From the NCBI RefSeq assembly GCF_030122805.1, contig NZ_CP126080.1:2361001-2425000 (forward strand): a stretch of DNA of 64,000 nt, in the 5' to 3' direction. Source of the DNA: Mesobacillus sp. AQ2 (GTDB taxonomy: Bacteria; Bacillota; Bacilli; Bacillales; Cytobacillaceae). The position numbers and the translations under genes were made by a program. Each line of letters begins with the position of its first letter. Position 1 is the stretch's first letter. The notes under the pieces were generated by a model that did not search any database, was not told the origin of the DNA, and saw only the letters and a list, made by a program, of their open reading frames with translations. Positions 1-64,000 of this stretch are shown piece after piece.

Positions 1-1
1 A

Positions 2-1531
2 CCTGCAGGCGGCGAAATGGTGCCACTCCGTACGGCTGAGGGCCACCGCCACATGCTTCCGTTTTTGTCAAAGGATGACCAGCGTCTCTATTATACTTCT
101 ACAAAAGGCAATCAGACATTCTTGAATATTTACCGTTACGACATCGAAAACGATGTGGAAGACATTGTCGTTGAGGGCGAAGGTGCTGCGTGTTTCTTAG
201 TGGCTGTTGACGAAGACGAGAGTAATTTTGCCTATATCAAGCAATATGCAAATACATATTCGCCGGGTTTTATTCTTCAGAATGGGCGTTCGTATTCCCT
301 GACTCCGGAAACGGATGAGCAATTTACTGTTGGTGAGGGAGTATTCGTTGGGAATGAGTACTATTTTGTCACAACCTTTGGTGAGGATTTTGGTTATCTG
401 GCAAAGTTCAATCTAGAGACACATGAATTTTCAAAAGTCCTTTCGATTGAAAAGGAAGACTTAGGTGCGATTCGACATAGTGAGAGTTCCCATAGCCTTT
501 ATTTTGTAACGTCAAAGGGTGTCGAAGATTATTTGTATCGATACAGTCTGGCTGATGGATCGTATGAAAATATGAATCTTCCTGCTTCGATTATCCATGG
601 CGGCATGGTTGCCAAGAGTGGAAATGTGTATATTTTGGCTGGTTCAGCGACAAAGCCTAATAATATTTTTAAAATGGAAGCACGTAGTGATGAATGGGTT
701 CAACTGACCAACCTGACTGTTCCGGGTGTGAAGGAAGAAGACCTTATAACGCCAGAAGTAATCACGTATCCATCCTATGATGGACTAGCAATGGAAGCAT
801 TATTTTTCAAAGCGAATGAAGACGTAAGCAATGGCCATGTCGTCCTTTGGCCGCATGGGGGACCGCAGGCAGCAGAAAGGAAATTTTTCCGGTCGATGTT
901 CCAGTTCCTTGTGAACAGAGGGTATAGTATTTTCGCACCGAATTTCCGCGGTTCAACCGGTTATGGACTGGCGTTCACTAAGATGGTCGAGGGAAATTGG
1001 GGCGAAGGACCGCGCCTCGATAATATCGCAGGCCTTGAATATATTTATGAGAACGGTTTAGCTGACAGGGACAAGACACTATTGATGGGTGGAAGCTTCG
1101 GCGGATATATGGCGCTTCTGTTGCACGGCCGCCATCCGGAATATTTCAAAGCCGTAGTTGATATCTTCGGACCGTCGAACCTATTCTCATTCATTGAATC
1201 AGTCCCAGAGCACTGGAAGCCGATCATGAACCAATGGGTAGGCGATCCAGTCAAGGATTTCGATAAATTGACAGAGTTCTCGCCAATCACTTATCTGGAC
1301 ACCATGACAAAGCCAATGCTGATCATCCAGGGAGCAAACGACCCTCGAGTTGTGAAGCAGGAATCCGACCAGATTGTCAAGGCACTTCAGGAAAAGGGCC
1401 GTGAAGTCAAATACCTTGTTTTAGATGATGAAGGTCATGGATTTTCGAAAAAAGAAAACGAAATCCTTGTGAACCGGACGATTCTGGAATTTTTTGATCA
1501 ATTTGTCGGGGAAAAGGTTTTAGCAGAATAA
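2..1531 (+). CDS. S9 family (prolyl oligopeptidase-type) peptidase, 5' end cut by window
   Basis: Serine peptidase of the S9/acylaminoacyl-peptidase type, expected to act on short peptides in the cytoplasm. The frame is open to the left edge before the first visible Met at position 17, and family members are about 600 residues, so the N-terminal part of the beta-propeller is missing. The visible first half is propeller-like; the second half is an alpha/beta hydrolase. Counting from the Met at 17, the triad is Ser360 in GGSFGGY, Asp442 in GANDPRV and His474 in DEGHGF. A terminator follows at 1583. Family call is firm; the substrate is unknown. Confidence 0.9.
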   Translation, partial: PAGGEMVPLRTAEGHRHMLPFLSKDDQRLYYTSTKGNQTFLNIYRYDIENDVEDIVVEGEGAACFLVAVDEDESNFAYIKQYANTYSPGFILQNGRSYSLTPETDEQFTVGEGVFVGNEYYFVTTFGEDFGYLAKFNLETHEFSKVLSIEKEDLGAIRHSESSHSLYFVTSKGVEDYLYRYSLADGSYENMNLPASIIHGGMVAKSGNVYILAGSATKPNNIFKMEARSDEWVQLTNLTVPGVKEEDLITPEVITYPSYDGLAMEALFFKANEDVSNGHVVLWPHGGPQAAERKFFRSMFQFLVNRGYSIFAPNFRGSTGYGLAFTKMVEGNWGEGPRLDNIAGLEYIYENGLADRDKTLLMGGSFGGYMALLLHGRHPEYFKAVVDIFGPSNLFSFIESVPEHWKPIMNQWVGDPVKDFDKLTEFSPITYLDTMTKPMLIIQGANDPRVVKQESDQIVKALQEKGREVKYLVLDDEGHGFSKKENEILVNRTILEFFDQFVGEKVLAE

Positions 1532-1582
1532 GCTAATAGAGAAGCTAAGTATTCTTTCTGATAAAAAGATGTTTAAGTAAAT

Positions 1583-1610
1583 GGCGTGGAAATTTACCAC
1601 GCCGTTTTTT
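1583..1610 (+). terminator. Rho-independent terminator after the S9 peptidase
   Basis: Stem GGCGTGG / CCACGCC with a 7-nt loop followed by TTTTTT. Confidence 0.85.
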
Positions 1611-1689
1611 AATTGTGAAATGTTATATGATTCAAAATGGGATTTAATGATAAAATATTAGTGCAAATTCTTTTAAAGGGAGTTTATTG

Positions 1690-2514
1690 ATGGGAATACC
1701 AAAAGATGTTGATACAATATTAACTGAGTATATAAATCTATTTAATGAACATTTTCCTGGAATGATGGAAGGGTTATATATACACGGTTCAATTGCCCTA
1801 AATGCATACGTCGAAGATTCTAGCGACATTGACTTTATCACAGTGACAAAAAGGAGTTTAGCAGAAGAGGATTCGAAAGCTTTAACCTTTATACATACAA
1901 CCATTGCAGATAAATATAAAAAGCCAGAAATGGATGGAGTCTATGCACTTCGCGAGGATTTAGGAGTATTTCACAAAAACAGAGGAAATGATGTTTGCTG
2001 CCCGTATTATAATAATGGTGAACTGCACTTTGGTGATTTTTTTAATTTTAACCCAATTACTTGGTGGGTTTTAAAAAGAAAGGGAATTACCATTTTGGGG
2101 GAAAAGCTAGAGAACTTTCAATTTGACCTCCACCCTGAAGAATTATCTTCCTATGTACTTGGCAATATGAATACATACTGGACAAATAGGATTCTAATGG
2201 CCGAAGCTTCAATGGAACAACTGGTAAATCTCCCAAGAGAAAAAATAGATTTAGAAATAGAATGGACGGTGTTAGGATTACTTCGCCAGTTTTATACGAT
2301 AAAGGAATATGATATCGTATCCAAATTGGACGCTGGTGAGTATGGATTAACCCAATTGCCATTGGAATGGCATAAAATCATTAATGAAGCTATGAATATA
2401 CGTAAAGGTATAAAGACAAAGATTTTTAGCACAGAGTTAGAGAAATTGGATCAAACAGTAAGATTCTCAAAATTTCTCATTAAATACTGTAATAATAACT
2501 TGGTCAATAGTTAA
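1690..2514 (+). CDS. Nucleotidyltransferase with DUF4111-type C-terminus (AadA-like)
   Basis: Probable nucleotidyltransferase resembling aminoglycoside 3''-adenylyltransferases. The N-terminal domain shows the pol-beta-type signature HGSIAL...SSDIDF (Gly-Ser followed by the paired acidic metal ligands). The helical C-terminal half (around residues 170-270) resembles DUF4111/AadA with a conserved LEIEWTVLGLLR segment. A TTG lies directly before the ATG at 1690; I chose the ATG because AAAGGGAG at 1675-1682 sits 7 nt upstream. It is a single-gene unit. Whether it modifies an antibiotic or another small molecule cannot be told from sequence; many chromosomal Bacillus homologues have no proven resistance role. 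Confidence 0.75.
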   Translation: MGIPKDVDTILTEYINLFNEHFPGMMEGLYIHGSIALNAYVEDSSDIDFITVTKRSLAEEDSKALTFIHTTIADKYKKPEMDGVYALREDLGVFHKNRGNDVCCPYYNNGELHFGDFFNFNPITWWVLKRKGITILGEKLENFQFDLHPEELSSYVLGNMNTYWTNRILMAEASMEQLVNLPREKIDLEIEWTVLGLLRQFYTIKEYDIVSKLDAGEYGLTQLPLEWHKIINEAMNIRKGIKTKIFSTELEKLDQTVRFSKFLIKYCNNNLVNS

Positions 2515-2615
2515 TGAATTTTTATAACAAGGTATCGAGAAAATTTTTTTGGGTATGCGTATAATTTCCCTTGTCCCATTCGTTATACATAGTGAGTGAA
2601 CTAAAGGAGGTTACT

Positions 2616-3587
2616 ATGGGAAAATCAGAAGAAAATCAAATGTTAACGTTTACTGAGAAAACTCGTGAATTAAAGGTTGAGTTCAATCAAATAATTGAGG
2701 AATTTAGAGAAGGGCTATGGAGGTATTGTCGCTATTTAACAGGATCACCGTGGGATGGCGAGGATCTATTCCAGGAAACGATGGTCAAAGCATATGGAAG
2801 TATCTATCAACGCTGGCACCCTACTAATCCAAAGTCTTATCTTTATAGAATAGCTACAACCACTTGGATTGATCATTGCCGAAAACAAAAGCGTTATGTA
2901 GGCCATCTGGAAGAAGAGGATTTTGAGGCAGAATATAATTCCGAAAGCTTTGATGCAGAAGAGGCTATAGAGTACCTATTAGGATTGTTTACTCCACGTC
3001 AAATCGCGGTATTTCTCCTGAAAGAAGTTTTTACATTTACCGCAAAGGAAGTGGCCGGTATGGTTAAAACAACACCAGGTGCAGTATATGCGACCGTAAG
3101 GAGAATGCAAAAGCAACTTTCTGAAAATCCTATTCAGGAAAAAACGAATTCTCTTGTTTCTATAGATAAACCAGCTAGTAACACGGTAATTCAATCTTAT
3201 TTAAAGGCATTAAATGATGGAGATGTTGATAAAGTTTTAGAACTCATGACTGAACAAGCCCAAAATGAGGCTCCAATGGGCTTTCAAGAATTTTCAAAAG
3301 AAGAAATGCGCTCTGGTTCTATGCGTTTTGGACTTCCTGGCTTCCGAGCAGAGGAGCTTCTGCTTTGGGGTAAAAATGTTATCGTTGTTTTCTTTGATGC
3401 AGCAGATGGGACCAGGATGATTCATGACATACAATATCAAGAGATCGAGAACGGTAAGATAGTACTCCATAGAAGCTTCTACTTCTGTAAAGAATTTATA
3501 TTTGCTGCCGCGGAAGAATTAAATTTTCCTCCGCAATTGGATAAACCTGTAGTTGATTGGAGACCCAATACCAAAGTTGATAAATAA
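2616..3587 (+). CDS. ECF-type RNA polymerase sigma factor with C-terminal SnoaL-like domain
   Basis: Sigma-70 family factor of 323 residues. Region 2 (RYCRYLTGSPWDGEDLFQET, then DHCRKQKR) and region 4 (FTPRQIAVFLLKEVF, AKEVAGMVKTTPGAVYA) are clear in the first ~180 residues. The last ~130 residues look like an NTF2/SnoaL fold with SYLKALNDGDVDKVLELM at its start. The ATG at 2616 is preferred over an in-frame start at 2571 because of the strong AAAGGAGG at 2603-2610. No anti-sigma gene lies next to it. In known SnoaL-tailed ECF groups the tail replaces an anti-sigma factor; that this holds here is inference. Confidence 0.85.
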   Translation: MGKSEENQMLTFTEKTRELKVEFNQIIEEFREGLWRYCRYLTGSPWDGEDLFQETMVKAYGSIYQRWHPTNPKSYLYRIATTTWIDHCRKQKRYVGHLEEEDFEAEYNSESFDAEEAIEYLLGLFTPRQIAVFLLKEVFTFTAKEVAGMVKTTPGAVYATVRRMQKQLSENPIQEKTNSLVSIDKPASNTVIQSYLKALNDGDVDKVLELMTEQAQNEAPMGFQEFSKEEMRSGSMRFGLPGFRAEELLLWGKNVIVVFFDAADGTRMIHDIQYQEIENGKIVLHRSFYFCKEFIFAAAEELNFPPQLDKPVVDWRPNTKVDK

Positions 3588-3696
3588 ACATATTTAAAGC
3601 TTCTCTTTCTATCTTTAAAAAGAGTGCAAGATTCAAAAAGTATTGTCGCAAGTTTTATATAGTATAAATGGCGCTACTCGATTTGGAGGGTTTAGA

Positions 3697-4229
3697 TTGG
3701 AGCTCAAAACGGAAAGATTATTACTTAGAGCTTTTAATAGTGAAGACTTACAAGAAGTTTTTACAATTTATAAGGATGAGGATACATGTAAATATCTCTT
3801 GCATGATAAGTGGACCGAGGAAAATAAAAAGAGAAATTCGATAAGAAAATTAAAAATAGTGCACTCACAAAAGAAACAACCTTAAGTTTAGCAGTAGTAA
3901 CTGATACTAAAGTAATTGGTGATTTATCTGTTTGGTATACAAATATGAAAGATACGGTTGAGATTGGATATTGTTTTGCTAGTGAAGTTTCAGGAAAAGG
4001 CTATGCAACAGAAGCGGTGAGCAGTCTAGTCAGGTGGCTATTCAATGAGTTTCAGGTTCACCGTATACAAGCAACCCTTGACGCAAGAAATAAATCATCC
4101 CAAAAGTTATGCGAACGAATAGGGATGAGAAAAGAAGCTCATTTCAAAAAAGATTTTTGGAATAAGGGTGAATGGACCGATAGCATGGTGTATGGGATGT
4201 TGTTTTCGGATTTGGAAGTAAACAACTAG
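3697..4229 (+). pseudogene. GNAT N-acetyltransferase split by a one-base frameshift
   Basis: RimJ/RimL-like acetyltransferase in two overlapping frames. The N-terminal part starts at TTG 3697, 6 nt after TGGAGGG, and reads ELKTERLLLRAF, the usual GNAT opening. It runs to a stop at 3885. The rest of the domain (CoA-binding SGKGYATEAVSSLV, then LDARNKSSQKLCERIGM) continues in the next frame to 4229. The continuation is open from about 3828, so one A is probably missing in the A-run near 3826-3830; restoring it gives a continuous protein of about 177 residues. A sequence error is as likely as real inactivation. Confidence 0.75.
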
Positions 4230-4364
4230 AATTTATTAGAGCAGCATTCTAGTAAATTTTATCACCATTATACGGAATCATAAGGGAGTATTCAAAAAGG
4301 TTAATAGTTTTGAAATAAGCAGGTAAATAAGACGGGATATCTTTAAGGAGAGGCTGCTTTTACA

Positions 4365-4928
4365 ATGGATATTGATACGTTTCCTGTACTTGAGACCGCA
4401 AGATTAGTATTAAGAAAAGTGATAAAAGACGATGCTAGCAGCATATTTAAGTATCTGTCTAATGAAGAGGTCATGAAGTACTATGGATTAGAACCGTTTA
4501 AATCGATTAACGATGCATTGGATGAGATTTCCTGGTATCAATCAATACATAACGCCAGAACAGGTATAAGATGGGGAATTACTTTAAAGGAACAAGGAGT
4601 AGTGATTGGCAGTTGTGGTTTTCATAACATTGTTTCTAAGCACTTCCGTTCTGAAATTGGCTTTGAATTAAGTCAAGAACTGTGGGGAAAAGGTATAGCT
4701 GCTGAAGCAGTTGAAGCTATTATTAACTACGGATTCCAGCATATGAATTTTCACCGGATAGAAGCATTAATAGAGCCACAGAATCGTTCATCACAAAAAT
4801 TAGTAGAAAAATTCGGTTTTATAAAAGAAGGATTATTAAGGGATTATGAGTTTACACAGGGTAAATTTGATGATTTATATATGTATTCTTTGTTGAAACG
4901 AGACTTTGACAAGAATCATAAATGTTAG
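4365..4928 (+). CDS. GNAT family N-acetyltransferase (RimJ/RimL-like)
   Basis: Intact 187-residue acetyltransferase. It opens with FPVLETARLVLRKV, has the acetyl-CoA loop SQELWGKGIAAEAVEAI near residues 105-120, and ends with the NRSSQKLVEKFGFIKEG signature typical of the ribosomal-protein or small-substrate acetyltransferase branch. AAGGAGAGG precedes the ATG at a slightly long spacing. It is the intact neighbour of the broken GNAT gene upstream but is not a copy of it. Substrate unknown. Confidence 0.85.
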   Translation: MDIDTFPVLETARLVLRKVIKDDASSIFKYLSNEEVMKYYGLEPFKSINDALDEISWYQSIHNARTGIRWGITLKEQGVVIGSCGFHNIVSKHFRSEIGFELSQELWGKGIAAEAVEAIINYGFQHMNFHRIEALIEPQNRSSQKLVEKFGFIKEGLLRDYEFTQGKFDDLYMYSLLKRDFDKNHKC

Positions 4929-5020
4929 GGAAAAGAGTTTCAATGCAAGTGTGCAAGTTAACGTTTCTTAAAATGGAAGATCTCGCATTAGATGGCCTTT
5001 TACAAATGGAATTAACTTAG

Positions 5021-5044
5021 ACGCTCGGATGTCCGGGCGTTTTT
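5021..5044 (+). terminator. Terminator after GNAT gene
   Basis: Short hairpin ACGCtCGGA / TCCGgGCGT followed by TTTTATTTT. Confidence 0.6.
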
Positions 5045-5128
5045 ATTTTAAATGGAAATTTTTAAAAGAGTAATGGGCACTATAATAGGGAAAACAAACT
5101 CTGGAATCAATAGAGGAGGTTTTTTCAA

Positions 5129-5812
5129 ATGTCAAAAGTACTGGCAGTTCTATCAAGTGGATATAAGGATGACAAAAATAATTATGAAACTGGCTGGTGG
5201 GGTGAGGAATTATTCGCTCCAATGCAGATTCTGGAGGATGCAGGACATCAGGTTGACCTGGCATCACCGCTTGGAGGAAAGCCTCAAATTGATATGGTGA
5301 GTCTAAGTGAGGATTATGATCCAAAAGGCATTTATAAGGAACTTTACGAATCAGGCAAAGCCGATAATACGATGAAGCTTTCAGATGTGAATCCAAATGA
5401 GTATGATGTCGTGCTTGTTGTAGGCGGGCATGGTGCCATGTATGACCTGGCAAAGAATGAGGATTTGCATAATATCATGAACAAGATCCATGATGCGGGC
5501 GGAATTGTTGCGGCAGAATGTCATGGTCCAGCTCCGCTTGTGTTCGCAAAGCGTCCTAATGGTGAAAGTTTCATCGCTGGCAAAAAAGTAACCGGTTATC
5601 CAGACGAAATGGAGCCAGAGGGTCTGTTGGACATCCTGCCTTTTAGTTTGGAGCAGGAAATGAGAAAAATCAGCGAATACGATCAGGGTGATCTAGAAAA
5701 AACGGGTCATGCTGTATGGGCAGATGAACAGCTTGTCACAAGCCGTGACCCATTTTCTTCAGAGTTGATGGGAGAAGAGTTAGTCAAGGCACTTGAAAAG
5801 AAAAAGCAATAG
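5129..5812 (+). CDS. DJ-1/PfpI family protein (type 1 glutamine amidotransferase-like, Hsp31-like)
   Basis: Cytoplasmic DJ-1/PfpI superfamily protein of 227 residues. The nucleophile elbow AECHGPAPL holds Cys131 followed by His132, and VVGGHGAMYDL supplies the conserved glycine loop. Family members act as glyoxalase/deglycase or stress chaperones; the exact activity is not clear here. GAGGAGG precedes the ATG. The SDR gene starts 45 nt after the stop with its own ribosome site and no terminator between, so the two are probably co-transcribed, perhaps as a carbonyl-stress pair (inference). Confidence 0.85.
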   Translation: MSKVLAVLSSGYKDDKNNYETGWWGEELFAPMQILEDAGHQVDLASPLGGKPQIDMVSLSEDYDPKGIYKELYESGKADNTMKLSDVNPNEYDVVLVVGGHGAMYDLAKNEDLHNIMNKIHDAGGIVAAECHGPAPLVFAKRPNGESFIAGKKVTGYPDEMEPEGLLDILPFSLEQEMRKISEYDQGDLEKTGHAVWADEQLVTSRDPFSSELMGEELVKALEKKKQ

Positions 5813-5857
5813 CTGAAGTATGTGAAAACCGATTAATTAAAGGAGTAGATTGGAAAA

Positions 5858-6616
5858 ATGGCAAACGGAAATAAAGTAGCGATCATTACCGGTGGAGGCA
5901 GTGGCTTAGGACAGGCCACTGCCCTAAGGTTAGCAGAAGAAAAAGTAAACATTGCAGTCGTTGATATCAGCGAAAAAGGCGGAAATGAAACAGTCGAGAT
6001 GCTAAAAGAACGCGGTGTGGAAGCGATGTTCATCAAGGCAGATGTCTCGAAGCAAGAAGACGTGAAAAGATATGTTGATCAAACGGTTGAAATTTTCGGC
6101 AAAATTGATTACTTCTTCAATAATGCCGGTATTTCCGGAAGGGGTTCGTACTTTTTGGACTCTTCTATCGAAGAAATCCAGCAAATCGTCGGAATTAATC
6201 TTTTAGGTGCGCTATATGGTGTCCGTTATGTTGGTGAGGTGATGCTGAAGAATGGCGGAGGTTCAATCGTCAATACCTCTTCAAGTGCAGGTGTGATTGG
6301 TCAGGACTCTGTTGTCACCTATTCTGCTACAAAGCATGGCATCGTTGGATTAACAAAGAGCATGGTGGCAGAATACGGAAAAGATGGCCTTCGGGTTAAT
6401 GCGATTGCTCCGGGACCAACCGAGACACCGATGGTCAAAGAGTTTTATGAAGCAAATCCGGCTATGAAGGAAAATGCAACAAAAGGAATTCCACAAAGAC
6501 GTCTTGGCAAGCCGGAAGAAGTTGCAGAGTTGGTCACTTTTCTACTGACATCCAACGCGGAATACATTAATGGCGAAGTAATAAGCATCGATGGCGGGTT
6601 TACGAACACAAAATAA
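5858..6616 (+). CDS. SDR family NAD(P)-dependent oxidoreductase
   Basis: Classical short-chain dehydrogenase, 252 residues. It shows TGGGSGLGQ (TGxxxGxG cofactor loop) near residue 12, NNAG near residue 89, catalytic Tyr155-x-x-x-Lys159 in YSATK, and a C-terminal INGEVISIDGG. The Asp in VVDIS after strand 2 suggests NAD(H) preference. It follows the DJ-1-like gene in the same direction. Substrate unknown; many close relatives are annotated as glucose 1-dehydrogenase or 3-oxoacyl reductase without proof. Confidence 0.88.
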   Translation: MANGNKVAIITGGGSGLGQATALRLAEEKVNIAVVDISEKGGNETVEMLKERGVEAMFIKADVSKQEDVKRYVDQTVEIFGKIDYFFNNAGISGRGSYFLDSSIEEIQQIVGINLLGALYGVRYVGEVMLKNGGGSIVNTSSSAGVIGQDSVVTYSATKHGIVGLTKSMVAEYGKDGLRVNAIAPGPTETPMVKEFYEANPAMKENATKGIPQRRLGKPEEVAELVTFLLTSNAEYINGEVISIDGGFTNTK

Positions 6617-6621
6617 TGAGG

Positions 6622-6656
6622 AAGCCGGGAGAAGGAATGCCTTTTCCCGGCTTAAT
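6622..6656 (+). terminator. Terminator after SDR
   Basis: Stem AAGCCGGGA / TCCCGGCTT with inner AAGG/CCTT pairing; the T-tract is weak. Confidence 0.65.
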
Positions 6657-6670
6657 TAGTTGCAGTTTGC

Positions 6671-6696
6671 AAAACTCAACCCCCAAACTATGGGGG
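6671..6696 (-). terminator. Terminator after cwlJ
   Basis: On the minus strand CCCCC-ATAGTTT-GGGGG followed by TTGAGTTTT, just beyond the cwlJ stop codon. Confidence 0.65.
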
Positions 6697-6702
6697 TCTT
6701 TG

Positions 6703-7143
6703 CTATCCGATATATACGCCTTCGCAAGTATTTGCCTTAGGTTCATAATAACAGTGCTGTTTATATTGTCCAGAAAAAGGCTGGTCATACCATGTTGGCG
6801 GACATGGCGCATATGGGTTGAAATACCAGAGAGCAAACTTGGAAGGGTGTTGCCTCCAATAATCAAGAGTTTGCTTCGCCAACCTCTTCTCCACACTTCT
6901 TGCTCTGTTATAAAAAACATTACCTTTCTGCACGGCTTCAAACGAGTAATTCCCACCCTGGATCTGGAAAATCACCGACCGAATAGACCGTAAATCCTTA
7001 AAGTCAAGACAATTGGATACCAATCGATTAACAACGACATTGCCCACCATCAGCATTCCCAGCTGACCTTCACCCTCGGCTTCCGCCCTCATCATTCTTG
7101 CCACCAATGCAACATCACTGTCCGTATACTTTGCCCTTGGCAT
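6703..7143 (-). CDS. cwlJ: Spore cortex-lytic cell wall hydrolase CwlJ
   Basis: SleB/CwlJ-family peptidoglycan hydrolase that degrades spore cortex during germination. At 146 residues it matches the length of Bacillus CwlJ (about 142) and lacks the signal peptide and binding domain of SleB, as CwlJ does. Recognisable blocks are LVARMMRAEAEGEGQLGMLM with the probable catalytic Glu, VGNVVVNRL, FEAVQKGN and the C-terminal ALWYFNPYAPCPPTW. I chose the ATG at 7143 over the in-frame GTG at 7152 because AGAGG lies 8 nt upstream of the ATG. CwlJ normally needs GerQ for coat localisation; gerQ is not in this window. Confidence 0.9.
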   Translation of the reverse strand: MPRAKYTDSDVALVARMMRAEAEGEGQLGMLMVGNVVVNRLVSNCLDFKDLRSIRSVIFQIQGGNYSFEAVQKGNVFYNRARSVEKRLAKQTLDYWRQHPSKFALWYFNPYAPCPPTWYDQPFSGQYKQHCYYEPKANTCEGVYIG

Positions 7144-7340
7144 ATTGATCACCTCTACAGAAATTATATTAGTAACAGCCTGTCATAATGTTAATGCGTT
7201 CTTGATAGGAGGATAGAATGGAATTTAAAGTCCGCTTCGGGTGAATTTACAGACGGTAAATTATATTAAATTTAATCTTGGATCCTGGCCATGGTAATAA
7301 CATTGGCCTTGAATGAAATAAAAGAAAATGGTCACATCCT

Positions 7341-7755
7341 AAGCAAAGCTGTGCCCGAAAATGGAGTAGTGAAGGAGAGACGGTCGCAGCTTAAGTAATG
7401 CTGTGCCCGAAAATGGAGAGGTGAAGGAGATACGGTCGCAGCTTAAGCAAAGCTGTGCCCGAAAATGGAGATGTGAAAGAAATACGGTCGCAGCTTAAGC
7501 AAAGCTGTGCCCGAAAATGGAGAAGTGAAGGAGAGACGGTCGCAGCTTAAGTAATGCTGTGCCCGAAAATGTAGAAGTGAGGAAATACGGTCGCAGAAGA
7601 AGCAAAGCTGTGCCCGAAAATGGAGAGGTGAAGGAGATACGGTCGCAGCTTAAGCAAAGCTGTGCCCGAAAATGGAGTAGTGGAGGAAATACGGTCGCAG
7701 AAGAAGCAAAGCTGCGACCGTAGTTGGAGTTGCAATGGAAATACAGTCGGAGCCT
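7341..7755. repeat. Tandem array 1: eight 52-bp units with hairpin symmetry
   Basis: Unit starts are at 7341, 7393, 7445, 7497, 7549, 7600, 7652 and 7704; the period is 52 bp except one 51-bp unit. Each unit begins AAGCAAAGCTGTGCCCG and ends CGGTCGCAGCTT. Across each junction CGGTCGCAGCTT and AAGCTGTGCCCG can form a hairpin with a loop of about 5 nt. The last unit carries AAGCTGCGACCG, the exact complement. A decayed ninth unit runs to about 7803. The period is not a multiple of three and no spacer is unique, so it is neither coding nor CRISPR. It fills most of the gene-free stretch 7144-7890. Confidence 0.9.
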
Positions 7756-7890
7756 AAGCTAAGATCCGAACGAAATTAATGTGGCAAAGAAATTACCGTC
7801 AACATAAAACCAAGCTATCATGGGTATCTTTTTCCAGCTGTGCACCTATTGTCATCGTATTGCCACGGAACCAGACTAATTAGATCTTAG

Positions 7891-8616
7891 TCACTCTACC
7901 CCTTCATCTCTAAAGAGAGCAGGGTTTGCTGCTTTATTCAAGCTTTGTGTCGATGCCCAGAGGTTTCCCAGGAATCTCGGCATCATTTGCTGAGATGGCA
8001 ACTTGCCGTACCGTGTGAAATAAATGAATAGTTTCAAATAAGTCCTTGCATTACCTTGAAGGTGGATTTCTTTTGCGTAGAATTCGTTTTCTGTCACTGT
8101 TGCGAATGAGCGAGTTTCAAAGCCGGAGATGAAGCGAGTTTTTTCTCCTTTATATTCATTCTCAATGAAATGGATTTTCTTGATGATCGTTGGGTCATCG
8201 GTGCCATCGTAATTAGCAAGCCGGGCCTGTTTAAAGGCAGACACGGTATCAAGATTATCCACAAGCGAAAGCACATGGCCGTATGCTTTATCGTGTCCCT
8301 CATAATATGGTCTAATCTCCAATTTTTCCATTATATCTACAAGTTCAAGATGCTCGTCTTTTAAATAGGGGGGACGAAAAATCTGCCTTGAGAGCTTCAG
8401 TTCGTCGAGCGTACCGCATTCCATTGAAATGAAAAAATACCATTGTCCCTGATCATCAAGACACACATCGTAGGTTTGTCCATTTTTTTTCAGAAGGTAA
8501 TCCCTAAAGCAGTTCTCTATATCAAAAGTAAAATCCCGCTCCGATTCTTTTCCGGGCATGAAGCCAAATGGAACCTCTATTGGGACAGCAATTTCTGAGT
8601 ATAACTTATTCTTCAC
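7891..8616 (-). CDS. Conserved-looking protein of unknown function
   Basis: 241-residue soluble protein, not recognised. The start is GTG at 8616 with AAAGGTG about 9 nt upstream. It is rich in aromatic and charged residues (FRDYLLKKNGQTYDV, QWYFFISMECGTLDE, RTYLKLFIYFTRYGKLP) with no signal peptide, membrane segment or obvious catalytic motif. Codon use resembles its neighbours and the frame is long and clean, so I take it as a real gene. It is divergent from the lipoprotein gene at 8768 and sits beside tandem array 1. Confidence 0.7.
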   Translation of the reverse strand: MKNKLYSEIAVPIEVPFGFMPGKESERDFTFDIENCFRDYLLKKNGQTYDVCLDDQGQWYFFISMECGTLDELKLSRQIFRPPYLKDEHLELVDIMEKLEIRPYYEGHDKAYGHVLSLVDNLDTVSAFKQARLANYDGTDDPTIIKKIHFIENEYKGEKTRFISGFETRSFATVTENEFYAKEIHLQGNARTYLKLFIYFTRYGKLPSQQMMPRFLGNLWASTQSLNKAANPALFRDEGVE

Positions 8617-8767
8617 TCTCTAACACACCTTTGCTAAGTAATCATACAATCAGATTACCCAATCACCTTAGGGGGAACACATACAAATTTAATATTAGAT
8701 ATTCATAAAGGGAATGAAATGGTAATATTTAACTAAGTATTTTTGGTTTTAAAGAAAGGGGATTAGG

Positions 8768-9211
8768 GTGAAAAAAGTAATCGCGATAATTTTTATACTT
8801 TTTGTAGGTTCCGGCTGCCAGAAGGAGGAACAAACACTGCCTGAAGTAAAAGAGATATTGCCTGATTATATTCATTCTAAGGATGATGTAGTCGACATAC
8901 AAGGCGAGATAACACACCTTGAAGTATTTTACTCTTTTTTAGAACGTGTCAAGCAAGGGGAAAAAAGCGATATCAGGCTCGTCACTAATACCTCAGAGGG
9001 AGCCCCGATGCTTCATAATTTGGTTTTTGACGGTAAAAGCATTCAATCAACCTATGATTCTACAAGGGATGGATACGGACAGGGAAGTATTGAACAATCC
9101 ACATGCGAAAGGATTGTTGAAAAAGAGGTAGAGGATAAAACTGAGTATGTGCTAGAAGGCTGTAATAATGGTGTTGGAGAAAAAACGGTTCTCCTTGTCG
9201 AAAAAAAATAA
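8768..9211 (+). CDS. DUF4362-type lipoprotein
   Basis: 147-residue exported lipoprotein of unknown role. The signal peptide MKKVIAIIFILFVGSGC ends in a lipobox with Cys17. The body matches the DUF4362 pattern: DDVVDIQGEITHLEVFYSFL, then IRLVTNTSEGAPMLHNLVFDG, then a paired Cys (STCERI and LEGCNNG). The start is GTG at 8768 behind GAAAGGGG. It lies 41 nt before a P-loop kinase gene and is probably the first gene of a short cluster with that kinase and a second lipoprotein. Confidence 0.75.
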   Translation: MKKVIAIIFILFVGSGCQKEEQTLPEVKEILPDYIHSKDDVVDIQGEITHLEVFYSFLERVKQGEKSDIRLVTNTSEGAPMLHNLVFDGKSIQSTYDSTRDGYGQGSIEQSTCERIVEKEVEDKTEYVLEGCNNGVGEKTVLLVEKK

Positions 9212-9252
9212 AAAGCCTGGAAACCTAATTTTTCTGAAAGAAGGGCAGCTTG

Positions 9253-9825
9253 ATGAAAAGATTAGTTGTCATAACAGTTGGCAAAACTCACAGCGGAAAA
9301 ACAACCTTTGCAAGGAATCTTGAAAAAGAGCTTGATCACTCCATTGTTATGGACCAAGACATTCATGCTGCATTTATTAATACATATTATAGAAAACTTC
9401 AGTCACAAAATGGCCCCAATACACTCAAACATGCGATTTCCAAACTAATTGTCCAATATACAATTGAGCAAACGAATCATCATCTTATCATATGCAATTC
9501 CAATCGCAGTCGTAAAGGTCGAGCTTACCTGCTTGAAGAATTGTTTCCGCAAAGAAATTTCACTCGTATTCAGGTCCACTTTGATATCCCTGATGATATT
9601 CTCGAAGACCGTATAGCAGTAAGTCAACGCAGTAAGGATATTTTCCGCGGTAACTATTCCAGCTTTATGGACGTACTAAATAAACAGCGGAAAGATTCCT
9701 TGACAGAGGATATCGTCAACCCGACGAAAGATGAAGCAGACCATTTATTCATGATAAAAGATAGCAAAGATATCATGGCTGTTATCCAGGAAATATTATA
9801 TCTTGCCAAAAGTGAGAGGGAGTAA
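9253..9825 (+). CDS. P-loop NTPase, small-molecule kinase-like
   Basis: 190-residue protein with Walker A GKTHSGKTT near residues 10-18 and a following MDQD acidic segment. The general shape resembles zeta-toxin or shikimate/gluconate-kinase-like P-loop kinases (LLICNSNRSRKGR, then RIAVSQRSKD as a possible lid). An in-frame TTG at 9250 abuts the ATG at 9253; I use the ATG with GAAGGG about 7 nt upstream. The next gene starts 2 nt after its stop, so the two are almost certainly co-transcribed. Substrate unknown. Confidence 0.75.
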   Translation: MKRLVVITVGKTHSGKTTFARNLEKELDHSIVMDQDIHAAFINTYYRKLQSQNGPNTLKHAISKLIVQYTIEQTNHHLIICNSNRSRKGRAYLLEELFPQRNFTRIQVHFDIPDDILEDRIAVSQRSKDIFRGNYSSFMDVLNKQRKDSLTEDIVNPTKDEADHLFMIKDSKDIMAVIQEILYLAKSERE

Positions 9826-9827
9826 CT

Positions 9828-10211
9828 ATGAAAAGAATACTCGTTTTGGTGTTTCTCTTTTTACTGGCAGGTTGCGGCCCAAAATTGGACGGAAATGCTG
9901 AATTAGCTAGACAATATCTTGAAGATAAAGGATACTCCATTAAGTCCTATGAGGGGAAGCAATCATTTACCTTCAAAAAGCATGATTTATTGAATAAGCC
10001 TTACGATATGGTGTGGGCGGTCCAGCCTGTAAAACCAGATCCTTATATCGGAAAGGAAATAACACAGGAAGTATTCATAGTTAAGAATCATCCACTTGGC
10101 AAAATTTACGGACCGCAAACCGGTTTTTCAAGCAAAGTTGAATTAAGCGTTTTTATTTTTAACGATGGGAAATTATCGGTGGAACATCTTTTCCCATTGG
10201 AAAAGGGATAG
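9828..10211 (+). CDS. Lipoprotein of unknown function, probably frameshifted near its 3' end
   Basis: 127-residue lipoprotein with signal peptide MKRILVLVFLFLLAGC (Cys16 in a lipobox). It starts 2 nt after the kinase gene behind GAGAGGGAG. The rest has no family I recognise. After the stop at 10211 a different frame stays open to a TGA at 10316-10318 and reads like coding sequence (LTVEEFLEDEDYRDW). The switch equals one missing base in the AAAAGGG run at 10201-10207. The true protein may be about 163 residues with an acidic tail. Confidence 0.7.
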   Translation: MKRILVLVFLFLLAGCGPKLDGNAELARQYLEDKGYSIKSYEGKQSFTFKKHDLLNKPYDMVWAVQPVKPDPYIGKEITQEVFIVKNHPLGKIYGPQTGFSSKVELSVFIFNDGKLSVEHLFPLEKG

Positions 10212-10385
10212 CGGGGTCGCCGCATTCTCTTGATGGACTTACAGTTGAAGAGTTTCTGGAAGATGAGGATTATAGAGATTGGCGGGCAAAGTGGGAGGAG
10301 AATTATAGAGACCAGTGAAATTAAGAGCTATAACATATGATATATTAAAATTAACTGAATATTGAAATAGAGTGGGGGAAGAAGC

Positions 10386-12038
10386 GTGAATTTCGATGTA
10401 ATTGTTGTGGGAGCAGGGCTAGCCGGTCTTGTAGCAACAGCTGAAATGGCTGATGCAGGTAAAAAGGTCTTGCTTTTGGATCAGGAGCCTGACGCGTCAA
10501 TGGGTGGGCAGGCATTCTGGTCGTTCGGGGGATTGTTTCTGGTTGATTCACCTGAACAGCGGCGGATGGGTATTAAAGATTCTAAGGAACTAGCATGGCA
10601 GGACTGGCTGGGAACTGCCGGATTTGACCGGGAGGAAACTGAGGATTACTGGGGCAGGAAATGGGCGGAAGCCTACGTTGATTTTGCTGCAGGAGAGAAA
10701 CGTGCCTGGTTAACTAAAATGGGTGTCCGCTTCTTTCCGGTTGTTGGCTGGGCGGAACGAGGCGGTTATCTTGCCGATGGGCACGGTAACTCCGTGCCTC
10801 GATTTCATATTGTCTGGGGAACTGGTCCCGGCATTGTTGCCCCATTTGAACGAAGAGTTCGTGAACATATTAAAACCGGACTAGTTAAGTTTCTTCCACG
10901 CCACAGAGTAGATAAACTTATTACAAAAAATGGTGCGGTTGTTGGGGTGAGTGGCTCAGTTCTTTTGCCAAGTACATCAGCTCGCGGAGAAGATAGCAGC
11001 AGGGAGGTAGTCGGCAGCTTTGAATATGGAGCCCAAGCAGTATTGGTATCAAGCGGAGGCATTGGGGGCAACCTTGACCTGGTTCGGAAAAATTGGCCAA
11101 GCCGACTTGGCGAACCTCCCAAAGAAATGGTTACAGGTGTACCTGCCCATGTTGACGGCAGGATGCTGGCAATAACAGAAGAGGCAGGCGGCCGCATCGT
11201 GAATCCAGACCGCATGTGGCACTACACCGAGGGACTTAAGAATTGGAATCCTATATGGAACAACCATGGGATCCGAATCCTTCCAGGACCGTCCTCCATC
11301 TGGCTGGATGCAACGGGAAGGCGATTCCAGGCACCAAATTTTCCGGGATTTGATACATTGGGAACCCTTGATGCAATCAAAAAGACTGGCTATGATTACT
11401 CCTGGTTTATTCTGACACACAAGATTATTGAAAAGGAATTTGCCCTTTCCGGTTCAGAACAAAACCCTGATATAACGGGAAAAAGCATTCGAAAAGTTAT
11501 TGGAAGGGCATTACAAAGTGTTCCGGATCCTGTAAAAGCATTTATGGATAAAGGAGAAGATTTTATTATTGCGGATAATTTGGCCGACCTGGTTTCCGGC
11601 ATGAATAAACTAACAGGTGAAAACCTATTAAATTTGGAAACTATCAAAAGACAAATAGAAGCAAGAGACCGTGAAATCGATAATAAATTTACTAAGGACC
11701 TGCAAATAACCGCTATGCGCGGCGCACGCAATTACCTTGGCGATAAATTAATCCGGGTGACAGCACCGCACAAAATACTTGATCCAAAAAACGGCCCTTT
11801 AATCGCAGTTCGTTTGAATATCCTCAGCCGGAAAACCTTAGGAGGGTTACAAACTGATTTATCAGGAAAAGTTTTGAACTCTTCTGGACAGCCTATTCCA
11901 GGATTATATGCTGCTGGTGAAGTTTCCGGGTTTGGGGGCGGGGGAATACATGGCTATCGTTCACTTGAGGGAACTTTTTTGGGTGGCTGCCTTTTTACAG
12001 GACGCATAGCAGGGAGAGCTATTGCGGCAGAATTATAG
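10386..12038 (+). CDS. FAD-binding dehydrogenase (fumarate reductase/KstD-like flavoprotein)
   Basis: 550-residue flavoprotein oxidoreductase. The N-terminal dinucleotide-binding motif is VVGAGLAGL (GxGxxG) with LLDQE as the ribose-binding acidic end. The C-terminus has GLYAAGEVSGFGGGGIHGYRS, typical of the FAD domain of 3-ketosteroid dehydrogenase and fumarate-reductase-like enzymes. The middle segment (GGQAFWSFGGLFLVDSPEQR) fits the FAD-binding dehydrogenase subgroup of about 550 residues common in actinobacteria and bacilli. The start is GTG at 10386 behind a GGGGGAAG-type site. The natural substrate is unknown. Confidence 0.88.
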   Translation: MNFDVIVVGAGLAGLVATAEMADAGKKVLLLDQEPDASMGGQAFWSFGGLFLVDSPEQRRMGIKDSKELAWQDWLGTAGFDREETEDYWGRKWAEAYVDFAAGEKRAWLTKMGVRFFPVVGWAERGGYLADGHGNSVPRFHIVWGTGPGIVAPFERRVREHIKTGLVKFLPRHRVDKLITKNGAVVGVSGSVLLPSTSARGEDSSREVVGSFEYGAQAVLVSSGGIGGNLDLVRKNWPSRLGEPPKEMVTGVPAHVDGRMLAITEEAGGRIVNPDRMWHYTEGLKNWNPIWNNHGIRILPGPSSIWLDATGRRFQAPNFPGFDTLGTLDAIKKTGYDYSWFILTHKIIEKEFALSGSEQNPDITGKSIRKVIGRALQSVPDPVKAFMDKGEDFIIADNLADLVSGMNKLTGENLLNLETIKRQIEARDREIDNKFTKDLQITAMRGARNYLGDKLIRVTAPHKILDPKNGPLIAVRLNILSRKTLGGLQTDLSGKVLNSSGQPIPGLYAAGEVSGFGGGGIHGYRSLEGTFLGGCLFTGRIAGRAIAAEL

Positions 12039-12116
12039 TAACTTCCACTTTAGAAAACAATAATCATATTTTGTTAAAGAAATAAAACCTTTGTATGTGT
12101 AAAGAACCAAAAGAGT

Positions 12117-12146
12117 ACGCCAGGATATAAGTCCTGGCGTTCTTTG
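12117..12146 (+). terminator. Terminator after flavoprotein
   Basis: Stem ACGCCAGGA / TCCTGGCGT with a 6-nt loop, then TTCTTTG. Confidence 0.75.
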
Positions 12147-12223
12147 CTTGCTATTTGTACTGCAAAAGTCTGTTATTCATTTATATTTTTTATCATTTTT
12201 CAATATTATCGTCATTCATTTTA

Positions 12224-13060
12224 TCACCCAAAATTCATATGCTGATAACGCCCGCGAATGATTTGGTAGATTCCATATAATATCAGCCCTACGGCGACGA
12301 TTGCGAGCATCACTTGGCCAAATGGCTGGTTTGCAAGTTCGGTTAAAGCACCGCCGAGTCCTTTAGATTCGTTTGGATTATTGGTGTATGCTGTGCGTAT
12401 GAAGAAAAATCCTACCATGCTTAAAACAATTCCCCTTGATATTAACCCGATTTTGCCTGCTACAACCGCCAATTTGCGTTCTTTATCATCCATTTCATAG
12501 GTCTTGAATTTAGACATGAATTTTTCTTTTGCCCCGCTATACAGTTCATAAACCCCATATCCAATAATAATGGCTCCTACTATGCCAACCAGCCATTCGC
12601 CAAACGGCTGTTCCATTAACTTTGCGGAAATCGTTTTTTCTGAGTTATCTCCGCCAGCGGAACCGGTATGGCTGGCTAATTTGATGGCACCGTAAGCTAG
12701 GTTCGCATAGATTAACCCACTAATAAAGTAGCCTGTCCTTTTGACAAGGCCTTTAGGATCTGTTCCTTCATTTTCTGGATCCTTTATCGCTATAATAAAC
12801 TTCCACAAGATATAACCAATCAGCCCAATACCAATAAACCAGAGTGCAATTTCACCAAATGGCATCTCAGCGATGGATTGCAGGGCGCCCGATGTCCCGG
12901 TTGTATTTCCTTTTGGTCCGAAAGCGGCTAAGGCAGCAAGAACCCCAACCATTCCGTAAACCAGCCCTTTGGCAACAAAGCCAAAACGCCCAAAACGGCG
13001 AACCCACGGTTTCATTTCTCTCATTTTATTTCTAACTTCTACAGTAGATGGTGAATTCAT
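12224..13060 (-). CDS. DUF1206 membrane protein
   Basis: 278-residue integral membrane protein made of three similar DUF1206 modules, each with two hydrophobic helices separated by a loop ending in QPFG or MPFG: (AEMPFGEIALWFIGIGLIGY, MEQPFGEWLVGIVGAII, ANQPFGQVMLAIVAVGLILY). The function of DUF1206 is unknown. I place the start at the ATG at 13060; the upstream in-frame GTG overlaps the AGAGGAAG ribosome site. It is divergent from chaB, and a sigma-B-like promoter faces it at 13103-13128. Confidence 0.85.
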   Translation of the reverse strand: MNSPSTVEVRNKMREMKPWVRRFGRFGFVAKGLVYGMVGVLAALAAFGPKGNTTGTSGALQSIAEMPFGEIALWFIGIGLIGYILWKFIIAIKDPENEGTDPKGLVKRTGYFISGLIYANLAYGAIKLASHTGSAGGDNSEKTISAKLMEQPFGEWLVGIVGAIIIGYGVYELYSGAKEKFMSKFKTYEMDDKERKLAVVAGKIGLISRGIVLSMVGFFFIRTAYTNNPNESKGLGGALTELANQPFGQVMLAIVAVGLILYGIYQIIRGRYQHMNFG

Positions 13061-13102
13061 ATAAACCAACACTTCCTCTATTATTCTCTTGTTATCTAGG
13101 AT

Positions 13103-13128
13103 GTTCCCGGTTTCGGCAAAAAGGAAAC
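13103..13128 (-). promoter_or_regulatory. Putative sigma-B promoter for DUF1206 gene
   Basis: On the minus strand GTTTCC, 14 nt, GGGAAC. This is near the Bacillus sigma-B consensus GTTT(AA)-N12-15-GGG(A/T)A(A/T). It lies about 43 nt upstream of the ATG. Confidence 0.45.
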
Positions 13129-13187
13129 CAACAGCTGAGTGGTATCGTTTACCTGATTTATGTACTTGCTGGGTATGTAAGCGAATT

Positions 13188-13212
13188 GTTTCATTTTTCC
13201 CAGGGAGGGAAA
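13188..13212 (+). promoter_or_regulatory. Putative sigma-B promoter for chaB
   Basis: GTTTCA, 13 nt, GGGAAA, about 38 nt upstream of the chaB ATG. A good match to the sigma-B consensus. Confidence 0.5.
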
Positions 13213-13250
13213 TAGAAAATTATATCTAGTTAATTTAAGGAGGTATCGTT

Positions 13251-13457
13251 ATGCCTTACAAATCTCTAAAAAACCTGCCAGATTCAGTGAAAGATAACCT
13301 GCCGCACCACGCACAGGAAATCTTCAAAGAAGCCTTCAACTCAGCATCTGAGCAATATGACGAAGAAGAAACAGCGTTTAAAGTCGCCTGGAGCGCGGTT
13401 AAAAATGATTATGAGAAGAACAATGATGGTGATTGGGTGAAAAAAGAGGAAGACTAG
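13251..13457 (+). CDS. chaB: ChaB-family small protein
   Basis: 68-residue ChaB-domain protein. It opens MPYKSLKNLPDSVKDNLP and has the family blocks AQEIFKEAFNSA and ETAFKVAWSAVK. ChaB was named as a cation-transport regulator in Escherichia coli, but its molecular role is poorly defined. Strong AAGGAGG upstream of the ATG. A divergent membrane protein gene and facing sigma-B-like promoters suggest general-stress expression (inference). Confidence 0.85.
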   Translation: MPYKSLKNLPDSVKDNLPHHAQEIFKEAFNSASEQYDEEETAFKVAWSAVKNDYEKNNDGDWVKKEED

Positions 13458-13512
13458 GATTGAACAAGTTTAATCGAATAGATTAATCTATAAGCTAAAA
13501 TACAAAAGCAAG

Positions 13513-13545
13513 ATGACGTATGTACAGGCATACGTCATTTTTTTA
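13513..13545 (+). terminator. Terminator after chaB
   Basis: Perfect 10-bp stem ATGACGTATG / CATACGTCAT with a run of seven T. Confidence 0.9.
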
Positions 13546-13760
13546 TAGGAAAACCAGCTAGTTTATTTATCTGAGGTAGTGAGGAGTTAAAATCATGCTT
13601 TTAAAGGATAATCCTCAGTTGTGTAGATATGGACATGAAGTGAATCTGTCTCAGCATCTTTCCCATCTAGAAGAGTTTTATTAGATATAAACTCCATACT
13701 ATAAGCTGCGGGAGATCAGGTATCGCCAAAATTCAAATATCCGGGCATCGAAAAGAAAAT

Positions 13761-14232
13761 GGAGCACTAATAGAATCTATTGAACTCTAATTTGTAAAAA
13801 TGCAGGATAATGAGGTCACCAATAAAGTGTATAGGAACACTTATTTGTAAAAATATAGGAGAACGAGGTCACCAATAGACCGTATTGGAGCCCTGATTTG
13901 TAAGAATACAGGAGAATAAGGTCACCAATAGACCGTATTGGAGCCCTGATTTGTAAGAATATAGGAGAACAAGGTCACCAATAGACCGTATTGGAGTCCT
14001 GATTTGTAAGAATATAGGAGAACGAGGTCACCAATAGACCGTATTGGAGCCCTGATTTGTAAGAATATAGGAGAATGAGGTCACCAATAAAGTGTATAGG
14101 GACACTGATTTGTAAAAATATAGGAGAACGAAGTCACCAATAGACCGTATTGGAACCACGATTTGTAAGAATACAGGAGAATGAGATCACCAATGGAGCG
14201 TTTTGTTGATTTCGTTTGTAAAAAAGTTAGGA
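13761..14232. repeat. Tandem array 2: eight 53-bp units with a CCAATA/TATTGG dyad
   Basis: Units start at 13814, 13867, 13920, 13973, 14026, 14079, 14132 and 14185, an exact 53-bp period, with a decayed partial unit from 13761. The core is ggtcaCCAATA-gaccg-TATTGG, a perfect 6-bp inverted repeat with a 5-nt loop, followed by a T/A-rich half. Units at 13814 and 14079 carry a variant core (CCAATAAAGTGTATAGG). The edges are more diverged than the centre. It occupies the gene-free stretch 13458-14378; between the chaB terminator and 13760 I see nothing recognisable. Confidence 0.9.
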
Positions 14233-14378
14233 TTTTCGAGTGGGTTCCAAAAGGTTTTTTAAGTAAATAAGCGAATAAATTATAAGATTACAATTTTTGG
14301 ATAGGGATTATGGTTTAATTATGGGCCAGCTAGTAATCCAGTGCCCAGTGATAATTTTTAAGAAAAGGAGTGATGTTT

Positions 14379-14741
14379 ATGTTGAACAAAGTATGTGTCT
14401 TAACAATTAAGGTAGATGATATGGAGGCAGCTGTTGAATTCTATACAAAGAAGCTGGATTTTGAAGTGTCTAAGCATTATGGAGAGAATATCGTATCACT
14501 TGTACATAATGAGATTCCAATTGTGTTAGAAAAGAATGAAGGGGAACATGTTTCAGGTAACCCGAAGGTTTTGCTGGGAATTCTGTCTGAAAATATCGAT
14601 GAGGATGTCAGCCAGCTTCGCCAAAAGGGTGTCAAAATCCTGTTTGATGAAGCAAGACCATGCCCGCCGGGAAGATACAATATCATCGAAGATCCATCTG
14701 GTAATCAAATAGAGGTTGTTGAGTTTTCAAATTTCAACTAA
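14379..14741 (+). CDS. VOC family (glyoxalase-fold) protein
   Basis: 120-residue vicinal-oxygen-chelate protein: VCVLTIKVDDMEAAVEFYTKKL at the start and IIEDPSGNQIEVVEF at the end, the latter with the usual metal-ligand Glu. Three in-frame starts exist (14370, 14373, 14379). The ATG at 14379 has AAAAGGAG 8 nt upstream; the other two overlap or crowd that site. The family includes glyoxalases, dioxygenases and fosfomycin-type resistance enzymes; the specific reaction is not clear. Confidence 0.82.
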   Translation: MLNKVCVLTIKVDDMEAAVEFYTKKLDFEVSKHYGENIVSLVHNEIPIVLEKNEGEHVSGNPKVLLGILSENIDEDVSQLRQKGVKILFDEARPCPPGRYNIIEDPSGNQIEVVEFSNFN

Positions 14742-14770
14742 CAGGAACTTATTTCGGTTTTTAACAATAA

Positions 14771-14803
14771 GAACCACCCGCAAATCAACGGGTGGTTCTG
14801 TCT
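14771..14803. terminator. Bidirectional terminator between VOC and redoxin genes
   Basis: Perfect 10-bp stem GAACCACCCG / CGGGTGGTTC with T-rich tails on both strands; the two genes converge here. Confidence 0.85.
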
Positions 14804-14805
14804 GC

Positions 14806-15327
14806 TTATTCTGATGGTTTCTTGCCTTTCGCTATGTCCGCAGCATAAGGAATGATTCCTTCAGCTTCGATACCGAATGGATCAATTTGCTGGGAATGGA
14901 GGACAGTGCCGTCCTTATCTAGAACAGCGAACCCTCGAACAGCAATCGGAGACTCTGGATCTAGTAAATTAACCTTTTTGATCAATTTCAGGTCTTTATC
15001 CGAAATAACCGGATATTCAAGTCCCAATTCTTCCTTCATTGCTTTATGTTCCTTAACGGAAGATGCACTTACCGCGTAAATATTGCCAGGGAACTGGCTG
15101 AATAAGTCTTTTCGGTTCTGCAGCTCGACCAGCTGCGATTTACAAAAGTCTCAACCAACTCCTGTAAAAAAGAAAACGAGTGCAGGCTCTTCCATATTCT
15201 CAAAAGAAACATCCTTCCTGTTTTCATCTGGAAGGGTTAGCGTGGCAGACTCGGATTTTTCGATTGAACAACCATTTATGATAGCTCCCACGGTGAAAAG
15301 GATGAGGATGAAGATTGACTTTCGCAT
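14806..15327 (-). CDS. Lipoprotein redoxin (TlpA/AhpC-TSA-like) with in-frame TGA: probable selenoprotein, Sec59
   Basis: The frame runs from ATG 15327 (AAGGAGG 6 nt upstream) to a stop at 14806, 173 codons, interrupted only by TGA at 15151-15153. Residues 1-20 form a signal peptide ending in a lipobox-like INGC, so the protein is probably membrane-anchored outside the cell. The body is thioredoxin-fold: PALVFFFTGVG, then the TGA codon, DFC, KSQLVELQ, and later YPVISDKDLKLIKKV and GFAVLDKDGTV. TGA replaces the first Cys of the expected CxxC (U59-D-F-C62). Coding character continues after the TGA with no indel, and a hairpin resembling a bacterial SECIS follows. The alternative is a Cys-to-stop mutation. 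It is divergent from Mn catalase. Confidence 0.65.
15120..15136 (-). promoter_or_regulatory. SECIS-like hairpin downstream of the in-frame TGA
   Basis: In the mRNA, GCAGCU-GGUCG-AGCUGC: a perfect 6-bp stem with a 5-nt loop beginning GGUC. The loop starts 20 nt after the UGA. The Escherichia coli fdhF SECIS also has a GGUC-containing apical loop at a similar distance (from memory). SelB binding is inferred, not shown. Confidence 0.55.
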
Positions 15328-15379
15328 GATGCACCTCCTTATGTATCTTCTCTAGTATATCGTTTTAAGATGAAATCTT

Positions 15380-15388
15380 ATTATATCA
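15380..15388 (-). promoter_or_regulatory. Candidate extended -10 promoter for the redoxin gene
   Basis: On the minus strand TGA-TATAAT (TGnTATAAT), about 50 nt upstream of the ATG; no good -35 box. Confidence 0.4.
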
Positions 15389-15449
15389 TTTATGGATAAT
15401 TTGTATCGACTTTGATTTGTTTCATTTGAATGAAAAATCAGGAAGGTTG

Positions 15450-15474
15450 GTTTACCCTCTATCTACTTGGGAAT
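15450..15474 (+). promoter_or_regulatory. Putative sigma-B promoter for Mn catalase
   Basis: GTTTAC, 13 nt, GGGAAT, 40 nt upstream of the ATG; matches the sigma-B consensus. Related Bacillus Mn catalase genes (ydbD) are known sigma-B targets. Confidence 0.55.
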
Positions 15475-15514
15475 GTGTCTAAATGTACAAAAATATATTG
15501 ATGGAGGCTGAATC

Positions 15515-16297
15515 ATGTATATCCACAAAAAAGAACTATTGTTCCCAGTCCAAGTCAAGAGCCCAAATCCTGCCCATGCTGCTGCAGTACTTGAACAGTT
15601 TGGCGGTGCCAATGGTGAATTGAAAGCCTGTCTCCAATATTTTGCCCAGAGTTTTAGTACCCCCGACCCTGCGATTCGCGATTTGCTGATGGACATTTCA
15701 ACTGAGGAAATCTCGCATCTTGAAATGGTGGGGGAGTGTATCACTCAATTGATGGGTGGTACTGATAAAGAGCAGAAGATGGAAGAGATGGGTGCAGATG
15801 AAAGGAAAATGTCTGGTGAAGGAAACCTCTTATCTGATGCTAAAAACCAGATCAATAATATGATGCAGTTCAACTTTAATTCTACGGTTCAGAAAAGCAT
15901 GATTCTCGATGGACATGGACTTGATTTTGTGGATTCTTCAGGAACACCTTTCACAGGGAATTTCATTAATAATGTTGGCGATCTCGTTGCGAACCTTCAA
16001 TCAGATCTCGCTGCTGAACTTCGAGCCAAAAAGGTATACGAAGAATTATACCGCCATGTAGACGACCCGGGCGCAAGGGAGATGTTCCAATTCCTGATCG
16101 ACCGCGAAGCTGCCCACGCCACACTATTTGAAGAGGCCATCATGCGTGCAAAAGAAATCGAAAATAAAAAAGCACATAAAACAGGCGACCATGTAAATAT
16201 GTATTTTGACCTCTCACTCGGCGGCCTTGCCAAAAATGAATTCAGCTTTGCCAAACAAGCAAAGGTGTATGAAGGCCCAGTCGAGCCGAAAGAATAA
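15515..16297 (+). CDS. Manganese catalase
   Basis: 260-residue dimanganese catalase that removes hydrogen peroxide. The ferritin-like four-helix core shows the metal ligands: Glu in ANGELKACLQYF, EEISHLEM (Glu and His), LRAKKVYEELYRH and DREAAHATLFEEAI (Glu and His). The spore-coat CotJC branch is shorter, and the length here fits the YdbD-type vegetative enzyme. A sigma-B-like promoter lies upstream. It is divergent from the redoxin lipoprotein gene, so both genes of the pair deal with peroxide or thiol stress. Confidence 0.9.
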   Translation: MYIHKKELLFPVQVKSPNPAHAAAVLEQFGGANGELKACLQYFAQSFSTPDPAIRDLLMDISTEEISHLEMVGECITQLMGGTDKEQKMEEMGADERKMSGEGNLLSDAKNQINNMMQFNFNSTVQKSMILDGHGLDFVDSSGTPFTGNFINNVGDLVANLQSDLAAELRAKKVYEELYRHVDDPGAREMFQFLIDREAAHATLFEEAIMRAKEIENKKAHKTGDHVNMYFDLSLGGLAKNEFSFAKQAKVYEGPVEPKE

Positions 16298-16308
16298 GTG
16301 TCCTTTTT

Positions 16309-16344
16309 CCCCTCTGAATCTGCATGATTTGGAGGGGGTTTTTG
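16309..16344 (+). terminator. Terminator after Mn catalase
   Basis: CCCCTC-TGAATC / GATTTG-GAGGGG hairpin followed by GTTTTTG. Confidence 0.7.
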
Positions 16345-16478
16345 TCTTGCGCTTTTTTAGATTTTAATTCGAATATCCGCAGTTATGACTTACTTTTCCC
16401 CCAACTAGATTGTAAAAAAGGAATTCCACATGTCCATATAGAAGTGGTTATGTAAAACAATGGGTTAAAGGAGTAAAT

Positions 16479-16634
16479 ATGAAAAAAGGTAAATTTTTGT
16501 TCTTATTCGGCTTGTTGTTATACATGTCAGGAATCTACTTATCGACCATTTGGGTTGTGGCAGGAGCAGCAATTGGTGTAACCGGTGGACTATTAATGGG
16601 TGCCAGTACTTATTATTTAGCAATGAAAAATTGA
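16479..16634 (+). CDS. Small two-helix membrane protein (51 aa)
   Basis: Starts ATG at 16479, 5 nt after AAAGGAG. The sequence begins MKKGKFLFLFGLLLYMSGIY and continues with a second Gly-rich hydrophobic helix (VVAGAAIGVTGGLLMGAS) before a short polar tail. It has a good ribosome site, two clean membrane segments and sits alone between Mn catalase and a convergent gene. Function unknown. Confidence 0.65.
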   Translation: MKKGKFLFLFGLLLYMSGIYLSTIWVVAGAAIGVTGGLLMGASTYYLAMKN

Positions 16635-16654
16635 TCTCCCGCTGCAAGATAGCC

Positions 16655-17149
16655 TCATTTCAACTTCTCATATTGCTCTCTGAACACTTTAAAAAGCCTC
16701 TCATCTCCACCGCGGTCAGGATGAAGGGCTTTTAGGAGCTTTTTGAATTCCTTTTTCAGGACCGGACTGCTTGTGTCCCGTTTTAAACCTAGCAATTCTT
16801 CCAGTTGGAATGTATCGGTGGCCGCAGCTTCAATCTGTGCATTCAGCATTTTTTTCAATGTCCGCACTTTGGATTGCTCAATATGCAGACGGGTATTTAA
16901 TAGTTCAAGTTCTTCGTTAAGTTTTTGATTCTTGCGCTTGGACTTTTCTAGTTCATTCGTTAATTCATTTTTCTGTTCTTGAACAATAAATTCAATCAGG
17001 TCACTCAGATGAATTTTATATAATACATTTCTCCTCTGGGATCTTTCAGCTTTTAATTGTCCTTCTTGTATCCACAACAAAATCTCTTCATTGGTTACAT
17101 CGATTCCGAAAGAAGATAATTGTTCAGCTGCTTCTTTGATTGTCAGCAT
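16655..17149 (-). CDS. HTH / coiled-coil / J-domain protein
   Basis: 164-residue protein with an unusual order of parts. Residues 1-55 resemble an excisionase/MerR-like helix-turn-helix (MLTIKEAAEQLSSFGIDVTN, then a basic wing KAERSQRRNVLYKI). Residues 60-115 form a Lys/Glu-rich coiled coil (KSKRKNQKLNEELELLNTRL). Residues 118-164 are J-domain-like with the HPD triad in LKALHPDRGGDERLF, which in DnaJ proteins stimulates DnaK ATPase. It could couple DNA binding to DnaK, or be a remnant of a phage-type regulator. The ribosome site is weak. Confidence 0.72.
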   Translation of the reverse strand: MLTIKEAAEQLSSFGIDVTNEEILLWIQEGQLKAERSQRRNVLYKIHLSDLIEFIVQEQKNELTNELEKSKRKNQKLNEELELLNTRLHIEQSKVRTLKKMLNAQIEAAATDTFQLEELLGLKRDTSSPVLKKEFKKLLKALHPDRGGDERLFKVFREQYEKLK

Positions 17150-17282
17150 CTATTTCACTCTCTTATCTTAAAAAATTATCAGACAAATCTATCTTACCAT
17201 TGATTTTTTTCAGAAAAAGAACAGCAGTATGACATTGTGTTACATATAGCTATTTATGAAAAATAAAGGGGCTGGACTAAAA

Positions 17283-17807
17283 ATGGCGTTTATCATGTCG
17301 GAAGTAATTGAAGTATTAGAACGGACTCCCAAAATATTAGAGCAATATTTAGTTGGCTTATCCGATGGCTGGCTTCAAACCAATGAAGGAGACGGGACCT
17401 GGAACCCATCCCAGGTTATCGGCCATCTTATTGACGGGGAGAAATATAATTGGATTCCTAGATTGGAGTTAATCTTAAGTGAATCAAAGGAAAAAAGATT
17501 CCCGGTATTTGACCGATTTTCACATTTGCAACAATATCATGATTGGTCAATTGAGGAAAAAATGAAGGAATTCGCTTCATTACGCAGGGAAAATATTGAA
17601 ACACTAAAACTGTTGATCACTGATAAAGCACAGCCTGAAATGACGGGAATCCACCCGGAATATGGAGAAGTAACAGCACGTGAATTGATTTCTACCTGGG
17701 TGGTTCATGATTTAACCCATATTTCACAGATAACCAGAGTGATGGCAAAAAAATATGAAGAATCGGTGGGGCCGTGGAAGAGTTATTTAGGTATCTTGAA
17801 AAATTAA
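17283..17807 (+). CDS. DinB-family protein
   Basis: DinB/YfiT-like four-helix protein of 174 residues. His residues in the expected metal-binding places are seen in VIGHLIDGE and in VVHDLTHISQI. DinB-family members include thiol-dependent transferases; many in bacilli have no assigned substrate. I chose ATG 17283 over the upstream 17256 start because AAAGGGG precedes it and the N-terminal extension is not typical. Confidence 0.78.
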   Translation: MAFIMSEVIEVLERTPKILEQYLVGLSDGWLQTNEGDGTWNPSQVIGHLIDGEKYNWIPRLELILSESKEKRFPVFDRFSHLQQYHDWSIEEKMKEFASLRRENIETLKLLITDKAQPEMTGIHPEYGEVTARELISTWVVHDLTHISQITRVMAKKYEESVGPWKSYLGILKN

Positions 17808-17817
17808 ATATATTTAT

Positions 17818-17852
17818 GCAGCCCATTTCATAATTGATTGGGTTGCTTTTTT
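17818..17852 (+). terminator. Terminator after DinB gene
   Basis: GCAGCCCA / TGGGTTGC stem followed by TTTTTT. Confidence 0.8.
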
Positions 17853-17939
17853 ATGATTACACATCATTTCTGAATACTCCAGGAAGGAAATGTAAACAGA
17901 TGAACAGAATATAGAGGTAAGTTTAATAGATTGGCAGGT

Positions 17940-18405
17940 ATGGATATGCTGAAGGCGTATGTGAAATACATTCTATACATTCTTGACCATAAAATAAATG
18001 TCCTGGTTGAATGCTGGTCAGAGGGACTATACATCCAGGGTATCACCACGATCTATCTAAATTCTATCCAAGAGAGTTTTTTCCTTATGCCAGGAAGTTT
18101 TACTCAGAAAAAAAATTAAGTGTAGAAGATGAATTAAGATGGCGTTATGCATGGCTGACTCACCAGCATAAAAATAAACATCACTGGGAGTATTGGGTGA
18201 TTGACCCGAATAAAAACAGGCCTTGCCTATGCCACGAAAATACTTACTAGAAATAGTTTGTGATTGGCGGTCGTTTTCAAGAAAGTGGGGAAGGAAGGTA
18301 AATCTATCGACTTTGGACCTTACTGATAAGATTATTCTTCATCCAGATACAAGGAAAGAACTTGAGGTAATCATGCGAAATAATAGTAAAATGGAATTGC
18401 TTTAA
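17940..18405 (+). pseudogene. DUF5662 family gene with two one-base deletions
   Basis: Three consecutive frames join into one DUF5662-like protein of about 155 residues. Frame one gives MDMLKAYVKYILYILDHK and ends with IQGIT. Frame two resumes with HDLSKFYPREFFPYARKF through WVIDPNKNRP. Frame three gives MPRKYLLEIVCDWRSFSRKW to the stop at 18405. The breaks fall at CC pairs at 18046-18047 and 18221-18222; restoring CCC at each gives a continuous reading frame. The His/Asp-rich N-terminal half resembles a metal-dependent hydrolase fold. Either the sequence has two errors or the gene is newly inactive. Confidence 0.75.
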
Positions 18406-18592
18406 TAAAAGATAACCTGAATAAAACTTGCATTCTTTATTTCCTTTTCGGAGTAATGGATTGCTGACTAATTGATTTAAGTCAAAATGCAAAGTCAATT
18501 ATCGCAGTGTATTTAAGAGCAATTTATCCATGCTCTCAAGTCAACAAACCTGAATTTTTGTTGCAAAATCACTAAGCAAAGAAGGTAGCTAA

Positions 18593-19417
18593 ATGGAGTT
18601 TTTTACTCAAGGATTATTATTCATAGCATTGTTTATTTTTATCATTCATTCGATCGAGACATTGGCTTATGCTGTAAGGTTATCGGGTGCACGCGTTAAA
18701 ATGATTGCTTCTGCTCTTTCACTTTTTAATATAATGGTGATTGTCTCACGATTAGCGAATATGATGCAGCAGCCTTTTACCGGAAGCCTGATTGATAACG
18801 CTCCAAAAGAGAATACATTAGAGTTTGTTGAAGCTCAATTCCGGATCCTTATTGGTGCATCAACTCTTGGTACAGTTTTTGGAATTATTCTGCTTCCCAC
18901 TTTTGTAGCATTATTTTCGAGGGCAATTATTCATTTATCAGAAGAAAAAGGATCTGTGCCTTCCTTGATGAAGAGGCTTTTTTCATTGCAATACATAAAA
19001 CGCGGCATCACTCATTTTAGTCTTCCTAAGTTTTCATATCTACAGGGAACGAAAATGAATGAGATTCCGGTAAGGCTCTTTTTTGTAAATATGATCATAA
19101 CGGCGATTTATACCATTGGGGTTTTAGCTGCACTGTATGCAGCATTATTAGTACCTGAAAGAGCTGCTACAGCTATTATGGCATCTGGTTTAATAAATGG
19201 GATTGCAACGATCCTTCTGGTCATTTTTGTTGATCCCAAATTATCTGTCATAGCAGACGATGTTGTCAATCAAAGAGGGAGTTACAATACGCTTAAAAGT
19301 ATGTCAATCATGATGGTAACCTCAAGATTGTTAGGAACAATTCTTGCTCAGGGACTGTTCTTATGGGGAGCAAGATATATTGCCTGGTTTACAAAATTTA
19401 TCGTGCTATTTAGATAA
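18593..19417 (+). CDS. amj: Lipid II flippase Amj
   Basis: 274-residue polytopic membrane protein matching the Amj (YdaH) family, the alternative lipid II flippase that backs up MurJ in Bacillus subtilis. Typical blocks are IHSIETLAYAVRLSGARVKM near the N-terminus, LFNIMVIVSRLANMMQQPFTG and the C-terminal VVNQRGSYNTLKSMSIMMV. About six to eight hydrophobic segments are visible. In B. subtilis amj is induced by envelope stress through sigma-M; I see no convincing sigma-M box in the 187 bp upstream. Confidence 0.88.
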   Translation: MEFFTQGLLFIALFIFIIHSIETLAYAVRLSGARVKMIASALSLFNIMVIVSRLANMMQQPFTGSLIDNAPKENTLEFVEAQFRILIGASTLGTVFGIILLPTFVALFSRAIIHLSEEKGSVPSLMKRLFSLQYIKRGITHFSLPKFSYLQGTKMNEIPVRLFFVNMIITAIYTIGVLAALYAALLVPERAATAIMASGLINGIATILLVIFVDPKLSVIADDVVNQRGSYNTLKSMSIMMVTSRLLGTILAQGLFLWGARYIAWFTKFIVLFR

Positions 19418-19491
19418 AAAAGAGGGGATAGATTTCTTGAAGTTCAGAGACTGGTTTTAGAATTCTTTTCACTAAAGATATGTTAAAAAGG

Positions 19492-19524
19492 CCTTGGAGC
19501 ATTTAAAGAATCTGCTCCAAGGCA
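19492..19524. terminator. Bidirectional terminator between amj and acetamidase genes
   Basis: 11-bp perfect stem GCCTTGGAGCA / TGCTCCAAGGC between convergent genes; T-tracts are poor. Confidence 0.65.
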
Positions 19525-19547
19525 ACACTACTGATCAAATTTAAAAA

Positions 19548-20483
19548 TCACCTAATTGCTCCATGCGGCAATACAGCATGAACTCCTTTTACGCCGTTCA
19601 CGACCTGGGTGACTCGTAAATCAACGGTCACGCTTGCTAGTGCAAGGGCTTCTGTACGTTGTACTTCATGAAGTTCACACAACATGTCGACCATTTCATC
19701 AAGTGCCTGTGACGCTGCGAGGTTGAGGTCCTCATTGAAACCGAAAGTCAGCCAGCCATCCGGGGTGTTGGCACGCGGCATTTTCAGTGAAAGATCATCC
19801 CTTAATGTCAAAGTGATATCGACAAAGTCCATTGGACACTCGATTGCAGTGCCTGATAATTCACCATCTCCCTGTGCGGCGTGGCCGTCACCGATTGAGA
19901 ATAATGCTCCTTCAACAGAAATCGGGAGGTACAGGGTACTGCCCCTTTTTAACTCCTTGCAGTCGATGTTGCCGCCACAGTAACGGGGAGGGGAGGTGCG
20001 ATGAACGCCTGGTTCAGCTGGAGCGACGCCCATCAGGCCGATGAATGGATTTAACGTAACATTGACCGGTCGGCCGCTTACCTCGGTCCTTGCAGTCATT
20101 GTGCTATGATTCAACTCCCAGTCTAGTCTGATTCTCTCGGATCCCGTTAGACCAACTGCGTCATTTTGCCAGCTTTTTTTGCCCCCTGCCCAGTTCGTCC
20201 CATACCAGCCGGGCACAACATCATTCAATTTCACTTCTAGCACCATCCCTGGCTTTGCCCCTTTGACCTCAATCGGACCAACCATCGGATGAAGGGGAGT
20301 TTCTTCTTTTACAGCAGACCGAAAGAACTCTCTCTCAATTTCTTTGGATGCTGAATATCCCCATTCAATGTCTGGAGTCTGCATGCGGATTGAGTCACCA
20401 GAGTTAACTGTAATGATTGGTTGATACTCATTAGAGAAAGACCCGTGCAAATTTTCGGATTTCAAAGCAATTTTATGTATCAT
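19548..20483 (-). CDS. Acetamidase/formamidase family protein
   Basis: 311-residue amidase of the FmdA/AmdA family, which hydrolyses formamide or acetamide to ammonia and the acid. Family blocks are visible: GPIEVKGAKPGMVLEVKL, MGVAPAEPGVHRTSPPRYCGGNIDCKEL split over two segments, GDGHAAQGDGELSGTA with metal-site-like His and Asp, and the C-terminal TVDLRVTQVVNG. AAGGAG precedes the ATG. It lies 12 nt downstream of an EamA transporter gene in the same direction, so the two are probably co-transcribed; the pair may handle an amide nitrogen source. Confidence 0.87.
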   Translation of the reverse strand: MIHKIALKSENLHGSFSNEYQPIITVNSGDSIRMQTPDIEWGYSASKEIEREFFRSAVKEETPLHPMVGPIEVKGAKPGMVLEVKLNDVVPGWYGTNWAGGKKSWQNDAVGLTGSERIRLDWELNHSTMTARTEVSGRPVNVTLNPFIGLMGVAPAEPGVHRTSPPRYCGGNIDCKELKRGSTLYLPISVEGALFSIGDGHAAQGDGELSGTAIECPMDFVDITLTLRDDLSLKMPRANTPDGWLTFGFNEDLNLAASQALDEMVDMLCELHEVQRTEALALASVTVDLRVTQVVNGVKGVHAVLPHGAIR

Positions 20484-20495
20484 GGATTCATCTCC

Positions 20496-21431
20496 TTATG
20501 CAATTTCATTTTTAACTATTTCGGCTTTTGGCTTCCTTTTAAAAAGCCTTGGATTCGTTCCAATATAGACTCCTGATAATACAAGGGCGGCTCCGGCTGC
20601 ATGAGCGGCTGTGAAATTTTCGCCTAAAAACAAAGTAGCCATAATGACCGCAGAAACCGGCATAACATTAATGAAAATCGATGCCTTGGCGGCGCCAATT
20701 TCTTTGATTCCGTTATAATACATGACGAATGAAACAACCGTAACCAACACGCTCATATGGATAATAGCCACCCAGGTTGTACCTGATGCCTGCTGGACGT
20801 CCTGCCATGATGTTTCAGTCAGGGCAAAGGGAAGTAAAAAGAGGGTACCGAACACGACTGCGTAGGTAGTAGATTCGACAGAGCTGAATTTTTTAAGCAC
20901 CACTTTTCCAACCACACTGTAGAGCGCCCAACTTACCACAGCTCCCATCAAAACAAAATCAATTGGTTCGAAGCCGAGTTGAATCAAGTTCATTAGATGC
21001 CCATCTGTTATGATAAAAAAAGCACCAGAAAGGGCAATCGCCAATCCAATAACATTGTTGCGGGTGATGGTTTCTTTTAAAAATAAAGCTGATAAAAGCA
21101 CAATCAACACAGGGTTGGACGCAATGAAGAGGGAGCTTTTAATGACAGGTGCATGCTTACTCGCCAGGAAAAAGAAGATATTATATAATGCGATTCCAGT
21201 GAGGCCAAGAACGGCAAATAAAATATAATCCTTCAAGTTCGGTTTCTGGCGATTTTTCTCCATCAAGAACATGAGAGGAATGAGGAGGATGGCAGCCCCA
21301 AAAAAACGAAAAAAGGCGACAGTCGCCGGTTCGAAGCTTTGTACTGCGTATTTTCCGGCAATGAAAGCACTGCCCCATGTTGAGGTGGCAAAAGTCAACA
21401 TGCCATATGTAAGCCATAATTTTTTGTTCAT
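20496..21431 (-). CDS. EamA/DMT family transporter
   Basis: 311-residue drug/metabolite transporter with ten hydrophobic segments in two EamA repeats. The first repeat opens TFATSTWGSAFIAGKYAV and ends with FLKETITRNNVIGLAIALSG; the second has VVSWALYSVVGKVVLKK and LFLGENFTAAHAAGAALVLSG. The C-terminus is basic and cytoplasmic. It is the upstream gene of a two-gene unit with the acetamidase. The transported compound is unknown. Confidence 0.87.
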   Translation of the reverse strand: MNKKLWLTYGMLTFATSTWGSAFIAGKYAVQSFEPATVAFFRFFGAAILLIPLMFLMEKNRQKPNLKDYILFAVLGLTGIALYNIFFFLASKHAPVIKSSLFIASNPVLIVLLSALFLKETITRNNVIGLAIALSGAFFIITDGHLMNLIQLGFEPIDFVLMGAVVSWALYSVVGKVVLKKFSSVESTTYAVVFGTLFLLPFALTETSWQDVQQASGTTWVAIIHMSVLVTVVSFVMYYNGIKEIGAAKASIFINVMPVSAVIMATLFLGENFTAAHAAGAALVLSGVYIGTNPRLFKRKPKAEIVKNEIA

Positions 21432-22150
21432 AGTTGTCCCTTCTTTATGTACGATTTAAATAGTATTGTAGCATCTTTTTCGAAAAGCGAAATAATAATT
21501 TAGTAATTTCTGAAACTTTTTTAGTTAAGGAGTCACAAGCAGGAATTTGATATTCCTTGTTTTTCTGCAAAAAAAGGCAGAATTCTCTTTTTATAGATTA
21601 CCTTTACGCCATGTACATTTGAAAAGGAAATAGGACAGGAAGTGAAGCAAGTAATTGAATAAAAGCAATACCCAGGCAGAGGCACTATCCCTTTGTTTTT
21701 TTTTATTCCTACCTGTATTTCTAATAATGCTAAATACGTCAATTGACATACCCTGCAGAGTTAAAATAGGGCTATACGAGTCAATGAAAAAGGTCGTTTA
21801 AAGCTAGTTATTAAACATATTACCTAGGAATTAATATCAAATTCAGGACCAAGGAATCATTTTTATGCTTCTCCTACATCCAACCGGCGCCTTCTATACT
21901 GGAAATAATTAGAAAGTATTAGACTTGGTATGTAACTAATTGATTTTACACTGATTAGGAATTATTTTAAAAATTTCCCAACTAAAACTTACTATTCATT
22001 TTTTGAATATTCAGTTTTATTCTCCTAAATTTCGACAAACCTGTATCACACAAAAGGCTATGGTTTATTTAGCACCTATTTTGACATAGAGTGTGCGACG
22101 AAAGGAGGGCAGGAAATTAGACTAAAGGAAAATACTTAGGAGGTAGATGG
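21432..22150. other. Gene-free AT-rich stretch upstream of bpr
   Basis: No supported gene, repeat or RNA was found here. A 69-codon minus-strand frame at 21533-21742 has low coding quality and no ribosome site. The stretch must hold the promoters of bpr and the divergent EamA gene, but no clear -35/-10 pair was found. Confidence 0.5.
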
Positions 22151-25100
22151 ATGAAACGTAAAAAACGCCGATTATTATCCGTACTTCTATCCACAGCACT
22201 TGTTGTACCATTGCTGCTTCAGCCACAGATGCAGACAAATGCAGCAACAAAGGGAGTCAGTGTTTCTGCAAAGGAAGCAGTCCAGACTGCAAAACAAAAG
22301 GTAAACAAAAAGCTTTATACGCAATTTGAAGATCAGGATAAAGTAACGTTCCTGGTAAAAATGAAAGAGCAGGTGGATACGAAAGCTGTTGCTAAGGAGG
22401 CAGAGAAAAAAGCCAGCCTGGCTAAAGCAACACCGGCAAAAACCAAATCAATGAAGCGCTCGACGATTGTATCAGAATTAAAAACAACGGCACAAGAAAC
22501 ACAGATCAATGTAATGGAATTCCTCAGGGAGCAAGAAAAGAAGGGTACAGCTAAGGAGGTCCATTCCTACCATGTGGTGAATGCCATTGCGGTAACAGCC
22601 ACAAAAGAAGTAATGGATAAAGTTGCTGCTTTTGCTGAGGTTGATAAAATCCTTCCAAATGAAACAAGGCAGCTGTTTGTTCCGGAAAAATCAGCTGTTG
22701 CTGTTCAGGACCCTGTTGCCAAAACCAATTCAATCGAATGGAATATCGACCGTGTAGGAGCACCAGCGGTCTGGGATATGGGAATCGATGGGAGCGGAAT
22801 AACCGTAGCAACAATCGACACAGGGGTACAGTGGAATCACCCGGCATTGCAGGAGAAATACCGTGGCTATGACTCAGCCACCGGACAAGTATCCCATGCT
22901 GATCATTGGTTTGATGCCGTTCGTGGACAATCTGCACCATATGATGACCATGGGCATGGGACGCATGTTACCGGTACTATGGTAGGGTCCGAGCCTGATG
23001 GTGGAAACGTCGTTGGAGTTGCTCCAGGCGCCAAATGGATCGCTGTTAAAGCATTTACAGCTTCTGGCGGTACAGATGCTGACTTACTGGAAGCTGGTGA
23101 GTGGATCCTCGCTCCAAATGGAAATCCTGATTTAGCTCCTGACGTTGTCAATAATTCATGGGGCGGTGGACCGGGATTGGATGAATGGTATCGCCCAATG
23201 GTTCAAGCATGGAGAGCGGCTGAAATATTCCCTGAGTTCTCTGCCGGGAATACGACTTTCAGCAATCCTGGGGGACCTGGTTCTGTTGCGAACCCGGCCA
23301 ATTATCCGGAATCAGTCGCAACAGGTGCGACAGACATCAATAATAATTTGGGAAGCTTTTCTCTCTTGGGCCCGTCTCCATATGGAGAAATCAAGCCTGA
23401 GCTGTCAGCACCTGGAGTGAATATCCGCTCATCAGTACCTGGAAGCGGTTATGAGGGCGGCTGGAATGGAACATCTATGGCCGGACCTCATGTCTCAGCT
23501 GCAATCGCATTATTGCTGCAGGCAAATTCAAGTTTGACTGTTGATGATCTGGAAGAGATTATTATGACGACAGCGCTGCCTTTAACAGACAATGCTTATC
23601 CAGAATCACCGAATAATGGCTATGGTTCTGGATTGTTGAATGTTTTTGATGCGGTTTCCTCGGTTGTTTCTGGTTTGGGGAAATTAAAAGGACAGGTTAC
23701 AAAGGATGGAGACGACAGTGAAGCACCGGTGTTGGAGCATTCCCAACCTGCCACGGTTTTCGCAGGAATGCCACTGACTTTAGAGGCTTCAGCTGCCGAC
23801 AACATCAGTGTAACAAATGTTGAAGTTGAATATCAATTGGAGGATGGAACCTGGTCATCTATTCCCGCTGCACGAACTGGCGGTGACTATAAAAATGGTA
23901 CGTATCAGGCTGCTATTCCAGGTGAAGCGATATCCGGGAACGAATTTTCATACAAATGGAAGGCAGTGGACTTTGGCGGTAATGAAACGGTAAGTGAATT
24001 TACCGTGACCGTGCTGCCAGGAATCACTGTAGGCTATGAACAAAACTTTGAAAATGATGCTTCTGGCTGGACCTCTTATGGAGCCGCAAACAGCTGGGAG
24101 TGGGGCACTCCGACCAGTGGTCCTGGTTCAGCATTTTCAGGAGAGAAAGTCTATGGAACGGCTCTTGGCGGAACCTACCAAAACCGAGCGAACATGTCAT
24201 TGCAAATGCCGCCGATCGATTTGCCGGAAGGCAGCAGTTACCTGCAATTCAAGCAATGGTATAACCTGGAGAGAAATTATGACTACGGCCATGTGTTTGT
24301 CTCCACTGATGCTGTTAACTGGGTGCAAAAACTGCGTGTAAACAATCTATCGAATGGCTGGATTGATGGTGAAGTAGACTTGAGTGAATATGCTGGCCAA
24401 AGAATTTATATCGCCTTTAACGTCACAACCGATGGCAGCGTAGTCAGGGATGGATGGTATTTGGATGATGTTTCTTTAACAAATACTCCGCTTGCCGCGC
24501 CAGCTAAGGCTGACACGACAGGAAACAAGGACGACGAGAAGGATAGCCTGAAAGAAAAGGTTGATCCAAACAAGATCCAAATGTCACTGCCTAAGCATCA
24601 AAAAGCTGAAAATTCAGCAAATCCAATGGCATTGCCTATGCAGGCTCAAGTGACGGTTATTGAATCAGGGCGTTCCGTAAAAACAAATCCTGCTAATGGA
24701 AGTTTCGAACTGACACATGCTGCCGGTACATTCACGGTGGTAGCAGAAGCTTATGGTTTCCGTCCACAGACTCAAACTGTAAACATTGCACAGGATGGAG
24801 AGACAACAGCCAACTTCAATTTAGAAGAGTTGCCAAAAGGAACAATAACCGGTTCCATCACGAATAAGGCAACTGGTGAGCCTGTAGCGGGTGCGACCGT
24901 TTACCTATTGGAGGATGCGAAGATAGCACCTGTTGAAACAGACGAGAATGGACAATATTCGCTGACTGCATATGAAGGTGAATACACGCTAAAAGTAATT
25001 GCTCCTCATTTTTACAGTCAGGAAGCGACTGTCACCCTTGATGGGGATGTTGAGCAAAACTTTGAAATTAAACCATTCATCGGTTACCCGGGTGAAATCG

Positions 25101-26425
25101 GTTATGATGACGGCAGTGCGGAAAATGCTCGGGCATTCTATGACGCGGGCAATGGCTGGGCCGTGAAGATGTCGTTGGCTGAGGGCAACAACAAAGCGCT
25201 GGTTACAGGCGGTCTATTCCGTTTCTGGGATACTGAGTGGCCGGTTCCGGGCGGCACAGCCTTCAAAGTGGAAGTATACGATGCCACAGGAACTGATGGA
25301 TCTCCAGGCAAGAAGCTGGCAGGACCAATTGATGCCACTGCATTGAGAAACGGCGAGTGGACACATGTTGATTTGAGCAGCCATGGAATCGTAGTAGAAG
25401 GAGATTTCTACCTGGTATATATCCAGGCTGGCATCAACACAGCTTCACCTGGCCTGGCTACCGATGAAAACGGAAAGAATGCATTAAGAAGCTGGCAGTT
25501 AGTAGGTGGTGGCTGGTCACCTTCTCCAGAGGATGAAGGAAACTATATGATCCGTGCGGTAGTCGATTATGAGGTTACGACACCAAGTATCTCTTCACCT
25601 GTAGATGGATCTTTTACAAAGGAAAGTTCTGTAAAAGTAGAAGGATCGGCAGCGCCAACAACGACTGTCCATATCTATAATGATGGCGAAGAGATTGCAA
25701 CCACAGCTGCAAGCGATAATGGCAAGTATGCAGTTGATATAGATCTAAATGAAGGCACGAATGTATTGACAGCCAAAGCATCGACAGAGCAGGGAATTAC
25801 TGATGCATCAGAGCCAGCAACAGTGGTTTTTGACCCTAATGCACCTGAATTGTCGATTGCCTCCCCTGCAGATGGAAGCAAAATCAACAAAGAAACCGTT
25901 ACGGTTACCGGCGCAATTACTGATGCCAATCTGGACACTGTTACAGTTAACGGAACTGCAGCGAAGGTGGAGAACGGAACCTATTCAGCCAGGGTAATGC
26001 TGGATGAAGGGAAAAACGAAATCAAAGTGGTTGCAGTGGATAAGGCAGGAAACGCAACTGAAAAATCTATAAAAGTAGATGTGAAATACACTGCACCTGT
26101 GATTTCAAATGTTAAACCGGAAGAAGATCAGACCTTGAAAAAAGGAGAAAGCGTAAAGGTCGAATTCACTAGTGAAGAAGACCTGGATGCGACGTTTGTC
26201 ATTCATATGCCATTAACGAGCAATTCACTGACAATGAATGCAACAGAGCTTCCAATGCGTGAAGTATCTCCAGGAAATTACGCAGGCTACTATACAGCGA
26301 CTAAAGATGTTGTGGCAGATGGCGCCATCATCGAAGTCAAAGCCGTTGACGCCTATGGCAATGAAACAAGAAAAACCGCAGAGGGAAAATTGTTCATCAA
26401 TGTGAAGAAAAAGAGTAATAAATAG
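22151..26425 (+). CDS. bpr: Bacillopeptidase F (secreted S8 serine protease)
   Basis: 1424-residue exported subtilase; B. subtilis Bpr is of almost the same length. Residues 1-32 form a signal peptide ending TNAA. An I9-type propeptide follows (about 55-185). The catalytic domain holds Asp223 in TIDTGVQW, His269 in HGHGTHVTG and Ser442 in NGTSMAGPH. Then come an Ig-like region, an immune-inhibitor-A-like beta-sandwich (about 620-780, DASGW through YLDDVSLTN), two carboxypeptidase-regulatory-like repeats (one at GTITGSITNKATGEPVAGAT) and C-terminal Ig-like repeats (SSPVDGSF, IASPADGSK). AGGAGG precedes the ATG. There is no sortase or SLH motif at the end. Confidence 0.95.
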   Translation: MKRKKRRLLSVLLSTALVVPLLLQPQMQTNAATKGVSVSAKEAVQTAKQKVNKKLYTQFEDQDKVTFLVKMKEQVDTKAVAKEAEKKASLAKATPAKTKSMKRSTIVSELKTTAQETQINVMEFLREQEKKGTAKEVHSYHVVNAIAVTATKEVMDKVAAFAEVDKILPNETRQLFVPEKSAVAVQDPVAKTNSIEWNIDRVGAPAVWDMGIDGSGITVATIDTGVQWNHPALQEKYRGYDSATGQVSHADHWFDAVRGQSAPYDDHGHGTHVTGTMVGSEPDGGNVVGVAPGAKWIAVKAFTASGGTDADLLEAGEWILAPNGNPDLAPDVVNNSWGGGPGLDEWYRPMVQAWRAAEIFPEFSAGNTTFSNPGGPGSVANPANYPESVATGATDINNNLGSFSLLGPSPYGEIKPELSAPGVNIRSSVPGSGYEGGWNGTSMAGPHVSAAIALLLQANSSLTVDDLEEIIMTTALPLTDNAYPESPNNGYGSGLLNVFDAVSSVVSGLGKLKGQVTKDGDDSEAPVLEHSQPATVFAGMPLTLEASAADNISVTNVEVEYQLEDGTWSSIPAARTGGDYKNGTYQAAIPGEAISGNEFSYKWKAVDFGGNETVSEFTVTVLPGITVGYEQNFENDASGWTSYGAANSWEWGTPTSGPGSAFSGEKVYGTALGGTYQNRANMSLQMPPIDLPEGSSYLQFKQWYNLERNYDYGHVFVSTDAVNWVQKLRVNNLSNGWIDGEVDLSEYAGQRIYIAFNVTTDGSVVRDGWYLDDVSLTNTPLAAPAKADTTGNKDDEKDSLKEKVDPNKIQMSLPKHQKAENSANPMALPMQAQVTVIESGRSVKTNPANGSFELTHAAGTFTVVAEAYGFRPQTQTVNIAQDGETTANFNLEELPKGTITGSITNKATGEPVAGATVYLLEDAKIAPVETDENGQYSLTAYEGEYTLKVIAPHFYSQEATVTLDGDVEQNFEIKPFIGYPGEIGYDDGSAENARAFYDAGNGWAVKMSLAEGNNKALVTGGLFRFWDTEWPVPGGTAFKVEVYDATGTDGSPGKKLAGPIDATALRNGEWTHVDLSSHGIVVEGDFYLVYIQAGINTASPGLATDENGKNALRSWQLVGGGWSPSPEDEGNYMIRAVVDYEVTTPSISSPVDGSFTKESSVKVEGSAAPTTTVHIYNDGEEIATTAASDNGKYAVDIDLNEGTNVLTAKASTEQGITDASEPATVVFDPNAPELSIASPADGSKINKETVTVTGAITDANLDTVTVNGTAAKVENGTYSARVMLDEGKNEIKVVAVDKAGNATEKSIKVDVKYTAPVISNVKPEEDQTLKKGESVKVEFTSEEDLDATFVIHMPLTSNSLTMNATELPMREVSPGNYAGYYTATKDVVADGAIIEVKAVDAYGNETRKTAEGKLFINVKKKSNK

Positions 26426-26443
26426 TATTTGTTTTAACAAGGA

Positions 26444-26480
26444 AGGGCCTTTCGCTTAATTGCGGTAAGGCTCTTTTTTT
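26444..26480 (+). terminator. Terminator after bpr
   Basis: AGGGCCTT / AAGGCTCT stem with TTCGC/TTGCGG arms, then TTTTTTT. Confidence 0.8.
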
Positions 26481-26613
26481 GAGGGGAAAACAACAGGAAT
26501 TAAGAAGAGTTCATCTTAACTCAAAAGAGTCATATTAAAGAGGTAAGAAACGGTAAGACCCCTATATCATTCAATGGAAGGAGATGGTAATATACTAAAT
26601 AAGGAGGGGTATT

Positions 26614-27015
26614 ATGAAGTATATTCTCTTTGTTGTTCTCATTATAACAATAGTCTGGTTAATGAAGTTCTTATTAAGAAAAGCCTTCAATATCCCAAAG
26701 ATTAAAAGGAAGGTATTTTCCTATAATCATATAAATAAAACGCATCGAAATGCTGAATGGATTCTGCGAATTACGACTGTAATCACTTATCTGATTTTAT
26801 TTTTTAAATTAATGTATCGAGATGTTTCGGTAAATCTTTTCCTTCTGGTCCTGACATTACTGATCACTGGGCAAAACTTTCTGCGCGCTTATTTTGAATG
26901 GAAAGCTTCAGACCATCCAAAAGAGGCCATTCTTTCCATAGCGGAAGGACTTGTTCTTATTGGAATCGTTCTCCTCGTTATCCAGTTTGAAGTATTGACT
27001 AGGCTGACCCAATAA
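26614..27015 (+). CDS. DUF4181-like small membrane protein
   Basis: 133-residue protein with four predicted membrane segments and a basic loop after the first (KFLLRKAFNIPKIKRKVFSY). The late motif NFLRAYFEWKASDHPKEAIL fits the DUF4181 family, whose role is unknown. Good AAGGAGG ribosome site. It heads a run of small membrane-protein genes (26614-28459) in one direction. Confidence 0.7.
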   Translation: MKYILFVVLIITIVWLMKFLLRKAFNIPKIKRKVFSYNHINKTHRNAEWILRITTVITYLILFFKLMYRDVSVNLFLLVLTLLITGQNFLRAYFEWKASDHPKEAILSIAEGLVLIGIVLLVIQFEVLTRLTQ

Positions 27016-27068
27016 ATTATTTAGCATGAAGGCGGCATCATATAATTGTGTGGAGAGGAAGGACTTAA

Positions 27069-27728
27069 ATGATTAAGAATAATAAATATTTAGCCATGGC
27101 CATCATCTTTTTCTTTATTTCGATTGCTCTTAATTTTCCATTCCCTCACGAATATCCTGTTGGTCAGGAATTTTCATCAGCATTTAATTTTCCAATCACC
27201 ACTATGGACGGAGTGAACTATATTGGGGTCACAGGCCTCATTTTATTTATAATCAGCTTATTTTATCTCGTTAAATCGCTTGATCAATATCATGTGCGAA
27301 TGGTTTTGATCGCGATATTTCTTGTTGTGTTCCTGCCGATGGAAATGGTGAAGGCATACCAGAACACCTTTGCTACTGGAATTTATGCCATCGAGTACGA
27401 AAGAGGGGAGAGCAATTTCACGTTCGAGATGAAAGACGAAACAACATTATACGCAATTTGTGTTCTCCCATTTGAGAACCACAGCAAAGAAACAGTACAA
27501 TTCAACATCAAATTTTATGAAAAGTATTTGTTCGAAGATGACTATCCGATGCTATCTCTTTTAAATGAAGGAGGCCCATACAAGGTTACCCTCCATGGAA
27601 AAGAGAGCAAAGTGATAACAATCGAGACTCAAATTGATTTAGCTAAATTAGGAAGAGGCGGATTAAGTGGCCAAGGCTCAGGAATCAATTTGATGATTGT
27701 GGATGGCAAGAAAGTAAGGAAGCTATAG
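27069..27728 (+). CDS. Membrane protein with extracytoplasmic beta-rich domain, unknown function
   Basis: 219 residues, not recognised. Three hydrophobic segments are visible (residues 8-25, 52-70 and 76-94). They are followed by an outward or cytoplasmic beta-rich domain: (SNFTFEMKDETTLYAICVLP, VQFNIKFYEKYLF, ESKVITIETQIDL), resembling a small Ig-like fold. GAGAGGAAGG precedes the ATG. Same direction as its neighbours; the 53-nt gap to the DUF4181 gene suggests possible co-transcription. Confidence 0.65.
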   Translation: MIKNNKYLAMAIIFFFISIALNFPFPHEYPVGQEFSSAFNFPITTMDGVNYIGVTGLILFIISLFYLVKSLDQYHVRMVLIAIFLVVFLPMEMVKAYQNTFATGIYAIEYERGESNFTFEMKDETTLYAICVLPFENHSKETVQFNIKFYEKYLFEDDYPMLSLLNEGGPYKVTLHGKESKVITIETQIDLAKLGRGGLSGQGSGINLMIVDGKKVRKL

Positions 27729-27765
27729 GGATTATTTTCTTATTAAATGAAAGGAGATTAAACAT

Positions 27766-28203
27766 TTGACTGCTATCGCAAAAGGAAGTTTTGCTGGTCT
27801 ATTGGCAGGAAATCTCCTTGGTCTTTTTTTGAACTTAGTAGAGTCGGTTACTGGACTAAAGGTATACATATTGCTTCTGAATGTTGATTATATTCCTTTT
27901 TTAAAAGACATTAAAGTCTCTGAAATAATTGAGTTTTTACTACATTTGATAGTTTCGATGGTACTTGGTGTCCTTTTACATATCTATTTAATAAAAAAGG
28001 ACTTCCCAATTAAACAGAAAGTTAGATTTGTTGTTAAGGTTTCCTTACTAATAGGACTTTTCCTATACCCCACAACAATGCTTTCTGACCGGACACCTGA
28101 GATCTCCAGTGCATATTCCTTCCTTTTCTGGATGGTTGGGCATGGTTTGTATGGTGTAGCGCTCGGAAAGCTGCTCATTTATGGGAAAAGGGTAAGAGGG
28201 TGA
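27766..28203 (+). CDS. Four-helix membrane protein, unknown function
   Basis: 145-residue integral membrane protein with four hydrophobic segments and Gly-rich turns (SFAGLLAGNLLGLFLNLV, then FWMVGHGLYGVALGKLL). The start is TTG at 27766, with AAAGGAG 9 nt upstream. The next small frame starts at GTG 28200, overlapping its stop by 4 nt, which points to translational coupling. No family recognised. Confidence 0.65.
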   Translation: MTAIAKGSFAGLLAGNLLGLFLNLVESVTGLKVYILLLNVDYIPFLKDIKVSEIIEFLLHLIVSMVLGVLLHIYLIKKDFPIKQKVRFVVKVSLLIGLFLYPTTMLSDRTPEISSAYSFLFWMVGHGLYGVALGKLLIYGKRVRG

Positions 28204-28459
28204 GGTTTAAAAGGGCTTTAATTGTAATTATTGTGGTTTTACTTATTTATGGTATTAACAGATGGGATGATTATAGGGAAAAGAATCTGGCCGAAATCCT
28301 TGATGCCAATTAGAATATAGTGACCATCGAATTACCATTCCTAATTTAATTGAAAGGGATGTAGCCCTTTTCGGAATGGATCAATATGATATCATTAATG
28401 AACCTATCGACTACAAATGGTTGGAGGATTATTTAGCTAAGCATGGACAAAAATTTTAA
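28200..28459 (+). pseudogene. Small single-pass membrane protein gene with one-base deletion
   Basis: GTG at 28200 overlaps the stop of the preceding gene. The first frame encodes a basic start and one membrane helix (FKRALIVIIVVLLIYGINRW) and ends at 28313. From 28304 the next frame continues with YSDHRITIPNLIERDVALFG through WLEDYLAKHGQKF to 28459. A missing C in GCC[C]AA at 28306-28307 would join them into about 86 residues. I do not recognise the family. Confidence 0.6.
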
Positions 28460-28573
28460 TCTTTTTTTCAACATTTTCTCTAACTGGTAAAAAAACAAAA
28501 TGGATACGCTATGAAAAATGAATCGTTCAGTCATCATCATTCCATTTTTAAAAGAATGTGGTGGTATTTCCAT

Positions 28574-28609
28574 CAAAAGAAATGCCAGGAGGTTACGCTC
28601 CTGGCATTT
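28574..28609 (-). terminator. Terminator after diguanylate cyclase gene
   Basis: 12-bp stem AAATGCCAGGAG / CTCCTGGCATTT just beyond the minus-strand stop, followed by TCTTTTG. Confidence 0.75.
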
Positions 28610-28612
28610 GGT

Positions 28613-30235
28613 TTATTCTGTATTCTGATGGAAGGTGAACTTATTTTTGCCTGCCTTTTTGGAAGCATAGAGTGCTTCATCCGCATAACTGATGACAGTA
28701 AACGGATCAATATCATGCTCTGGCCAAACTGCTCCACCGATGCTGCATCCAACCATAAGCTCAGCATTCTCAAGATGATAGGGGGCGTTTATGCTATTGA
28801 TTAGTTTGGTTGCAATATTAGCAAGTGAAAATTCCACTGATTCTGACGGTGTTTCAAGCACGACAAGGAACTCATCGCCGCCGAGCCTGAATATCTGATC
28901 GTCTTTACGCGTGCTATCTTTCAGTCTGCTTGCTACTTCTTTAAGGAGCAAATCACCGGTATGATGTCCGTGAGTATCATTGATTAATTTAAAACCGTCC
29001 AGATCCAGATATAAAAACGACAGTGACTGATCTGCCATTTTAACTTTATTCATAAACTGGTCTAATGCGACACGATTGCCTAAACCTGTTAAGAGATCCT
29101 GGTGGGCAAGGGTTTCCATCTTTCCTAAATTGGACTCTGTCCGGATTAATGAGTCAACGAGATCTCTAAGGGAACCGGATAGGAGTTCAAGGTCTTTGAT
29201 TCCTTTTATATAAGGGATTACCGCTTCATTCCCTGTTCTAAGCTTATGGGCAGCTCTTGAAATTTTTCTTAAAGGATTCGAAATGAAACCGGCAAGAAGC
29301 CAGCCTATGAACGCAAAGATAACAGCCGTTATGGTACCAAGTTTGATAATGTATGATTTCAAGTGTTCAACAGGGGAAAATGCATGATCTGTGGGGATAC
29401 GGACAATGACTTTCCAGCCAAGACCTGCATAATCATAATGGCCGTCTCCGACTGCAAACCCCGTCAGATACTCTTTACCATCAGGCCATTCTTCTACTAG
29501 CCAGTTGTTCTCACCCTTGGTCGCTTTTTGAACACTTTCTACATCTAGCAGGGTTCCTGTCATTCCTTCTGGCCCTAACAGTACCGTGCCGTCCAAACCG
29601 CTCACAACAAAAACTTCCGCTTCGCTTAATTCATCCTTTAAAGGTTTGATAATCGCTGCCTTTACTTGTTTCGACCATTCCCAGCTTAAATGTGCAGCCA
29701 ACACACCGCTGAAATTCCCATTTTTATCGGTCAAAGGCTTGCTGATATCGACGAATTGCATTGGTTCTCCATTTGGATTGGGCAGCAGGTTAGCAAGGAG
29801 GACAGCATTATGGACATCGCCGATAAATGTTCCTTTTTTTCCTTCCTGGTAAACAGGCCGATTAGAAATATCAGTGCCAACGAGGATTTTGTCTGACGCT
29901 GCAACCACTCTCCCGGATGAGTCAGTCAATCCAATCCACGAAAATACATGAATGCTTGATTTTAATTGGTCCAATAATGCCTGGGCCGATTGGATGTCCT
30001 CCTGGGATTTGATATCATCAATCTTGCTCAGTACTTCGACCTCTCCGATTCGTGACCACATGAACGAATCTAGCTTATCAGCCATAAGATAGGCAGTAGT
30101 AGAAAGGCTGTTCCCAATCTCTCTTTTAATCGTTTCACCTGAATGCTTGCTGATCGTAATACTCAACAACATGGTAAGTGCAATGATGATCACACCAAAA
30201 AATAGAGCCATATAGGCTCGAAGGTTGATTTTCAT
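28613..30235 (-). CDS. Membrane-bound diguanylate cyclase (dCache-HAMP-GGDEF)
   Basis: 540-residue sensor enzyme that makes cyclic di-GMP. Helix 1 is at residues 8-28. A double-Cache-like extracellular sensor follows (about 35-290, with WIGLTDSSGRVVAAS and VFVVSGLDGTVLLGP). Helix 2 is near 300-320, then a HAMP segment (ISNPLRKISRAAHKLRTGNE) and the GGDEF domain from about 380. The active motif GGDEF is intact at 452-456, and an RxxD product-inhibition site (RKDD) lies at 443-446. So it should be active and feedback-inhibited. The signal sensed is unknown. Confidence 0.9.
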   Translation of the reverse strand: MKINLRAYMALFFGVIIIALTMLLSITISKHSGETIKREIGNSLSTTAYLMADKLDSFMWSRIGEVEVLSKIDDIKSQEDIQSAQALLDQLKSSIHVFSWIGLTDSSGRVVAASDKILVGTDISNRPVYQEGKKGTFIGDVHNAVLLANLLPNPNGEPMQFVDISKPLTDKNGNFSGVLAAHLSWEWSKQVKAAIIKPLKDELSEAEVFVVSGLDGTVLLGPEGMTGTLLDVESVQKATKGENNWLVEEWPDGKEYLTGFAVGDGHYDYAGLGWKVIVRIPTDHAFSPVEHLKSYIIKLGTITAVIFAFIGWLLAGFISNPLRKISRAAHKLRTGNEAVIPYIKGIKDLELLSGSLRDLVDSLIRTESNLGKMETLAHQDLLTGLGNRVALDQFMNKVKMADQSLSFLYLDLDGFKLINDTHGHHTGDLLLKEVASRLKDSTRKDDQIFRLGGDEFLVVLETPSESVEFSLANIATKLINSINAPYHLENAELMVGCSIGGAVWPEHDIDPFTVISYADEALYASKKAGKNKFTFHQNTE

Positions 30236-30322
30236 TTAAATTGATCCCTTTCGCGCAAAAAAACTAAAGTCTCTACTTGGTTATTTCGACATGCTTTGCA
30301 AATTCTTTAGTAGAAAAAATTT

Positions 30323-30535
30323 CTATTTTGATCGCCATTTCGATAGAATTGCACCAATTCCAGCAAAAACCAAAGCAGCAAAAGTAAACTTAATGATTGA
30401 AATTTGTTCAAGTAAGGGAGTATGGGTCGAACGATCTGAGGAAAAAATGGACCACCAGATTGGTTCGGAATAAAGGCTTGATGCAATCAGCCAAAGCAGA
30501 AAGAATACAAGAAGCGAAAAGATATAATATTTCAC
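30323..30535 (-). CDS. Small two-helix membrane protein (70 aa)
   Basis: Starts GTG at 30535 behind AAGGAAGG. Helix one is at the N-terminus (YYIFSLLVFFLLWLIASSLY), then a polar loop and a second helix (FTFAALVFAGIGAIL) with a basic tail SKWRSK. It begins 16 nt after the M20 peptidase stop and shares its strand, so it is probably the last gene of that transcript. The upstream in-frame start at 30598 lies inside the peptidase gene. Function unknown. Confidence 0.6.
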   Translation of the reverse strand: MKYYIFSLLVFFLLWLIASSLYSEPIWWSIFSSDRSTHTPLLEQISIIKFTFAALVFAGIGAILSKWRSK

Positions 30536-30551
30536 AGATACACCTTCCTTA

Positions 30552-32012
30552 CTATTGATCGCTCTCACGAATAATTTCCATATAGAAACGGATGGCATTC
30601 AGATAGTTTTCAATACTGATATGCTCATTCGTACCATGCATCCGGTTCAAATCTTCAGATGTCAATTGGACGGGAAGGAATCTGTAGGTGTTTTCGGAAA
30701 TACTGTCATAATGTTTTGCATCAGAACCGGCAAACATCAGATAAGGTGCAATGACTGCGTCTTGGTAAACGTTGCGGGCGCCTTGCTGGATGGCCTTGAA
30801 GTGCCAGCTGTCAACAGAGGAAACACCCGAAGCTTCAGAACCTTGAATCGTCACTTTTATCTGGTCATCATCTATCGTCTTTTCAATATATTCTCTAACT
30901 TCGCCCAGTGAATCTCCTGGCATAAGACGGAGATTAATTACGGCTGAAGCTTTTTCAGGAAGGGCATTATATTGTTCTCCAGCCTGAAAAATCGTTGGCG
31001 CAATCGTTGTGCGGATCAAGGCTGCCGATGCCGGCTGCTGCAGAAGGATTCTTTCGATCACAGGCTCAAAAATGAGCTTATTTGCAAATACGTATTTCAT
31101 TCCAAAGCCCATTTCTGGAGCGACGAATTCAAATAAGTCCTCGCCAGGACCCTGTAAGTCCGCAGGGAATTGAGTGTCTTCCAGCTTAGAAATAGCTCTT
31201 GCAATCCTGCCTATATTAGTACTGTTTTTCGGCTGGGAAGAATGGCCGCCACTGCCTTCAATTGTAAGTTCTGCTGTTGCTGAGCCTTTCTCGGAGATAC
31301 CAACAACACCCACTGGTTTATCTACACCCGGGACCATGTTTTCGACGATGGCTCCGCCTTCATCCAGAACAAAGTCAAAGTTGATTCCTCTTTCATTCAA
31401 AATGCTGACAATCTTGCTGGCACCTTCATCTCCGCCAATTTCCTCATCGAATCCAAACATAAAATAGATGTCTCGCTCAGGCTGGTATCCTTCCGACAGC
31501 AAATGCTCGGCAGCTTGGAGAATGCCAATGACACCGATTTTGTCATCAAGTGTACCGCGACCCCATATCTTACCGTCGGCTTTGGTGCCGCTGAAAGGGG
31601 GATGCTCCCAGTTTTCCTCAGTACCTTTAAGAACGGGAACAACATCATAATGGCTAGTCAAACCGACAGGGGACTTTGCTGGGTTAGAACCCTTCCATAT
31701 AAAAATAAGTGCGTAGTCATTCACTTTTTCCAATTCAAGATTTTGATAGACTTTGGGGAAGCTCTTATCCAAAAAAGAAAGAAAAGCGTCAAACTCACGC
31801 ATATTCATCTTGCTTCGATCCTGATAAGAGATGGTCTGGAATTGAATAGCCTCTGACAGTGTTTCAATCGCGCTGTCTTCATTCAGGGAACCAGAGAATG
31901 AATCAGGTGCTGGCTGACGAGATTTCAAGGTGAGGGCAGTGGACATGGTGATGGCCCCGAATAATAGGAGCAGGACGCCAAATATCGTCAAGGTTAACTT
32001 CAGCTTTTTCAT
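30552..32012 (-). CDS. M20 family metallopeptidase, membrane-anchored (PM20D1-like)
   Basis: 486-residue zinc peptidase. An N-terminal anchor helix (LTLTIFGVLLLLFGAITM) places the enzyme outside the cell. M20 ligand motifs are present: SHYDVVP (His, Asp), GRGTLDDKIG (bridging Asp), FDEEIGGDEG (catalytic Glu and ligand Glu), VLDEGG and the late His in LNRMHGTNEH. It resembles the mammalian PM20D1 group of N-acyl amino-acid hydrolases and carboxypeptidases. I chose ATG 32012 (MKKLKLTL); a TTG at 32033 overlaps the GGAGG. A small membrane-protein gene follows. Confidence 0.87.
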   Translation of the reverse strand: MKKLKLTLTIFGVLLLLFGAITMSTALTLKSRQPAPDSFSGSLNEDSAIETLSEAIQFQTISYQDRSKMNMREFDAFLSFLDKSFPKVYQNLELEKVNDYALIFIWKGSNPAKSPVGLTSHYDVVPVLKGTEENWEHPPFSGTKADGKIWGRGTLDDKIGVIGILQAAEHLLSEGYQPERDIYFMFGFDEEIGGDEGASKIVSILNERGINFDFVLDEGGAIVENMVPGVDKPVGVVGISEKGSATAELTIEGSGGHSSQPKNSTNIGRIARAISKLEDTQFPADLQGPGEDLFEFVAPEMGFGMKYVFANKLIFEPVIERILLQQPASAALIRTTIAPTIFQAGEQYNALPEKASAVINLRLMPGDSLGEVREYIEKTIDDDQIKVTIQGSEASGVSSVDSWHFKAIQQGARNVYQDAVIAPYLMFAGSDAKHYDSISENTYRFLPVQLTSEDLNRMHGTNEHISIENYLNAIRFYMEIIRESDQ

Positions 32013-32071
32013 AGATAACTTGAACACCTCCAAATTTTCAAAAAAGCCTCCGGTTTCCCAGAGGCAGTTCG

Positions 32072-33346
32072 TTAGGCAATTTCAGGTGCATGAGATTGTT
32101 TTTCCGGTTCTGGTACGAACGCAAGAATGATCATCCCAATGACAAAGAGGATGACAAGGCTGAAAACGCCCATGCTCGAATTTCCTGTAAGCTGTGCTGT
32201 CAGACCGACCATAAGCGGCCCCATGATCGAAGCGAATTTTCCAAAGATATTATAGAAACCGAAGAATTCATTTGCATTTGCTTTCGGGACCAATTTGGCA
32301 AAATAGGACCGGCTCAGTGCCTGGATGCCACCCTGTGAGGTCGCAACCAGCATCGCCAGAATCCAGAAATCAGTCGTTGTTTCCAGGAAGTAGGCATAAA
32401 TACAGACAAAGATATAAACAATGATACCTACATAAAGCATTTTCTTGCCGGTAAAACGTTCGGACAATTTTCCAAACAAAATCGCGAAAGGCCAGGCGAC
32501 AACCTGCGTTGCGAAAAGAATGATTAATAGGTTAGTAGAACTGATGCCTAGATCGGTTCCATAGGCTGTAGACATCGTGATAATGGTTCCTACACCATCA
32601 ATGTAAAAGAAATATGCTAATAAGAAAAGAAATAATGCCCTGTATTTGCGAATTTCCTTGAATGTTTTCCCTAAGCGTCTAAAGCTTTGCAGAACCAATT
32701 GTGGTTCACGCTCAATATAATGCTTTTGGTGGACATTTTTAAACATGGGTATCGAGAAAAGTCCCCACCAAAGCGCAGTGATGATGAAAGCAATCTGGCT
32801 TGCCAGTGTCATGGAAATCGGCAACACCTTGGTCTGTGCCAAAATAATGATAGCGATACTGATGATGAAGGGGATCGTACTACCGATATATCCCATCCCA
32901 TACCCGCGCGCTGACACCCTATCCATCCGTTCATCGGTGGTAACATCTACGATAAATGCGTCATAAAATACATTTGATCCTGTCGATCCCAGTACTGCCA
33001 AGGTGTAAATCACCAGCAGCATCAGCCAATTTCCGCTTGGCACAAAAGCCAATCCAGCTGTAAATACAATTCCCAGAGTGAAGAATATCCGGAAGAATCG
33101 TTTCTTCATCCCTTTGTAATCTGCGATCGTCCCGAGAATCGGTCCTATCAAGGCGAGAATGAAGGTGGCGATGGCAATTGTATACCCAAGATAAGCCGTC
33201 GAATTCGACAGGCTCACACCAGCTTCGGTAGCAGAAGCCTTGTAAAAGAGCGGAAAAACAGCTGTCGAAATGATTATCGAATAAGCTGAGCTGGCCCAGT
33301 CATAGCGAATCCAGCTGCTCTCTTCCTTTGTGAAACCTTTCATCAT
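32072..33346 (-). CDS. MFS transporter, UMF1/Atg22-like
   Basis: 424-residue major-facilitator protein with about twelve hydrophobic segments. The opening (RYDWASSAYSIIISTAVFPL) and SNVFYDAFIVDVTTDERMDR are hallmarks of the UMF1 family, whose fungal member Atg22 exports amino acids from the vacuole. The bacterial role is unproven. It lies 59 nt upstream of the M20 peptidase gene on the same strand; a link between peptide or amino-acid hydrolysis and transport is plausible but inferred. Confidence 0.87.
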   Translation of the reverse strand: MMKGFTKEESSWIRYDWASSAYSIIISTAVFPLFYKASATEAGVSLSNSTAYLGYTIAIATFILALIGPILGTIADYKGMKKRFFRIFFTLGIVFTAGLAFVPSGNWLMLLVIYTLAVLGSTGSNVFYDAFIVDVTTDERMDRVSARGYGMGYIGSTIPFIISIAIIILAQTKVLPISMTLASQIAFIITALWWGLFSIPMFKNVHQKHYIEREPQLVLQSFRRLGKTFKEIRKYRALFLFLLAYFFYIDGVGTIITMSTAYGTDLGISSTNLLIILFATQVVAWPFAILFGKLSERFTGKKMLYVGIIVYIFVCIYAYFLETTTDFWILAMLVATSQGGIQALSRSYFAKLVPKANANEFFGFYNIFGKFASIMGPLMVGLTAQLTGNSSMGVFSLVILFVIGMIILAFVPEPEKQSHAPEIA

Positions 33347-33429
33347 TTTGCCCCCAATAATTTATATTTTTAAATTGCAGATACATTACAATTCGCTTCT
33401 GAAATTGGAATAACCTTCATTTCCAATCT

Positions 33430-34737
33430 TTAAATATCCAAAATCCCCTCGATTACGCGGCCGTCTGTATCACCAAGGTCCAATCCCAGCAAGCGGGCGA
33501 AAGTAGGGCCTTCGTCTACGAGATGCATAGAACGAACAGAAATTCCGGGGAGAATCCCTTTGCCTGCTGCAAAGAAAACAGTGTGATACCCGTCTTTATA
33601 AGGGGAGTAACCATGACAGGCAAGTGTGTATTTTTTGCTTTTAGCATCCTGTTCGCTGACTTCTTCAATGTAATCACCGTCGATGTCCTCACTAAAATAG
33701 AAACCTCTGGCAGCTTCAAGCATCCTGAAGGCAGTTCCATCTGCGCCTAACATGTTCGCTTCCTGGCCTGTAATAATTTTTTCGATTCCATTCGATTGAT
33801 CTTGAAGCAGCTGAGCTAAAAGCTCTGCAACTGTGTTTTTTGTTTGAATATTGTTCTCATCATTTACATAAACGTACGCCGATCCGTCACAGCTCTTACA
33901 GTAAGCTTTCCAATCTGTCACTTTGCCAGCACCATTCACCTTGATTAATCCCCGTTCTTTAAATAATACGTTCAATTTCACGACTTTAGACTCGTCAAGA
34001 GCACTGTGATCTCCCAGGAGGACAAAGGTGGTGTTTTCAAAAATACCGGCCTCCTTGGTTGCCTCAAGGATTTTACCCAATCTTAGATCATGTCGATGAA
34101 GAGCTTCCTTAGCTTCATTCGATGAAAAACCGTGCATATGCCGCTGGGAATCCAGGTCGACAAAGTGTATCAGTATCAAATCGGGCTTCTTCGTTTTTAT
34201 TGTTTCAACAGTTGTTGCTAGTACGAAGTCATCAAGTTCTGGCTGGCTAAGCCCCTTTCGGATGTGGCCGAATTTAGAATTCATCTCCAACTGGTATCGC
34301 GGACTTCCGTTGAACAGGGAAACCGGAATCTGGTGGTGCCACGGCCTGTTTGAAAAAATTTCAGGCATATTGTAGTCTATGTCGGCTTTTGCCGTCACAG
34401 GCCAGAGCAAGGCAGCTGTTTTCATGCCGGCCTTTTTTGCCTCATCATAGAGGGTTGTCCCTCTTATGTGGTGACGATGCCAGTACCAGTCCGGAGAAAT
34501 CCTTCCCGGCTGTATGAATGTATTGTTCACGATTCCATGGCGTTTAGGGAAATTCCCCGTCACAATCGTCGCATGGCATGGATAGGTCACAGAAGGATAT
34601 ATTGTCTCAACTTTTGTGCAATATGAACTTTTTTCAATGAATGCTTTGAAATTAGGCAGTTCCCTGAGCAATGGTACATCATGCTCAGAAAGACAATCGA
34701 ATGAGATGACGATTAAATGGTCTGTCAGTTTGGTCAT
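33430..34737 (-). CDS. Alkaline-phosphatase-superfamily phosphodiesterase (NPP-like), cytoplasmic
   Basis: 435-residue nucleotide pyrophosphatase/phosphodiesterase-like enzyme. The metal-site start VISFDCLSE and nucleophile loop YPSVTYPCHATIVTG (Thr) are followed by HFVDLDSQRHMHG, LLGDHSALDE and the late ACHGYSPYKDGYHTVFF with metal-binding His. It has no signal peptide. The ATG at 34737 follows GGAGG by 5 nt and is preferred over the upstream 34749 start. The substrate may be a nucleotide or phospholipid head group; this is not decidable here. Confidence 0.87.
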   Translation of the reverse strand: MTKLTDHLIVISFDCLSEHDVPLLRELPNFKAFIEKSSYCTKVETIYPSVTYPCHATIVTGNFPKRHGIVNNTFIQPGRISPDWYWHRHHIRGTTLYDEAKKAGMKTAALLWPVTAKADIDYNMPEIFSNRPWHHQIPVSLFNGSPRYQLEMNSKFGHIRKGLSQPELDDFVLATTVETIKTKKPDLILIHFVDLDSQRHMHGFSSNEAKEALHRHDLRLGKILEATKEAGIFENTTFVLLGDHSALDESKVVKLNVLFKERGLIKVNGAGKVTDWKAYCKSCDGSAYVYVNDENNIQTKNTVAELLAQLLQDQSNGIEKIITGQEANMLGADGTAFRMLEAARGFYFSEDIDGDYIEEVSEQDAKSKKYTLACHGYSPYKDGYHTVFFAAGKGILPGISVRSMHLVDEGPTFARLLGLDLGDTDGRVIEGILDI

Positions 34738-34870
34738 GGCAGCCTCCAAATGATGTTTATATTTTAAATATAGCAGAAGAATCTGGAAAAAAATCAGCTT
34801 TTCTGTGTTAGAAGGAATTTACTTGTCAACAAAGAAGTAATAAGTATCTGAAATTTTGGAGGAAAACAAA

Positions 34871-35419
34871 ATGGACCTGGTCGATAAAGCTTTGCAGATT
34901 GCATCTATTGCTCACGAAGGCCAATACCGAAAAAACACAAAAATCCCTTATATTGCACATCCTGTTGCGGTTGGCATGATTCTGCAAGAAGCAGGTTATA
35001 GGAAGGAAATGGTTGCAGCTGGCATTCTGCATGATACAGTGGAAGATACCGAATTGACATTGGAGGATATTGAAAGAGAATTCGGAAAGGAAATAGCCCA
35101 GCTGGTAGAAGGCTGTTCAGAACCAGACAAATCCCTGTCCTGGGAAGAACGAAAACAACACACGATCGATTATTTAAAAAATGCTCCTGAGGAGGTCAGG
35201 GTGGTCGCTTGTGCAGACAAGCTTCACAATCTCCGATCAATCCGGCTTGATGCCGAAATCTCCGGAGAACAAGTGTGGAACAGGTTCCGACGAGGCAAGC
35301 AGCATCAGGAATGGTATTACAGGAATGTGATAAATAGTCTGGGATTTGTCACAGAATTCCCTTTACTTGAAGAATTGCGAAACGAAGTTTACTTGTTATT
35401 TGATAATGAAGAAGGCTGA
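34871..35419 (+). CDS. HD-domain hydrolase, small alarmone hydrolase-like (RelA/SpoT N-domain)
   Basis: 182-residue HD-superfamily protein with the order typical of the SpoT hydrolase domain and MESH1: HEGQYRKNTKIPYIAHPVAV, then AAGILHDTVEDT (HDxxED), then VVACADKLHNLRSI. It has no synthetase, TGS or ACT domain. It may hydrolyse (p)ppGpp or a related nucleotide (inference). ATG 34871 follows GGAGG by 8 nt; an in-frame TTG at 34856 overlaps that site. Confidence 0.82.
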   Translation: MDLVDKALQIASIAHEGQYRKNTKIPYIAHPVAVGMILQEAGYRKEMVAAGILHDTVEDTELTLEDIEREFGKEIAQLVEGCSEPDKSLSWEERKQHTIDYLKNAPEEVRVVACADKLHNLRSIRLDAEISGEQVWNRFRRGKQHQEWYYRNVINSLGFVTEFPLLEELRNEVYLLFDNEEG

Positions 35420-35493
35420 TTTTTCGGCAATAGCAGAGGCTTGTCCCAAAAATCCTTGATGGAACAATTCCAACTAAAGATAGAGGAGTAATA

Positions 35494-36288
35494 ATGATGG
35501 AAACAATCCTAATTTTAAAAGAAGGATTCTCGAATAAATTTTGGAAAATCAAAGTGGCTGGAAAAAGTCATACGGTGACTTACGGAAAGATCGGTACTGT
35601 TGGAGCGGTAAAAGTAAAGACATTCGAAACGGAAGAAGCCTGCCAGAAAAATGCAGACAGGCTGGTCCGATCGAAAATGAAAAAGGGCTATGTACCGGCA
35701 AATCCTTCTGATCAATTGATGAAGGAAAGCACGATGACAGACCACTTATTCTGGGAAATAATAAAGATCGCTAAACAAAAAGGAGAAGACGCTGATGAGC
35801 AGATAGAGTGGCTTATCAACCATTTATCGAAGAAGCCTGTCAAAGAAATTGTGATGTTCGATTACTATTTCAATCAGAATTACATGAAGTCCTATACCTC
35901 CGCCCTGTGGGCTGCAGCCTATATTATCATGGGAGGAGCTTCGGATGATTCTTTTGACTATTTTAGGGCCTGGCTGCTCTACCAGGGGAAGGATACATAC
36001 GAAACTGTCATCCATGATCCGGAAAAAATCATTCCACATTTAAAAGTGCTTGAAGATGATGAATATGTTCCCCAACTGGAGGACTTGCTGAGTGTTGCAA
36101 GTATAGCTTATGAAGAAAAAACGGGCTTAGACTATGACGATTACTATGAATTATATGAAAAAATAACCGAAGATCAAAACCCCATGCCGGACATTGAATT
36201 TGACTGGGATGAAGATGATGAAGAAGGATTGAAAAAGAAGTTTCCTGCATTATGGGCGAGGTATGGGGAAAGTCCATTGGAATATTAA
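35494..36288 (+). CDS. WGR-domain / DUF4240 fusion protein
   Basis: 264 residues in two parts. Residues 1-70 form a WGR domain (FWKIKVAGKSHTVTYGKIGT, KVKTFETEEACQKNADRLV), a fold known from PARPs and bacterial MolR-like proteins and often nucleic-acid linked. From about residue 80 a DUF4240 domain begins (DHLFWEIIKIAKQKGEDADE, FDYFRAWLLYQGKDTYETVI) and ends in an acidic tail rich in Asp and Glu. The function of DUF4240 is unknown. Start at 35494 or the adjacent ATG at 35497. Confidence 0.8.
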   Translation: MMETILILKEGFSNKFWKIKVAGKSHTVTYGKIGTVGAVKVKTFETEEACQKNADRLVRSKMKKGYVPANPSDQLMKESTMTDHLFWEIIKIAKQKGEDADEQIEWLINHLSKKPVKEIVMFDYYFNQNYMKSYTSALWAAAYIIMGGASDDSFDYFRAWLLYQGKDTYETVIHDPEKIIPHLKVLEDDEYVPQLEDLLSVASIAYEEKTGLDYDDYYELYEKITEDQNPMPDIEFDWDEDDEEGLKKKFPALWARYGESPLEY

Positions 36289-36312
36289 ATTATATTAGAG
36301 GAGAGAAAACCA

Positions 36313-36687
36313 ATGAATTCACTAATTTTCAATAAGGTAAACAATGTATTCGTCCATGTAAGCAATCTGAAGGAAGCCTCCGAGTGGTACTACGATCTGC
36401 TGGGAATCCCATTTGACCCTGATAAAGTGGAATCACCCGTACATAACATTCCTGTTGATTCTGAAACAGGATTAACCCTGGATGACCATACTTTTGACCC
36501 TGGTTTTCGATTAAAGCCTTCAGAACATGTTTTGTTTAACTTGCTGGTGGATGACGTGGATGAAGCTTATGAATTTGTTATTTCAAAAGGGATTCCTGTT
36601 ATAAAAGAAATTGAGCGTATAGGGGATTTCGCCTATTTCAACTTCAAAGACCCGGATGGCAACGTCCTGATGATCTGTAATTGTTAA
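36313..36687 (+). CDS. VOC family (glyoxalase-fold) protein
   Basis: 124-residue glyoxalase-fold protein: NNVFVHVSNLKEASEWYYDL at the start, with the metal His, and FNFKDPDGNVLMICNC at the end. It begins 24 nt after the WGR/DUF4240 gene with its own GGAGAG site, so co-transcription is likely. It is distinct in sequence from the VOC gene at 14379. The Glu usual in the last strand is replaced near MICNC, so metal binding may differ. Confidence 0.8.
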   Translation: MNSLIFNKVNNVFVHVSNLKEASEWYYDLLGIPFDPDKVESPVHNIPVDSETGLTLDDHTFDPGFRLKPSEHVLFNLLVDDVDEAYEFVISKGIPVIKEIERIGDFAYFNFKDPDGNVLMICNC

Positions 36688-36781
36688 GAGGAAATGAATT
36701 TCCTCTATTACTATTATTTACCTTGATTCACCTCTTAAACTTATGGGTATAGATAGTTAATCCATTTAAGGGGTGAGAAAA

Positions 36782-36997
36782 ATGACGAAACTGAAACTGT
36801 CAAAAGATGATCTATTGGACCAAATCAAGAATAGTGATGGCAACTTAAGAATTTCGTCCATCTCCTCAACGGAAGAAGGGGAAGAACTGATCGCCCTGGC
36901 CAAACATCTGGAACTTGAAGGTAAAATCGTGCTTCTGGAATATTGTTTGGATAAAAAGCCATTGTCTGTTTCCATTAAAACTAAAAACCCAGATTAA
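36782..36997 (+). CDS. Small protein of unknown function (71 aa)
   Basis: Short soluble protein starting at ATG 36782 behind AAGGGGTG. It has a Lys-rich start (KLKLSKDDLLDQIKNSDGNL), a Ser/Thr/Glu middle and a short beta-like end. No family recognised. A strong terminator follows at 37014, supporting a real transcript. Confidence 0.6.
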   Translation: MTKLKLSKDDLLDQIKNSDGNLRISSISSTEEGEELIALAKHLELEGKIVLLEYCLDKKPLSVSIKTKNPD

Positions 36998-37013
36998 ATG
37001 TATAGAATTAAAA

Positions 37014-37046
37014 GGCGGACTACTGAAAAAGTAGTTCGTCTTTTTT
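37014..37046 (+). terminator. Terminator after small gene
   Basis: GACTACT / AGTAGTT stem with GGC/GTC arms, loop GAAAA, then TTTTTT. Confidence 0.8.
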
Positions 37047-37209
37047 GGGGTCATATGCACGTAGGAATATGCAGTAGAAAACGCTTTCTTTTGAAAATTC
37101 CCAAAATTATGATTGACTGAATATTATATCTATATTATTATCGTCCTAATAGTTTTTTCTTTCGTAAGACGAAGCGTTGAAGTGAAAAAGAAATTGGAGG
37201 GAAATGATC

Positions 37210-38397
37210 ATGTCTCAATTATTAGCTTTGGTTATTGTAGTATTCATCTTATTAGTCGGCGATTTGGTTGCTGTCAGGACAAGGGCATGGATTCCGTCCA
37301 TGTTCGTATCGGCCGTCTTGTTTCTGATTGGATACTGGACGTTTTTTCCGAAAGAGATTGTCGCCCTGGCTGGAGTGCCTTCCGCAGTAGCGGTGATGAT
37401 GATGTATTTGTTAATCACGAATATGGGCACCTTGCTTTCGATCCGCGAGTTGAAGAATCAGTGGAAAACGATTGTGATCGCCCTGTCAGGAATTTTGGGG
37501 ATCGTCGCCGTACTCTTGAGTGTGGGTACGCTGATCTTCGGATTCCAGACGATGGTTGTGGCCGTACCACCTTTAGTTGGCGGAGTGGTTTCTGCTTTGA
37601 TCATGTCTGAAGGAGCAAAAGAAGCAGGACTTGCGTCATTATCTGTATTCGCCATCGTCATTTATGTCATGCAAGGATTCGCTGGTTATCCATTGACTTC
37701 ACTAGTGTTGAAAAAAGAAGGCAAGCGACTTTTGAAGCAATATCGTGAGGGAGGCCTTGCATCCACTGAAGTGGCCGCAACTGCTGAAGTGGCACCTCCA
37801 ACGGAGCTGAAGCTTTTTAGAAGATTGCCAGAAAAATACAACACCGAATTTTTTAAGTTTTTCAGGCTTTCACTGGTCGCATATTTGGCTTACTTAACAT
37901 CCACACTTTTGGCTCCGGTCGTCTCAGTCAGCCCGTTTGTACTGGCACTGTTATTTGGTGTAATCGCAACAAGTGTTGGATTCTTAGAAAAGCAGGTTCT
38001 GCAAAAGGCAAACGGCTTTGGGATCGCTATCCTTGTTTTGATGTTATTCATTTTCGATGGACTGAAGCAGGCAACACCAGGAATGCTGCTTGAAATTCTG
38101 GTCCCGCTGATCGGTGCTATCGTCCTTGGGGTCGCCGGAATGTATATCTTCTCATTTGTTGCCGGCAAGATCTTAAAAGTAAGTAAAGAGATGGCTTTTG
38201 CCGTATCCCTTACTGCACTATATGGATTCCCGGCTGATTACATCATCACGAATGAAGTCATCAAATCACTGACAGAAGATGAAAAAGAAAGAGAAGCACT
38301 CACGAGTCACATGCTGCCACCAATGCTTGTTGGCGGATTCGTGACCGTCACAATCGTATCGGTTGTGCTTGCGGGCATCTTCGTCGGATTCTTGTAA
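37210..38397 (+). CDS. Multi-pass membrane transporter next to two M20 hydrolase genes
   Basis: 395-residue integral membrane protein with about ten or eleven hydrophobic segments arranged as two halves around a cytoplasmic loop (KKEGKRLLKQYREGG through LFRRLPEKYN). The family name is not certain; the layout resembles secondary carriers of organic anions such as GltS-type symporters. ATG 37210 is 8 nt after GGAGGG; the upstream ATG at 37204 is too close to it. The next gene starts 19 nt downstream and overlaps the third by 4 nt, so the three form an operon. It probably imports the compound that the hydrolases cleave (inference). Confidence 0.72.
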   Translation: MSQLLALVIVVFILLVGDLVAVRTRAWIPSMFVSAVLFLIGYWTFFPKEIVALAGVPSAVAVMMMYLLITNMGTLLSIRELKNQWKTIVIALSGILGIVAVLLSVGTLIFGFQTMVVAVPPLVGGVVSALIMSEGAKEAGLASLSVFAIVIYVMQGFAGYPLTSLVLKKEGKRLLKQYREGGLASTEVAATAEVAPPTELKLFRRLPEKYNTEFFKFFRLSLVAYLAYLTSTLLAPVVSVSPFVLALLFGVIATSVGFLEKQVLQKANGFGIAILVLMLFIFDGLKQATPGMLLEILVPLIGAIVLGVAGMYIFSFVAGKILKVSKEMAFAVSLTALYGFPADYIITNEVIKSLTEDEKEREALTSHMLPPMLVGGFVTVTIVSVVLAGIFVGFL

Positions 38398-38416
38398 GAA
38401 ATAGGAGGTAATTAGA

Positions 38417-39646
38417 TTGCGTGAATTAAAGGAACGGATTGAAGAGCATATTGAACAAATCAGTCAGTACACTGCAACCCCTGGCAGAGGAACGACAAGA
38501 CTGACATACAGTCAGGAGGATTTGAAATCCCGCAACTATTTAAAGGAGAAGATGAAAGAGTATGGTCTTCAGGTGCGTGAGGATGGATTCGGCAATATAT
38601 TCGGGAAACTGGAAGGACTGATTGCCGACGCACCTAGTGTGATGATTGGTTCCCATTTTGACTCTGTGCCTCACGGCGGTTCCTATGACGGACCCGCCGG
38701 AGTCGTGGCAGCGCTGGAAGTAGCAGCTCTTTTTGCTAAAAATGGCTTGAAACCCAAGTATCCTTTGGAAGTCGTAGCATTGGTGGAAGAAGAAGGTTCG
38801 AGGTTTGGCGGAGGCCTGATGGGGTCCCGTGGTATGGTTGGTCTTCTTGATGAAGAAGAATTTAAGTTGTTAAAGGACAAGAATGGAATTTCAACTGTTG
38901 AAGCCATGACCGATATTGGACTAGATCCATCGCTGCCAAAGAAACGGGACCCAAAAACAATGAAAGCCTTTCTGGAATTACATATCGAACAAGGACCTAT
39001 TTTAGAAGAAAAAGAGATTCCTATTGGCGTAGTGGAGGCCATCGTCGGCCTGACACAATTGGAGGTAACCGTAAAAGGGCAGGCAGGCCATGCAGGAACA
39101 ACGCCGATGGATCGCCGGGCTGATGCACTGGTAACGGCGAGCAAAATAATCAGCCAGCTGCCAGGGCTCTCAAATGAAGAAGGAGAAGGCACAGTCATCA
39201 CGGTTGGCCGTTTGAATGTCTATCCGAACGGTGCCAATGTCATCCCGGATCAAGTTGTATTTTCTGTGGACATTCGTTCTGGAAAGGAAGAGAATGTCCT
39301 GAACGTGATCGAAAAAACAAATAATCTTATTGCTTCCTTTACTGGAAATGGAATCGAAACCTCGGTGGAGCAGCTTTTGTATATCCAGCCGAAAGAATTA
39401 CATGCGGAAGTCCGCTCTCTTTTAAAAGAGAAAAGCAGTGAGCTAGGTATTCAGTATTGTTCGATCAACAGCGGCGCCGGCCACGATGCAATGGTGCTAT
39501 CCGATTTTACGGATGTTGGAATGCTGTTTATTCCAAGCAGGAATGGGCTCAGCCACTGTCCGGAAGAGTGGTCTGATTCAGAAGACATCGCAACGGCCGT
39601 AAAGATTTTTTACGAAACAGCAAAGACTTTAACGGAGGCGGAATGA
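38417..39646 (+). CDS. Zn-dependent M20 hydrolase, hydantoinase/carbamoylase type
   Basis: 409-residue amidase of the AmaB / N-carbamoyl-L-amino-acid hydrolase / allantoate amidohydrolase subfamily. Motifs: MIGSHFDSVPHGGSYDGPAG (metal His and bridging Asp), LVEEEGSRFGGGLMGSRGM (Glu pair), LELHIEQGPILE (His ligand) and the dimer-domain loop GQAGHAGTTPMDRRADAL. The C-terminal INSGAGHDAM carries a catalytic His. The start is TTG 38417 with AGGAGG 8 nt upstream. It should release amino acid from an N-carbamoyl or similar derivative; the exact substrate is open. Confidence 0.87.
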   Translation: MRELKERIEEHIEQISQYTATPGRGTTRLTYSQEDLKSRNYLKEKMKEYGLQVREDGFGNIFGKLEGLIADAPSVMIGSHFDSVPHGGSYDGPAGVVAALEVAALFAKNGLKPKYPLEVVALVEEEGSRFGGGLMGSRGMVGLLDEEEFKLLKDKNGISTVEAMTDIGLDPSLPKKRDPKTMKAFLELHIEQGPILEEKEIPIGVVEAIVGLTQLEVTVKGQAGHAGTTPMDRRADALVTASKIISQLPGLSNEEGEGTVITVGRLNVYPNGANVIPDQVVFSVDIRSGKEENVLNVIEKTNNLIASFTGNGIETSVEQLLYIQPKELHAEVRSLLKEKSSELGIQYCSINSGAGHDAMVLSDFTDVGMLFIPSRNGLSHCPEEWSDSEDIATAVKIFYETAKTLTEAE

Positions 39647-40824
39647 TGATTAATCAAAAATTAAAGGAAGCTTTTCATGAATATAAAGAAGAACTAACCG
39701 ATTTGCGCAGGAAGCTGCACAACGAGCCGGAGCTTTCCTGGGAAGAATACAAAACAACTGATTTTGTCTGCGCCTATCTTGATGAACTGGACATTTCCTA
39801 TCGCAGGACAGAACCTACAGGTGTGATTGCTGAAATCAAGGGCAGGAAGCCTGGAAAAACAGTCGCCTTGAGAGGGGATATGGATGCCCTTTCAGTCGAA
39901 GAATTGAATAAGGACTTGTCCTACGCTTCATGTGAAGAAGGGAAAATGCACGCATGCGGCCATGATGCCCATACGGCAATGTTGATGATTGCAGCAAAAG
40001 CACTGAATGAGATCAAGGAAGACCTTCCTGGCAATGTCCGCTTATTATTCCAGCCGGCGGAAGAAGTCGCCCAGGGTGCTAAGGCTCTCGTTGAACAAGG
40101 AGCAGTGGAAGGTGTCGACAACGTCTTCGGCATCCATATATGGTCGCAAATGCCGACCCATAAGGTCAGCTGCACACCAGGTCCATCCTTCGCTTCGGCG
40201 GATTTGTTCAAAGTTACATTTAAGGGAAAAGGCGGACACGGAGCGATGCCGCAAGCTTGCATTGATACTGCCATCGTCGCCTCATCGTTTGTGATGAATG
40301 TGCAATCAGTGGTGTCCAGAACGATTGATCCCCAGCAGGGAGCTGTGTTGACTGTCGGAAAAATGGTCGTCGGCACCCGTTTTAATGTCATCGCCGAGAA
40401 TGCCGTGATTGAGGGAACTGTACGCTGCTTTGACCCGGCTATACGTGACCACATTGAGGCGCAGCTCAGCCATTACGCAGAAAACGTCGCAGCGGTATAT
40501 GGCGCTGACGCACATGTAGAATATACTCGAGGTACGCAGGCGGTCATCAATGACGAGAGTAGCGCGCTGCTAGTACAGCAGGTGGCTGCAGAAGCATTCG
40601 GTGATGACGTCATTTTTCATGAAAAACCAACCATGGGCGGCGAAGATTTCAGCTTTTATCTTGACGAGGTGCCAGGCAGCTTTGCCCTTGTAGGCAGCGG
40701 CAATCCCGAAAAAGATACAGAGTGGGCCCACCATCATGGCAAATTCAACATCGATGAAGATGCTTTGAGTACCGGCGCAGAACTCTACGTTCAGTATGCA
40801 TGGGCTTATTTGAATAAAAACTAA
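39643..40824 (+). CDS. M20 family amidohydrolase (N-acyl-amino-acid/hippurate hydrolase-like)
   Basis: 393-residue metal-dependent amidohydrolase. Motifs: LRRKLHNEPELSWEEYKT at the start, ALRGDMDAL, MHACGHDAHTAM (Cys and His metal ligands), FQPAEEVAQGAKALVEQG (Glu pair), GKGGHGAMPQACIDT in the dimer domain and the late PTMGGEDFSFY. These are typical of the hippurate hydrolase, N-acetyldiaminopimelate and indole-acetyl-amino-acid hydrolase group. It overlaps the upstream gene by ATGA, so translation is probably coupled. With the carrier and carbamoylase it may complete amino-acid salvage. Confidence 0.88.
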   Translation: MMINQKLKEAFHEYKEELTDLRRKLHNEPELSWEEYKTTDFVCAYLDELDISYRRTEPTGVIAEIKGRKPGKTVALRGDMDALSVEELNKDLSYASCEEGKMHACGHDAHTAMLMIAAKALNEIKEDLPGNVRLLFQPAEEVAQGAKALVEQGAVEGVDNVFGIHIWSQMPTHKVSCTPGPSFASADLFKVTFKGKGGHGAMPQACIDTAIVASSFVMNVQSVVSRTIDPQQGAVLTVGKMVVGTRFNVIAENAVIEGTVRCFDPAIRDHIEAQLSHYAENVAAVYGADAHVEYTRGTQAVINDESSALLVQQVAAEAFGDDVIFHEKPTMGGEDFSFYLDEVPGSFALVGSGNPEKDTEWAHHHGKFNIDEDALSTGAELYVQYAWAYLNKN

Positions 40825-40825
40825 T

Positions 40826-40858
40826 AAAAGTGGAGAACCCTATGGGCTCTCCACTTTT
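40826..40858. terminator. Bidirectional terminator
   Basis: AAAAGTGGAGA / TCTCCACTTTT with inner CCC/GGG pairing, between convergent genes. Confidence 0.85.
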
Positions 40859-40863
40859 GCTAG

Positions 40864-41082
40864 TTACCTCTTTTTCTTTTTGCCAGGATCCGCAGCCACG
40901 GTTGGTTTCTGCTTGGATTCAAGTGCCAGGTGCACATGGTAGGTTTTCTCATTAACAGCCAGAACGCTTGTAACCTTTCCTTTGCGCCCCTTGATCCTCA
41001 GATCCTCCCCAACAGAAGGAACCTGCTGGCGGAGCTGATTCAAAAGCTCATTTCTGTTTTCGAAAAAATGGACAACAAACAT
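40864..41082 (-). CDS. Small basic protein, KOW-like hint (72 aa)
   Basis: 72 residues: an N-terminal helix (NRNELLNQLRQQVPSVGEDL), then IKGRKGKVTSVLAVNEKTYH, which resembles a short KOW or SH3-like strand pair, and a Lys-rich tail ending KKKKR. I do not recognise the family. The ribosome site upstream of the ATG is modest (AGGTGA). It faces the M20 operon through a bidirectional terminator. Confidence 0.6.
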   Translation of the reverse strand: MFVVHFFENRNELLNQLRQQVPSVGEDLRIKGRKGKVTSVLAVNEKTYHVHLALESKQKPTVAADPGKKKKR

Positions 41083-41229
41083 AGCAAATCACCTATTTTC
41101 CATAGTATTAGTTTTCCTATCACTAACATATTGGCGGGATGCTAGGTTTAGAACTGATTGGTAGGAGGAATTTTAGTAGGATTGAATTGTTGTGCAGCAG
41201 GGAAGAATTTAGTTTGAGGTAGGAGTTCG

Positions 41230-43188
<1,959 letters not shown>

Positions 43189-43196
43189 AAAACCAA

Positions 43197-43225
43197 GGGC
43201 TACTACTAAAACGGTAGCTCTTTTA
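43197..43225 (+). terminator. Terminator after GH1 gene
   Basis: GGGCTAC / GGTAGCTC stem followed by TTTTAAG. Confidence 0.65.
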
Positions 43226-43457
43226 AGTTGAAGAAATTTATTAGAAATAAAAGGAAATAAGGGGATTATGTCGAATAATACATTTTTAACAACTATAAGA
43301 AAGGTATTCGAGTGAAAATCACTTTATAGTTCTTTCATTAGCAATAATCGTCATCTTCATCGAATTATGGCTAAGGCAAATTCTTCACATACTTGAGGTC
43401 TTAGGGAATCTCATAAACTTTATTTCAATTATCCGAAACCATCCAGGAGGAAAACTA

Positions 43458-44006
43458 ATGTTTTTATACAAAATAGATGACCAATTATCATTAAAGCAGG
43501 CAGAAGTGAATGACGCAGAACGATTGTTCGAATCAACCGAAAGTGGTCGCGAATATATGAAAGAGTGGCTGCCATGGCTAGATTTTACAGTTACTGTTGA
43601 TGATACAAGGGAGTTCGTCAAGGGAACGATGTTAGGTTATGCGGAGAACAGAAGCTTGACGACAGTGATTTTATATGAAGGGGAAATAGTGGGGACAGCT
43701 GGATTTAACAGTATCAATTGGTCAAACAAAACAGCATACATTGGGTATTGGCTCGGCCATGGATACCAGGGTAAAGGGATTATGACCAGAGTGGCCAAGG
43801 GGTTGACTGACTATGCTTTTCAACATCTTAAATTGAATAAGGTTGAAATTCGGGCTGCTGAGGAAAATAAAAAGAGCAGGGGTATTCCCGAACGGTTAGG
43901 ATTTGTGAAAGAAGGAAGGATCAGGCAGGCAGAATGGTTATACGATCATTTTGTGGATCACATCGTTTATGGCGTTTTAGCTGATGAGTGGGATACCATT
44001 GAATAA
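43458..44006 (+). CDS. GNAT family N-acetyltransferase (RimL/YdaF-like)
   Basis: 182-residue acetyltransferase close to the ribosomal-protein serine acetyltransferase branch (RimL, YdaF). It begins FLYKIDDQLSLKQAEVNDAE, has GYWLGHGYQGKGIMTRVAKG as the CoA loop and NKVEIRAAEENKKSRGIPER before the C-terminal strand. The usual S in the SRAIPERLGF motif is followed by Gly here. CAGGAGG precedes the ATG. The substrate is predicted only. Confidence 0.85.
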   Translation: MFLYKIDDQLSLKQAEVNDAERLFESTESGREYMKEWLPWLDFTVTVDDTREFVKGTMLGYAENRSLTTVILYEGEIVGTAGFNSINWSNKTAYIGYWLGHGYQGKGIMTRVAKGLTDYAFQHLKLNKVEIRAAEENKKSRGIPERLGFVKEGRIRQAEWLYDHFVDHIVYGVLADEWDTIE

Positions 44007-44074
44007 AATAATCCAATTTAATAAAACACACGCCCAGGACCTCCTTGACCCTGAGCATATGCAAGAATAAATAG

Positions 44075-44856
44075 TCATAGAAGTGACTCAGCACCGTCAA
44101 TGTAAACTTCTGTCCCGGTAATGTGGGAGGACAGATCGGATGCAAGGAAGAATACGAGATCGGCTACTTGTTCAGGTTTTCCGGCATGTTCTTCCAATGG
44201 CTGGTTGCCTTCGGGATATTCGACCGGAATCTTGATTTTCTCGAGATCATCTTGCTGCGGGAATGTATTTTTGCCGATGTTGGTTTCGATAGCTCCCGGG
44301 CAGATGATGTTGACTCTGATTTTATACTGAGCCAGCTCCAGTGCTGCCATTTTGCCAAAGCCGGTCTGGCCGATTTTTGAGGTGCTGTAGGCGGACATCC
44401 CGAAATTTTTGTAAATCCTGTTCCCGTTAATGGAGCTTGTAATGATGATGCTGCCGCCATTTTTTTCATATGGGGGATGGCATACTTTACGGTTAGAAAA
44501 GTTCCCTTGAGATTTGTGTTGATTGTTTCGTCCCAATCCTCTGGTGCCAGATCCTCAATAGGGGCGATGACACCATTGATTCCTGCGTTTGCAAAGACTA
44601 TATCAACTTTTCCCCAGGCTTCTGCAACTTTATGAAAACTATTCTCAACCTCTGCAGGCTTTGAAATATTACACTCAAGGATCATTGCGGTCCCTTCGGC
44701 ATCTTCAATCAAGTCCTTCACGTTTCTGGCATTTTCCTCTTTTATATCTATCAAAGCAACTTTTGCGCCAGAGGATCCTAATTTTAGTGCAGCTGCTCTG
44801 CCGATTCCGGAGCTTGCTCCCGTTATAAAAGCGACCTTCCCATCTAATTTCCCCAC
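44075..44856 (-). pseudogene. SDR oxidoreductase gene with one-base deletion in a poly-A tract
   Basis: Short-chain dehydrogenase of about 260 residues in two frames. Frame one starts at GTG 44856 (AAGGAGG 8 nt upstream) and gives KVAFITGASSGIGRAAA, NAGINGV and KYAIPHMKK. The next frame continues with GGSIIITSSINGNRIYKN, the catalytic SAYSTSK and GTEVYIDGAESLL to 44075. The join falls at seven A on the minus strand (44460-44466); an eighth A would restore HMKKNGGSI. Everything else is well kept, so an error in the sequence is likely. Confidence 0.8.
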
Positions 44857-45067
44857 ATTTGCTTCCTCCTTCAATATATTTTGATATTTTTAACTTTGCC
44901 CATTTTATTGGAAAATAAAACAGTGTAAACTAGTAATATGGGATTCTATGATACTTTTGCCGCACAAAAACGTATGATTAGTTAGCCTCCTCAAATCTGG
45001 AGGTTTTTTCAACACTTGAAATTGTCGAATGAAATCATAAATTGTATTCTTCCAGGAGGTTGGATAG

Positions 45068-45784
45068 ATGGACAAGCAGGAACATATCATTTCGAAAATG
45101 GATGAACTATTGGGTGAAATGAGGGCGGGAAGGGCGGAAAGCGCATCATCGATTGCTCTGCCGCTTCGCCATAAGAGTTTGCCAAAGTACATTCCGATTA
45201 TCAAATTTCTGATTCTTTTGCTCTTTTTAGCAGCTGGTTTCGCTTCAGCATTCTGGTATTTCAAAGGGAATACGGGAAAGGTAGAATCAACTGTGTTTAT
45301 CGAACAAGTTCACGGACTGGCTGCATTGGCAACTGCGGAAGCACATGTGAAGACTGTCATTGAAAAGGAAGATAATGAAATATTCGGAGAGAAAATCCGC
45401 TATAATCTTCCTGGGACCAAACGTGAAATGCTGCTGATTGTTCCAGCCACTGTAATTGCTGGAGTTGATCTGGAGGCTATCGATCAAAAAGACATGAAGG
45501 TGGACGAAGAGCGAAAGGTAATAGAAATAGTTCTGCCAAAAGCAACTTTCCTCCAGGAACCTTCCATTAAAATGGATCAGGTCAGAACCTTTTCAGATGA
45601 AGGACTTTTGAGTGGGAAAATAGAGTGGGATGAAGGCTTTGATCTTGCTGCTGCTGCCCAGGAGCAAATTAAGCAGGAAGCAATGAGTTCAGGAGTCTTA
45701 CAAAAAGCTGACGAAAATGCCCAAGTCGTTTTAAAGGAGTTTTTTGGGCACCTGGGATATAAAACTGTTATAAAAGGACAGTAA
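45068..45784 (+). CDS. DUF4230 membrane-anchored protein
   Basis: 238 residues. A cytoplasmic N-terminal segment of about 43 residues (MDKQEHIISKMDELLGEMRA) precedes one membrane helix (IIKFLILLLFLAAGFASAFW). The rest is outside and matches DUF4230: LAALATAEAHVKTVIEKED, MLLIVPATVIAGVDLEAID, then VIEIVLPKATFLQEPSIKMD and a helical end. The function is unknown; the fold is band-7-like in some descriptions. Good AGGAGG site. Confidence 0.82.
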   Translation: MDKQEHIISKMDELLGEMRAGRAESASSIALPLRHKSLPKYIPIIKFLILLLFLAAGFASAFWYFKGNTGKVESTVFIEQVHGLAALATAEAHVKTVIEKEDNEIFGEKIRYNLPGTKREMLLIVPATVIAGVDLEAIDQKDMKVDEERKVIEIVLPKATFLQEPSIKMDQVRTFSDEGLLSGKIEWDEGFDLAAAAQEQIKQEAMSSGVLQKADENAQVVLKEFFGHLGYKTVIKGQ

Positions 45785-45896
45785 TATTTTTATGTAAACT
45801 GCGATTCTTTGAAAAGATTTTTCAATATTAAAAAGCGCGTTCAAAAAAATTATGCTTAACAGGGTCCAGTTTACACACTCATAAAAATATATACAA

Positions 45897-45930
45897 AACT
45901 CAGAGTCATACAATGCTCTGAGTTTTTTTG
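45897..45930. terminator. Bidirectional terminator
   Basis: AAAACTCAGAG / CTCTGAGTTTT with T-tracts on both strands, between convergent genes. Confidence 0.88.
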
Positions 45931-45942
45931 TTGTCTTAAAGA

Positions 45943-46161
45943 TTAAGGTAACAAAAAAATATCATGATACGGCGGGCTGTCGAGTTTAGACTGTTTCAAA
46001 TATCCTTCCTCCACCAACTCATCCAACCCTTTTTGAACTTCCTCTGGTTTCACTCCGAATAGATCCGCAACTTTCACGGTTGAGATTGTCATGTATTTAG
46101 GTTTTTTTGCTGATGACTGGATCATAGTCTGGACGCGATGCAGCAATTGGTTTTTATCCAT
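45943..46161 (-). CDS. Small winged-helix-like protein (72 aa)
   Basis: 72 residues that look like one winged helix-turn-helix: helix 1 (NQLLHRVQTMIQSSA), then TISTVKVADLFGVKPEEVQKGLDEL as the HTH core and LVEEGYLKQSKLDSPPYHDIF as the wing. A poor AAGGGGTAAG-type site precedes the ATG. It is divergent from the formate operon, with a 9-bp inverted repeat between the two starts; a regulatory link is possible but unproven. It could also be one of the small HTH proteins of bacilli with no known target. Confidence 0.65.
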   Translation of the reverse strand: MDKNQLLHRVQTMIQSSAKKPKYMTISTVKVADLFGVKPEEVQKGLDELVEEGYLKQSKLDSPPYHDIFLLP

Positions 46162-46198
46162 GAATCTTACCCCTTATTTTAAAATTATTGCCATGATG

Positions 46199-46234
46199 CT
46201 AAATAATTTTCCCAGTAATGTAAATATTATTTAG
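46199..46234. promoter_or_regulatory. Inverted repeat in the fdh-operon upstream region
   Basis: Perfect 9-bp inverted repeat CTAAATAAT / ATTATTTAG with an 18-bp spacer, 25 bp before the start of the formate channel gene. Candidate operator; no T-tract, so not a terminator. Confidence 0.4.
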
Positions 46235-46259
46235 GGAAATTAAAGGAGCTGAATGATCC

Positions 46260-47132
46260 ATGGCGTACCATCCACCTTACAAAATTGCACAATTGACAGC
46301 TGAACATGGACAGAAGAAAGCGAATCTTCCTTTTTCAAGTGTGCTTGTACTGGGTTTTCTCGGCGGGGCTTTCATTTCCCTTGGCTATTTGCTTGATATC
46401 CGTGTCATCGCCAGTCTTCCAGAGGAATGGGGGTCGCTTAGCTCATTGATCGGTGCGGCTGTTTTTCCTGTAGGACTCATCTTGATCATTATTGCTGGCG
46501 GGGAACTGCTGACAGGGAATATGATGGCTGTTTCGATGGCTTATTTGTCCAGAAGGATCTCTCTGGGATTACTGTTGAAGAATTGGTTTTGGATTACTTT
46601 ATTTAATTTAATTGGTGCCTTGTTTGTCGCCTACTTCTTCGGCCAGGTTGCAGAATTGACTACCTCTGGCCCTTATCTTGACAAAACGGTGGCAATCGCC
46701 GGCGGTAAGCTGGAGCATGGTTTCTTATCATCGCTCGTATCGGCAATTGGCTGCAATTGGCTGGTCGGTCTGGCTGTCTGGCTTGCATATGGCGCGGAGG
46801 ATATCGGGGGTAAAATCCTGGCGATCTGGTTTCCGATTATGGCGTTCGTCGCGATTGGTTTCCAGCACGTTGTCGCCAATATGTTCGTCATTCCAGCGGC
46901 AATCTTCTCTGGCTACTACAGCTGGAATGATTTTATTGCTAACTTTATTCCCGTATTCATTGGCAATGCGATTGGTGGTGCTGTGTTTGTCTCAGTGTTT
47001 TACTGGATTGCTTATCGCGGAACAATGGAAACCGGATCCAGGAAAGAACCGAAGCGAAGGCCAAACCAGACGGGTACTAACCGGCATGGTTTGATGAGAG
47101 CTGCAGGATTAAGGAGGCAGGGAAATGAGTGA
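46260..47132 (+). CDS. Formate/nitrite transporter family channel (FocA/NirC-like)
   Basis: 290-residue FNT-family pentameric channel for formate or a related small anion. Six membrane segments are visible. Family marks are GGAFISLGYLLDIRVI in the first helix region, AGGELLTGNMM (the omega-loop region), SAIGCNWLVGLAVWLAYGAED and the late FQHVVANMFVIP with the pore His. The C-terminal tail is basic (RKEPKRRPNQ). It overlaps the formate dehydrogenase gene by 8 nt, so it most probably supplies formate to that enzyme. AAAGGAG upstream of the ATG. Confidence 0.92.
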   Translation: MAYHPPYKIAQLTAEHGQKKANLPFSSVLVLGFLGGAFISLGYLLDIRVIASLPEEWGSLSSLIGAAVFPVGLILIIIAGGELLTGNMMAVSMAYLSRRISLGLLLKNWFWITLFNLIGALFVAYFFGQVAELTTSGPYLDKTVAIAGGKLEHGFLSSLVSAIGCNWLVGLAVWLAYGAEDIGGKILAIWFPIMAFVAIGFQHVVANMFVIPAAIFSGYYSWNDFIANFIPVFIGNAIGGAVFVSVFYWIAYRGTMETGSRKEPKRRPNQTGTNRHGLMRAAGLRRQGNE

Positions 47133-50106
47133 TTCGAAATTTACGATACAGATTAATGGCAAGGAATACAGTGCCGTAGTGGGACAGAAGATTTTAGAAG
47201 TCGCAAGAGCTGAAGATGTCTTTATTCCTGGTGTCTGTTACCATCCAGACCTGGGAACCATCCAGACATGTGATACATGCTACGTGATGGTGGATGGCCA
47301 ATTGACGCGGTCATGTACGATGAAGGCTGAGCCAGGGATGAAAGTCGATACCATGTCCGATCAGGTAAAGACAGCACAGTATGAGGCAATGTCAAGGATC
47401 CTTAAAAATCATGAACTGTATTGTACCGTTTGCGATAACAACAATGGTAACTGCACGATCCATAACACTGTTGAAGATATGGGGCTTGCCCATCAGAAGT
47501 ATCCATTTGTAGCTAAACCGTATCCCCCGGATAATTCACATCCTTTTTACCGGTACGAGCCTGACCAGTGCATCCTTTGCGGCCGCTGTGTTGAAGCTTG
47601 TCAGGATTTACAGGTGAATGAAACGCTCACGATCGACTGGAGCCGGGAAGTTCCAAGGGTCATTTGGGACAATGATGTTCCGATTGACCAATCTTCCTGC
47701 GTATCCTGCGGGCATTGTGTGAATGTATGTCCTTGTAACGCCCTGATGGAAAAATCAATGCTCGGGAATGCCGGTTTTCTGACCGGAATCGCTCCAAATA
47801 TTCTTGCTCCAATGATTGATATGACAAAAGAGGTGGAACCGGGGTATCGTGAAATTTTTGCTGTATCTGAGGTTGAAGCAGCAATGAGAAAAGCGCGGAT
47901 TAATCGTACCAAAACGGTCTGTACTTATTGTGGAGTGGGCTGCAGCTTCGAGGTCTGGACAAAGGACCGTGAAATTTTGAAAATCCAGACAAAGACAGAG
48001 GCACCGGTTAACGGAATCTCCACTTGTGTAAAAGGAAAATTCGGCTGGGATTTCGTCAACAGTGAAGAGCGTCTGACAAAGCCGCTCATCAGAAAAGGCG
48101 AAGAATTTGTTGAGGCGACATGGGATGAAGCCCTTTCCCTGATTGCCGAAAAACTTTCTGGAATCAAAGAGGAACATGGTCCGGATGCAATCGGTTATAT
48201 TGCCTCTTCAAAATGCTCAAATGAAGAAAACTTCCTGTTCCAAAAGTTCGCCCGGGGAATTATGGGGACTAATAATGTCGACAATTGCTCCAGATACTGT
48301 CAGTCTCCAGCGACGACAGGATTGATGCGAACCGTAGGACTTGGCGGGGATTCAGGAACTATGGAGGATATCATGGCATCCGAGCTTGTGATGGTGGTCG
48401 GCGCGAATCCGGCTGAATCACACCCTGTTTTGGCGACAAGGATCAAACGTGCCCATAAGCTCCATGGCCAGAAGCTCGTCGTCGTGGATTTAAGGGAGAA
48501 TGAACTGGCAGAGCGAGCCGATTTATTCCTGCATCCTAATCCAGGAACAGATATCATCTTGCTGAATGCCATTGCGAAATACTTCTTTGACCAGGGCTGG
48601 GAGGATACAGCTTTCCTTGCTGAGCGTGTGAATGGCTTGGAAGAATTCAAGGCGTCTCTTGATAAATTCACCCTGGAATATGCGGCAGAAAAAACAGGCA
48701 TCACCATGGAACAGCTGCTTCGCCTTGCAAAAATGATCAAGGAAGCCAAATCTGTCTGTATCCTGTGGGCGATGGGTGTTACCCAGCATATGGGTGCATC
48801 GGATACAAGCACCGCCATTTCGAATTTGCTGCTGGTAACAGGGAACTATGGACGGACTGGAACAGGTGCTTACCCATTGCGCGGACATAACAATGTCCAG
48901 GGAGCTTGCGATTTTGGAACATTGCCGCCTTGGATGCCTGGCTATGAGCCTGTGAACGATGAAGCTGTCCGGGCTAAATATAAGGCTGCCTGGGGAGTAG
49001 ACCTGCCTGAAAACCCTGGTTATGACAACCACCATATGGTTGAGGCCATCAATAAAGGGAAGATGAAAGCACTCTATCTGTTTGGCGAGGACATGGCTAT
49101 CGTGGATGCGAACTCCAACTATGTACATTCCACCTTTGAAAAACTCGATTTCTTCGTAGTCCAGGATATATTTTTCAGCAAGACGGCTCAGTTTGCTGAT
49201 GTCATTTTACCGGCTGCGCCAAGTCTTGAAAAGGATGGGACGTTCACGAACACTGAAAGGCGGATCCAGAGATTCTACAAAGTATTTGAGCCGCTGGGAG
49301 ATGCAAAGCCTGACTGGCTGATATTCCAGGAACTCGCTAATCGACTTGGTGCTGATTGGAACTACCAGCATCCTTCCGAAATCATGGACGAGGCGGCCAA
49401 GCTCGTGAATATATTCGCTGGAGTAAGCTATGAACGGCTCGAGGAGTGGGAGTCGCTGGTATGGCCGGTTAACCCGGATGGAACCGACACACCTCTGCTG
49501 TACACCGATAAATTTGGCTTCCCTGATGGAAAGGCAAGGCTAGTGCCTGTCGACTGGACAGTACCATTCAATCCGGGCGCGGATTTTGATTTACATCTCA
49601 ATAATGGGCGCATACTTGAGCATTTCCATGAAGGCAATATGACACATAAAACCGAGGGTCTGGTGCATAAAGTGCCTGATGTATGGCTCGAGATTTCACC
49701 TGAGCTTGCAGCTGAACGAAATCTTGAGGATGGAGCACTTGTGGGGCTGACTTCGCCGTATGGCCATGTTGAAGTCCGGGTGATTGTGACCGACAGAGTA
49801 AAAGGGCATGAATTGTATCTGCCGATGAATACAGCGGAGGATAATGAGGCTGTGAACAGGCTGACAAGCAGCTATCACGATATCATTACCCATACTCCTG
49901 CCTATAAGGAGATGGGAGTTAAAATGGAAGTGCTCGAAACCTCTGGCGAACCGCCGCTTCCGAATCATAATCATCGTTATGGAAACAGGATTCCTCAGAT
50001 TAGTGTGAAGGTGGAGGAAAAATGGAAGCGGGCTGACTATATACCGATTTCAGAAATAGATGACTTGAAGGAGGGATATTATGGCGAAAGCGATCAGGCA
50101 AATTAG
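47125..50106 (+). CDS. Formate dehydrogenase catalytic (alpha) subunit, Cys-type, with N-terminal ferredoxin domains
   Basis: 993-residue molybdenum bis-MGD formate dehydrogenase, similar in length and layout to B. subtilis YrhE/YjgC. Domain order: 2Fe-2S domain (residues 1-80, CDTC), His/Cys-rich cluster site (ELYCTVCDNNNGNC), two 4Fe-4S motifs (CILCGRCVEAC, CVSCGHCVNVCPC), then the Mo-enzyme part opening CTYCGVGCSFEVW. The residue that is selenocysteine in E. coli FdhF is Cys392 here (DNCSRYCQSP). The C-terminal MGD-binding domain has HNGR-like NNGRILEHFHEGNM. It oxidises formate to carbon dioxide; the electron acceptor is unknown. The next gene overlaps by 26 nt. Confidence 0.93.
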   Translation: MSDSKFTIQINGKEYSAVVGQKILEVARAEDVFIPGVCYHPDLGTIQTCDTCYVMVDGQLTRSCTMKAEPGMKVDTMSDQVKTAQYEAMSRILKNHELYCTVCDNNNGNCTIHNTVEDMGLAHQKYPFVAKPYPPDNSHPFYRYEPDQCILCGRCVEACQDLQVNETLTIDWSREVPRVIWDNDVPIDQSSCVSCGHCVNVCPCNALMEKSMLGNAGFLTGIAPNILAPMIDMTKEVEPGYREIFAVSEVEAAMRKARINRTKTVCTYCGVGCSFEVWTKDREILKIQTKTEAPVNGISTCVKGKFGWDFVNSEERLTKPLIRKGEEFVEATWDEALSLIAEKLSGIKEEHGPDAIGYIASSKCSNEENFLFQKFARGIMGTNNVDNCSRYCQSPATTGLMRTVGLGGDSGTMEDIMASELVMVVGANPAESHPVLATRIKRAHKLHGQKLVVVDLRENELAERADLFLHPNPGTDIILLNAIAKYFFDQGWEDTAFLAERVNGLEEFKASLDKFTLEYAAEKTGITMEQLLRLAKMIKEAKSVCILWAMGVTQHMGASDTSTAISNLLLVTGNYGRTGTGAYPLRGHNNVQGACDFGTLPPWMPGYEPVNDEAVRAKYKAAWGVDLPENPGYDNHHMVEAINKGKMKALYLFGEDMAIVDANSNYVHSTFEKLDFFVVQDIFFSKTAQFADVILPAAPSLEKDGTFTNTERRIQRFYKVFEPLGDAKPDWLIFQELANRLGADWNYQHPSEIMDEAAKLVNIFAGVSYERLEEWESLVWPVNPDGTDTPLLYTDKFGFPDGKARLVPVDWTVPFNPGADFDLHLNNGRILEHFHEGNMTHKTEGLVHKVPDVWLEISPELAAERNLEDGALVGLTSPYGHVEVRVIVTDRVKGHELYLPMNTAEDNEAVNRLTSSYHDIITHTPAYKEMGVKMEVLETSGEPPLPNHNHRYGNRIPQISVKVEEKWKRADYIPISEIDDLKEGYYGESDQAN

Positions 50107-50578
50107 CAGGCAGGCCCCGAATGAAACAGAAGAACGTGCCCAGGCTTTGGAAGAAATCATGCAGGCTCTTGCTGACAATAAGGAAGCCGTCCTGTCAATG
50201 ATTGAAATGGCGAAAGAACTTCACGAGGTTAAGGTCTTCGAGACAGCAGGCTCATTATTGAAGCAGCGTAATGAAGTAGGAGTCATCGCTATGCAACAGG
50301 TCAATCAGCCAGCTGTGCATAATGTCATCAAAAGTGGCTTTGGTTTGTTCAAGTTTCTTGGCGGATTGCAGCCGGCCCAGCTTGAGACCCTCATGAATGG
50401 TGTCACTCTTGGGTTGAAGCGAATGTCCCAAACTGGTGAAAAAGGCAAGAAACAAAGTATCTGGAAAATGAGAATCAGGCTGCGCAGTCCGGCAATTCGG
50501 GCTGCGATGACCACGATGGTTGATTTTATGGAGGGAATGGGAGAGGCCTTCCTGAGGAGCAGGGAAAAACGTGAGTAG
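50081..50578 (+). CDS. DUF1641 protein, formate dehydrogenase partner (YrhD/YjgD-like)
   Basis: 165-residue helical protein with the DUF1641 core (LADNKEAVLSMIEMAKELHE, LLKQRNEVGVIAMQQVNQPA, KSGFGLFKFLGGLQP). In B. subtilis the homologues lie directly beside the FDH alpha-subunit genes, as here, and are thought to be a subunit or assembly factor. The ATG at 50081 lies inside the fdh gene behind GGAGGG, so translation is coupled. No catalytic residues are evident. Confidence 0.88.
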   Translation: MAKAIRQISRQAPNETEERAQALEEIMQALADNKEAVLSMIEMAKELHEVKVFETAGSLLKQRNEVGVIAMQQVNQPAVHNVIKSGFGLFKFLGGLQPAQLETLMNGVTLGLKRMSQTGEKGKKQSIWKMRIRLRSPAIRAAMTTMVDFMEGMGEAFLRSREKRE

Positions 50579-50590
50579 GGGGCAGTCGCT

Positions 50591-50809
50591 GTGCATGAAA
50601 AGACGTTCAAAATCAGTAATTTAAATTCTGACGAAGATGCTGAGAAACTCACTGGAGCAATGCTTGAGGTTTGGGGGATTTCCCAGGCAGAAGCAAGCAC
50701 GCAGCATAAAACCGTTACCATCAAGTTCGATGAAAGAATGTCTTCCCAGGAAGATTTTATGCAGGCGGTACGTGAAGCCGGATTTGACCTGACTAGTGAA
50801 CAACTATAA
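50591..50809 (+). CDS. HMA-like small protein without metal-binding CxxC
   Basis: 72-residue protein of the ferredoxin-like heavy-metal-associated fold: TFKISNLNSDEDAEKLTGAM, then TVTIKFDERMSSQEDFMQAV and REAGFDLTSEQL. In CopZ-type proteins the loop after the first strand is GMTCxxC; here it is NLNSDEDA, with no Cys at all. So metal transport is unlikely. GTG start at 50591, 12 nt after the DUF1641 gene, within the fdh operon. It may be an assembly or regulatory piece (inference). Confidence 0.72.
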   Translation: MHEKTFKISNLNSDEDAEKLTGAMLEVWGISQAEASTQHKTVTIKFDERMSSQEDFMQAVREAGFDLTSEQL

Positions 50810-50826
50810 TACATGAGGTGACGAAG

Positions 50827-50967
50827 ATGAGAATATGTGAAGTTTGCGGAAGAAAAGAAGGCTTTGAAGAACATCAAGAAGACCTGTTCCAAGCTGTAAA
50901 GCTTCATGTTTGCGAAAGTTGCCGCGAAGATCGGAAGGCACCGACATTAGGAGACTGGGCATATTGA
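50827..50967 (+). CDS. 46-residue CxxC/CxxC zinc-ribbon-like protein in the fdh operon
   Basis: Starts ATG 50827 behind GAGGTGACGAAG and ends TGA 50967. It has two CxxC pairs (ICEVCGR near residue 4 and VCESCRE near residue 29), spaced as in a small zinc ribbon or rubredoxin-like knuckle, and a conserved-looking tail APTLGDWAY. It lies between the HMA-like gene and fdhD with short gaps. It could bind zinc or help sulfur or metal delivery to the enzyme; no family recognised. Confidence 0.7.
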   Translation: MRICEVCGRKEGFEEHQEDLFQAVKLHVCESCREDRKAPTLGDWAY

Positions 50968-50998
50968 TCATGAAGGAAATTGTCAGGGAATATGACAA

Positions 50999-51826
50999 GT
51001 GAAAATCCAGGCGAAACGAGGTGGCAGAACGCTGGAACCAATTGAAGTGAAACGGGAAATCATCCGATATGGTAAAGGTTTCGCCGAACGAGTTGAAGAC
51101 AGTATCGTAACAGAACACCCTGTTACAATAAAAATCAATGGCGCAGAGTTTGCCACTCTTGTTTGCTCGCCGGATTTTATTGAGGACCTTGTCATCGGCT
51201 TTTTGGCTTCGGAAGGCGTAATCCGTAAGTATGATGATTTGGAAGATATATGGATAGAAGAAAAATTAGGTACAGCACATGTGAAAACAAAAAAGGTCAA
51301 TCCATATTACCTCAATTTCCAGGGGAAAAGATACATTACTTCCTGTTGTGGAGCAGGAAGGCAGGGGTTTGTTTTTATCAATGATGCCCTGACTGCAAAA
51401 AAGATGGAACAGGTAAGGATAAAGATTTCATCGCGGGACTGTTTTTCTTTGATGAAGGAAATGCAGGAATCATCACCAGTATTTCAAAATACGGGAGGGG
51501 TCCACAACGCGGCACTTTGCCAGTCAGGTAAAGTAGTGATTTCCAGGATGGACATTGGCAGGCATAATGCTCTGGATAAAATTTATGGTCACTGCCTGAA
51601 AAACAGTATTCCACTTTCGGATAAGGTCCTTGCCTTCAGCGGTAGAATTTCTGCGGAAATACTCCTGAAGGCATCAAAGATTGGCTGCGAAATTGTTTTA
51701 TCGAAATCTGCTCCTACAGAACTTGCCTTAAAGCTTGCAGAGGATTTGGGCATTACAACAATCGGTTTTATCCGAGATGAATCCCTTAATGTGTACACTG
51801 GCCAGGAAAGGGTATTTCTTGAATGA
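50999..51826 (+). CDS. fdhD: Formate dehydrogenase accessory sulfurtransferase FdhD
   Basis: 275-residue FdhD, which carries sulfur from a cysteine desulfurase to the Mo cofactor of formate dehydrogenase. The active Cys loop is TSCCGAGRQG with Cys116 and Cys117. Other blocks are VCSPDFIEDLVIGFLASEGV, TGGVHNAALC, SRMDIGRHNALDKIYGHCL and SKSAPTELALKLAEDLGITT. Start GTG 50999; AGGGAA lies about 9 nt upstream. Last gene of the fdh operon before a terminator. Confidence 0.93.
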   Translation: MKIQAKRGGRTLEPIEVKREIIRYGKGFAERVEDSIVTEHPVTIKINGAEFATLVCSPDFIEDLVIGFLASEGVIRKYDDLEDIWIEEKLGTAHVKTKKVNPYYLNFQGKRYITSCCGAGRQGFVFINDALTAKKMEQVRIKISSRDCFSLMKEMQESSPVFQNTGGVHNAALCQSGKVVISRMDIGRHNALDKIYGHCLKNSIPLSDKVLAFSGRISAEILLKASKIGCEIVLSKSAPTELALKLAEDLGITTIGFIRDESLNVYTGQERVFLE

Positions 51827-51845
51827 TCCTAAAAGATATAAGATA

Positions 51846-51876
51846 AAAAGCTCTCCAAAAATGGGGAGCCTTTTTC
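51846..51876. terminator. Bidirectional terminator between fdhD and sspH
   Basis: GCTCTCC / GGGGAGC stem with flanking A- and T-runs. Confidence 0.8.
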
Positions 51877-52054
51877 ATCTCTCATCTAAACCGTCAATCG
51901 AAACAAGCTGTCGTTCTTCATGGGAACCTCTTGCCGAGATGACCGCCATACTTGAAGTAGCATCGATGCTTTCAATCCAGATCGGCATTCCGTGGTAGTG
52001 GACAGAAATTTCATCTTCTGCAGTGAGGATTTCTTTTACCCGTTGCAAATCCAT
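51875..52054 (-). CDS. sspH: H-type small acid-soluble spore protein
   Basis: 59-residue SspH-family SASP, a minor spore-core protein. It opens MDLQRVKEILTAEDEISVHY and has HGMPIWIESIDATSSMAVIS, matching the family pattern of an N-terminal (R)AKEIL helix followed by HG-P-V-W-I-E. I chose the ATG at 52054 with GAGGTG upstream rather than the in-frame start at 52063. Expression in the forespore under sigma-G is expected from the family; no promoter was confirmed. Confidence 0.85.
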   Translation of the reverse strand: MDLQRVKEILTAEDEISVHYHGMPIWIESIDATSSMAVISARGSHEERQLVSIDGLDER

Positions 52055-52116
52055 CGTTATCACCTCATACTTAAATTGTCCACAGACAAAAACATGTATG
52101 TATAGGAGATTACGTG

Positions 52117-52605
52117 ATGAACTTGGTGAAAAGCAGTCAGGAAAAAATCTCTGTTGAGATGGAAATCATGAATTCGCATCCTGACTATAATTTACTGGCG
52201 GATGGGAAACAAATACTAGATGAACAAGATTTACTGAAGGAGCATGAAGAGGGAAACGACCTCGATAAAGAGCGTTTTCTCATCGAAGAGAAAGGGGAAT
52301 ATATCGGTATCATTGATTTTATCATGAAAAATCCAAGGGACGGAAAGCCGTGGCTAGGATTGCTGATTATACATAAATCATGGACCAGGCAAGCACTGGC
52401 AGAAAAAGCTCTGGCAATATACGAAGCAATGATGAACAAAAGAGGTATAACTGAAGTTCGATTAGGATGTTTTGCAGCAAACCAGCCTGGCTTATCATTT
52501 TGGACAAAGCAAGGGTTTATAAGGGTAAAACAAATAGAATTTCGTGACAAGCCGTTGTGGGTCATGGAAAAAAACATAGAAAAAGGCGAATCAAGTGAGT
52601 CTTGA
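52117..52605 (+). CDS. GNAT family N-acetyltransferase
   Basis: 162-residue acetyltransferase: GEYIGIIDFIMKNPRDGKPW in the central strands, LIIHKSWTRQALAEKALAIY as the CoA-loop region (weakly conserved) and FAANQPGLSFWTKQGFIRV near the end. ATG 52117 follows TAGGAG by 8 nt; the GTG at 52114 is too close. Substrate unknown. It ends in a terminator stem shared with the convergent gene. Confidence 0.8.
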   Translation: MNLVKSSQEKISVEMEIMNSHPDYNLLADGKQILDEQDLLKEHEEGNDLDKERFLIEEKGEYIGIIDFIMKNPRDGKPWLGLLIIHKSWTRQALAEKALAIYEAMMNKRGITEVRLGCFAANQPGLSFWTKQGFIRVKQIEFRDKPLWVMEKNIEKGESSES

Positions 52606-52618
52606 TTCGCCTTATTTT
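52581..52618. terminator. Bidirectional terminator overlapping the GNAT stop
   Basis: 13-bp perfect stem AAGGCGAATCAAG / CTTGATTCGCCTT, loop TGAGT, then TATTTTAT. It spans the GNAT stop codon and abuts the stop of the convergent gene. Confidence 0.85.
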
Positions 52619-54554
52619 ATTCGGTAAGCTCCTCAATATTCTTCCCTTCAACATACGAAGGTGTTTCCAATCTAAGTAAATTGTAGATAGTTGGAGCGAT
52701 ATCTAAGGTTGAGACGGAACCAATTTGCTTGCCATTGCTAATGTCTGGCCCCATGGCCATGAAGACAGCTTTCAATTTCTCCCGGCCAGGATCCCCGCCA
52801 TGGGTTCCCAATTCAGGTGTCGTTTTAACAATATTAGATACACCCTTTCCCATAATATAACCTGGAGCAGCCATTAAAAGAACATCTCCTGCATTCCGTT
52901 CTTTTAAATTTCCTTGTTGAGGTATTTTTTTTATTTCCTGGTATGGATGTTCTTTCGCATTTGTCAGATAGCCATACAAACTCTCTGTATTCTCCTTTAA
53001 TCCATTGAAAGACAGATTGATGGTGCTATTCCATATTTCTTTAAGGTGATACTTGATGACTGGTCCATTCTCATTCCTGTCCACCTCAACGCCCTTGAAG
53101 GCTTGGATGATTTCAGAACGAATCTCTTCATATTTTTCAGGCGGCACGATTCCATATTTTTCGCGTGATTTCAAATTGATGTAAACATGAGCAGCAGATC
53201 CACTTGGAATCGCAATTGCTTTCGATTTTTTGTAATCAATCTTTCCAGCTGAGTCAAGTACGAGAAGGTTATTGTCCTTCAAAACTTTATTAGGCTCAAT
53301 CGCTGAATGTGCAGGTTCCATTCCATGGTCAGATACGATGAACAAGTAATCATTTTCATCCAGTGCTTTGACTGTTTTACCTACTGTCTTATCAGCCGTC
53401 TTATACGCCCACCGAATATATTCAGCGTTCTTCTTTGATTCATTCTTTGTAAAACCAGGCTGTCTTGGGTCAGTTAGCAGATACTTATGCTCCTGATGGT
53501 CAATTTGCGGCGCGTAAAACATCAGTAAATCAGGCTCATACTCGTTTTTGATAAAAAGGGACACGTCAGTTACCCAGTTTGCAAATCTTTCCGATATTTG
53601 TTCGTATTCTTTCCTTGATATCCAGCCCTTTTCAAGTGCACGATCATCCTCCTGAGGTGGAAAGAAACCGAATTTTCCCCTGATTTGTTCAGAAAAACCT
53701 TTTGGTCCATCTATCAAACCGGATGTTACTGCTGATTGGTAAATCACAGCCCCATTGTCGAGACTTTGGTCCTCAGCTGTGATCTTGAACCAAAATCCTG
53801 CATTGCTGTTTTCTTGAACCTCCAGTTCCATTGATCCCCAGCCATTGGATATGACCGGGTTGTTTCTTTCCGTTTTTTGATCGGTGACCATGAATAAATC
53901 ATAATTTTTTTCCTGGTCATTGGTTGAATCAACGGCTAGTACATGAACCTTTTGATTTTTACCGTCTTTGACTTTAATGTGAAAAGATGCTTCCTTTAAT
54001 GGACTGTAACTCTCAGGAGGCCTACTCCACCCCGAAGCCTCCTGGAAATGGAGTTTCTCCTGTTTGCTCGGGGACCATGTATCTCCATAATATATCGTGA
54101 AGTCTGCTTGTTTCCCGACGGCTGGATTGGCACCGGCAAAAGCAACAGTGGCAGTTGTTTTCCCCTGTTTTCTGGCTGATACCCACAACGGATCCACCTC
54201 AAGCTCACTCATAAAAGCATCCTTTTGGTTTGTCATTGCTGAGTCTTTCTGCTGCCAAACATTGCTGACGATGGATGTTTTAAGAGGAGTCGCTCCTGTA
54301 GCGATTGCTGCATGTGAAGGTGCCGTGAGAGAAGGCCTTACGGTGGTGGAATATTTCGCCATAGTTCCATTTTTGATCACATGTTCTATATTAGGCAGTT
54401 TGCCGTCCTTTACATAATTCCTTGTAAGGTCATTTCGCATGCCATCAAATGAGATCAGGACTACCTGACTCTTGTTTTCTGCATTTGCCGTTGTAGCGCA
54501 AATACCTGATAAAAAAATAATAAAGGTGATGAACTTAAAGATTCTTGTTGTCAT
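52617..54554 (-). CDS. Secreted alkaline-phosphatase-superfamily phosphodiesterase
   Basis: 645-residue exported enzyme. The signal peptide (residues 1-25, FITFIIFLSGICATTANA) is followed by VVLISFDGMRNDL (metal Asp) and the nucleophile loop VRPSLTAPSHAAIATG (Thr or Ser), then APQIDHQEHKYLL, LFIVSDHGMEPAH and TPELGTHGGDPG with metal His residues. A beta-rich insertion near 160-270 is longer than in the cytoplasmic relative at 33430. It probably releases phosphate from nucleotides or phosphodiesters outside the cell, but no Pho box was identified. Confidence 0.87.
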   Translation of the reverse strand: MTTRIFKFITFIIFLSGICATTANAENKSQVVLISFDGMRNDLTRNYVKDGKLPNIEHVIKNGTMAKYSTTVRPSLTAPSHAAIATGATPLKTSIVSNVWQQKDSAMTNQKDAFMSELEVDPLWVSARKQGKTTATVAFAGANPAVGKQADFTIYYGDTWSPSKQEKLHFQEASGWSRPPESYSPLKEASFHIKVKDGKNQKVHVLAVDSTNDQEKNYDLFMVTDQKTERNNPVISNGWGSMELEVQENSNAGFWFKITAEDQSLDNGAVIYQSAVTSGLIDGPKGFSEQIRGKFGFFPPQEDDRALEKGWISRKEYEQISERFANWVTDVSLFIKNEYEPDLLMFYAPQIDHQEHKYLLTDPRQPGFTKNESKKNAEYIRWAYKTADKTVGKTVKALDENDYLFIVSDHGMEPAHSAIEPNKVLKDNNLLVLDSAGKIDYKKSKAIAIPSGSAAHVYINLKSREKYGIVPPEKYEEIRSEIIQAFKGVEVDRNENGPVIKYHLKEIWNSTINLSFNGLKENTESLYGYLTNAKEHPYQEIKKIPQQGNLKERNAGDVLLMAAPGYIMGKGVSNIVKTTPELGTHGGDPGREKLKAVFMAMGPDISNGKQIGSVSTLDIAPTIYNLLRLETPSYVEGKNIEELTE

Positions 54555-54703
54555 AAACTCTCCCTCGCTGATTTTATAGAAGGAATTTACCTTTTTTCGA
54601 GGCTTGTAAAACTTTTAGAAAATTAATTCTTTAGTTTTCCGAAGAGAAATTTTGCTTCTCGATAAAATCTCCATATTTATTTGATATAAATTCCTTATAT
54701 AAA

Positions 54704-55003
54704 GGCTCTGTTAAATAGTCTGTTGATTTTCGTTCCAGGCGCTTCGCTTTCCGCGGGGGAAGAATTATGAAAAAGCTCAAGTGCCAGCTTTTTCAAAGAC
54801 CAAATTCTTCTTGGCTGGCGCTGAGCCTCTTCGTCGCTTTGCTCCTGAGGGGTCTCATCTGACCAGCTGCGCCCGCAGGACACTGAATAGCTTCCTCGAA
54901 TCGGCCCACGCACGATGGAAATGCGTTAGCATTTTCGGAGGAGTCTACGCGCCTTCCACTACAATTAACAGGAGTAAAAACAACAATAGTTTTTAACAGA
55001 GCC
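54704..55003. mobile_element. MITE-like element with 12-bp terminal inverted repeats
   Basis: 300-bp non-coding element bounded by GGCTCTGTTAAA and TTTAACAGAGCC, perfect inverted ends. The flanking 8-mers tatataaa (left) and aatataaa (right) agree at seven of eight bases, suggesting an 8-bp target duplication as made by ISL3-type elements (family inference). The interior is GC-richer (TTTCGCTTTCCGCGGGG and CCCGCAGGA). It resembles, from memory, a repeat common in Bacillaceae. Two inserts in it form hairpins of their own (AAGAATT...AAATTCTT with inner AAAAAGCT...AGCTTTTT; GAAATGC...GCATTTTC). It ends 25 bp before the ydhK start. Confidence 0.75.
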
Positions 55004-55028
55004 AATATAAAGAGGAGGTATTTAAACA

Positions 55029-55586
55029 ATGAATATGAGCATCAAAAGGTTGATGATCTTAGTTTCAATGTCTGCGGCACTATTTTTAACAGGGTGCACA
55101 GGGGAGGATGACAAATCAGGATCTGATGGTCACAGTGCTCATGAAAATATGGAGCATTCAGGTTCAGGGGATCTGCCAGATGGTTTGAAGGAAGCGGATA
55201 ATCCCAAATATGAAGTGGGCAGCAAGGCCATCATAACCGATGACCACATGCCTGGAATGGACGGAGCGGAAGCCACAATTGTTGGTGCCTATGACACTAC
55301 CGTGTACTCGCTGTCATATGACCCGACAAATGGAGGCGAGCGAGTGGAGAACCATAAGTGGGTGATCCATGAAGAACTGAAGGATCCAGGAGAAGAGTCT
55401 TTGAAGCCAGGAGATGAAGCCATCATCAATACCGAGCATATGGAAGGAATGGAAGGGGCAGAAGCAGTGATCGATTCGGCTAAGGACATGACTGTTTATA
55501 TGGTCGATTTCACGCCGACAGACGGATCGGAGAGGGTAACGAATCACCAGTGGGTCACTGAAGACGAGCTGAAACCTGCTGAATAA
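55029..55586 (+). CDS. ydhK: YdhK-family lipoprotein (two DUF1541 repeats)
   Basis: 185-residue lipoprotein. The signal peptide ends AALFLTGC (lipobox), then a His/Ser-rich linker (DGHSAHENMEHSG) and two DUF1541 repeats of about 60 residues: (KYEVGSKAIITDDHMPGMDG through NHKWVIHEELKD; SLKPGDEAIINTEHMEGMEG through NHQWVTEDELKP). The repeats are rich in His and Met, as in proteins that bind copper or other metals; the role is unproven. GAGGAGG is 10 nt upstream of the ATG. The MITE lies directly upstream. Confidence 0.87.
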   Translation: MNMSIKRLMILVSMSAALFLTGCTGEDDKSGSDGHSAHENMEHSGSGDLPDGLKEADNPKYEVGSKAIITDDHMPGMDGAEATIVGAYDTTVYSLSYDPTNGGERVENHKWVIHEELKDPGEESLKPGDEAIINTEHMEGMEGAEAVIDSAKDMTVYMVDFTPTDGSERVTNHQWVTEDELKPAE

Positions 55587-55667
55587 GCTAAACGATTACC
55601 AAAATATACACGATTGTCCCTCCAAAAGTCTGGGTATATAACCTTTAAGAATGAGGAGGGATGACTC

Positions 55668-55781
55668 ATGAACAAACTAATCAAAACAGCGATCAAATGG
55701 GGACCTGTCCTGTATCCAATCGTCAAGAAAATGATGGACAGCAGGAAATCTTCAAAACTGAAAAGCAGTTACTCAAAATAA
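55668..55781 (+). CDS. 37-residue basic small protein
   Basis: ATG 55668 lies 7 nt after GAGGAGGG. The product begins [20 protein letters not shown] and ends with a Lys/Ser-rich tail; 11 Lys or Arg in 37 residues. It has an amphipathic helix pattern and no family I recognise. An overlapping frame starting at 55661 has its start inside the ribosome site and is rejected. A strong terminator follows at once, which supports a real transcript. Confidence 0.6.
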
Positions 55782-55791
55782 AGCTTAAGGG

Positions 55792-55833
55792 AAGCCGCAC
55801 ATTGTCGTTAAGTGACGATGTGCGGCCTTTCTC
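55792..55833 (+). terminator. Terminator after small basic protein gene
   Basis: 15-bp near-perfect stem AAGCCGCACATTGTC / GACGATGTGCGGCCTT, loop about 6 nt, then TTTCTCT. Confidence 0.8.
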
Positions 55834-55885
55834 TGCATACAATCAAGCAATGAAAATTATTCTTTATATTTGGACCTATTGTTCA

Positions 55886-55894
55886 TGTTATAAT
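55886..55894 (+). promoter_or_regulatory. Extended -10 promoter for traB-like gene
   Basis: TGT-TATAAT (TGnTATAAT), 56 bp upstream of the start codon; no good -35. Confidence 0.45.
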
Positions 55895-55950
55895 AGTGGA
55901 ATAAAATACATATAGTTGGCTTTCACTGGTCTCTTAAAAGGAAGGTATCT

Positions 55951-57117
55951 ATGGTTGAGGATAATATAACGAGAATTGACATGAATGGTAAGGAATACAT
56001 ATTAATCGGGACGGCGCATGTTTCCAGGCACAGTGCCGAACAGGTGAAAGAAGTTATTGAGGCTGAGAGGCCTGATTCCGTATGTGTTGAACTGGACGAG
56101 CAGCGATACAAAACGATTACTGAAGGCTCCAAGTGGCAGGAAATGGATATTATCCAGGTCATTAAGGAAAAAAGGGCATCGCTGTTACTGATGAATCTGG
56201 CTATTTCATCCTTCCAAAATCGAATGGCGAAGGATCTTGGAATCAAAGCGGGCCAGGAAATGATCCAGGGGATTGAATCAGCAAAGGAAGTCGGAGCAAA
56301 TCTTGTACTTGCCGATCGCAATATCCAGATCACTTTTTCAAGGATATGGGGCAATCTGGGCTTGAAAGGAAAGGCACTTCTGCTTAGCCAGATTATAACA
56401 AGCATCTTCAGCAAGGACAGCATATCCGAGGAAGACCTTGAAAAGCTGAAGGAACAGGATACTATCAACGCGATGTTGAATGAGTTCACGGAGACTTTTC
56501 CTCGTTTGAAAAAGCCATTGATCGACGAACGCGATCAATATTTATCCCAAAAAATCAAGGATGCGCCAGGAGAAAAAATCGTCGCTGTCCTGGGTGCTGC
56601 CCACGTGCCTGGCATAAAAGAACAGATTAAAAAAGAACATGACCTGAAAAAACTAAGAGCGGTTCCGCCAAAATCCAACTGGCCAAAAATCATAGGCTGG
56701 AGCATTCCTGTGTTTATTCTGGCCATCATTGTTTACACATTTGTTGCAAATCCGTCTGCGGGTTTTTCCCAGACAATTAGTTGGATTCTTTGGAATGGCA
56801 GCCTTTCTGCCCTGGGAGCAGCCATTGCCATGGGACATCCACTAACCATACTGACAGCATTTATAGCAGCCCCAATCACATCGTTGAACCCTTTGCTTGC
56901 GGCAGGCTGGTTTGCAGGTCTGGCACAGGCGTATATACGGAGGCCAAACGTTAGAGACTTCGAAACCCTTTCAGAAGATGTTTTCAGTGTAAAAGGCTTC
57001 TGGAGAAACAAAGTCAGTCGTATTTTACTAATCGTTGTCCTTGCCAATCTCGGAAGTTCCATCGGGACTTTCATTGGCGGGGCCGATGTCATCAGGGTAT
57101 TCATTGAAAATCTTTAG
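55951..57117 (+). CDS. TraB/PrgY family membrane protein
   Basis: 388-residue TraB-domain (Tiki/GumN-like) protein. The soluble half begins ILIGTAHVSRHSAEQVKEVI with the GTAHVS motif, then CVELDEQRYKTI, a central Arg/Asp region LVLADRNIQITFSRIW and the second metal motif LGAAHVPGIKEQIK. The C-terminal half has four or five hydrophobic segments. Enterococcal TraB/PrgY limits pheromone signalling; in bacilli no peptide target is known. The Tiki fold is a metalloprotease in animals; that activity is not shown for this branch. GGAAGG precedes the start. Confidence 0.88.
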   Translation: MVEDNITRIDMNGKEYILIGTAHVSRHSAEQVKEVIEAERPDSVCVELDEQRYKTITEGSKWQEMDIIQVIKEKRASLLLMNLAISSFQNRMAKDLGIKAGQEMIQGIESAKEVGANLVLADRNIQITFSRIWGNLGLKGKALLLSQIITSIFSKDSISEEDLEKLKEQDTINAMLNEFTETFPRLKKPLIDERDQYLSQKIKDAPGEKIVAVLGAAHVPGIKEQIKKEHDLKKLRAVPPKSNWPKIIGWSIPVFILAIIVYTFVANPSAGFSQTISWILWNGSLSALGAAIAMGHPLTILTAFIAAPITSLNPLLAAGWFAGLAQAYIRRPNVRDFETLSEDVFSVKGFWRNKVSRILLIVVLANLGSSIGTFIGGADVIRVFIENL

Positions 57118-57174
57118 GAGCACTGAATAAGATATTAAATATGATTACACAACAGTAAATAACATGCCAATAAG

Positions 57175-57209
57175 CAGTTCATTTCCTTACAGAATTGAAC
57201 TGTTTTTTT
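57175..57209 (+). terminator. Terminator after traB-like gene
   Basis: CAGTTCATTT / AATTGAACTG stem followed by seven T. Confidence 0.82.
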
Positions 57210-57348
57210 ATACGAAGGTATTCAACTACCATGTAAAAAAGAAATTAGCCATCCAATCCTTATCAAGGAGATCATGGAAAAAGGAATGAGTGTAATATTA
57301 GCGAATTAATATTATATAAATCTTATATCTAAAATAAGTTGGTGAATT

Positions 57349-57972
57349 ATGAAGGTAATTGAAAGAATACAAGAATATATAGATAACCAGTACAAAACAC
57401 CAAAAGGAATAATTGGTACCGTGATCGGTGAAAAGATGGTAAAGCAGCATAAGCCAGAAACATTATGGACCATCCAATTATTAAATATTCAACAGAGTGA
57501 GAGTGTGCTGGAACTTGGATGCGGTTCCGGTTATGCAATGAAACTTCTTCTTGAGCAAGATAAAGCAAATTCAGTAATTGGACTGGACCTTTCTCCAACT
57601 GTGATTCGGTCAGCTAAGCTGCGAAATAAAAAAGCATTTTTGGAAGAAAAAGCGGATTTTGTACAAGGAAATGTAAAGAGTTTGCCTTTTGAAGTTGAAC
57701 AATTCGACAAAGTGTTCAGTATTCACACAATTTATTTTTGGGATGAATTATCTTTTACAGTATCGGAAATATATAGGGTTTTAAAGCCTGGTGGCGGTCT
57801 CGTACTGACCCTTTGTGATGGCAAAAATGATGTTATATGGGATGGAGTAAGAGAAATGATAGAAGAACAATTAATCCCGATTATGAAGAACCAGGGCTTT
57901 TCAGAGGTGGAAGTAGTAAAAGGACCAAATTCAAGACAATATCATACAATTGCAGTTTTGGGTAAAAAGTAA
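57349..57972 (+). CDS. Class I SAM-dependent methyltransferase
   Basis: 207-residue Rossmann methyltransferase: SAM loop LELGCGSGYAMKL near residue 65, IGLDLSPTVIRSA for the ribose, DFVQGNVKSLPF, and IYRVLKPGGGLVLTLCDG as motif III/post. Family 'UbiE/COQ5-like' by shape. The acceptor is unknown. Ribosome site poor: AGTTGG 8 nt upstream. No partner gene. Confidence 0.82.
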   Translation: MKVIERIQEYIDNQYKTPKGIIGTVIGEKMVKQHKPETLWTIQLLNIQQSESVLELGCGSGYAMKLLLEQDKANSVIGLDLSPTVIRSAKLRNKKAFLEEKADFVQGNVKSLPFEVEQFDKVFSIHTIYFWDELSFTVSEIYRVLKPGGGLVLTLCDGKNDVIWDGVREMIEEQLIPIMKNQGFSEVEVVKGPNSRQYHTIAVLGKK

Positions 57973-58026
57973 TTCAACGATTCTCAACCAGATCCTTAGG
58001 CCATTGAACTATTATAAGGAAAAAAC

Positions 58027-58057
58027 GAAAAAAAATCATCCTTGTTTACAGGATGAT
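58027..58057 (-). terminator. Terminator after the 31-residue gene
   Basis: On the minus strand ATCATCCT / AGGATGAT with T-run after it. Confidence 0.7.
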
Positions 58058-58087
58058 AAAAAGCAGAAAGTTCAGTTCAAAAAAACC

Positions 58088-58183
58088 TTATTTTGACTTA
58101 CGCGTTGCATTCTTCTTGTATTCAGCCTGGCGTTTTGCATCCTTCTTAAATTCTTCCATTGCCTTGCTGTAAAGTAAGCTCAT
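58088..58183 (-). CDS. 31-residue basic helical small protein
   Basis: ATG 58183 (minus) with GGAGG about 9 nt upstream, stop at 58088 and a terminator just after it. The product begins MSLLYSKAMEEFKKDAKR and ends TRKSK, with 10 Lys or Arg in 31 residues, probably one amphipathic helix. A ribosome site, start, stop and terminator in order make it credible despite its size. Function unknown. Confidence 0.65.
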   Translation of the reverse strand: MSLLYSKAMEEFKKDAKRQAEYKKNATRKSK

Positions 58184-58277
58184 TTTCCACACCTCCTTTT
58201 TGCCTGTCATTCTTATTAGCTTTGTTCCCTGTGATATGGGAATTAAAACATGAAAATTTAGTTGGTAAAAAAGCGAA

Positions 58278-58306
58278 AAAGGCGCTCGAAAATGAGCGCC
58301 TTTTTG
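58278..58306. terminator. Terminator hairpin between 58183 and 58350
   Basis: AAAGGCGCTC / GAGCGCC stem, loop GAAAAT, then TTTTT; A-rich left side allows minus-strand use after the 58350 gene. Confidence 0.75.
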
Positions 58307-58349
58307 CTATCCCTGAATTAATCTTTGTAAATGTCCCTATTTTATTCTT

Positions 58350-58817
58350 TCAGTCTGAAACCCCTCTGATCACTTTATCGTAGAGGACCTGGAATCCGTA
58401 TAAAACAAAGGTTTTGAATAAAAAGACGATGGATAACTGGAACTTTGTCAACCGGACCAGGGTAACATATCCGATCCTCTTAAAAATATCCAAAACATAA
58501 TAAGTAAACAGGGAGTCAATCAGGATATTGACCAGCAAATACAAATTGAACTTCTTATAGGTGTACTTCAAGATCCAAAATGATCCTATGAAAAATGGAC
58601 CCCAAATTAACGGCAGCTCCCCAAGTACGTTCGGTTTAATTTTAAAAGGAAACCACCACCATTTTCTTTTTTCCGCCAATCTTCCTTCGAACATTAAATA
58701 GATGCCCATAAACACAGTGCCAGGGAGAAATTTACGGACTGTTTTTTTATCGAGAAAGGGCAGAGAAAACCAGGGCAGTATGGCCATGATCGCGATGTAA
58801 AGTTTTAAATTTTTCAT
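58350..58817 (-). CDS. Membrane protein of unknown function (155 aa)
   Basis: 155 residues with three or four hydrophobic segments and many aromatic and basic residues (KRKWWWFPFKIKPNVLGELP, IWGPFFIGSFWILKYTYKKF). AGGTGGG precedes the ATG. I do not recognise the family. The terminator hairpin lies just downstream. No neighbour shares its strand closely enough to form an operon. Confidence 0.68.
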   Translation of the reverse strand: MKNLKLYIAIMAILPWFSLPFLDKKTVRKFLPGTVFMGIYLMFEGRLAEKRKWWWFPFKIKPNVLGELPLIWGPFFIGSFWILKYTYKKFNLYLLVNILIDSLFTYYVLDIFKRIGYVTLVRLTKFQLSIVFLFKTFVLYGFQVLYDKVIRGVSD

Positions 58818-58974
58818 AAGCCCACCTTATATAATATAAAATAATGTCTACTGTATTACTGTTATTATCTCTATTAAGGCCTAAAAGATGAGTATCTTTA
58901 AAAATTTCTCAGCCGTTCATTCATTTCTTCCTGTTTTAAACAGTATTATTTAGAAGATAAAGGAGGAGATGAGG

Positions 58975-59787
58975 ATGATTTCTCTCTGGGATGAACATTT
59001 GTTTTGGCTGGAAATGCTGCAGGATCATGCTTATTTTGTAAGAGATGCATTGTCGCCGGAAGAAAAAGAGTACGTATATCAAGCAGAGCAGTTTATCGAA
59101 CTATATGCTGATCTTTTAAAGAGGCTTCAGGGAATACCGCGGAATGCAGATTACGCAAACAGCCAGATGATTGATTTCGCAAGAAGGGCATGGACGGTTG
59201 CAAAGAACTACTTTGATTTTGAAGGAACGCTGCAGGCATTGCGGATAGACAATCAGATCAATTTGAACCTTTCTCCGACATACTTAAATGGAACAATGAG
59301 TGAAAATCAGGAATATTTGAGGATATTACAGTACCTCGTTCATGGGCAGGAACCGGTCAGGCTTTCAATTGTTGAGCTTATGGATCTTTGGCTTGAGGAT
59401 CAGCTCGGACATGCGGTGCTTTTTGAAAATCTTCTTGATCCAATAGAAGCAGGAGCCAATGCGGCAGCACAGGAGTTTAAGCGCAGGTACCAGCTATACA
59501 TCGTACAGAACCATCATTTGAGAAATTATCTTAGGGTGAAAGAACCAGGCTTTGCACGACAAAAGGCATTCGTTTATGAAGTTGGAAAAACGACATTGGA
59601 AATGAATCAATTCATTAAGAATATGGTTTTAAAATATAAAGAACATACGTTGCTGAATAAATCCACCCTTAGATTCCTTGAGCATCATTTTCCGGAAACA
59701 TGCTATTTCCTAACGAATCTAAGTTACTATGAGCCTAGGCTGAAGTCTGAAATCGGAAATTGTTCGCTATCCAAGCCGTCGTTTTAG
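58975..59787 (+). CDS. DUF2935 family protein
   Basis: 270-residue helical protein of the DUF2935 family, made of two ferritin-like four-helix halves. Each half has Glu/His positions that fit a metal site: (WDEHLFWLEMLQDHAYFVRD; LWLEDQLGHAVLFENLLDPI). AAAGGAGG stands 8 nt before the ATG at 58975; the upstream ATG at 58969 is too close to it. Some Bacillus genes of this type are spore-related, but no such signal was seen here. Function unknown. Confidence 0.82.
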   Translation: MISLWDEHLFWLEMLQDHAYFVRDALSPEEKEYVYQAEQFIELYADLLKRLQGIPRNADYANSQMIDFARRAWTVAKNYFDFEGTLQALRIDNQINLNLSPTYLNGTMSENQEYLRILQYLVHGQEPVRLSIVELMDLWLEDQLGHAVLFENLLDPIEAGANAAAQEFKRRYQLYIVQNHHLRNYLRVKEPGFARQKAFVYEVGKTTLEMNQFIKNMVLKYKEHTLLNKSTLRFLEHHFPETCYFLTNLSYYEPRLKSEIGNCSLSKPSF

Positions 59788-59946
59788 TGAGTGTAAATAA
59801 CAAGAAGGACAAGATTTTAATGATCAAAAAGCAAAATAATGAAAAGAATGTGAAAATTATCGGGGGATTTGTGAACATTTTGTGACATTTTTTCGTAAAT
59901 TCTGTTAATATATACAGTACATACGAAAAAGGTGGAGGAATGAGAA

Positions 59947-60156
59947 GTGGGTAAACTTCTTATGTACTTTTATTTAACTATTGGTATTTATTGTCTTGTA
60001 AGCGGATTCCTTGCTGTCGTTTCACATGGGTTCCAGCATGCAGTCCTGTCCCTGTTCCTGGCGATCTTCAATTTTGCCATGTTTTCCTTGTTCAAAAAAG
60101 AAGGGAAGATGCCTCGGCTTCGTTTGATCAAAGGACATAAAAGCGAAATAGCATAA
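59947..60156 (+). CDS. Small two-helix membrane protein (69 aa)
   Basis: GTG start at 59947, 8 nt after GGTGGAGG. Two hydrophobic segments (LMYFYLTIGIYCLVSGFLAV and AVLSLFLAIFNFAMFSLF) and a basic tail (KMPRLRLIKGHK). No family recognised. A terminator lies 105 bp downstream of the stop. Confidence 0.65.
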   Translation: MGKLLMYFYLTIGIYCLVSGFLAVVSHGFQHAVLSLFLAIFNFAMFSLFKKEGKMPRLRLIKGHKSEIA

Positions 60157-60260
60157 AATCGAGCGATTTTAATTCATGGGTTGACCGCTATTGGCCATTG
60201 ATATTGAGATCGAATAAACCGTTCCGTTTTGAAGTGCATATGGACTAAAAAGGTACAGCA

Positions 60261-60290
60261 AATGGCGTGGAAGTTGTCCACGCCATTTTT
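60261..60290 (+). terminator. Terminator
   Basis: TGGCGTGGA / TCCACGCCA stem, then TTTTT. Confidence 0.85.
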
Positions 60291-60419
60291 CCTATTGTCC
60301 AGACTTTATAAGCAATCTCATTACAACAAGTATTACAACGAGATGGAATTTTATGTTAAAATAAACGAGAAATATTTTTAAAGGATATAATTTCGGAAAA
60401 TAAAAAGGGTGTGCAAATA

Positions 60420-60965
60420 ATGATTAAGAAAAAAAGTGAGACGTTTGAATGGGTAAAATCCTTTATGGTTGCAATTGTTTTAGCCTTCATTATTCGCACT
60501 TTTTTCTTTAGTCCTATTGTTGTTGACGGTCATTCAATGAATCCTACACTCCAGGACAAGGATCGTATGGTTGTAACTAAAATAGGGGAACCAAAAAGAT
60601 TTGATATTGTTGTGTTTCACGCCCCAGATGGTAGGGATTACATAAAACGTGTAATCGGACTCCCTGGTGACAGCATTGAGTATAAAAATGATGTTTTATA
60701 TATAAATGGTAAGGCATACAACGAACCTTACTTAGAAAAATATAAGAAAAAACTTAAGGATGGAACTTTAACATACTCTTTCACTTTAAAGGAGACCGCT
60801 GTTGGTAGTGAAACGGTCCCTAAAGATAGTTTGTTTGTATTGGGAGATAACAGAAGGAAAAGCAAAGACAGCCGCGATATTGGAGCGATACCAATGGGGA
60901 AGGTAATAGGGACAACAAATGTTGTTTATTATCCTATAAAAGAAATTAAAATCGTAAATAACTAA
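60420..60965 (+). CDS. Type I signal peptidase
   Basis: 181-residue signal peptidase I of the Bacillus Sip type, with one N-terminal anchor helix (FMVAIVLAFIIRTFFFS). The Ser/Lys dyad is Ser39 in GHSMNPTL and Lys76 in DYIKRVIGLPGD; later boxes are DSLFVLGDNRRKSKDSRD and IGTTNVVYYP. It cleaves signal peptides of exported proteins. ATG 60420 has AAGGGTG 8 nt upstream; the in-frame GTG at 60411 overlaps that site. It is first in an AT-rich run of small unrelated genes separated by repeat elements. Confidence 0.92.
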   Translation: MIKKKSETFEWVKSFMVAIVLAFIIRTFFFSPIVVDGHSMNPTLQDKDRMVVTKIGEPKRFDIVVFHAPDGRDYIKRVIGLPGDSIEYKNDVLYINGKAYNEPYLEKYKKKLKDGTLTYSFTLKETAVGSETVPKDSLFVLGDNRRKSKDSRDIGAIPMGKVIGTTNVVYYPIKEIKIVNN

Positions 60966-60993
60966 TCACTGCTTATCTATATTTTTGGCATCG

Positions 60994-61066
60994 GGTGCGT
61001 TAATCCAAAAAGGATCAGCCACCTTTTTTGTTGAATTCCTTATTAAGCTAAGAAGCAGGTTGGTTA
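60994..61066 (+). repeat. Terminator/palindrome element, copy A
   Basis: Hairpin with TTAATCC / GGATCAGCC arms and TTTTTT, then TTGAATTCCTTATTAAGCTA and agaaGCAGGTTGGTTAA. Related to copies B-F. Confidence 0.7.
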
Positions 61067-61097
61067 AAAAACAATACCATAAAAGAGGGGGATTATT

Positions 61098-61529
61098 ATG
61101 GTACATAGTACACAACAAGCTTACACACCACCAAAACATTTTGTTTCAGCAGCAAGTATTGTAATCAATGATGAAAAGGAAATTTTGTTAATTAAGGGAC
61201 CTAGTAGAGGATGGGAAATGCCAGGTGGAATAGTTGAAGAAGGCGAGTCTTTGAAAGATGCAGCAGTAAGAGAAACTAAAGAGGAATCTGGTATTGATAT
61301 TGAAGTTCTAAAATTCTGTGGAATATTTCAGAATGTGAACAAATCAATATGTAATACGTTGTTTTTGGCAAAGCCAATCGGAGGAGAATTAACGACTTCA
61401 TCAGAGAGTTTAGAAGTAGGGTTCTATCCAATTCAGAAGGCATTAGAAATGGTTACCGCAGGAAACTTTAGCCAAAGAATTGAATACTGTCTTGATAATA
61501 GCAAACACCCATTTTATATAGAATTTTAG
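61098..61529 (+). CDS. NUDIX hydrolase
   Basis: 143-residue NUDIX enzyme. The box is complete: GGIVEEGESLKDAAVRETKE, then ESG, giving Gx5Ex7REUxEExG. Before it stands EILLIKGPSRGWEMP. Substrates of the family are nucleoside diphosphates linked to another group; the specific one is unknown. GAGGGGG precedes the ATG. It stands alone between repeat-element copies A and B. Confidence 0.88.
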   Translation: MVHSTQQAYTPPKHFVSAASIVINDEKEILLIKGPSRGWEMPGGIVEEGESLKDAAVRETKEESGIDIEVLKFCGIFQNVNKSICNTLFLAKPIGGELTTSSESLEVGFYPIQKALEMVTAGNFSQRIEYCLDNSKHPFYIEF

Positions 61530-61549
61530 GTAAAAGTAAATGAAATAAC

Positions 61550-61591
61550 AGTATTTCTTATTAAACTAAAGGGGCAGTAATGTTGAAGAAG
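61550..61591 (+). repeat. Palindrome element, copy B
   Basis: CTTATTAAACTAAAGGGGCAG and TAATGTTGAAGAAG; the terminator part present in A, C, D, E and F is absent. Confidence 0.6.
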
Positions 61592-61626
61592 ATGAGATGC
61601 GACTTTATTAAAAAGGATGGATAGAT

Positions 61627-62034
61627 GTGGATAAAACGTTCGAAGAATATATACTTAGTATGAATAAAAGAGCTGTTGAATATGCTAAGTCTTTTGATAA
61701 AGACTTTAATTATAAAGAGGATAACATAGAAGATTTGGAAGAAATATTAGATTATTACTCTAATGATTTAAAGAGTGAAATGCCTACTGAAAATCAAATA
61801 TATTCAATGGCTTTGATATGGGGTGCTTATCTCGGACAAATGATAAAAGAACATGTCAATCCGGCACTAAACTGGGTTAATGAAGATGTATTTGATGATG
61901 GAGAAATTATTCACCTTAAATCTGGAGAAAATAGGATTTTCCCAATTGATAAGGTCTACAAGAGATTAATAAATGGTAAAGAAGATAACATAATCTCTTT
62001 TTATAAGGTCATTAAAGAAGAATTCAATAATTAG
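61627..62034 (+). CDS. Soluble protein, possibly DUF3806-like
   Basis: 135-residue acidic protein with GTG start at 61627 behind AAGGATGG. It contains SMALIWGAYLGQMIKEHVNP and an inner beta part DDGEIIHLKSGENRIFPIDK, resembling the DUF3806 family. No catalytic motif. Bounded by repeat copies B and C. Confidence 0.62.
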   Translation: MDKTFEEYILSMNKRAVEYAKSFDKDFNYKEDNIEDLEEILDYYSNDLKSEMPTENQIYSMALIWGAYLGQMIKEHVNPALNWVNEDVFDDGEIIHLKSGENRIFPIDKVYKRLINGKEDNIISFYKVIKEEFNN

Positions 62035-62051
62035 TTTTTAGGTTAATTAAG

Positions 62052-62126
62052 TGGGTTGATCCAAGCAGGATTGATTCACTTTTTTAGAAACTACTTTGAA
62101 ACTAAAGAGACAGTTATGTTTAACAG
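62052..62126 (+). repeat. Terminator/palindrome element, copy C
   Basis: TTGATCC / GGATTGA hairpin with TTTTTT, then a decayed palindrome (CTTTGAAACTAAAGAGACAG, TTATGTTTAACAG). Confidence 0.6.
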
Positions 62127-62149
62127 GGCTTAATGAGGTGAGGAATTTG

Positions 62150-62512
62150 TTGAAAAGAGAAATGAAATTTTTAAATCGTTTATCAAAAAGAGCCAAAGTA
62201 TGTGCATCAGGAGTAATCATAAGTTTATTGAGTATTTTTATTGCGGATTCTTCCCTTATGTTTTTTAGCGTAGTTTATTTACTTGGAGTATTTTTAATCT
62301 TTATCAGTACATTTATTGGTATTGAGAAATTTAATAAAAATTCAATAGGAGAGATAATATCAAGTTTTGCTTTGGTATTAATTATGTTAGGAGTATTTGC
62401 ACCTATAGGTATTAGCCCGAAATTTTATTATGTTCAATTCGCAGGAGCTACACTGATGTTGGTCGGAACAACATTAAAAAGTCCAAAAAAGACCATCGAT
62501 AACAATCCTTAA
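62150..62512 (+). CDS. Membrane protein of unknown function (120 aa)
   Basis: About four hydrophobic segments after a basic start (KREMKFLNRLSKRAKV). TTG 62150 follows GAGGTGAGG by 8 nt; the longer frame from 62096 would run through repeat copy C and is rejected. Blocks are VIISLLSIFIADSSLMFFSV and FALVLIMLGVFAPIGISP. No family recognised. Confidence 0.6.
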   Translation: MKREMKFLNRLSKRAKVCASGVIISLLSIFIADSSLMFFSVVYLLGVFLIFISTFIGIEKFNKNSIGEIISSFALVLIMLGVFAPIGISPKFYYVQFAGATLMLVGTTLKSPKKTIDNNP

Positions 62513-62522
62513 ACTAATACAT

Positions 62523-62598
62523 GCGTTGATCCGGGAGGGATTAATGCTTTTTTGTTGAATTCCTTTATTGAGCTAACGGTGCAGGTTAGTTGAACAAG
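62523..62598 (+). repeat. Terminator/palindrome element, copy D (most complete)
   Basis: GCGTTGATCC-gggag-GGATTAATGC with TTTTTT, then the palindrome CTTTATTGAGCTAAC-ggtgca-GGTTAGTTGAACAAG, whose arms pair at most positions. Confidence 0.75.
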
Positions 62599-62701
62599 AT
62601 GATTTTATTTGGTTCAAGAAGGAATTATTTAAAGCTCGTAGAAAGTCTTAGTGTACAAGAATCATTGATAAGCTAAAAATCCAATTAAAAGGAGATTAAA
62701 G

Positions 62702-63076
62702 ATGAAATTCTTGTGTTTGGGTTACCTTAGTCCAGAGAAAATGAATGTTCTCCCGAAAGGTGAAATCGAAGCTATTATGAGCGAATGTAGCCTCCACCTT
62801 CAGAAATTTTATTTGAGCGGTCAAGTGATTATGGATGTTGGTGTGGAAACGGAAGTCAAATCCATACGGCGTGAGAAAGGGAATATCAAGGTAACGGAAA
62901 ACGCTTTAGTCGAGTTTGACGAGAGAATAGGTAGTGTGTTCCTAATAGAGGCTAATGATATGGAAGAAGCAATACGTATCGCATCTTTACATCCGACCAC
63001 ACAGTTTGATGCTGGAGAGGAATTAGGCTGGAGGATAGAAATTAGGCCAGTACACTATTTCGAAAAGAGTGAGTAA
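62702..63076 (+). CDS. YciI-like (YCII-related) protein
   Basis: 124-residue protein of the YCII/DGPF-type dimeric alpha-beta barrel fold: MKFLCLGYLSPEKMNVL at the start, GSVFLIEANDMEEAIRIASL in the middle and GWRIEIRPVHYF at the end, as in PhnB-associated YciI proteins. AAAGGAG lies 8 nt upstream of the ATG. A role in ECF-sigma associated clusters is common for the family, but no sigma gene is near. Confidence 0.78.
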   Translation: MKFLCLGYLSPEKMNVLPKGEIEAIMSECSLHLQKFYLSGQVIMDVGVETEVKSIRREKGNIKVTENALVEFDERIGSVFLIEANDMEEAIRIASLHPTTQFDAGEELGWRIEIRPVHYFEKSE

Positions 63077-63089
63077 AAGAACATAACCT

Positions 63090-63153
63090 TGCATTCCTTA
63101 AACGAGGAATGCTTTTTCTTATTGAACAATCGATGCAGTTTAGTTTAAGAAGG
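63090..63153 (+). repeat. Terminator/palindrome element, copy E
   Basis: GCATTCCT-taaacg-AGGAATGC with TTTTT, then CTTATTGAACAATCGATGCAG and TTTAGTTTAAGAAGG. Confidence 0.7.
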
Positions 63154-63214
63154 AAAAATCGTCTTTTTCCAGAATAAGTATATATAAGATAATGCTTTGG
63201 ACAGGAGGATTATT

Positions 63215-63322
63215 GTGAACGGAAAAAAAGCTTTGTGGAAATCCCTAATAAATAATGGGTTGTTGACTGCACTTACTGTATTGATAATGGGAATTATAGT
63301 ACTCATTTATGTACTGATTTAA
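63215..63322 (+). CDS. 35-residue single-pass membrane protein
   Basis: GTG 63215, 7 nt after CAGGAGG. A basic N-terminus (NGKKALWKS) is followed by one long hydrophobic helix (LLTALTVLIMGIIVLIYVLI) to the end. It fits a small membrane peptide; no toxin-antitoxin partner or antisense RNA was recognised. It lies between copies E and F. Confidence 0.6.
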   Translation: MNGKKALWKSLINNGLLTALTVLIMGIIVLIYVLI

Positions 63323-63348
63323 AAACTCTTACCTATAAATATTTTTCA

Positions 63349-63426
63349 GTGTTGATTCAATATGGATTAACACTCTTTTTTTGAATTTCTTATTAAACAA
63401 ACGATGCAGCATTCCTGTAATGAAGG
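63349..63426 (+). repeat. Terminator/palindrome element, copy F
   Basis: GTGTTGATTC-aatat-GGATTAACAC with TCTTTTTTT, then CTTATTAAACAAACGATGCAG; the right palindrome arm is diverged or replaced. Confidence 0.65.
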
Positions 63427-63528
63427 AAAATGGAGTTTGAACAAAAAAATAACCTCTTGGTAGAATGAGAGAGTCCTGACGCTGGCCAGCAAAAAGGACA
63501 AATATCTCAAATAACAGGAGGCTTTAAA

Positions 63529-64000
63529 ATGAATTATAACCAGAATAAGAAGATTGCTCAAATAACTTCTCAGACTCTTATTATAGGAGTCGATATTGCA
63601 AAATTCAAGCATGTGGCACGTGCCCAGGATTTCAGAGGAATAGAGTTTGGATCCCCGTGTCAATTTGAAAATACTAAAGAGGGAATTGAGCAATTTCTTA
63701 AATGGATTTCGGAAATCAAAAAAGAAAAGAGAATGGAAAAAGTGATGGTTGGCATGGAGCCTACAGGCCATTATTGGTTTAACTTGGCCCATATTTTAAA
63801 AGAAAACGGGATTAAATTTGTCGCTGTAAACCCCTTGCACGTCAAAAAAAGCAAGGAGTTGGATGATAACTCACCTACGAAGAATGATGTGAAAGATGCC
63901 AAGGTCATAGCTCAACTGGTCAAAGACGGAAGATACGCAGAACCTACGATACCGCAAGGTGTTTATGCAGAACTCCGTGTGGCAAAGAAAATACGCGATC
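63529..64000 (+). mobile_element. IS110-family transposase, N-terminal part (cut by window end)
   Basis: ATG 63529 with AGGAGG upstream; the frame is open for 157 codons to the right edge. The RuvC-like DEDD transposase start is clear: IIGVDIAKFKHVARAQD with the first Asp, then VMVGMEPTGHYWFNLAHIL with the Glu, and NSPTKNDVKDAKVIAQLV with the acidic pair. IS110 elements move with a bridge RNA coded in a non-coding end of the element. Only about 100 bp lie between copy F and this start, so the RNA may be downstream (IS1111 type) or short. The element's boundaries are not visible. Confidence 0.88.

Follow-up and report, generated by a model that had tools for sequence, protein, structure and literature searches.

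Selenoproteins with a UxxC motif are entered under both AhpC/TSA (PF00578) and Redoxin (PF08534) in a 2026 inventory (PMC13188914), and two of the types described there resemble the gene reported here. The Prx-like thiol:disulfide oxidoreductase selenoproteins (PF00578, UxxC or UxxU; WP_010940744.1) share the domain and the UxxC motif with the present redoxin family; compared by domain and motif alone, the family differs from the WP_010940744.1 type in having a lipobox, in occurring in only one order among 398 genomes of a phylum sample and in lacking a clear Cys form. The likeness to the Redoxin family selenoprotein (PF08534, UxxC; HEU0032618.1), again by domain and motif alone, consists of a PF08534 match above the cut-off and UxxC. 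Through these PF00578 and PF08534 entries, the gene joins the known UxxC selenoproteins of the AhpC/TSA type by domain and motif. What is apparently new is a Sec-only lipoprotein family, here found in one order alone. The words Bacillus and Bacilli are absent from the main text of the inventory, and literature searches, weak in coverage, found no description of a UGA-containing redoxin lipoprotein family. According to two reviews, nearly every selenoprotein has Cys homologues, on which homology methods lean (PMC9312934, PMC12013277). Families that have no clear Cys form are of the kind that such methods miss.

The AhpE and PrxQ/Bcp peroxiredoxins (4x0x, 3hjp, 3gkm) are 16–20% identical to the redoxin protein, which differs from them in having Sec where the PxxxT/SxxC motif has Thr/Ser and Thr where it has Pro, as well as a lipoprotein signal. 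The SelL-related redox protein model NF040769 gives a weak match of 28.3 bits, far below its cut-off of 120.

The host genome, that of Mesobacillus sp. AQ2, consists of one contig of 4.80 Mb, and the window, the whole stretch of 64,000 nucleotides that was analysed, corresponds to its positions 2361001–2425000 (G000:C1). The minus strand from 15327 to 14806 of the window holds a single frame with a TGA at 15153–15151 as the sole interruption, while the plus-strand reading of the same stretch contains several stops. The residues around the UGA read TGVG-U-DF-C, and the stem-loop GCAGCU-GGUCG-AGCUGC begins 14 nt past the TGA, with a distance of 20 nt from the UGA to the loop. The continuous frame, ribosome site, TGA position, redox motif and downstream stem of the preliminary description, which names no strand, were all found again on rereading the sequence, on the minus strand. 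The features are as follows.

14806..15327, minus strand: predicted selenoprotein gene for an AhpC/TSA-type redoxin lipoprotein, 173 codons plus TAA, with TGA read as Sec
15151..15153, minus strand: in-frame UGA, codon 59, predicted Sec and first residue of UxxC, kept in 81 of 81 loci
15142..15144, minus strand: codon of Cys62, second residue of UxxC, invariant in 22 aligned proteins and placed on the peroxidatic Cys in the profile alignment
15120..15136, minus strand: SECIS-like hairpin, stem GCAGCU/AGCUGC and loop GGUCG, with pairing and compensatory changes
15268..15270, minus strand: codon of the lipobox Cys20 (I-N-G-C), conserved as Cys at 80 of 81 loci
15334..15340, minus strand: ribosome binding site AAGGAGG ahead of the ATG, read directly; many relatives have one too
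15354..15359, minus strand: possible promoter -10 box TATACT, found by eye; most upstream sequences of clade A, the clade of this gene, share TATACT
14769..14799, minus strand: terminator-like hairpin AGAACCACCCG...CGGGTGGTTCT past the stop codon, found by eye

TTCACA-type sequences, possibly a regulator site, lie 5' of the distant clade A genes L047, L049–L052, L069, L070, L074 and L078. A match to the Rfam family sraL over the 3' end and the terminator is sub-threshold (24.9 bits, cut-off 39) and was taken as chance.

Relatives of the gene occur at E <= 1e-15 in 75 of the 193 genomes of the host family, in 82 rows, one of which, a piece of the C-terminal part past the UGA in G070, was left out. 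All 81 loci that were read have the UGA with a Cys at +3. They form two clades, A with 43 loci, including the window gene, and B with 38; the nine clade B proteins among the 22 aligned are 25–32% identical to the window protein, and five genomes (G022, G024, G072, G076 and G077) carry both clades. At the level of the order, a profile of 22 sequences found matches at E <= 1e-20 in 71 of 397 genomes, and each of the 74 rows has one TGA, five of them also having a TAA. Position 59, claimed for Sec in the preliminary description, thus keeps its UGA throughout, in the family loci and in the order-level rows. A phylum-wide sample yielded matches at E <= 1e-15 in three of 398 genomes, two of them in the host genus and with UGA, the third in the same order and without UGA, a generic-looking CPVC redoxin. 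The 14 named records, which come from Mesobacillus, Cytobacillus, Neobacillus and unnamed Bacillus isolates, with one labelled Chryseobacterium, all have the UGA and the beginning of the hairpin. Two loci, L045 and L063, have a frame that ends early, at some 127 codons; in L045 (G070, 240 contigs) the remainder forms a separate row, perhaps owing to an assembly error.

Over the 91 pairings of 14 equally long clade A genes, the mean pN/pS is 0.24 in codons 21–58 and 0.12 in codons 71–173. Judged by these ratios, the part of the gene past the UGA is under strong purifying selection.

No clear Cys form of the lipoprotein family was found among the 81 loci, in the order sample or among about 5.8 billion proteins searched with a profile. 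Because the protein search needs shared 5-residue words, it could overlook a distant relative with Cys. The preliminary description had placed the gene within a recurrent pattern of Sec-for-Cys exchange in redoxin active sites; since no clear Cys form was found, no such exchange is seen within this family. The nearest Cys-containing genome match, L148, scores 58.9 bits, less than any of the UGA rows in the order search, which reach at least 75 bits, contains RGSWCPVC and has no visible lipobox. It is taken as a generic redoxin, and, as it illustrates, the statement that there is no Cys form hinges on the chosen threshold.

The protein search returned 87 matches. Trp stands at the Sec site in 26 of these, recognized by pattern in 25 and by eye in P0030; a further 60 begin past the site and one, P0088, is a remote peroxiredoxin. 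In this search the family is thus represented only as fragments beginning past the UGA or as entries with Trp at the Sec site. The idea that Trp in the metagenome proteins is a real substitution was dropped, the codon being TGA, not TGG, in 81 of 81 genomic loci. Because of this uniform TGA, the Trp residues are most simply explained as UGA called under genetic code 4 on short contigs. The metagenome gene calls with Trp at this site (P0002–P0031) could mislead conservation studies.

The machinery for Sec insertion, which the preliminary description named as a check on its proposal, is present in the host genome with all four components. The tRNA-Sec is above the Rfam cut-off and is also called by ARAGORN, and selA (567.6 bits, cut-off 267.9), selB (361.7 bits, cut-off 242.25) and selD (403.2 bits, cut-off 125) are all well above theirs. 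The selD gene adjoins selA on the opposite strand, back to back, and the tRNA-Sec and selB genes are located away from this pair. SelD (L013:10860-11990) has a UGA of its own, in A-G-U-G-C-K.

Carriers of the redoxin gene all have selA, both in the host family (75 of 75, with selA in 172 of 193 genomes) and in the order sample (71 of 71, with selA in 181 of 397). One selA-negative family genome was taken as G192, which lies outside the carriers either way. The hypergeometric log10 p is -4.8 for the family and -28.3 for the order, with shared descent ignored; the family-level co-occurrence is weak evidence, because selA is common there.

Other UGA-containing genes occur in the same genome. The formate dehydrogenase in the window (G000:2408914-2410923, about 47914-49923 of the window) uses Cys, as the preliminary description had stated: its gene lacks an in-frame TGA, and the column that holds Sec in L144 holds Cys here. 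From the use of Cys the preliminary description had concluded that Sec would serve another purpose, and that conclusion is right only in part, since L144 (G000:C1:2864274-2866295), a formate-dehydrogenase-type gene, has a UGA in U-H-A-P, and the host would therefore have a Sec formate dehydrogenase besides the Cys one. A further formate dehydrogenase-like row with TGA (G000:4683046-4683798) is below the cut-off. A second predicted selenoprotein, referred to here as Prx-MCP (L015:4507-5871; G000:C1:2002506-2003867), combines AhpC/TSA with a chemotaxis-receptor signalling domain (PF00015) and contains U-P-N-C. Genes of this type match in 13 of the 193 family genomes at E <= 1e-50, with TGA in 12 of the 13 rows; the remaining row is a fragment without the redox part.

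In bacteria the SECIS element is a hairpin just past the UGA with a G in the apical loop. The hairpin of the redoxin gene, which lies just past the UGA and has the loop GGUCG, agrees with this description. Its single-sequence fold is ordinary: the energy of -12.4 kcal/mol gives z -1.65, and 12 of 200 shuffles do as well, so that the hairpin alone is within chance, while the comparative evidence is beyond it. In an alignment of 81 sequences of 48 nt (64 distinct), compared with 500 shuffles, the six-pair stem is formed in 99.0% of cells versus 95.6%, 20 cells versus 6.9 are changed on both sides and the covariation score is 0.158 versus 0.085, values that none of the 500 shuffles reaches. The number of stem pairs with changes on both sides (2 versus 1.1, reached by 35 of 500 shuffles) and the number of further pair types in the stem (3 versus 3) do not stand out. 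Sliding the partner by one to three columns leaves no cells changed on both sides. Four of the six pairs are invariant. The main change replaces G-C by A-U in the third pair and so turns GCAGCU/AGCUGC into GCAACU/AGUUGC; clade B has it often, clade A once. The stem at 15120–15136, singled out for covariation in the preliminary description, does therefore contain compensatory changes.

Synonymous sites in the hairpin of clade A are nearly frozen. Codons +4 to +10 have a synonymous identity of 0.83–1.00, dropping to 0.51 at +11, versus a mean of 0.46 (single ones up to 0.95) in 44 conserved-residue columns elsewhere. In clade B the hairpin codons (0.49–1.00 versus a mean of 0.52) show as a whole no extra conservation. 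A covariance model of the hairpin finds the redoxin gene in the host genome at E 3.6e-13 and the Prx-MCP gene at E 2.4e-4, followed by a next match at 0.29. The Prx-MCP match is partly non-independent, because a Q-L-V peptide is shared there, though that gene is outside the model.

The redoxin protein matches PF00578 with 71 bits (cut-off 26) and PF08534 with 45 bits (cut-off 26.6), and the clade B example L081 matches PF00578 with 52 bits; six NCBIfam models also match the redoxin protein, all below their own cut-offs. Among chains of solved structures, AhpC is matched at E 1.4e-10 and ResA at E 7e-6 and 1.6e-5. The predicted fold is peroxiredoxin-like, and peroxiredoxins top the best Foldseek matches listed. 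The preliminary description had called the protein a thioredoxin-like redoxin; the redoxin domain is there, but the nearest folds and sequence relatives are peroxiredoxins.

In a profile alignment, Cys62 of the UxxC motif falls on the peroxidatic Cys of AhpC and peroxidoxins, Sec59 on a conserved Thr/Ser and Thr55 on the Pro of PxxxT/SxxC. The protein thus departs from this canonical peroxiredoxin motif, which makes peroxidase activity uncertain. Arg131, invariant in the 22 aligned proteins, is placed on the conserved Arg of AhpC and peroxidoxins. The lipobox Cys was recognized in 76 loci by pattern and in four by eye; in L115, of clade B, it is lost (LSAF), and this protein may not be lipid-anchored.

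The gene is read, with a probability of about 0.88, as encoding a selenoprotein with Sec at UGA59, predicted from sequence to be an exported, lipid-anchored redox protein of the peroxiredoxin type with a UxxC pair. The surface-anchored Sec redoxin of the preliminary description is thereby upheld, with support from the Sec machinery, the conservation of the UGA, the covariation of the stem and the purifying selection past the UGA. The best reading of its function is a predicted surface selenenylsulfide peroxidase or thiol oxidoreductase. UGA59 would be decoded as Sec by SelB and tRNA-Sec, directed by the downstream hairpin; after export, the product would be held on the outside of the membrane through a lipid attached to Cys20. 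The Sec59/Cys62 pair probably cycles between the selenol/thiol and selenenylsulfide forms as it reduces extracellular peroxides or disulfides, and would be recharged by a membrane-located thiol partner. Peroxide reduction is the first guess, favoured slightly, and a thiol-disulfide role is the second, held with less conviction.

A selenoprotein that is not a peroxidase but a thiol-disulfide oxidoreductase of the ResA/TlpA kind, acting for example in cytochrome or spore-coat maturation, is a serious though less probable alternative. Surface lipoproteins of such size often act in thiol-disulfide exchange, and the place of UxxC corresponds to that of CxxC in thioredoxins. Here UxxC occupies the CxxC place, the peroxidase motif is broken and ResA chains are among the structural matches, but AhpC and other peroxiredoxins outscore ResA by sequence and top the fold matches listed, and the peroxiredoxin Arg is kept.

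The remaining alternatives concern the UGA itself. Were it a true stop, with the downstream part made from a later start, two short proteins would result, much as database gene calls beginning past the UGA (60 of 87) suggest; this is improbable, as the split would fall inside the redox motif and leave a first part of 58 residues, the hairpin co-varies, selA is present in all 71 order-level carriers and clades A and B, though just about 30% identical, both preserve this join. Reading of the UGA as tryptophan, or unprogrammed read-through, is a still poorer explanation: the Trp at the site in 26 of 26 long database homologues is countered by the TGA, not TGG, of all genomic loci and by the association of the site with selA and with a SECIS-like hairpin downstream. 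Least credible of all, and refuted as far as sequence data reach, is a sequencing error or a pseudogene, even with the other broken genes that the preliminary description reported in the window, since all 81 loci, drawn from many assemblies, have the same UGA and pN/pS is 0.12 beyond it.

Neighbourhood clustering gave no interpretable operon common to both clades, and no partner is named; one cluster, obtained by single linkage around a PAS-like protein, takes in 8 loci of clade A and 15 of clade B. A divergent manganese catalase gene (PF05067) lies beside the redoxin gene at 15515–16297 of the window. Close relatives have it at 10 loci, among them cases where a single genome contributes two records, and it turns up remotely in L093; no functional link is drawn.

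The selenoprotein reading adds a predicted cell-surface selenoprotein that is present in 75 of the 193 genomes of the host family. It is an even bet that the gene represents a Sec-only family of peroxiredoxin-like lipoproteins at the surface of Bacillus-like bacteria, in which Sec would have taken the place of the catalytic Thr/Ser beside the old peroxidatic Cys with no Cys version left, and that this extracellular enzyme would be one reason for keeping the Sec trait. If the family is confirmed, the question why Sec would be irreplaceable could be tested on it directly, and in Bacillus-like bacteria selenium supply would be tied to extracellular redox chemistry.
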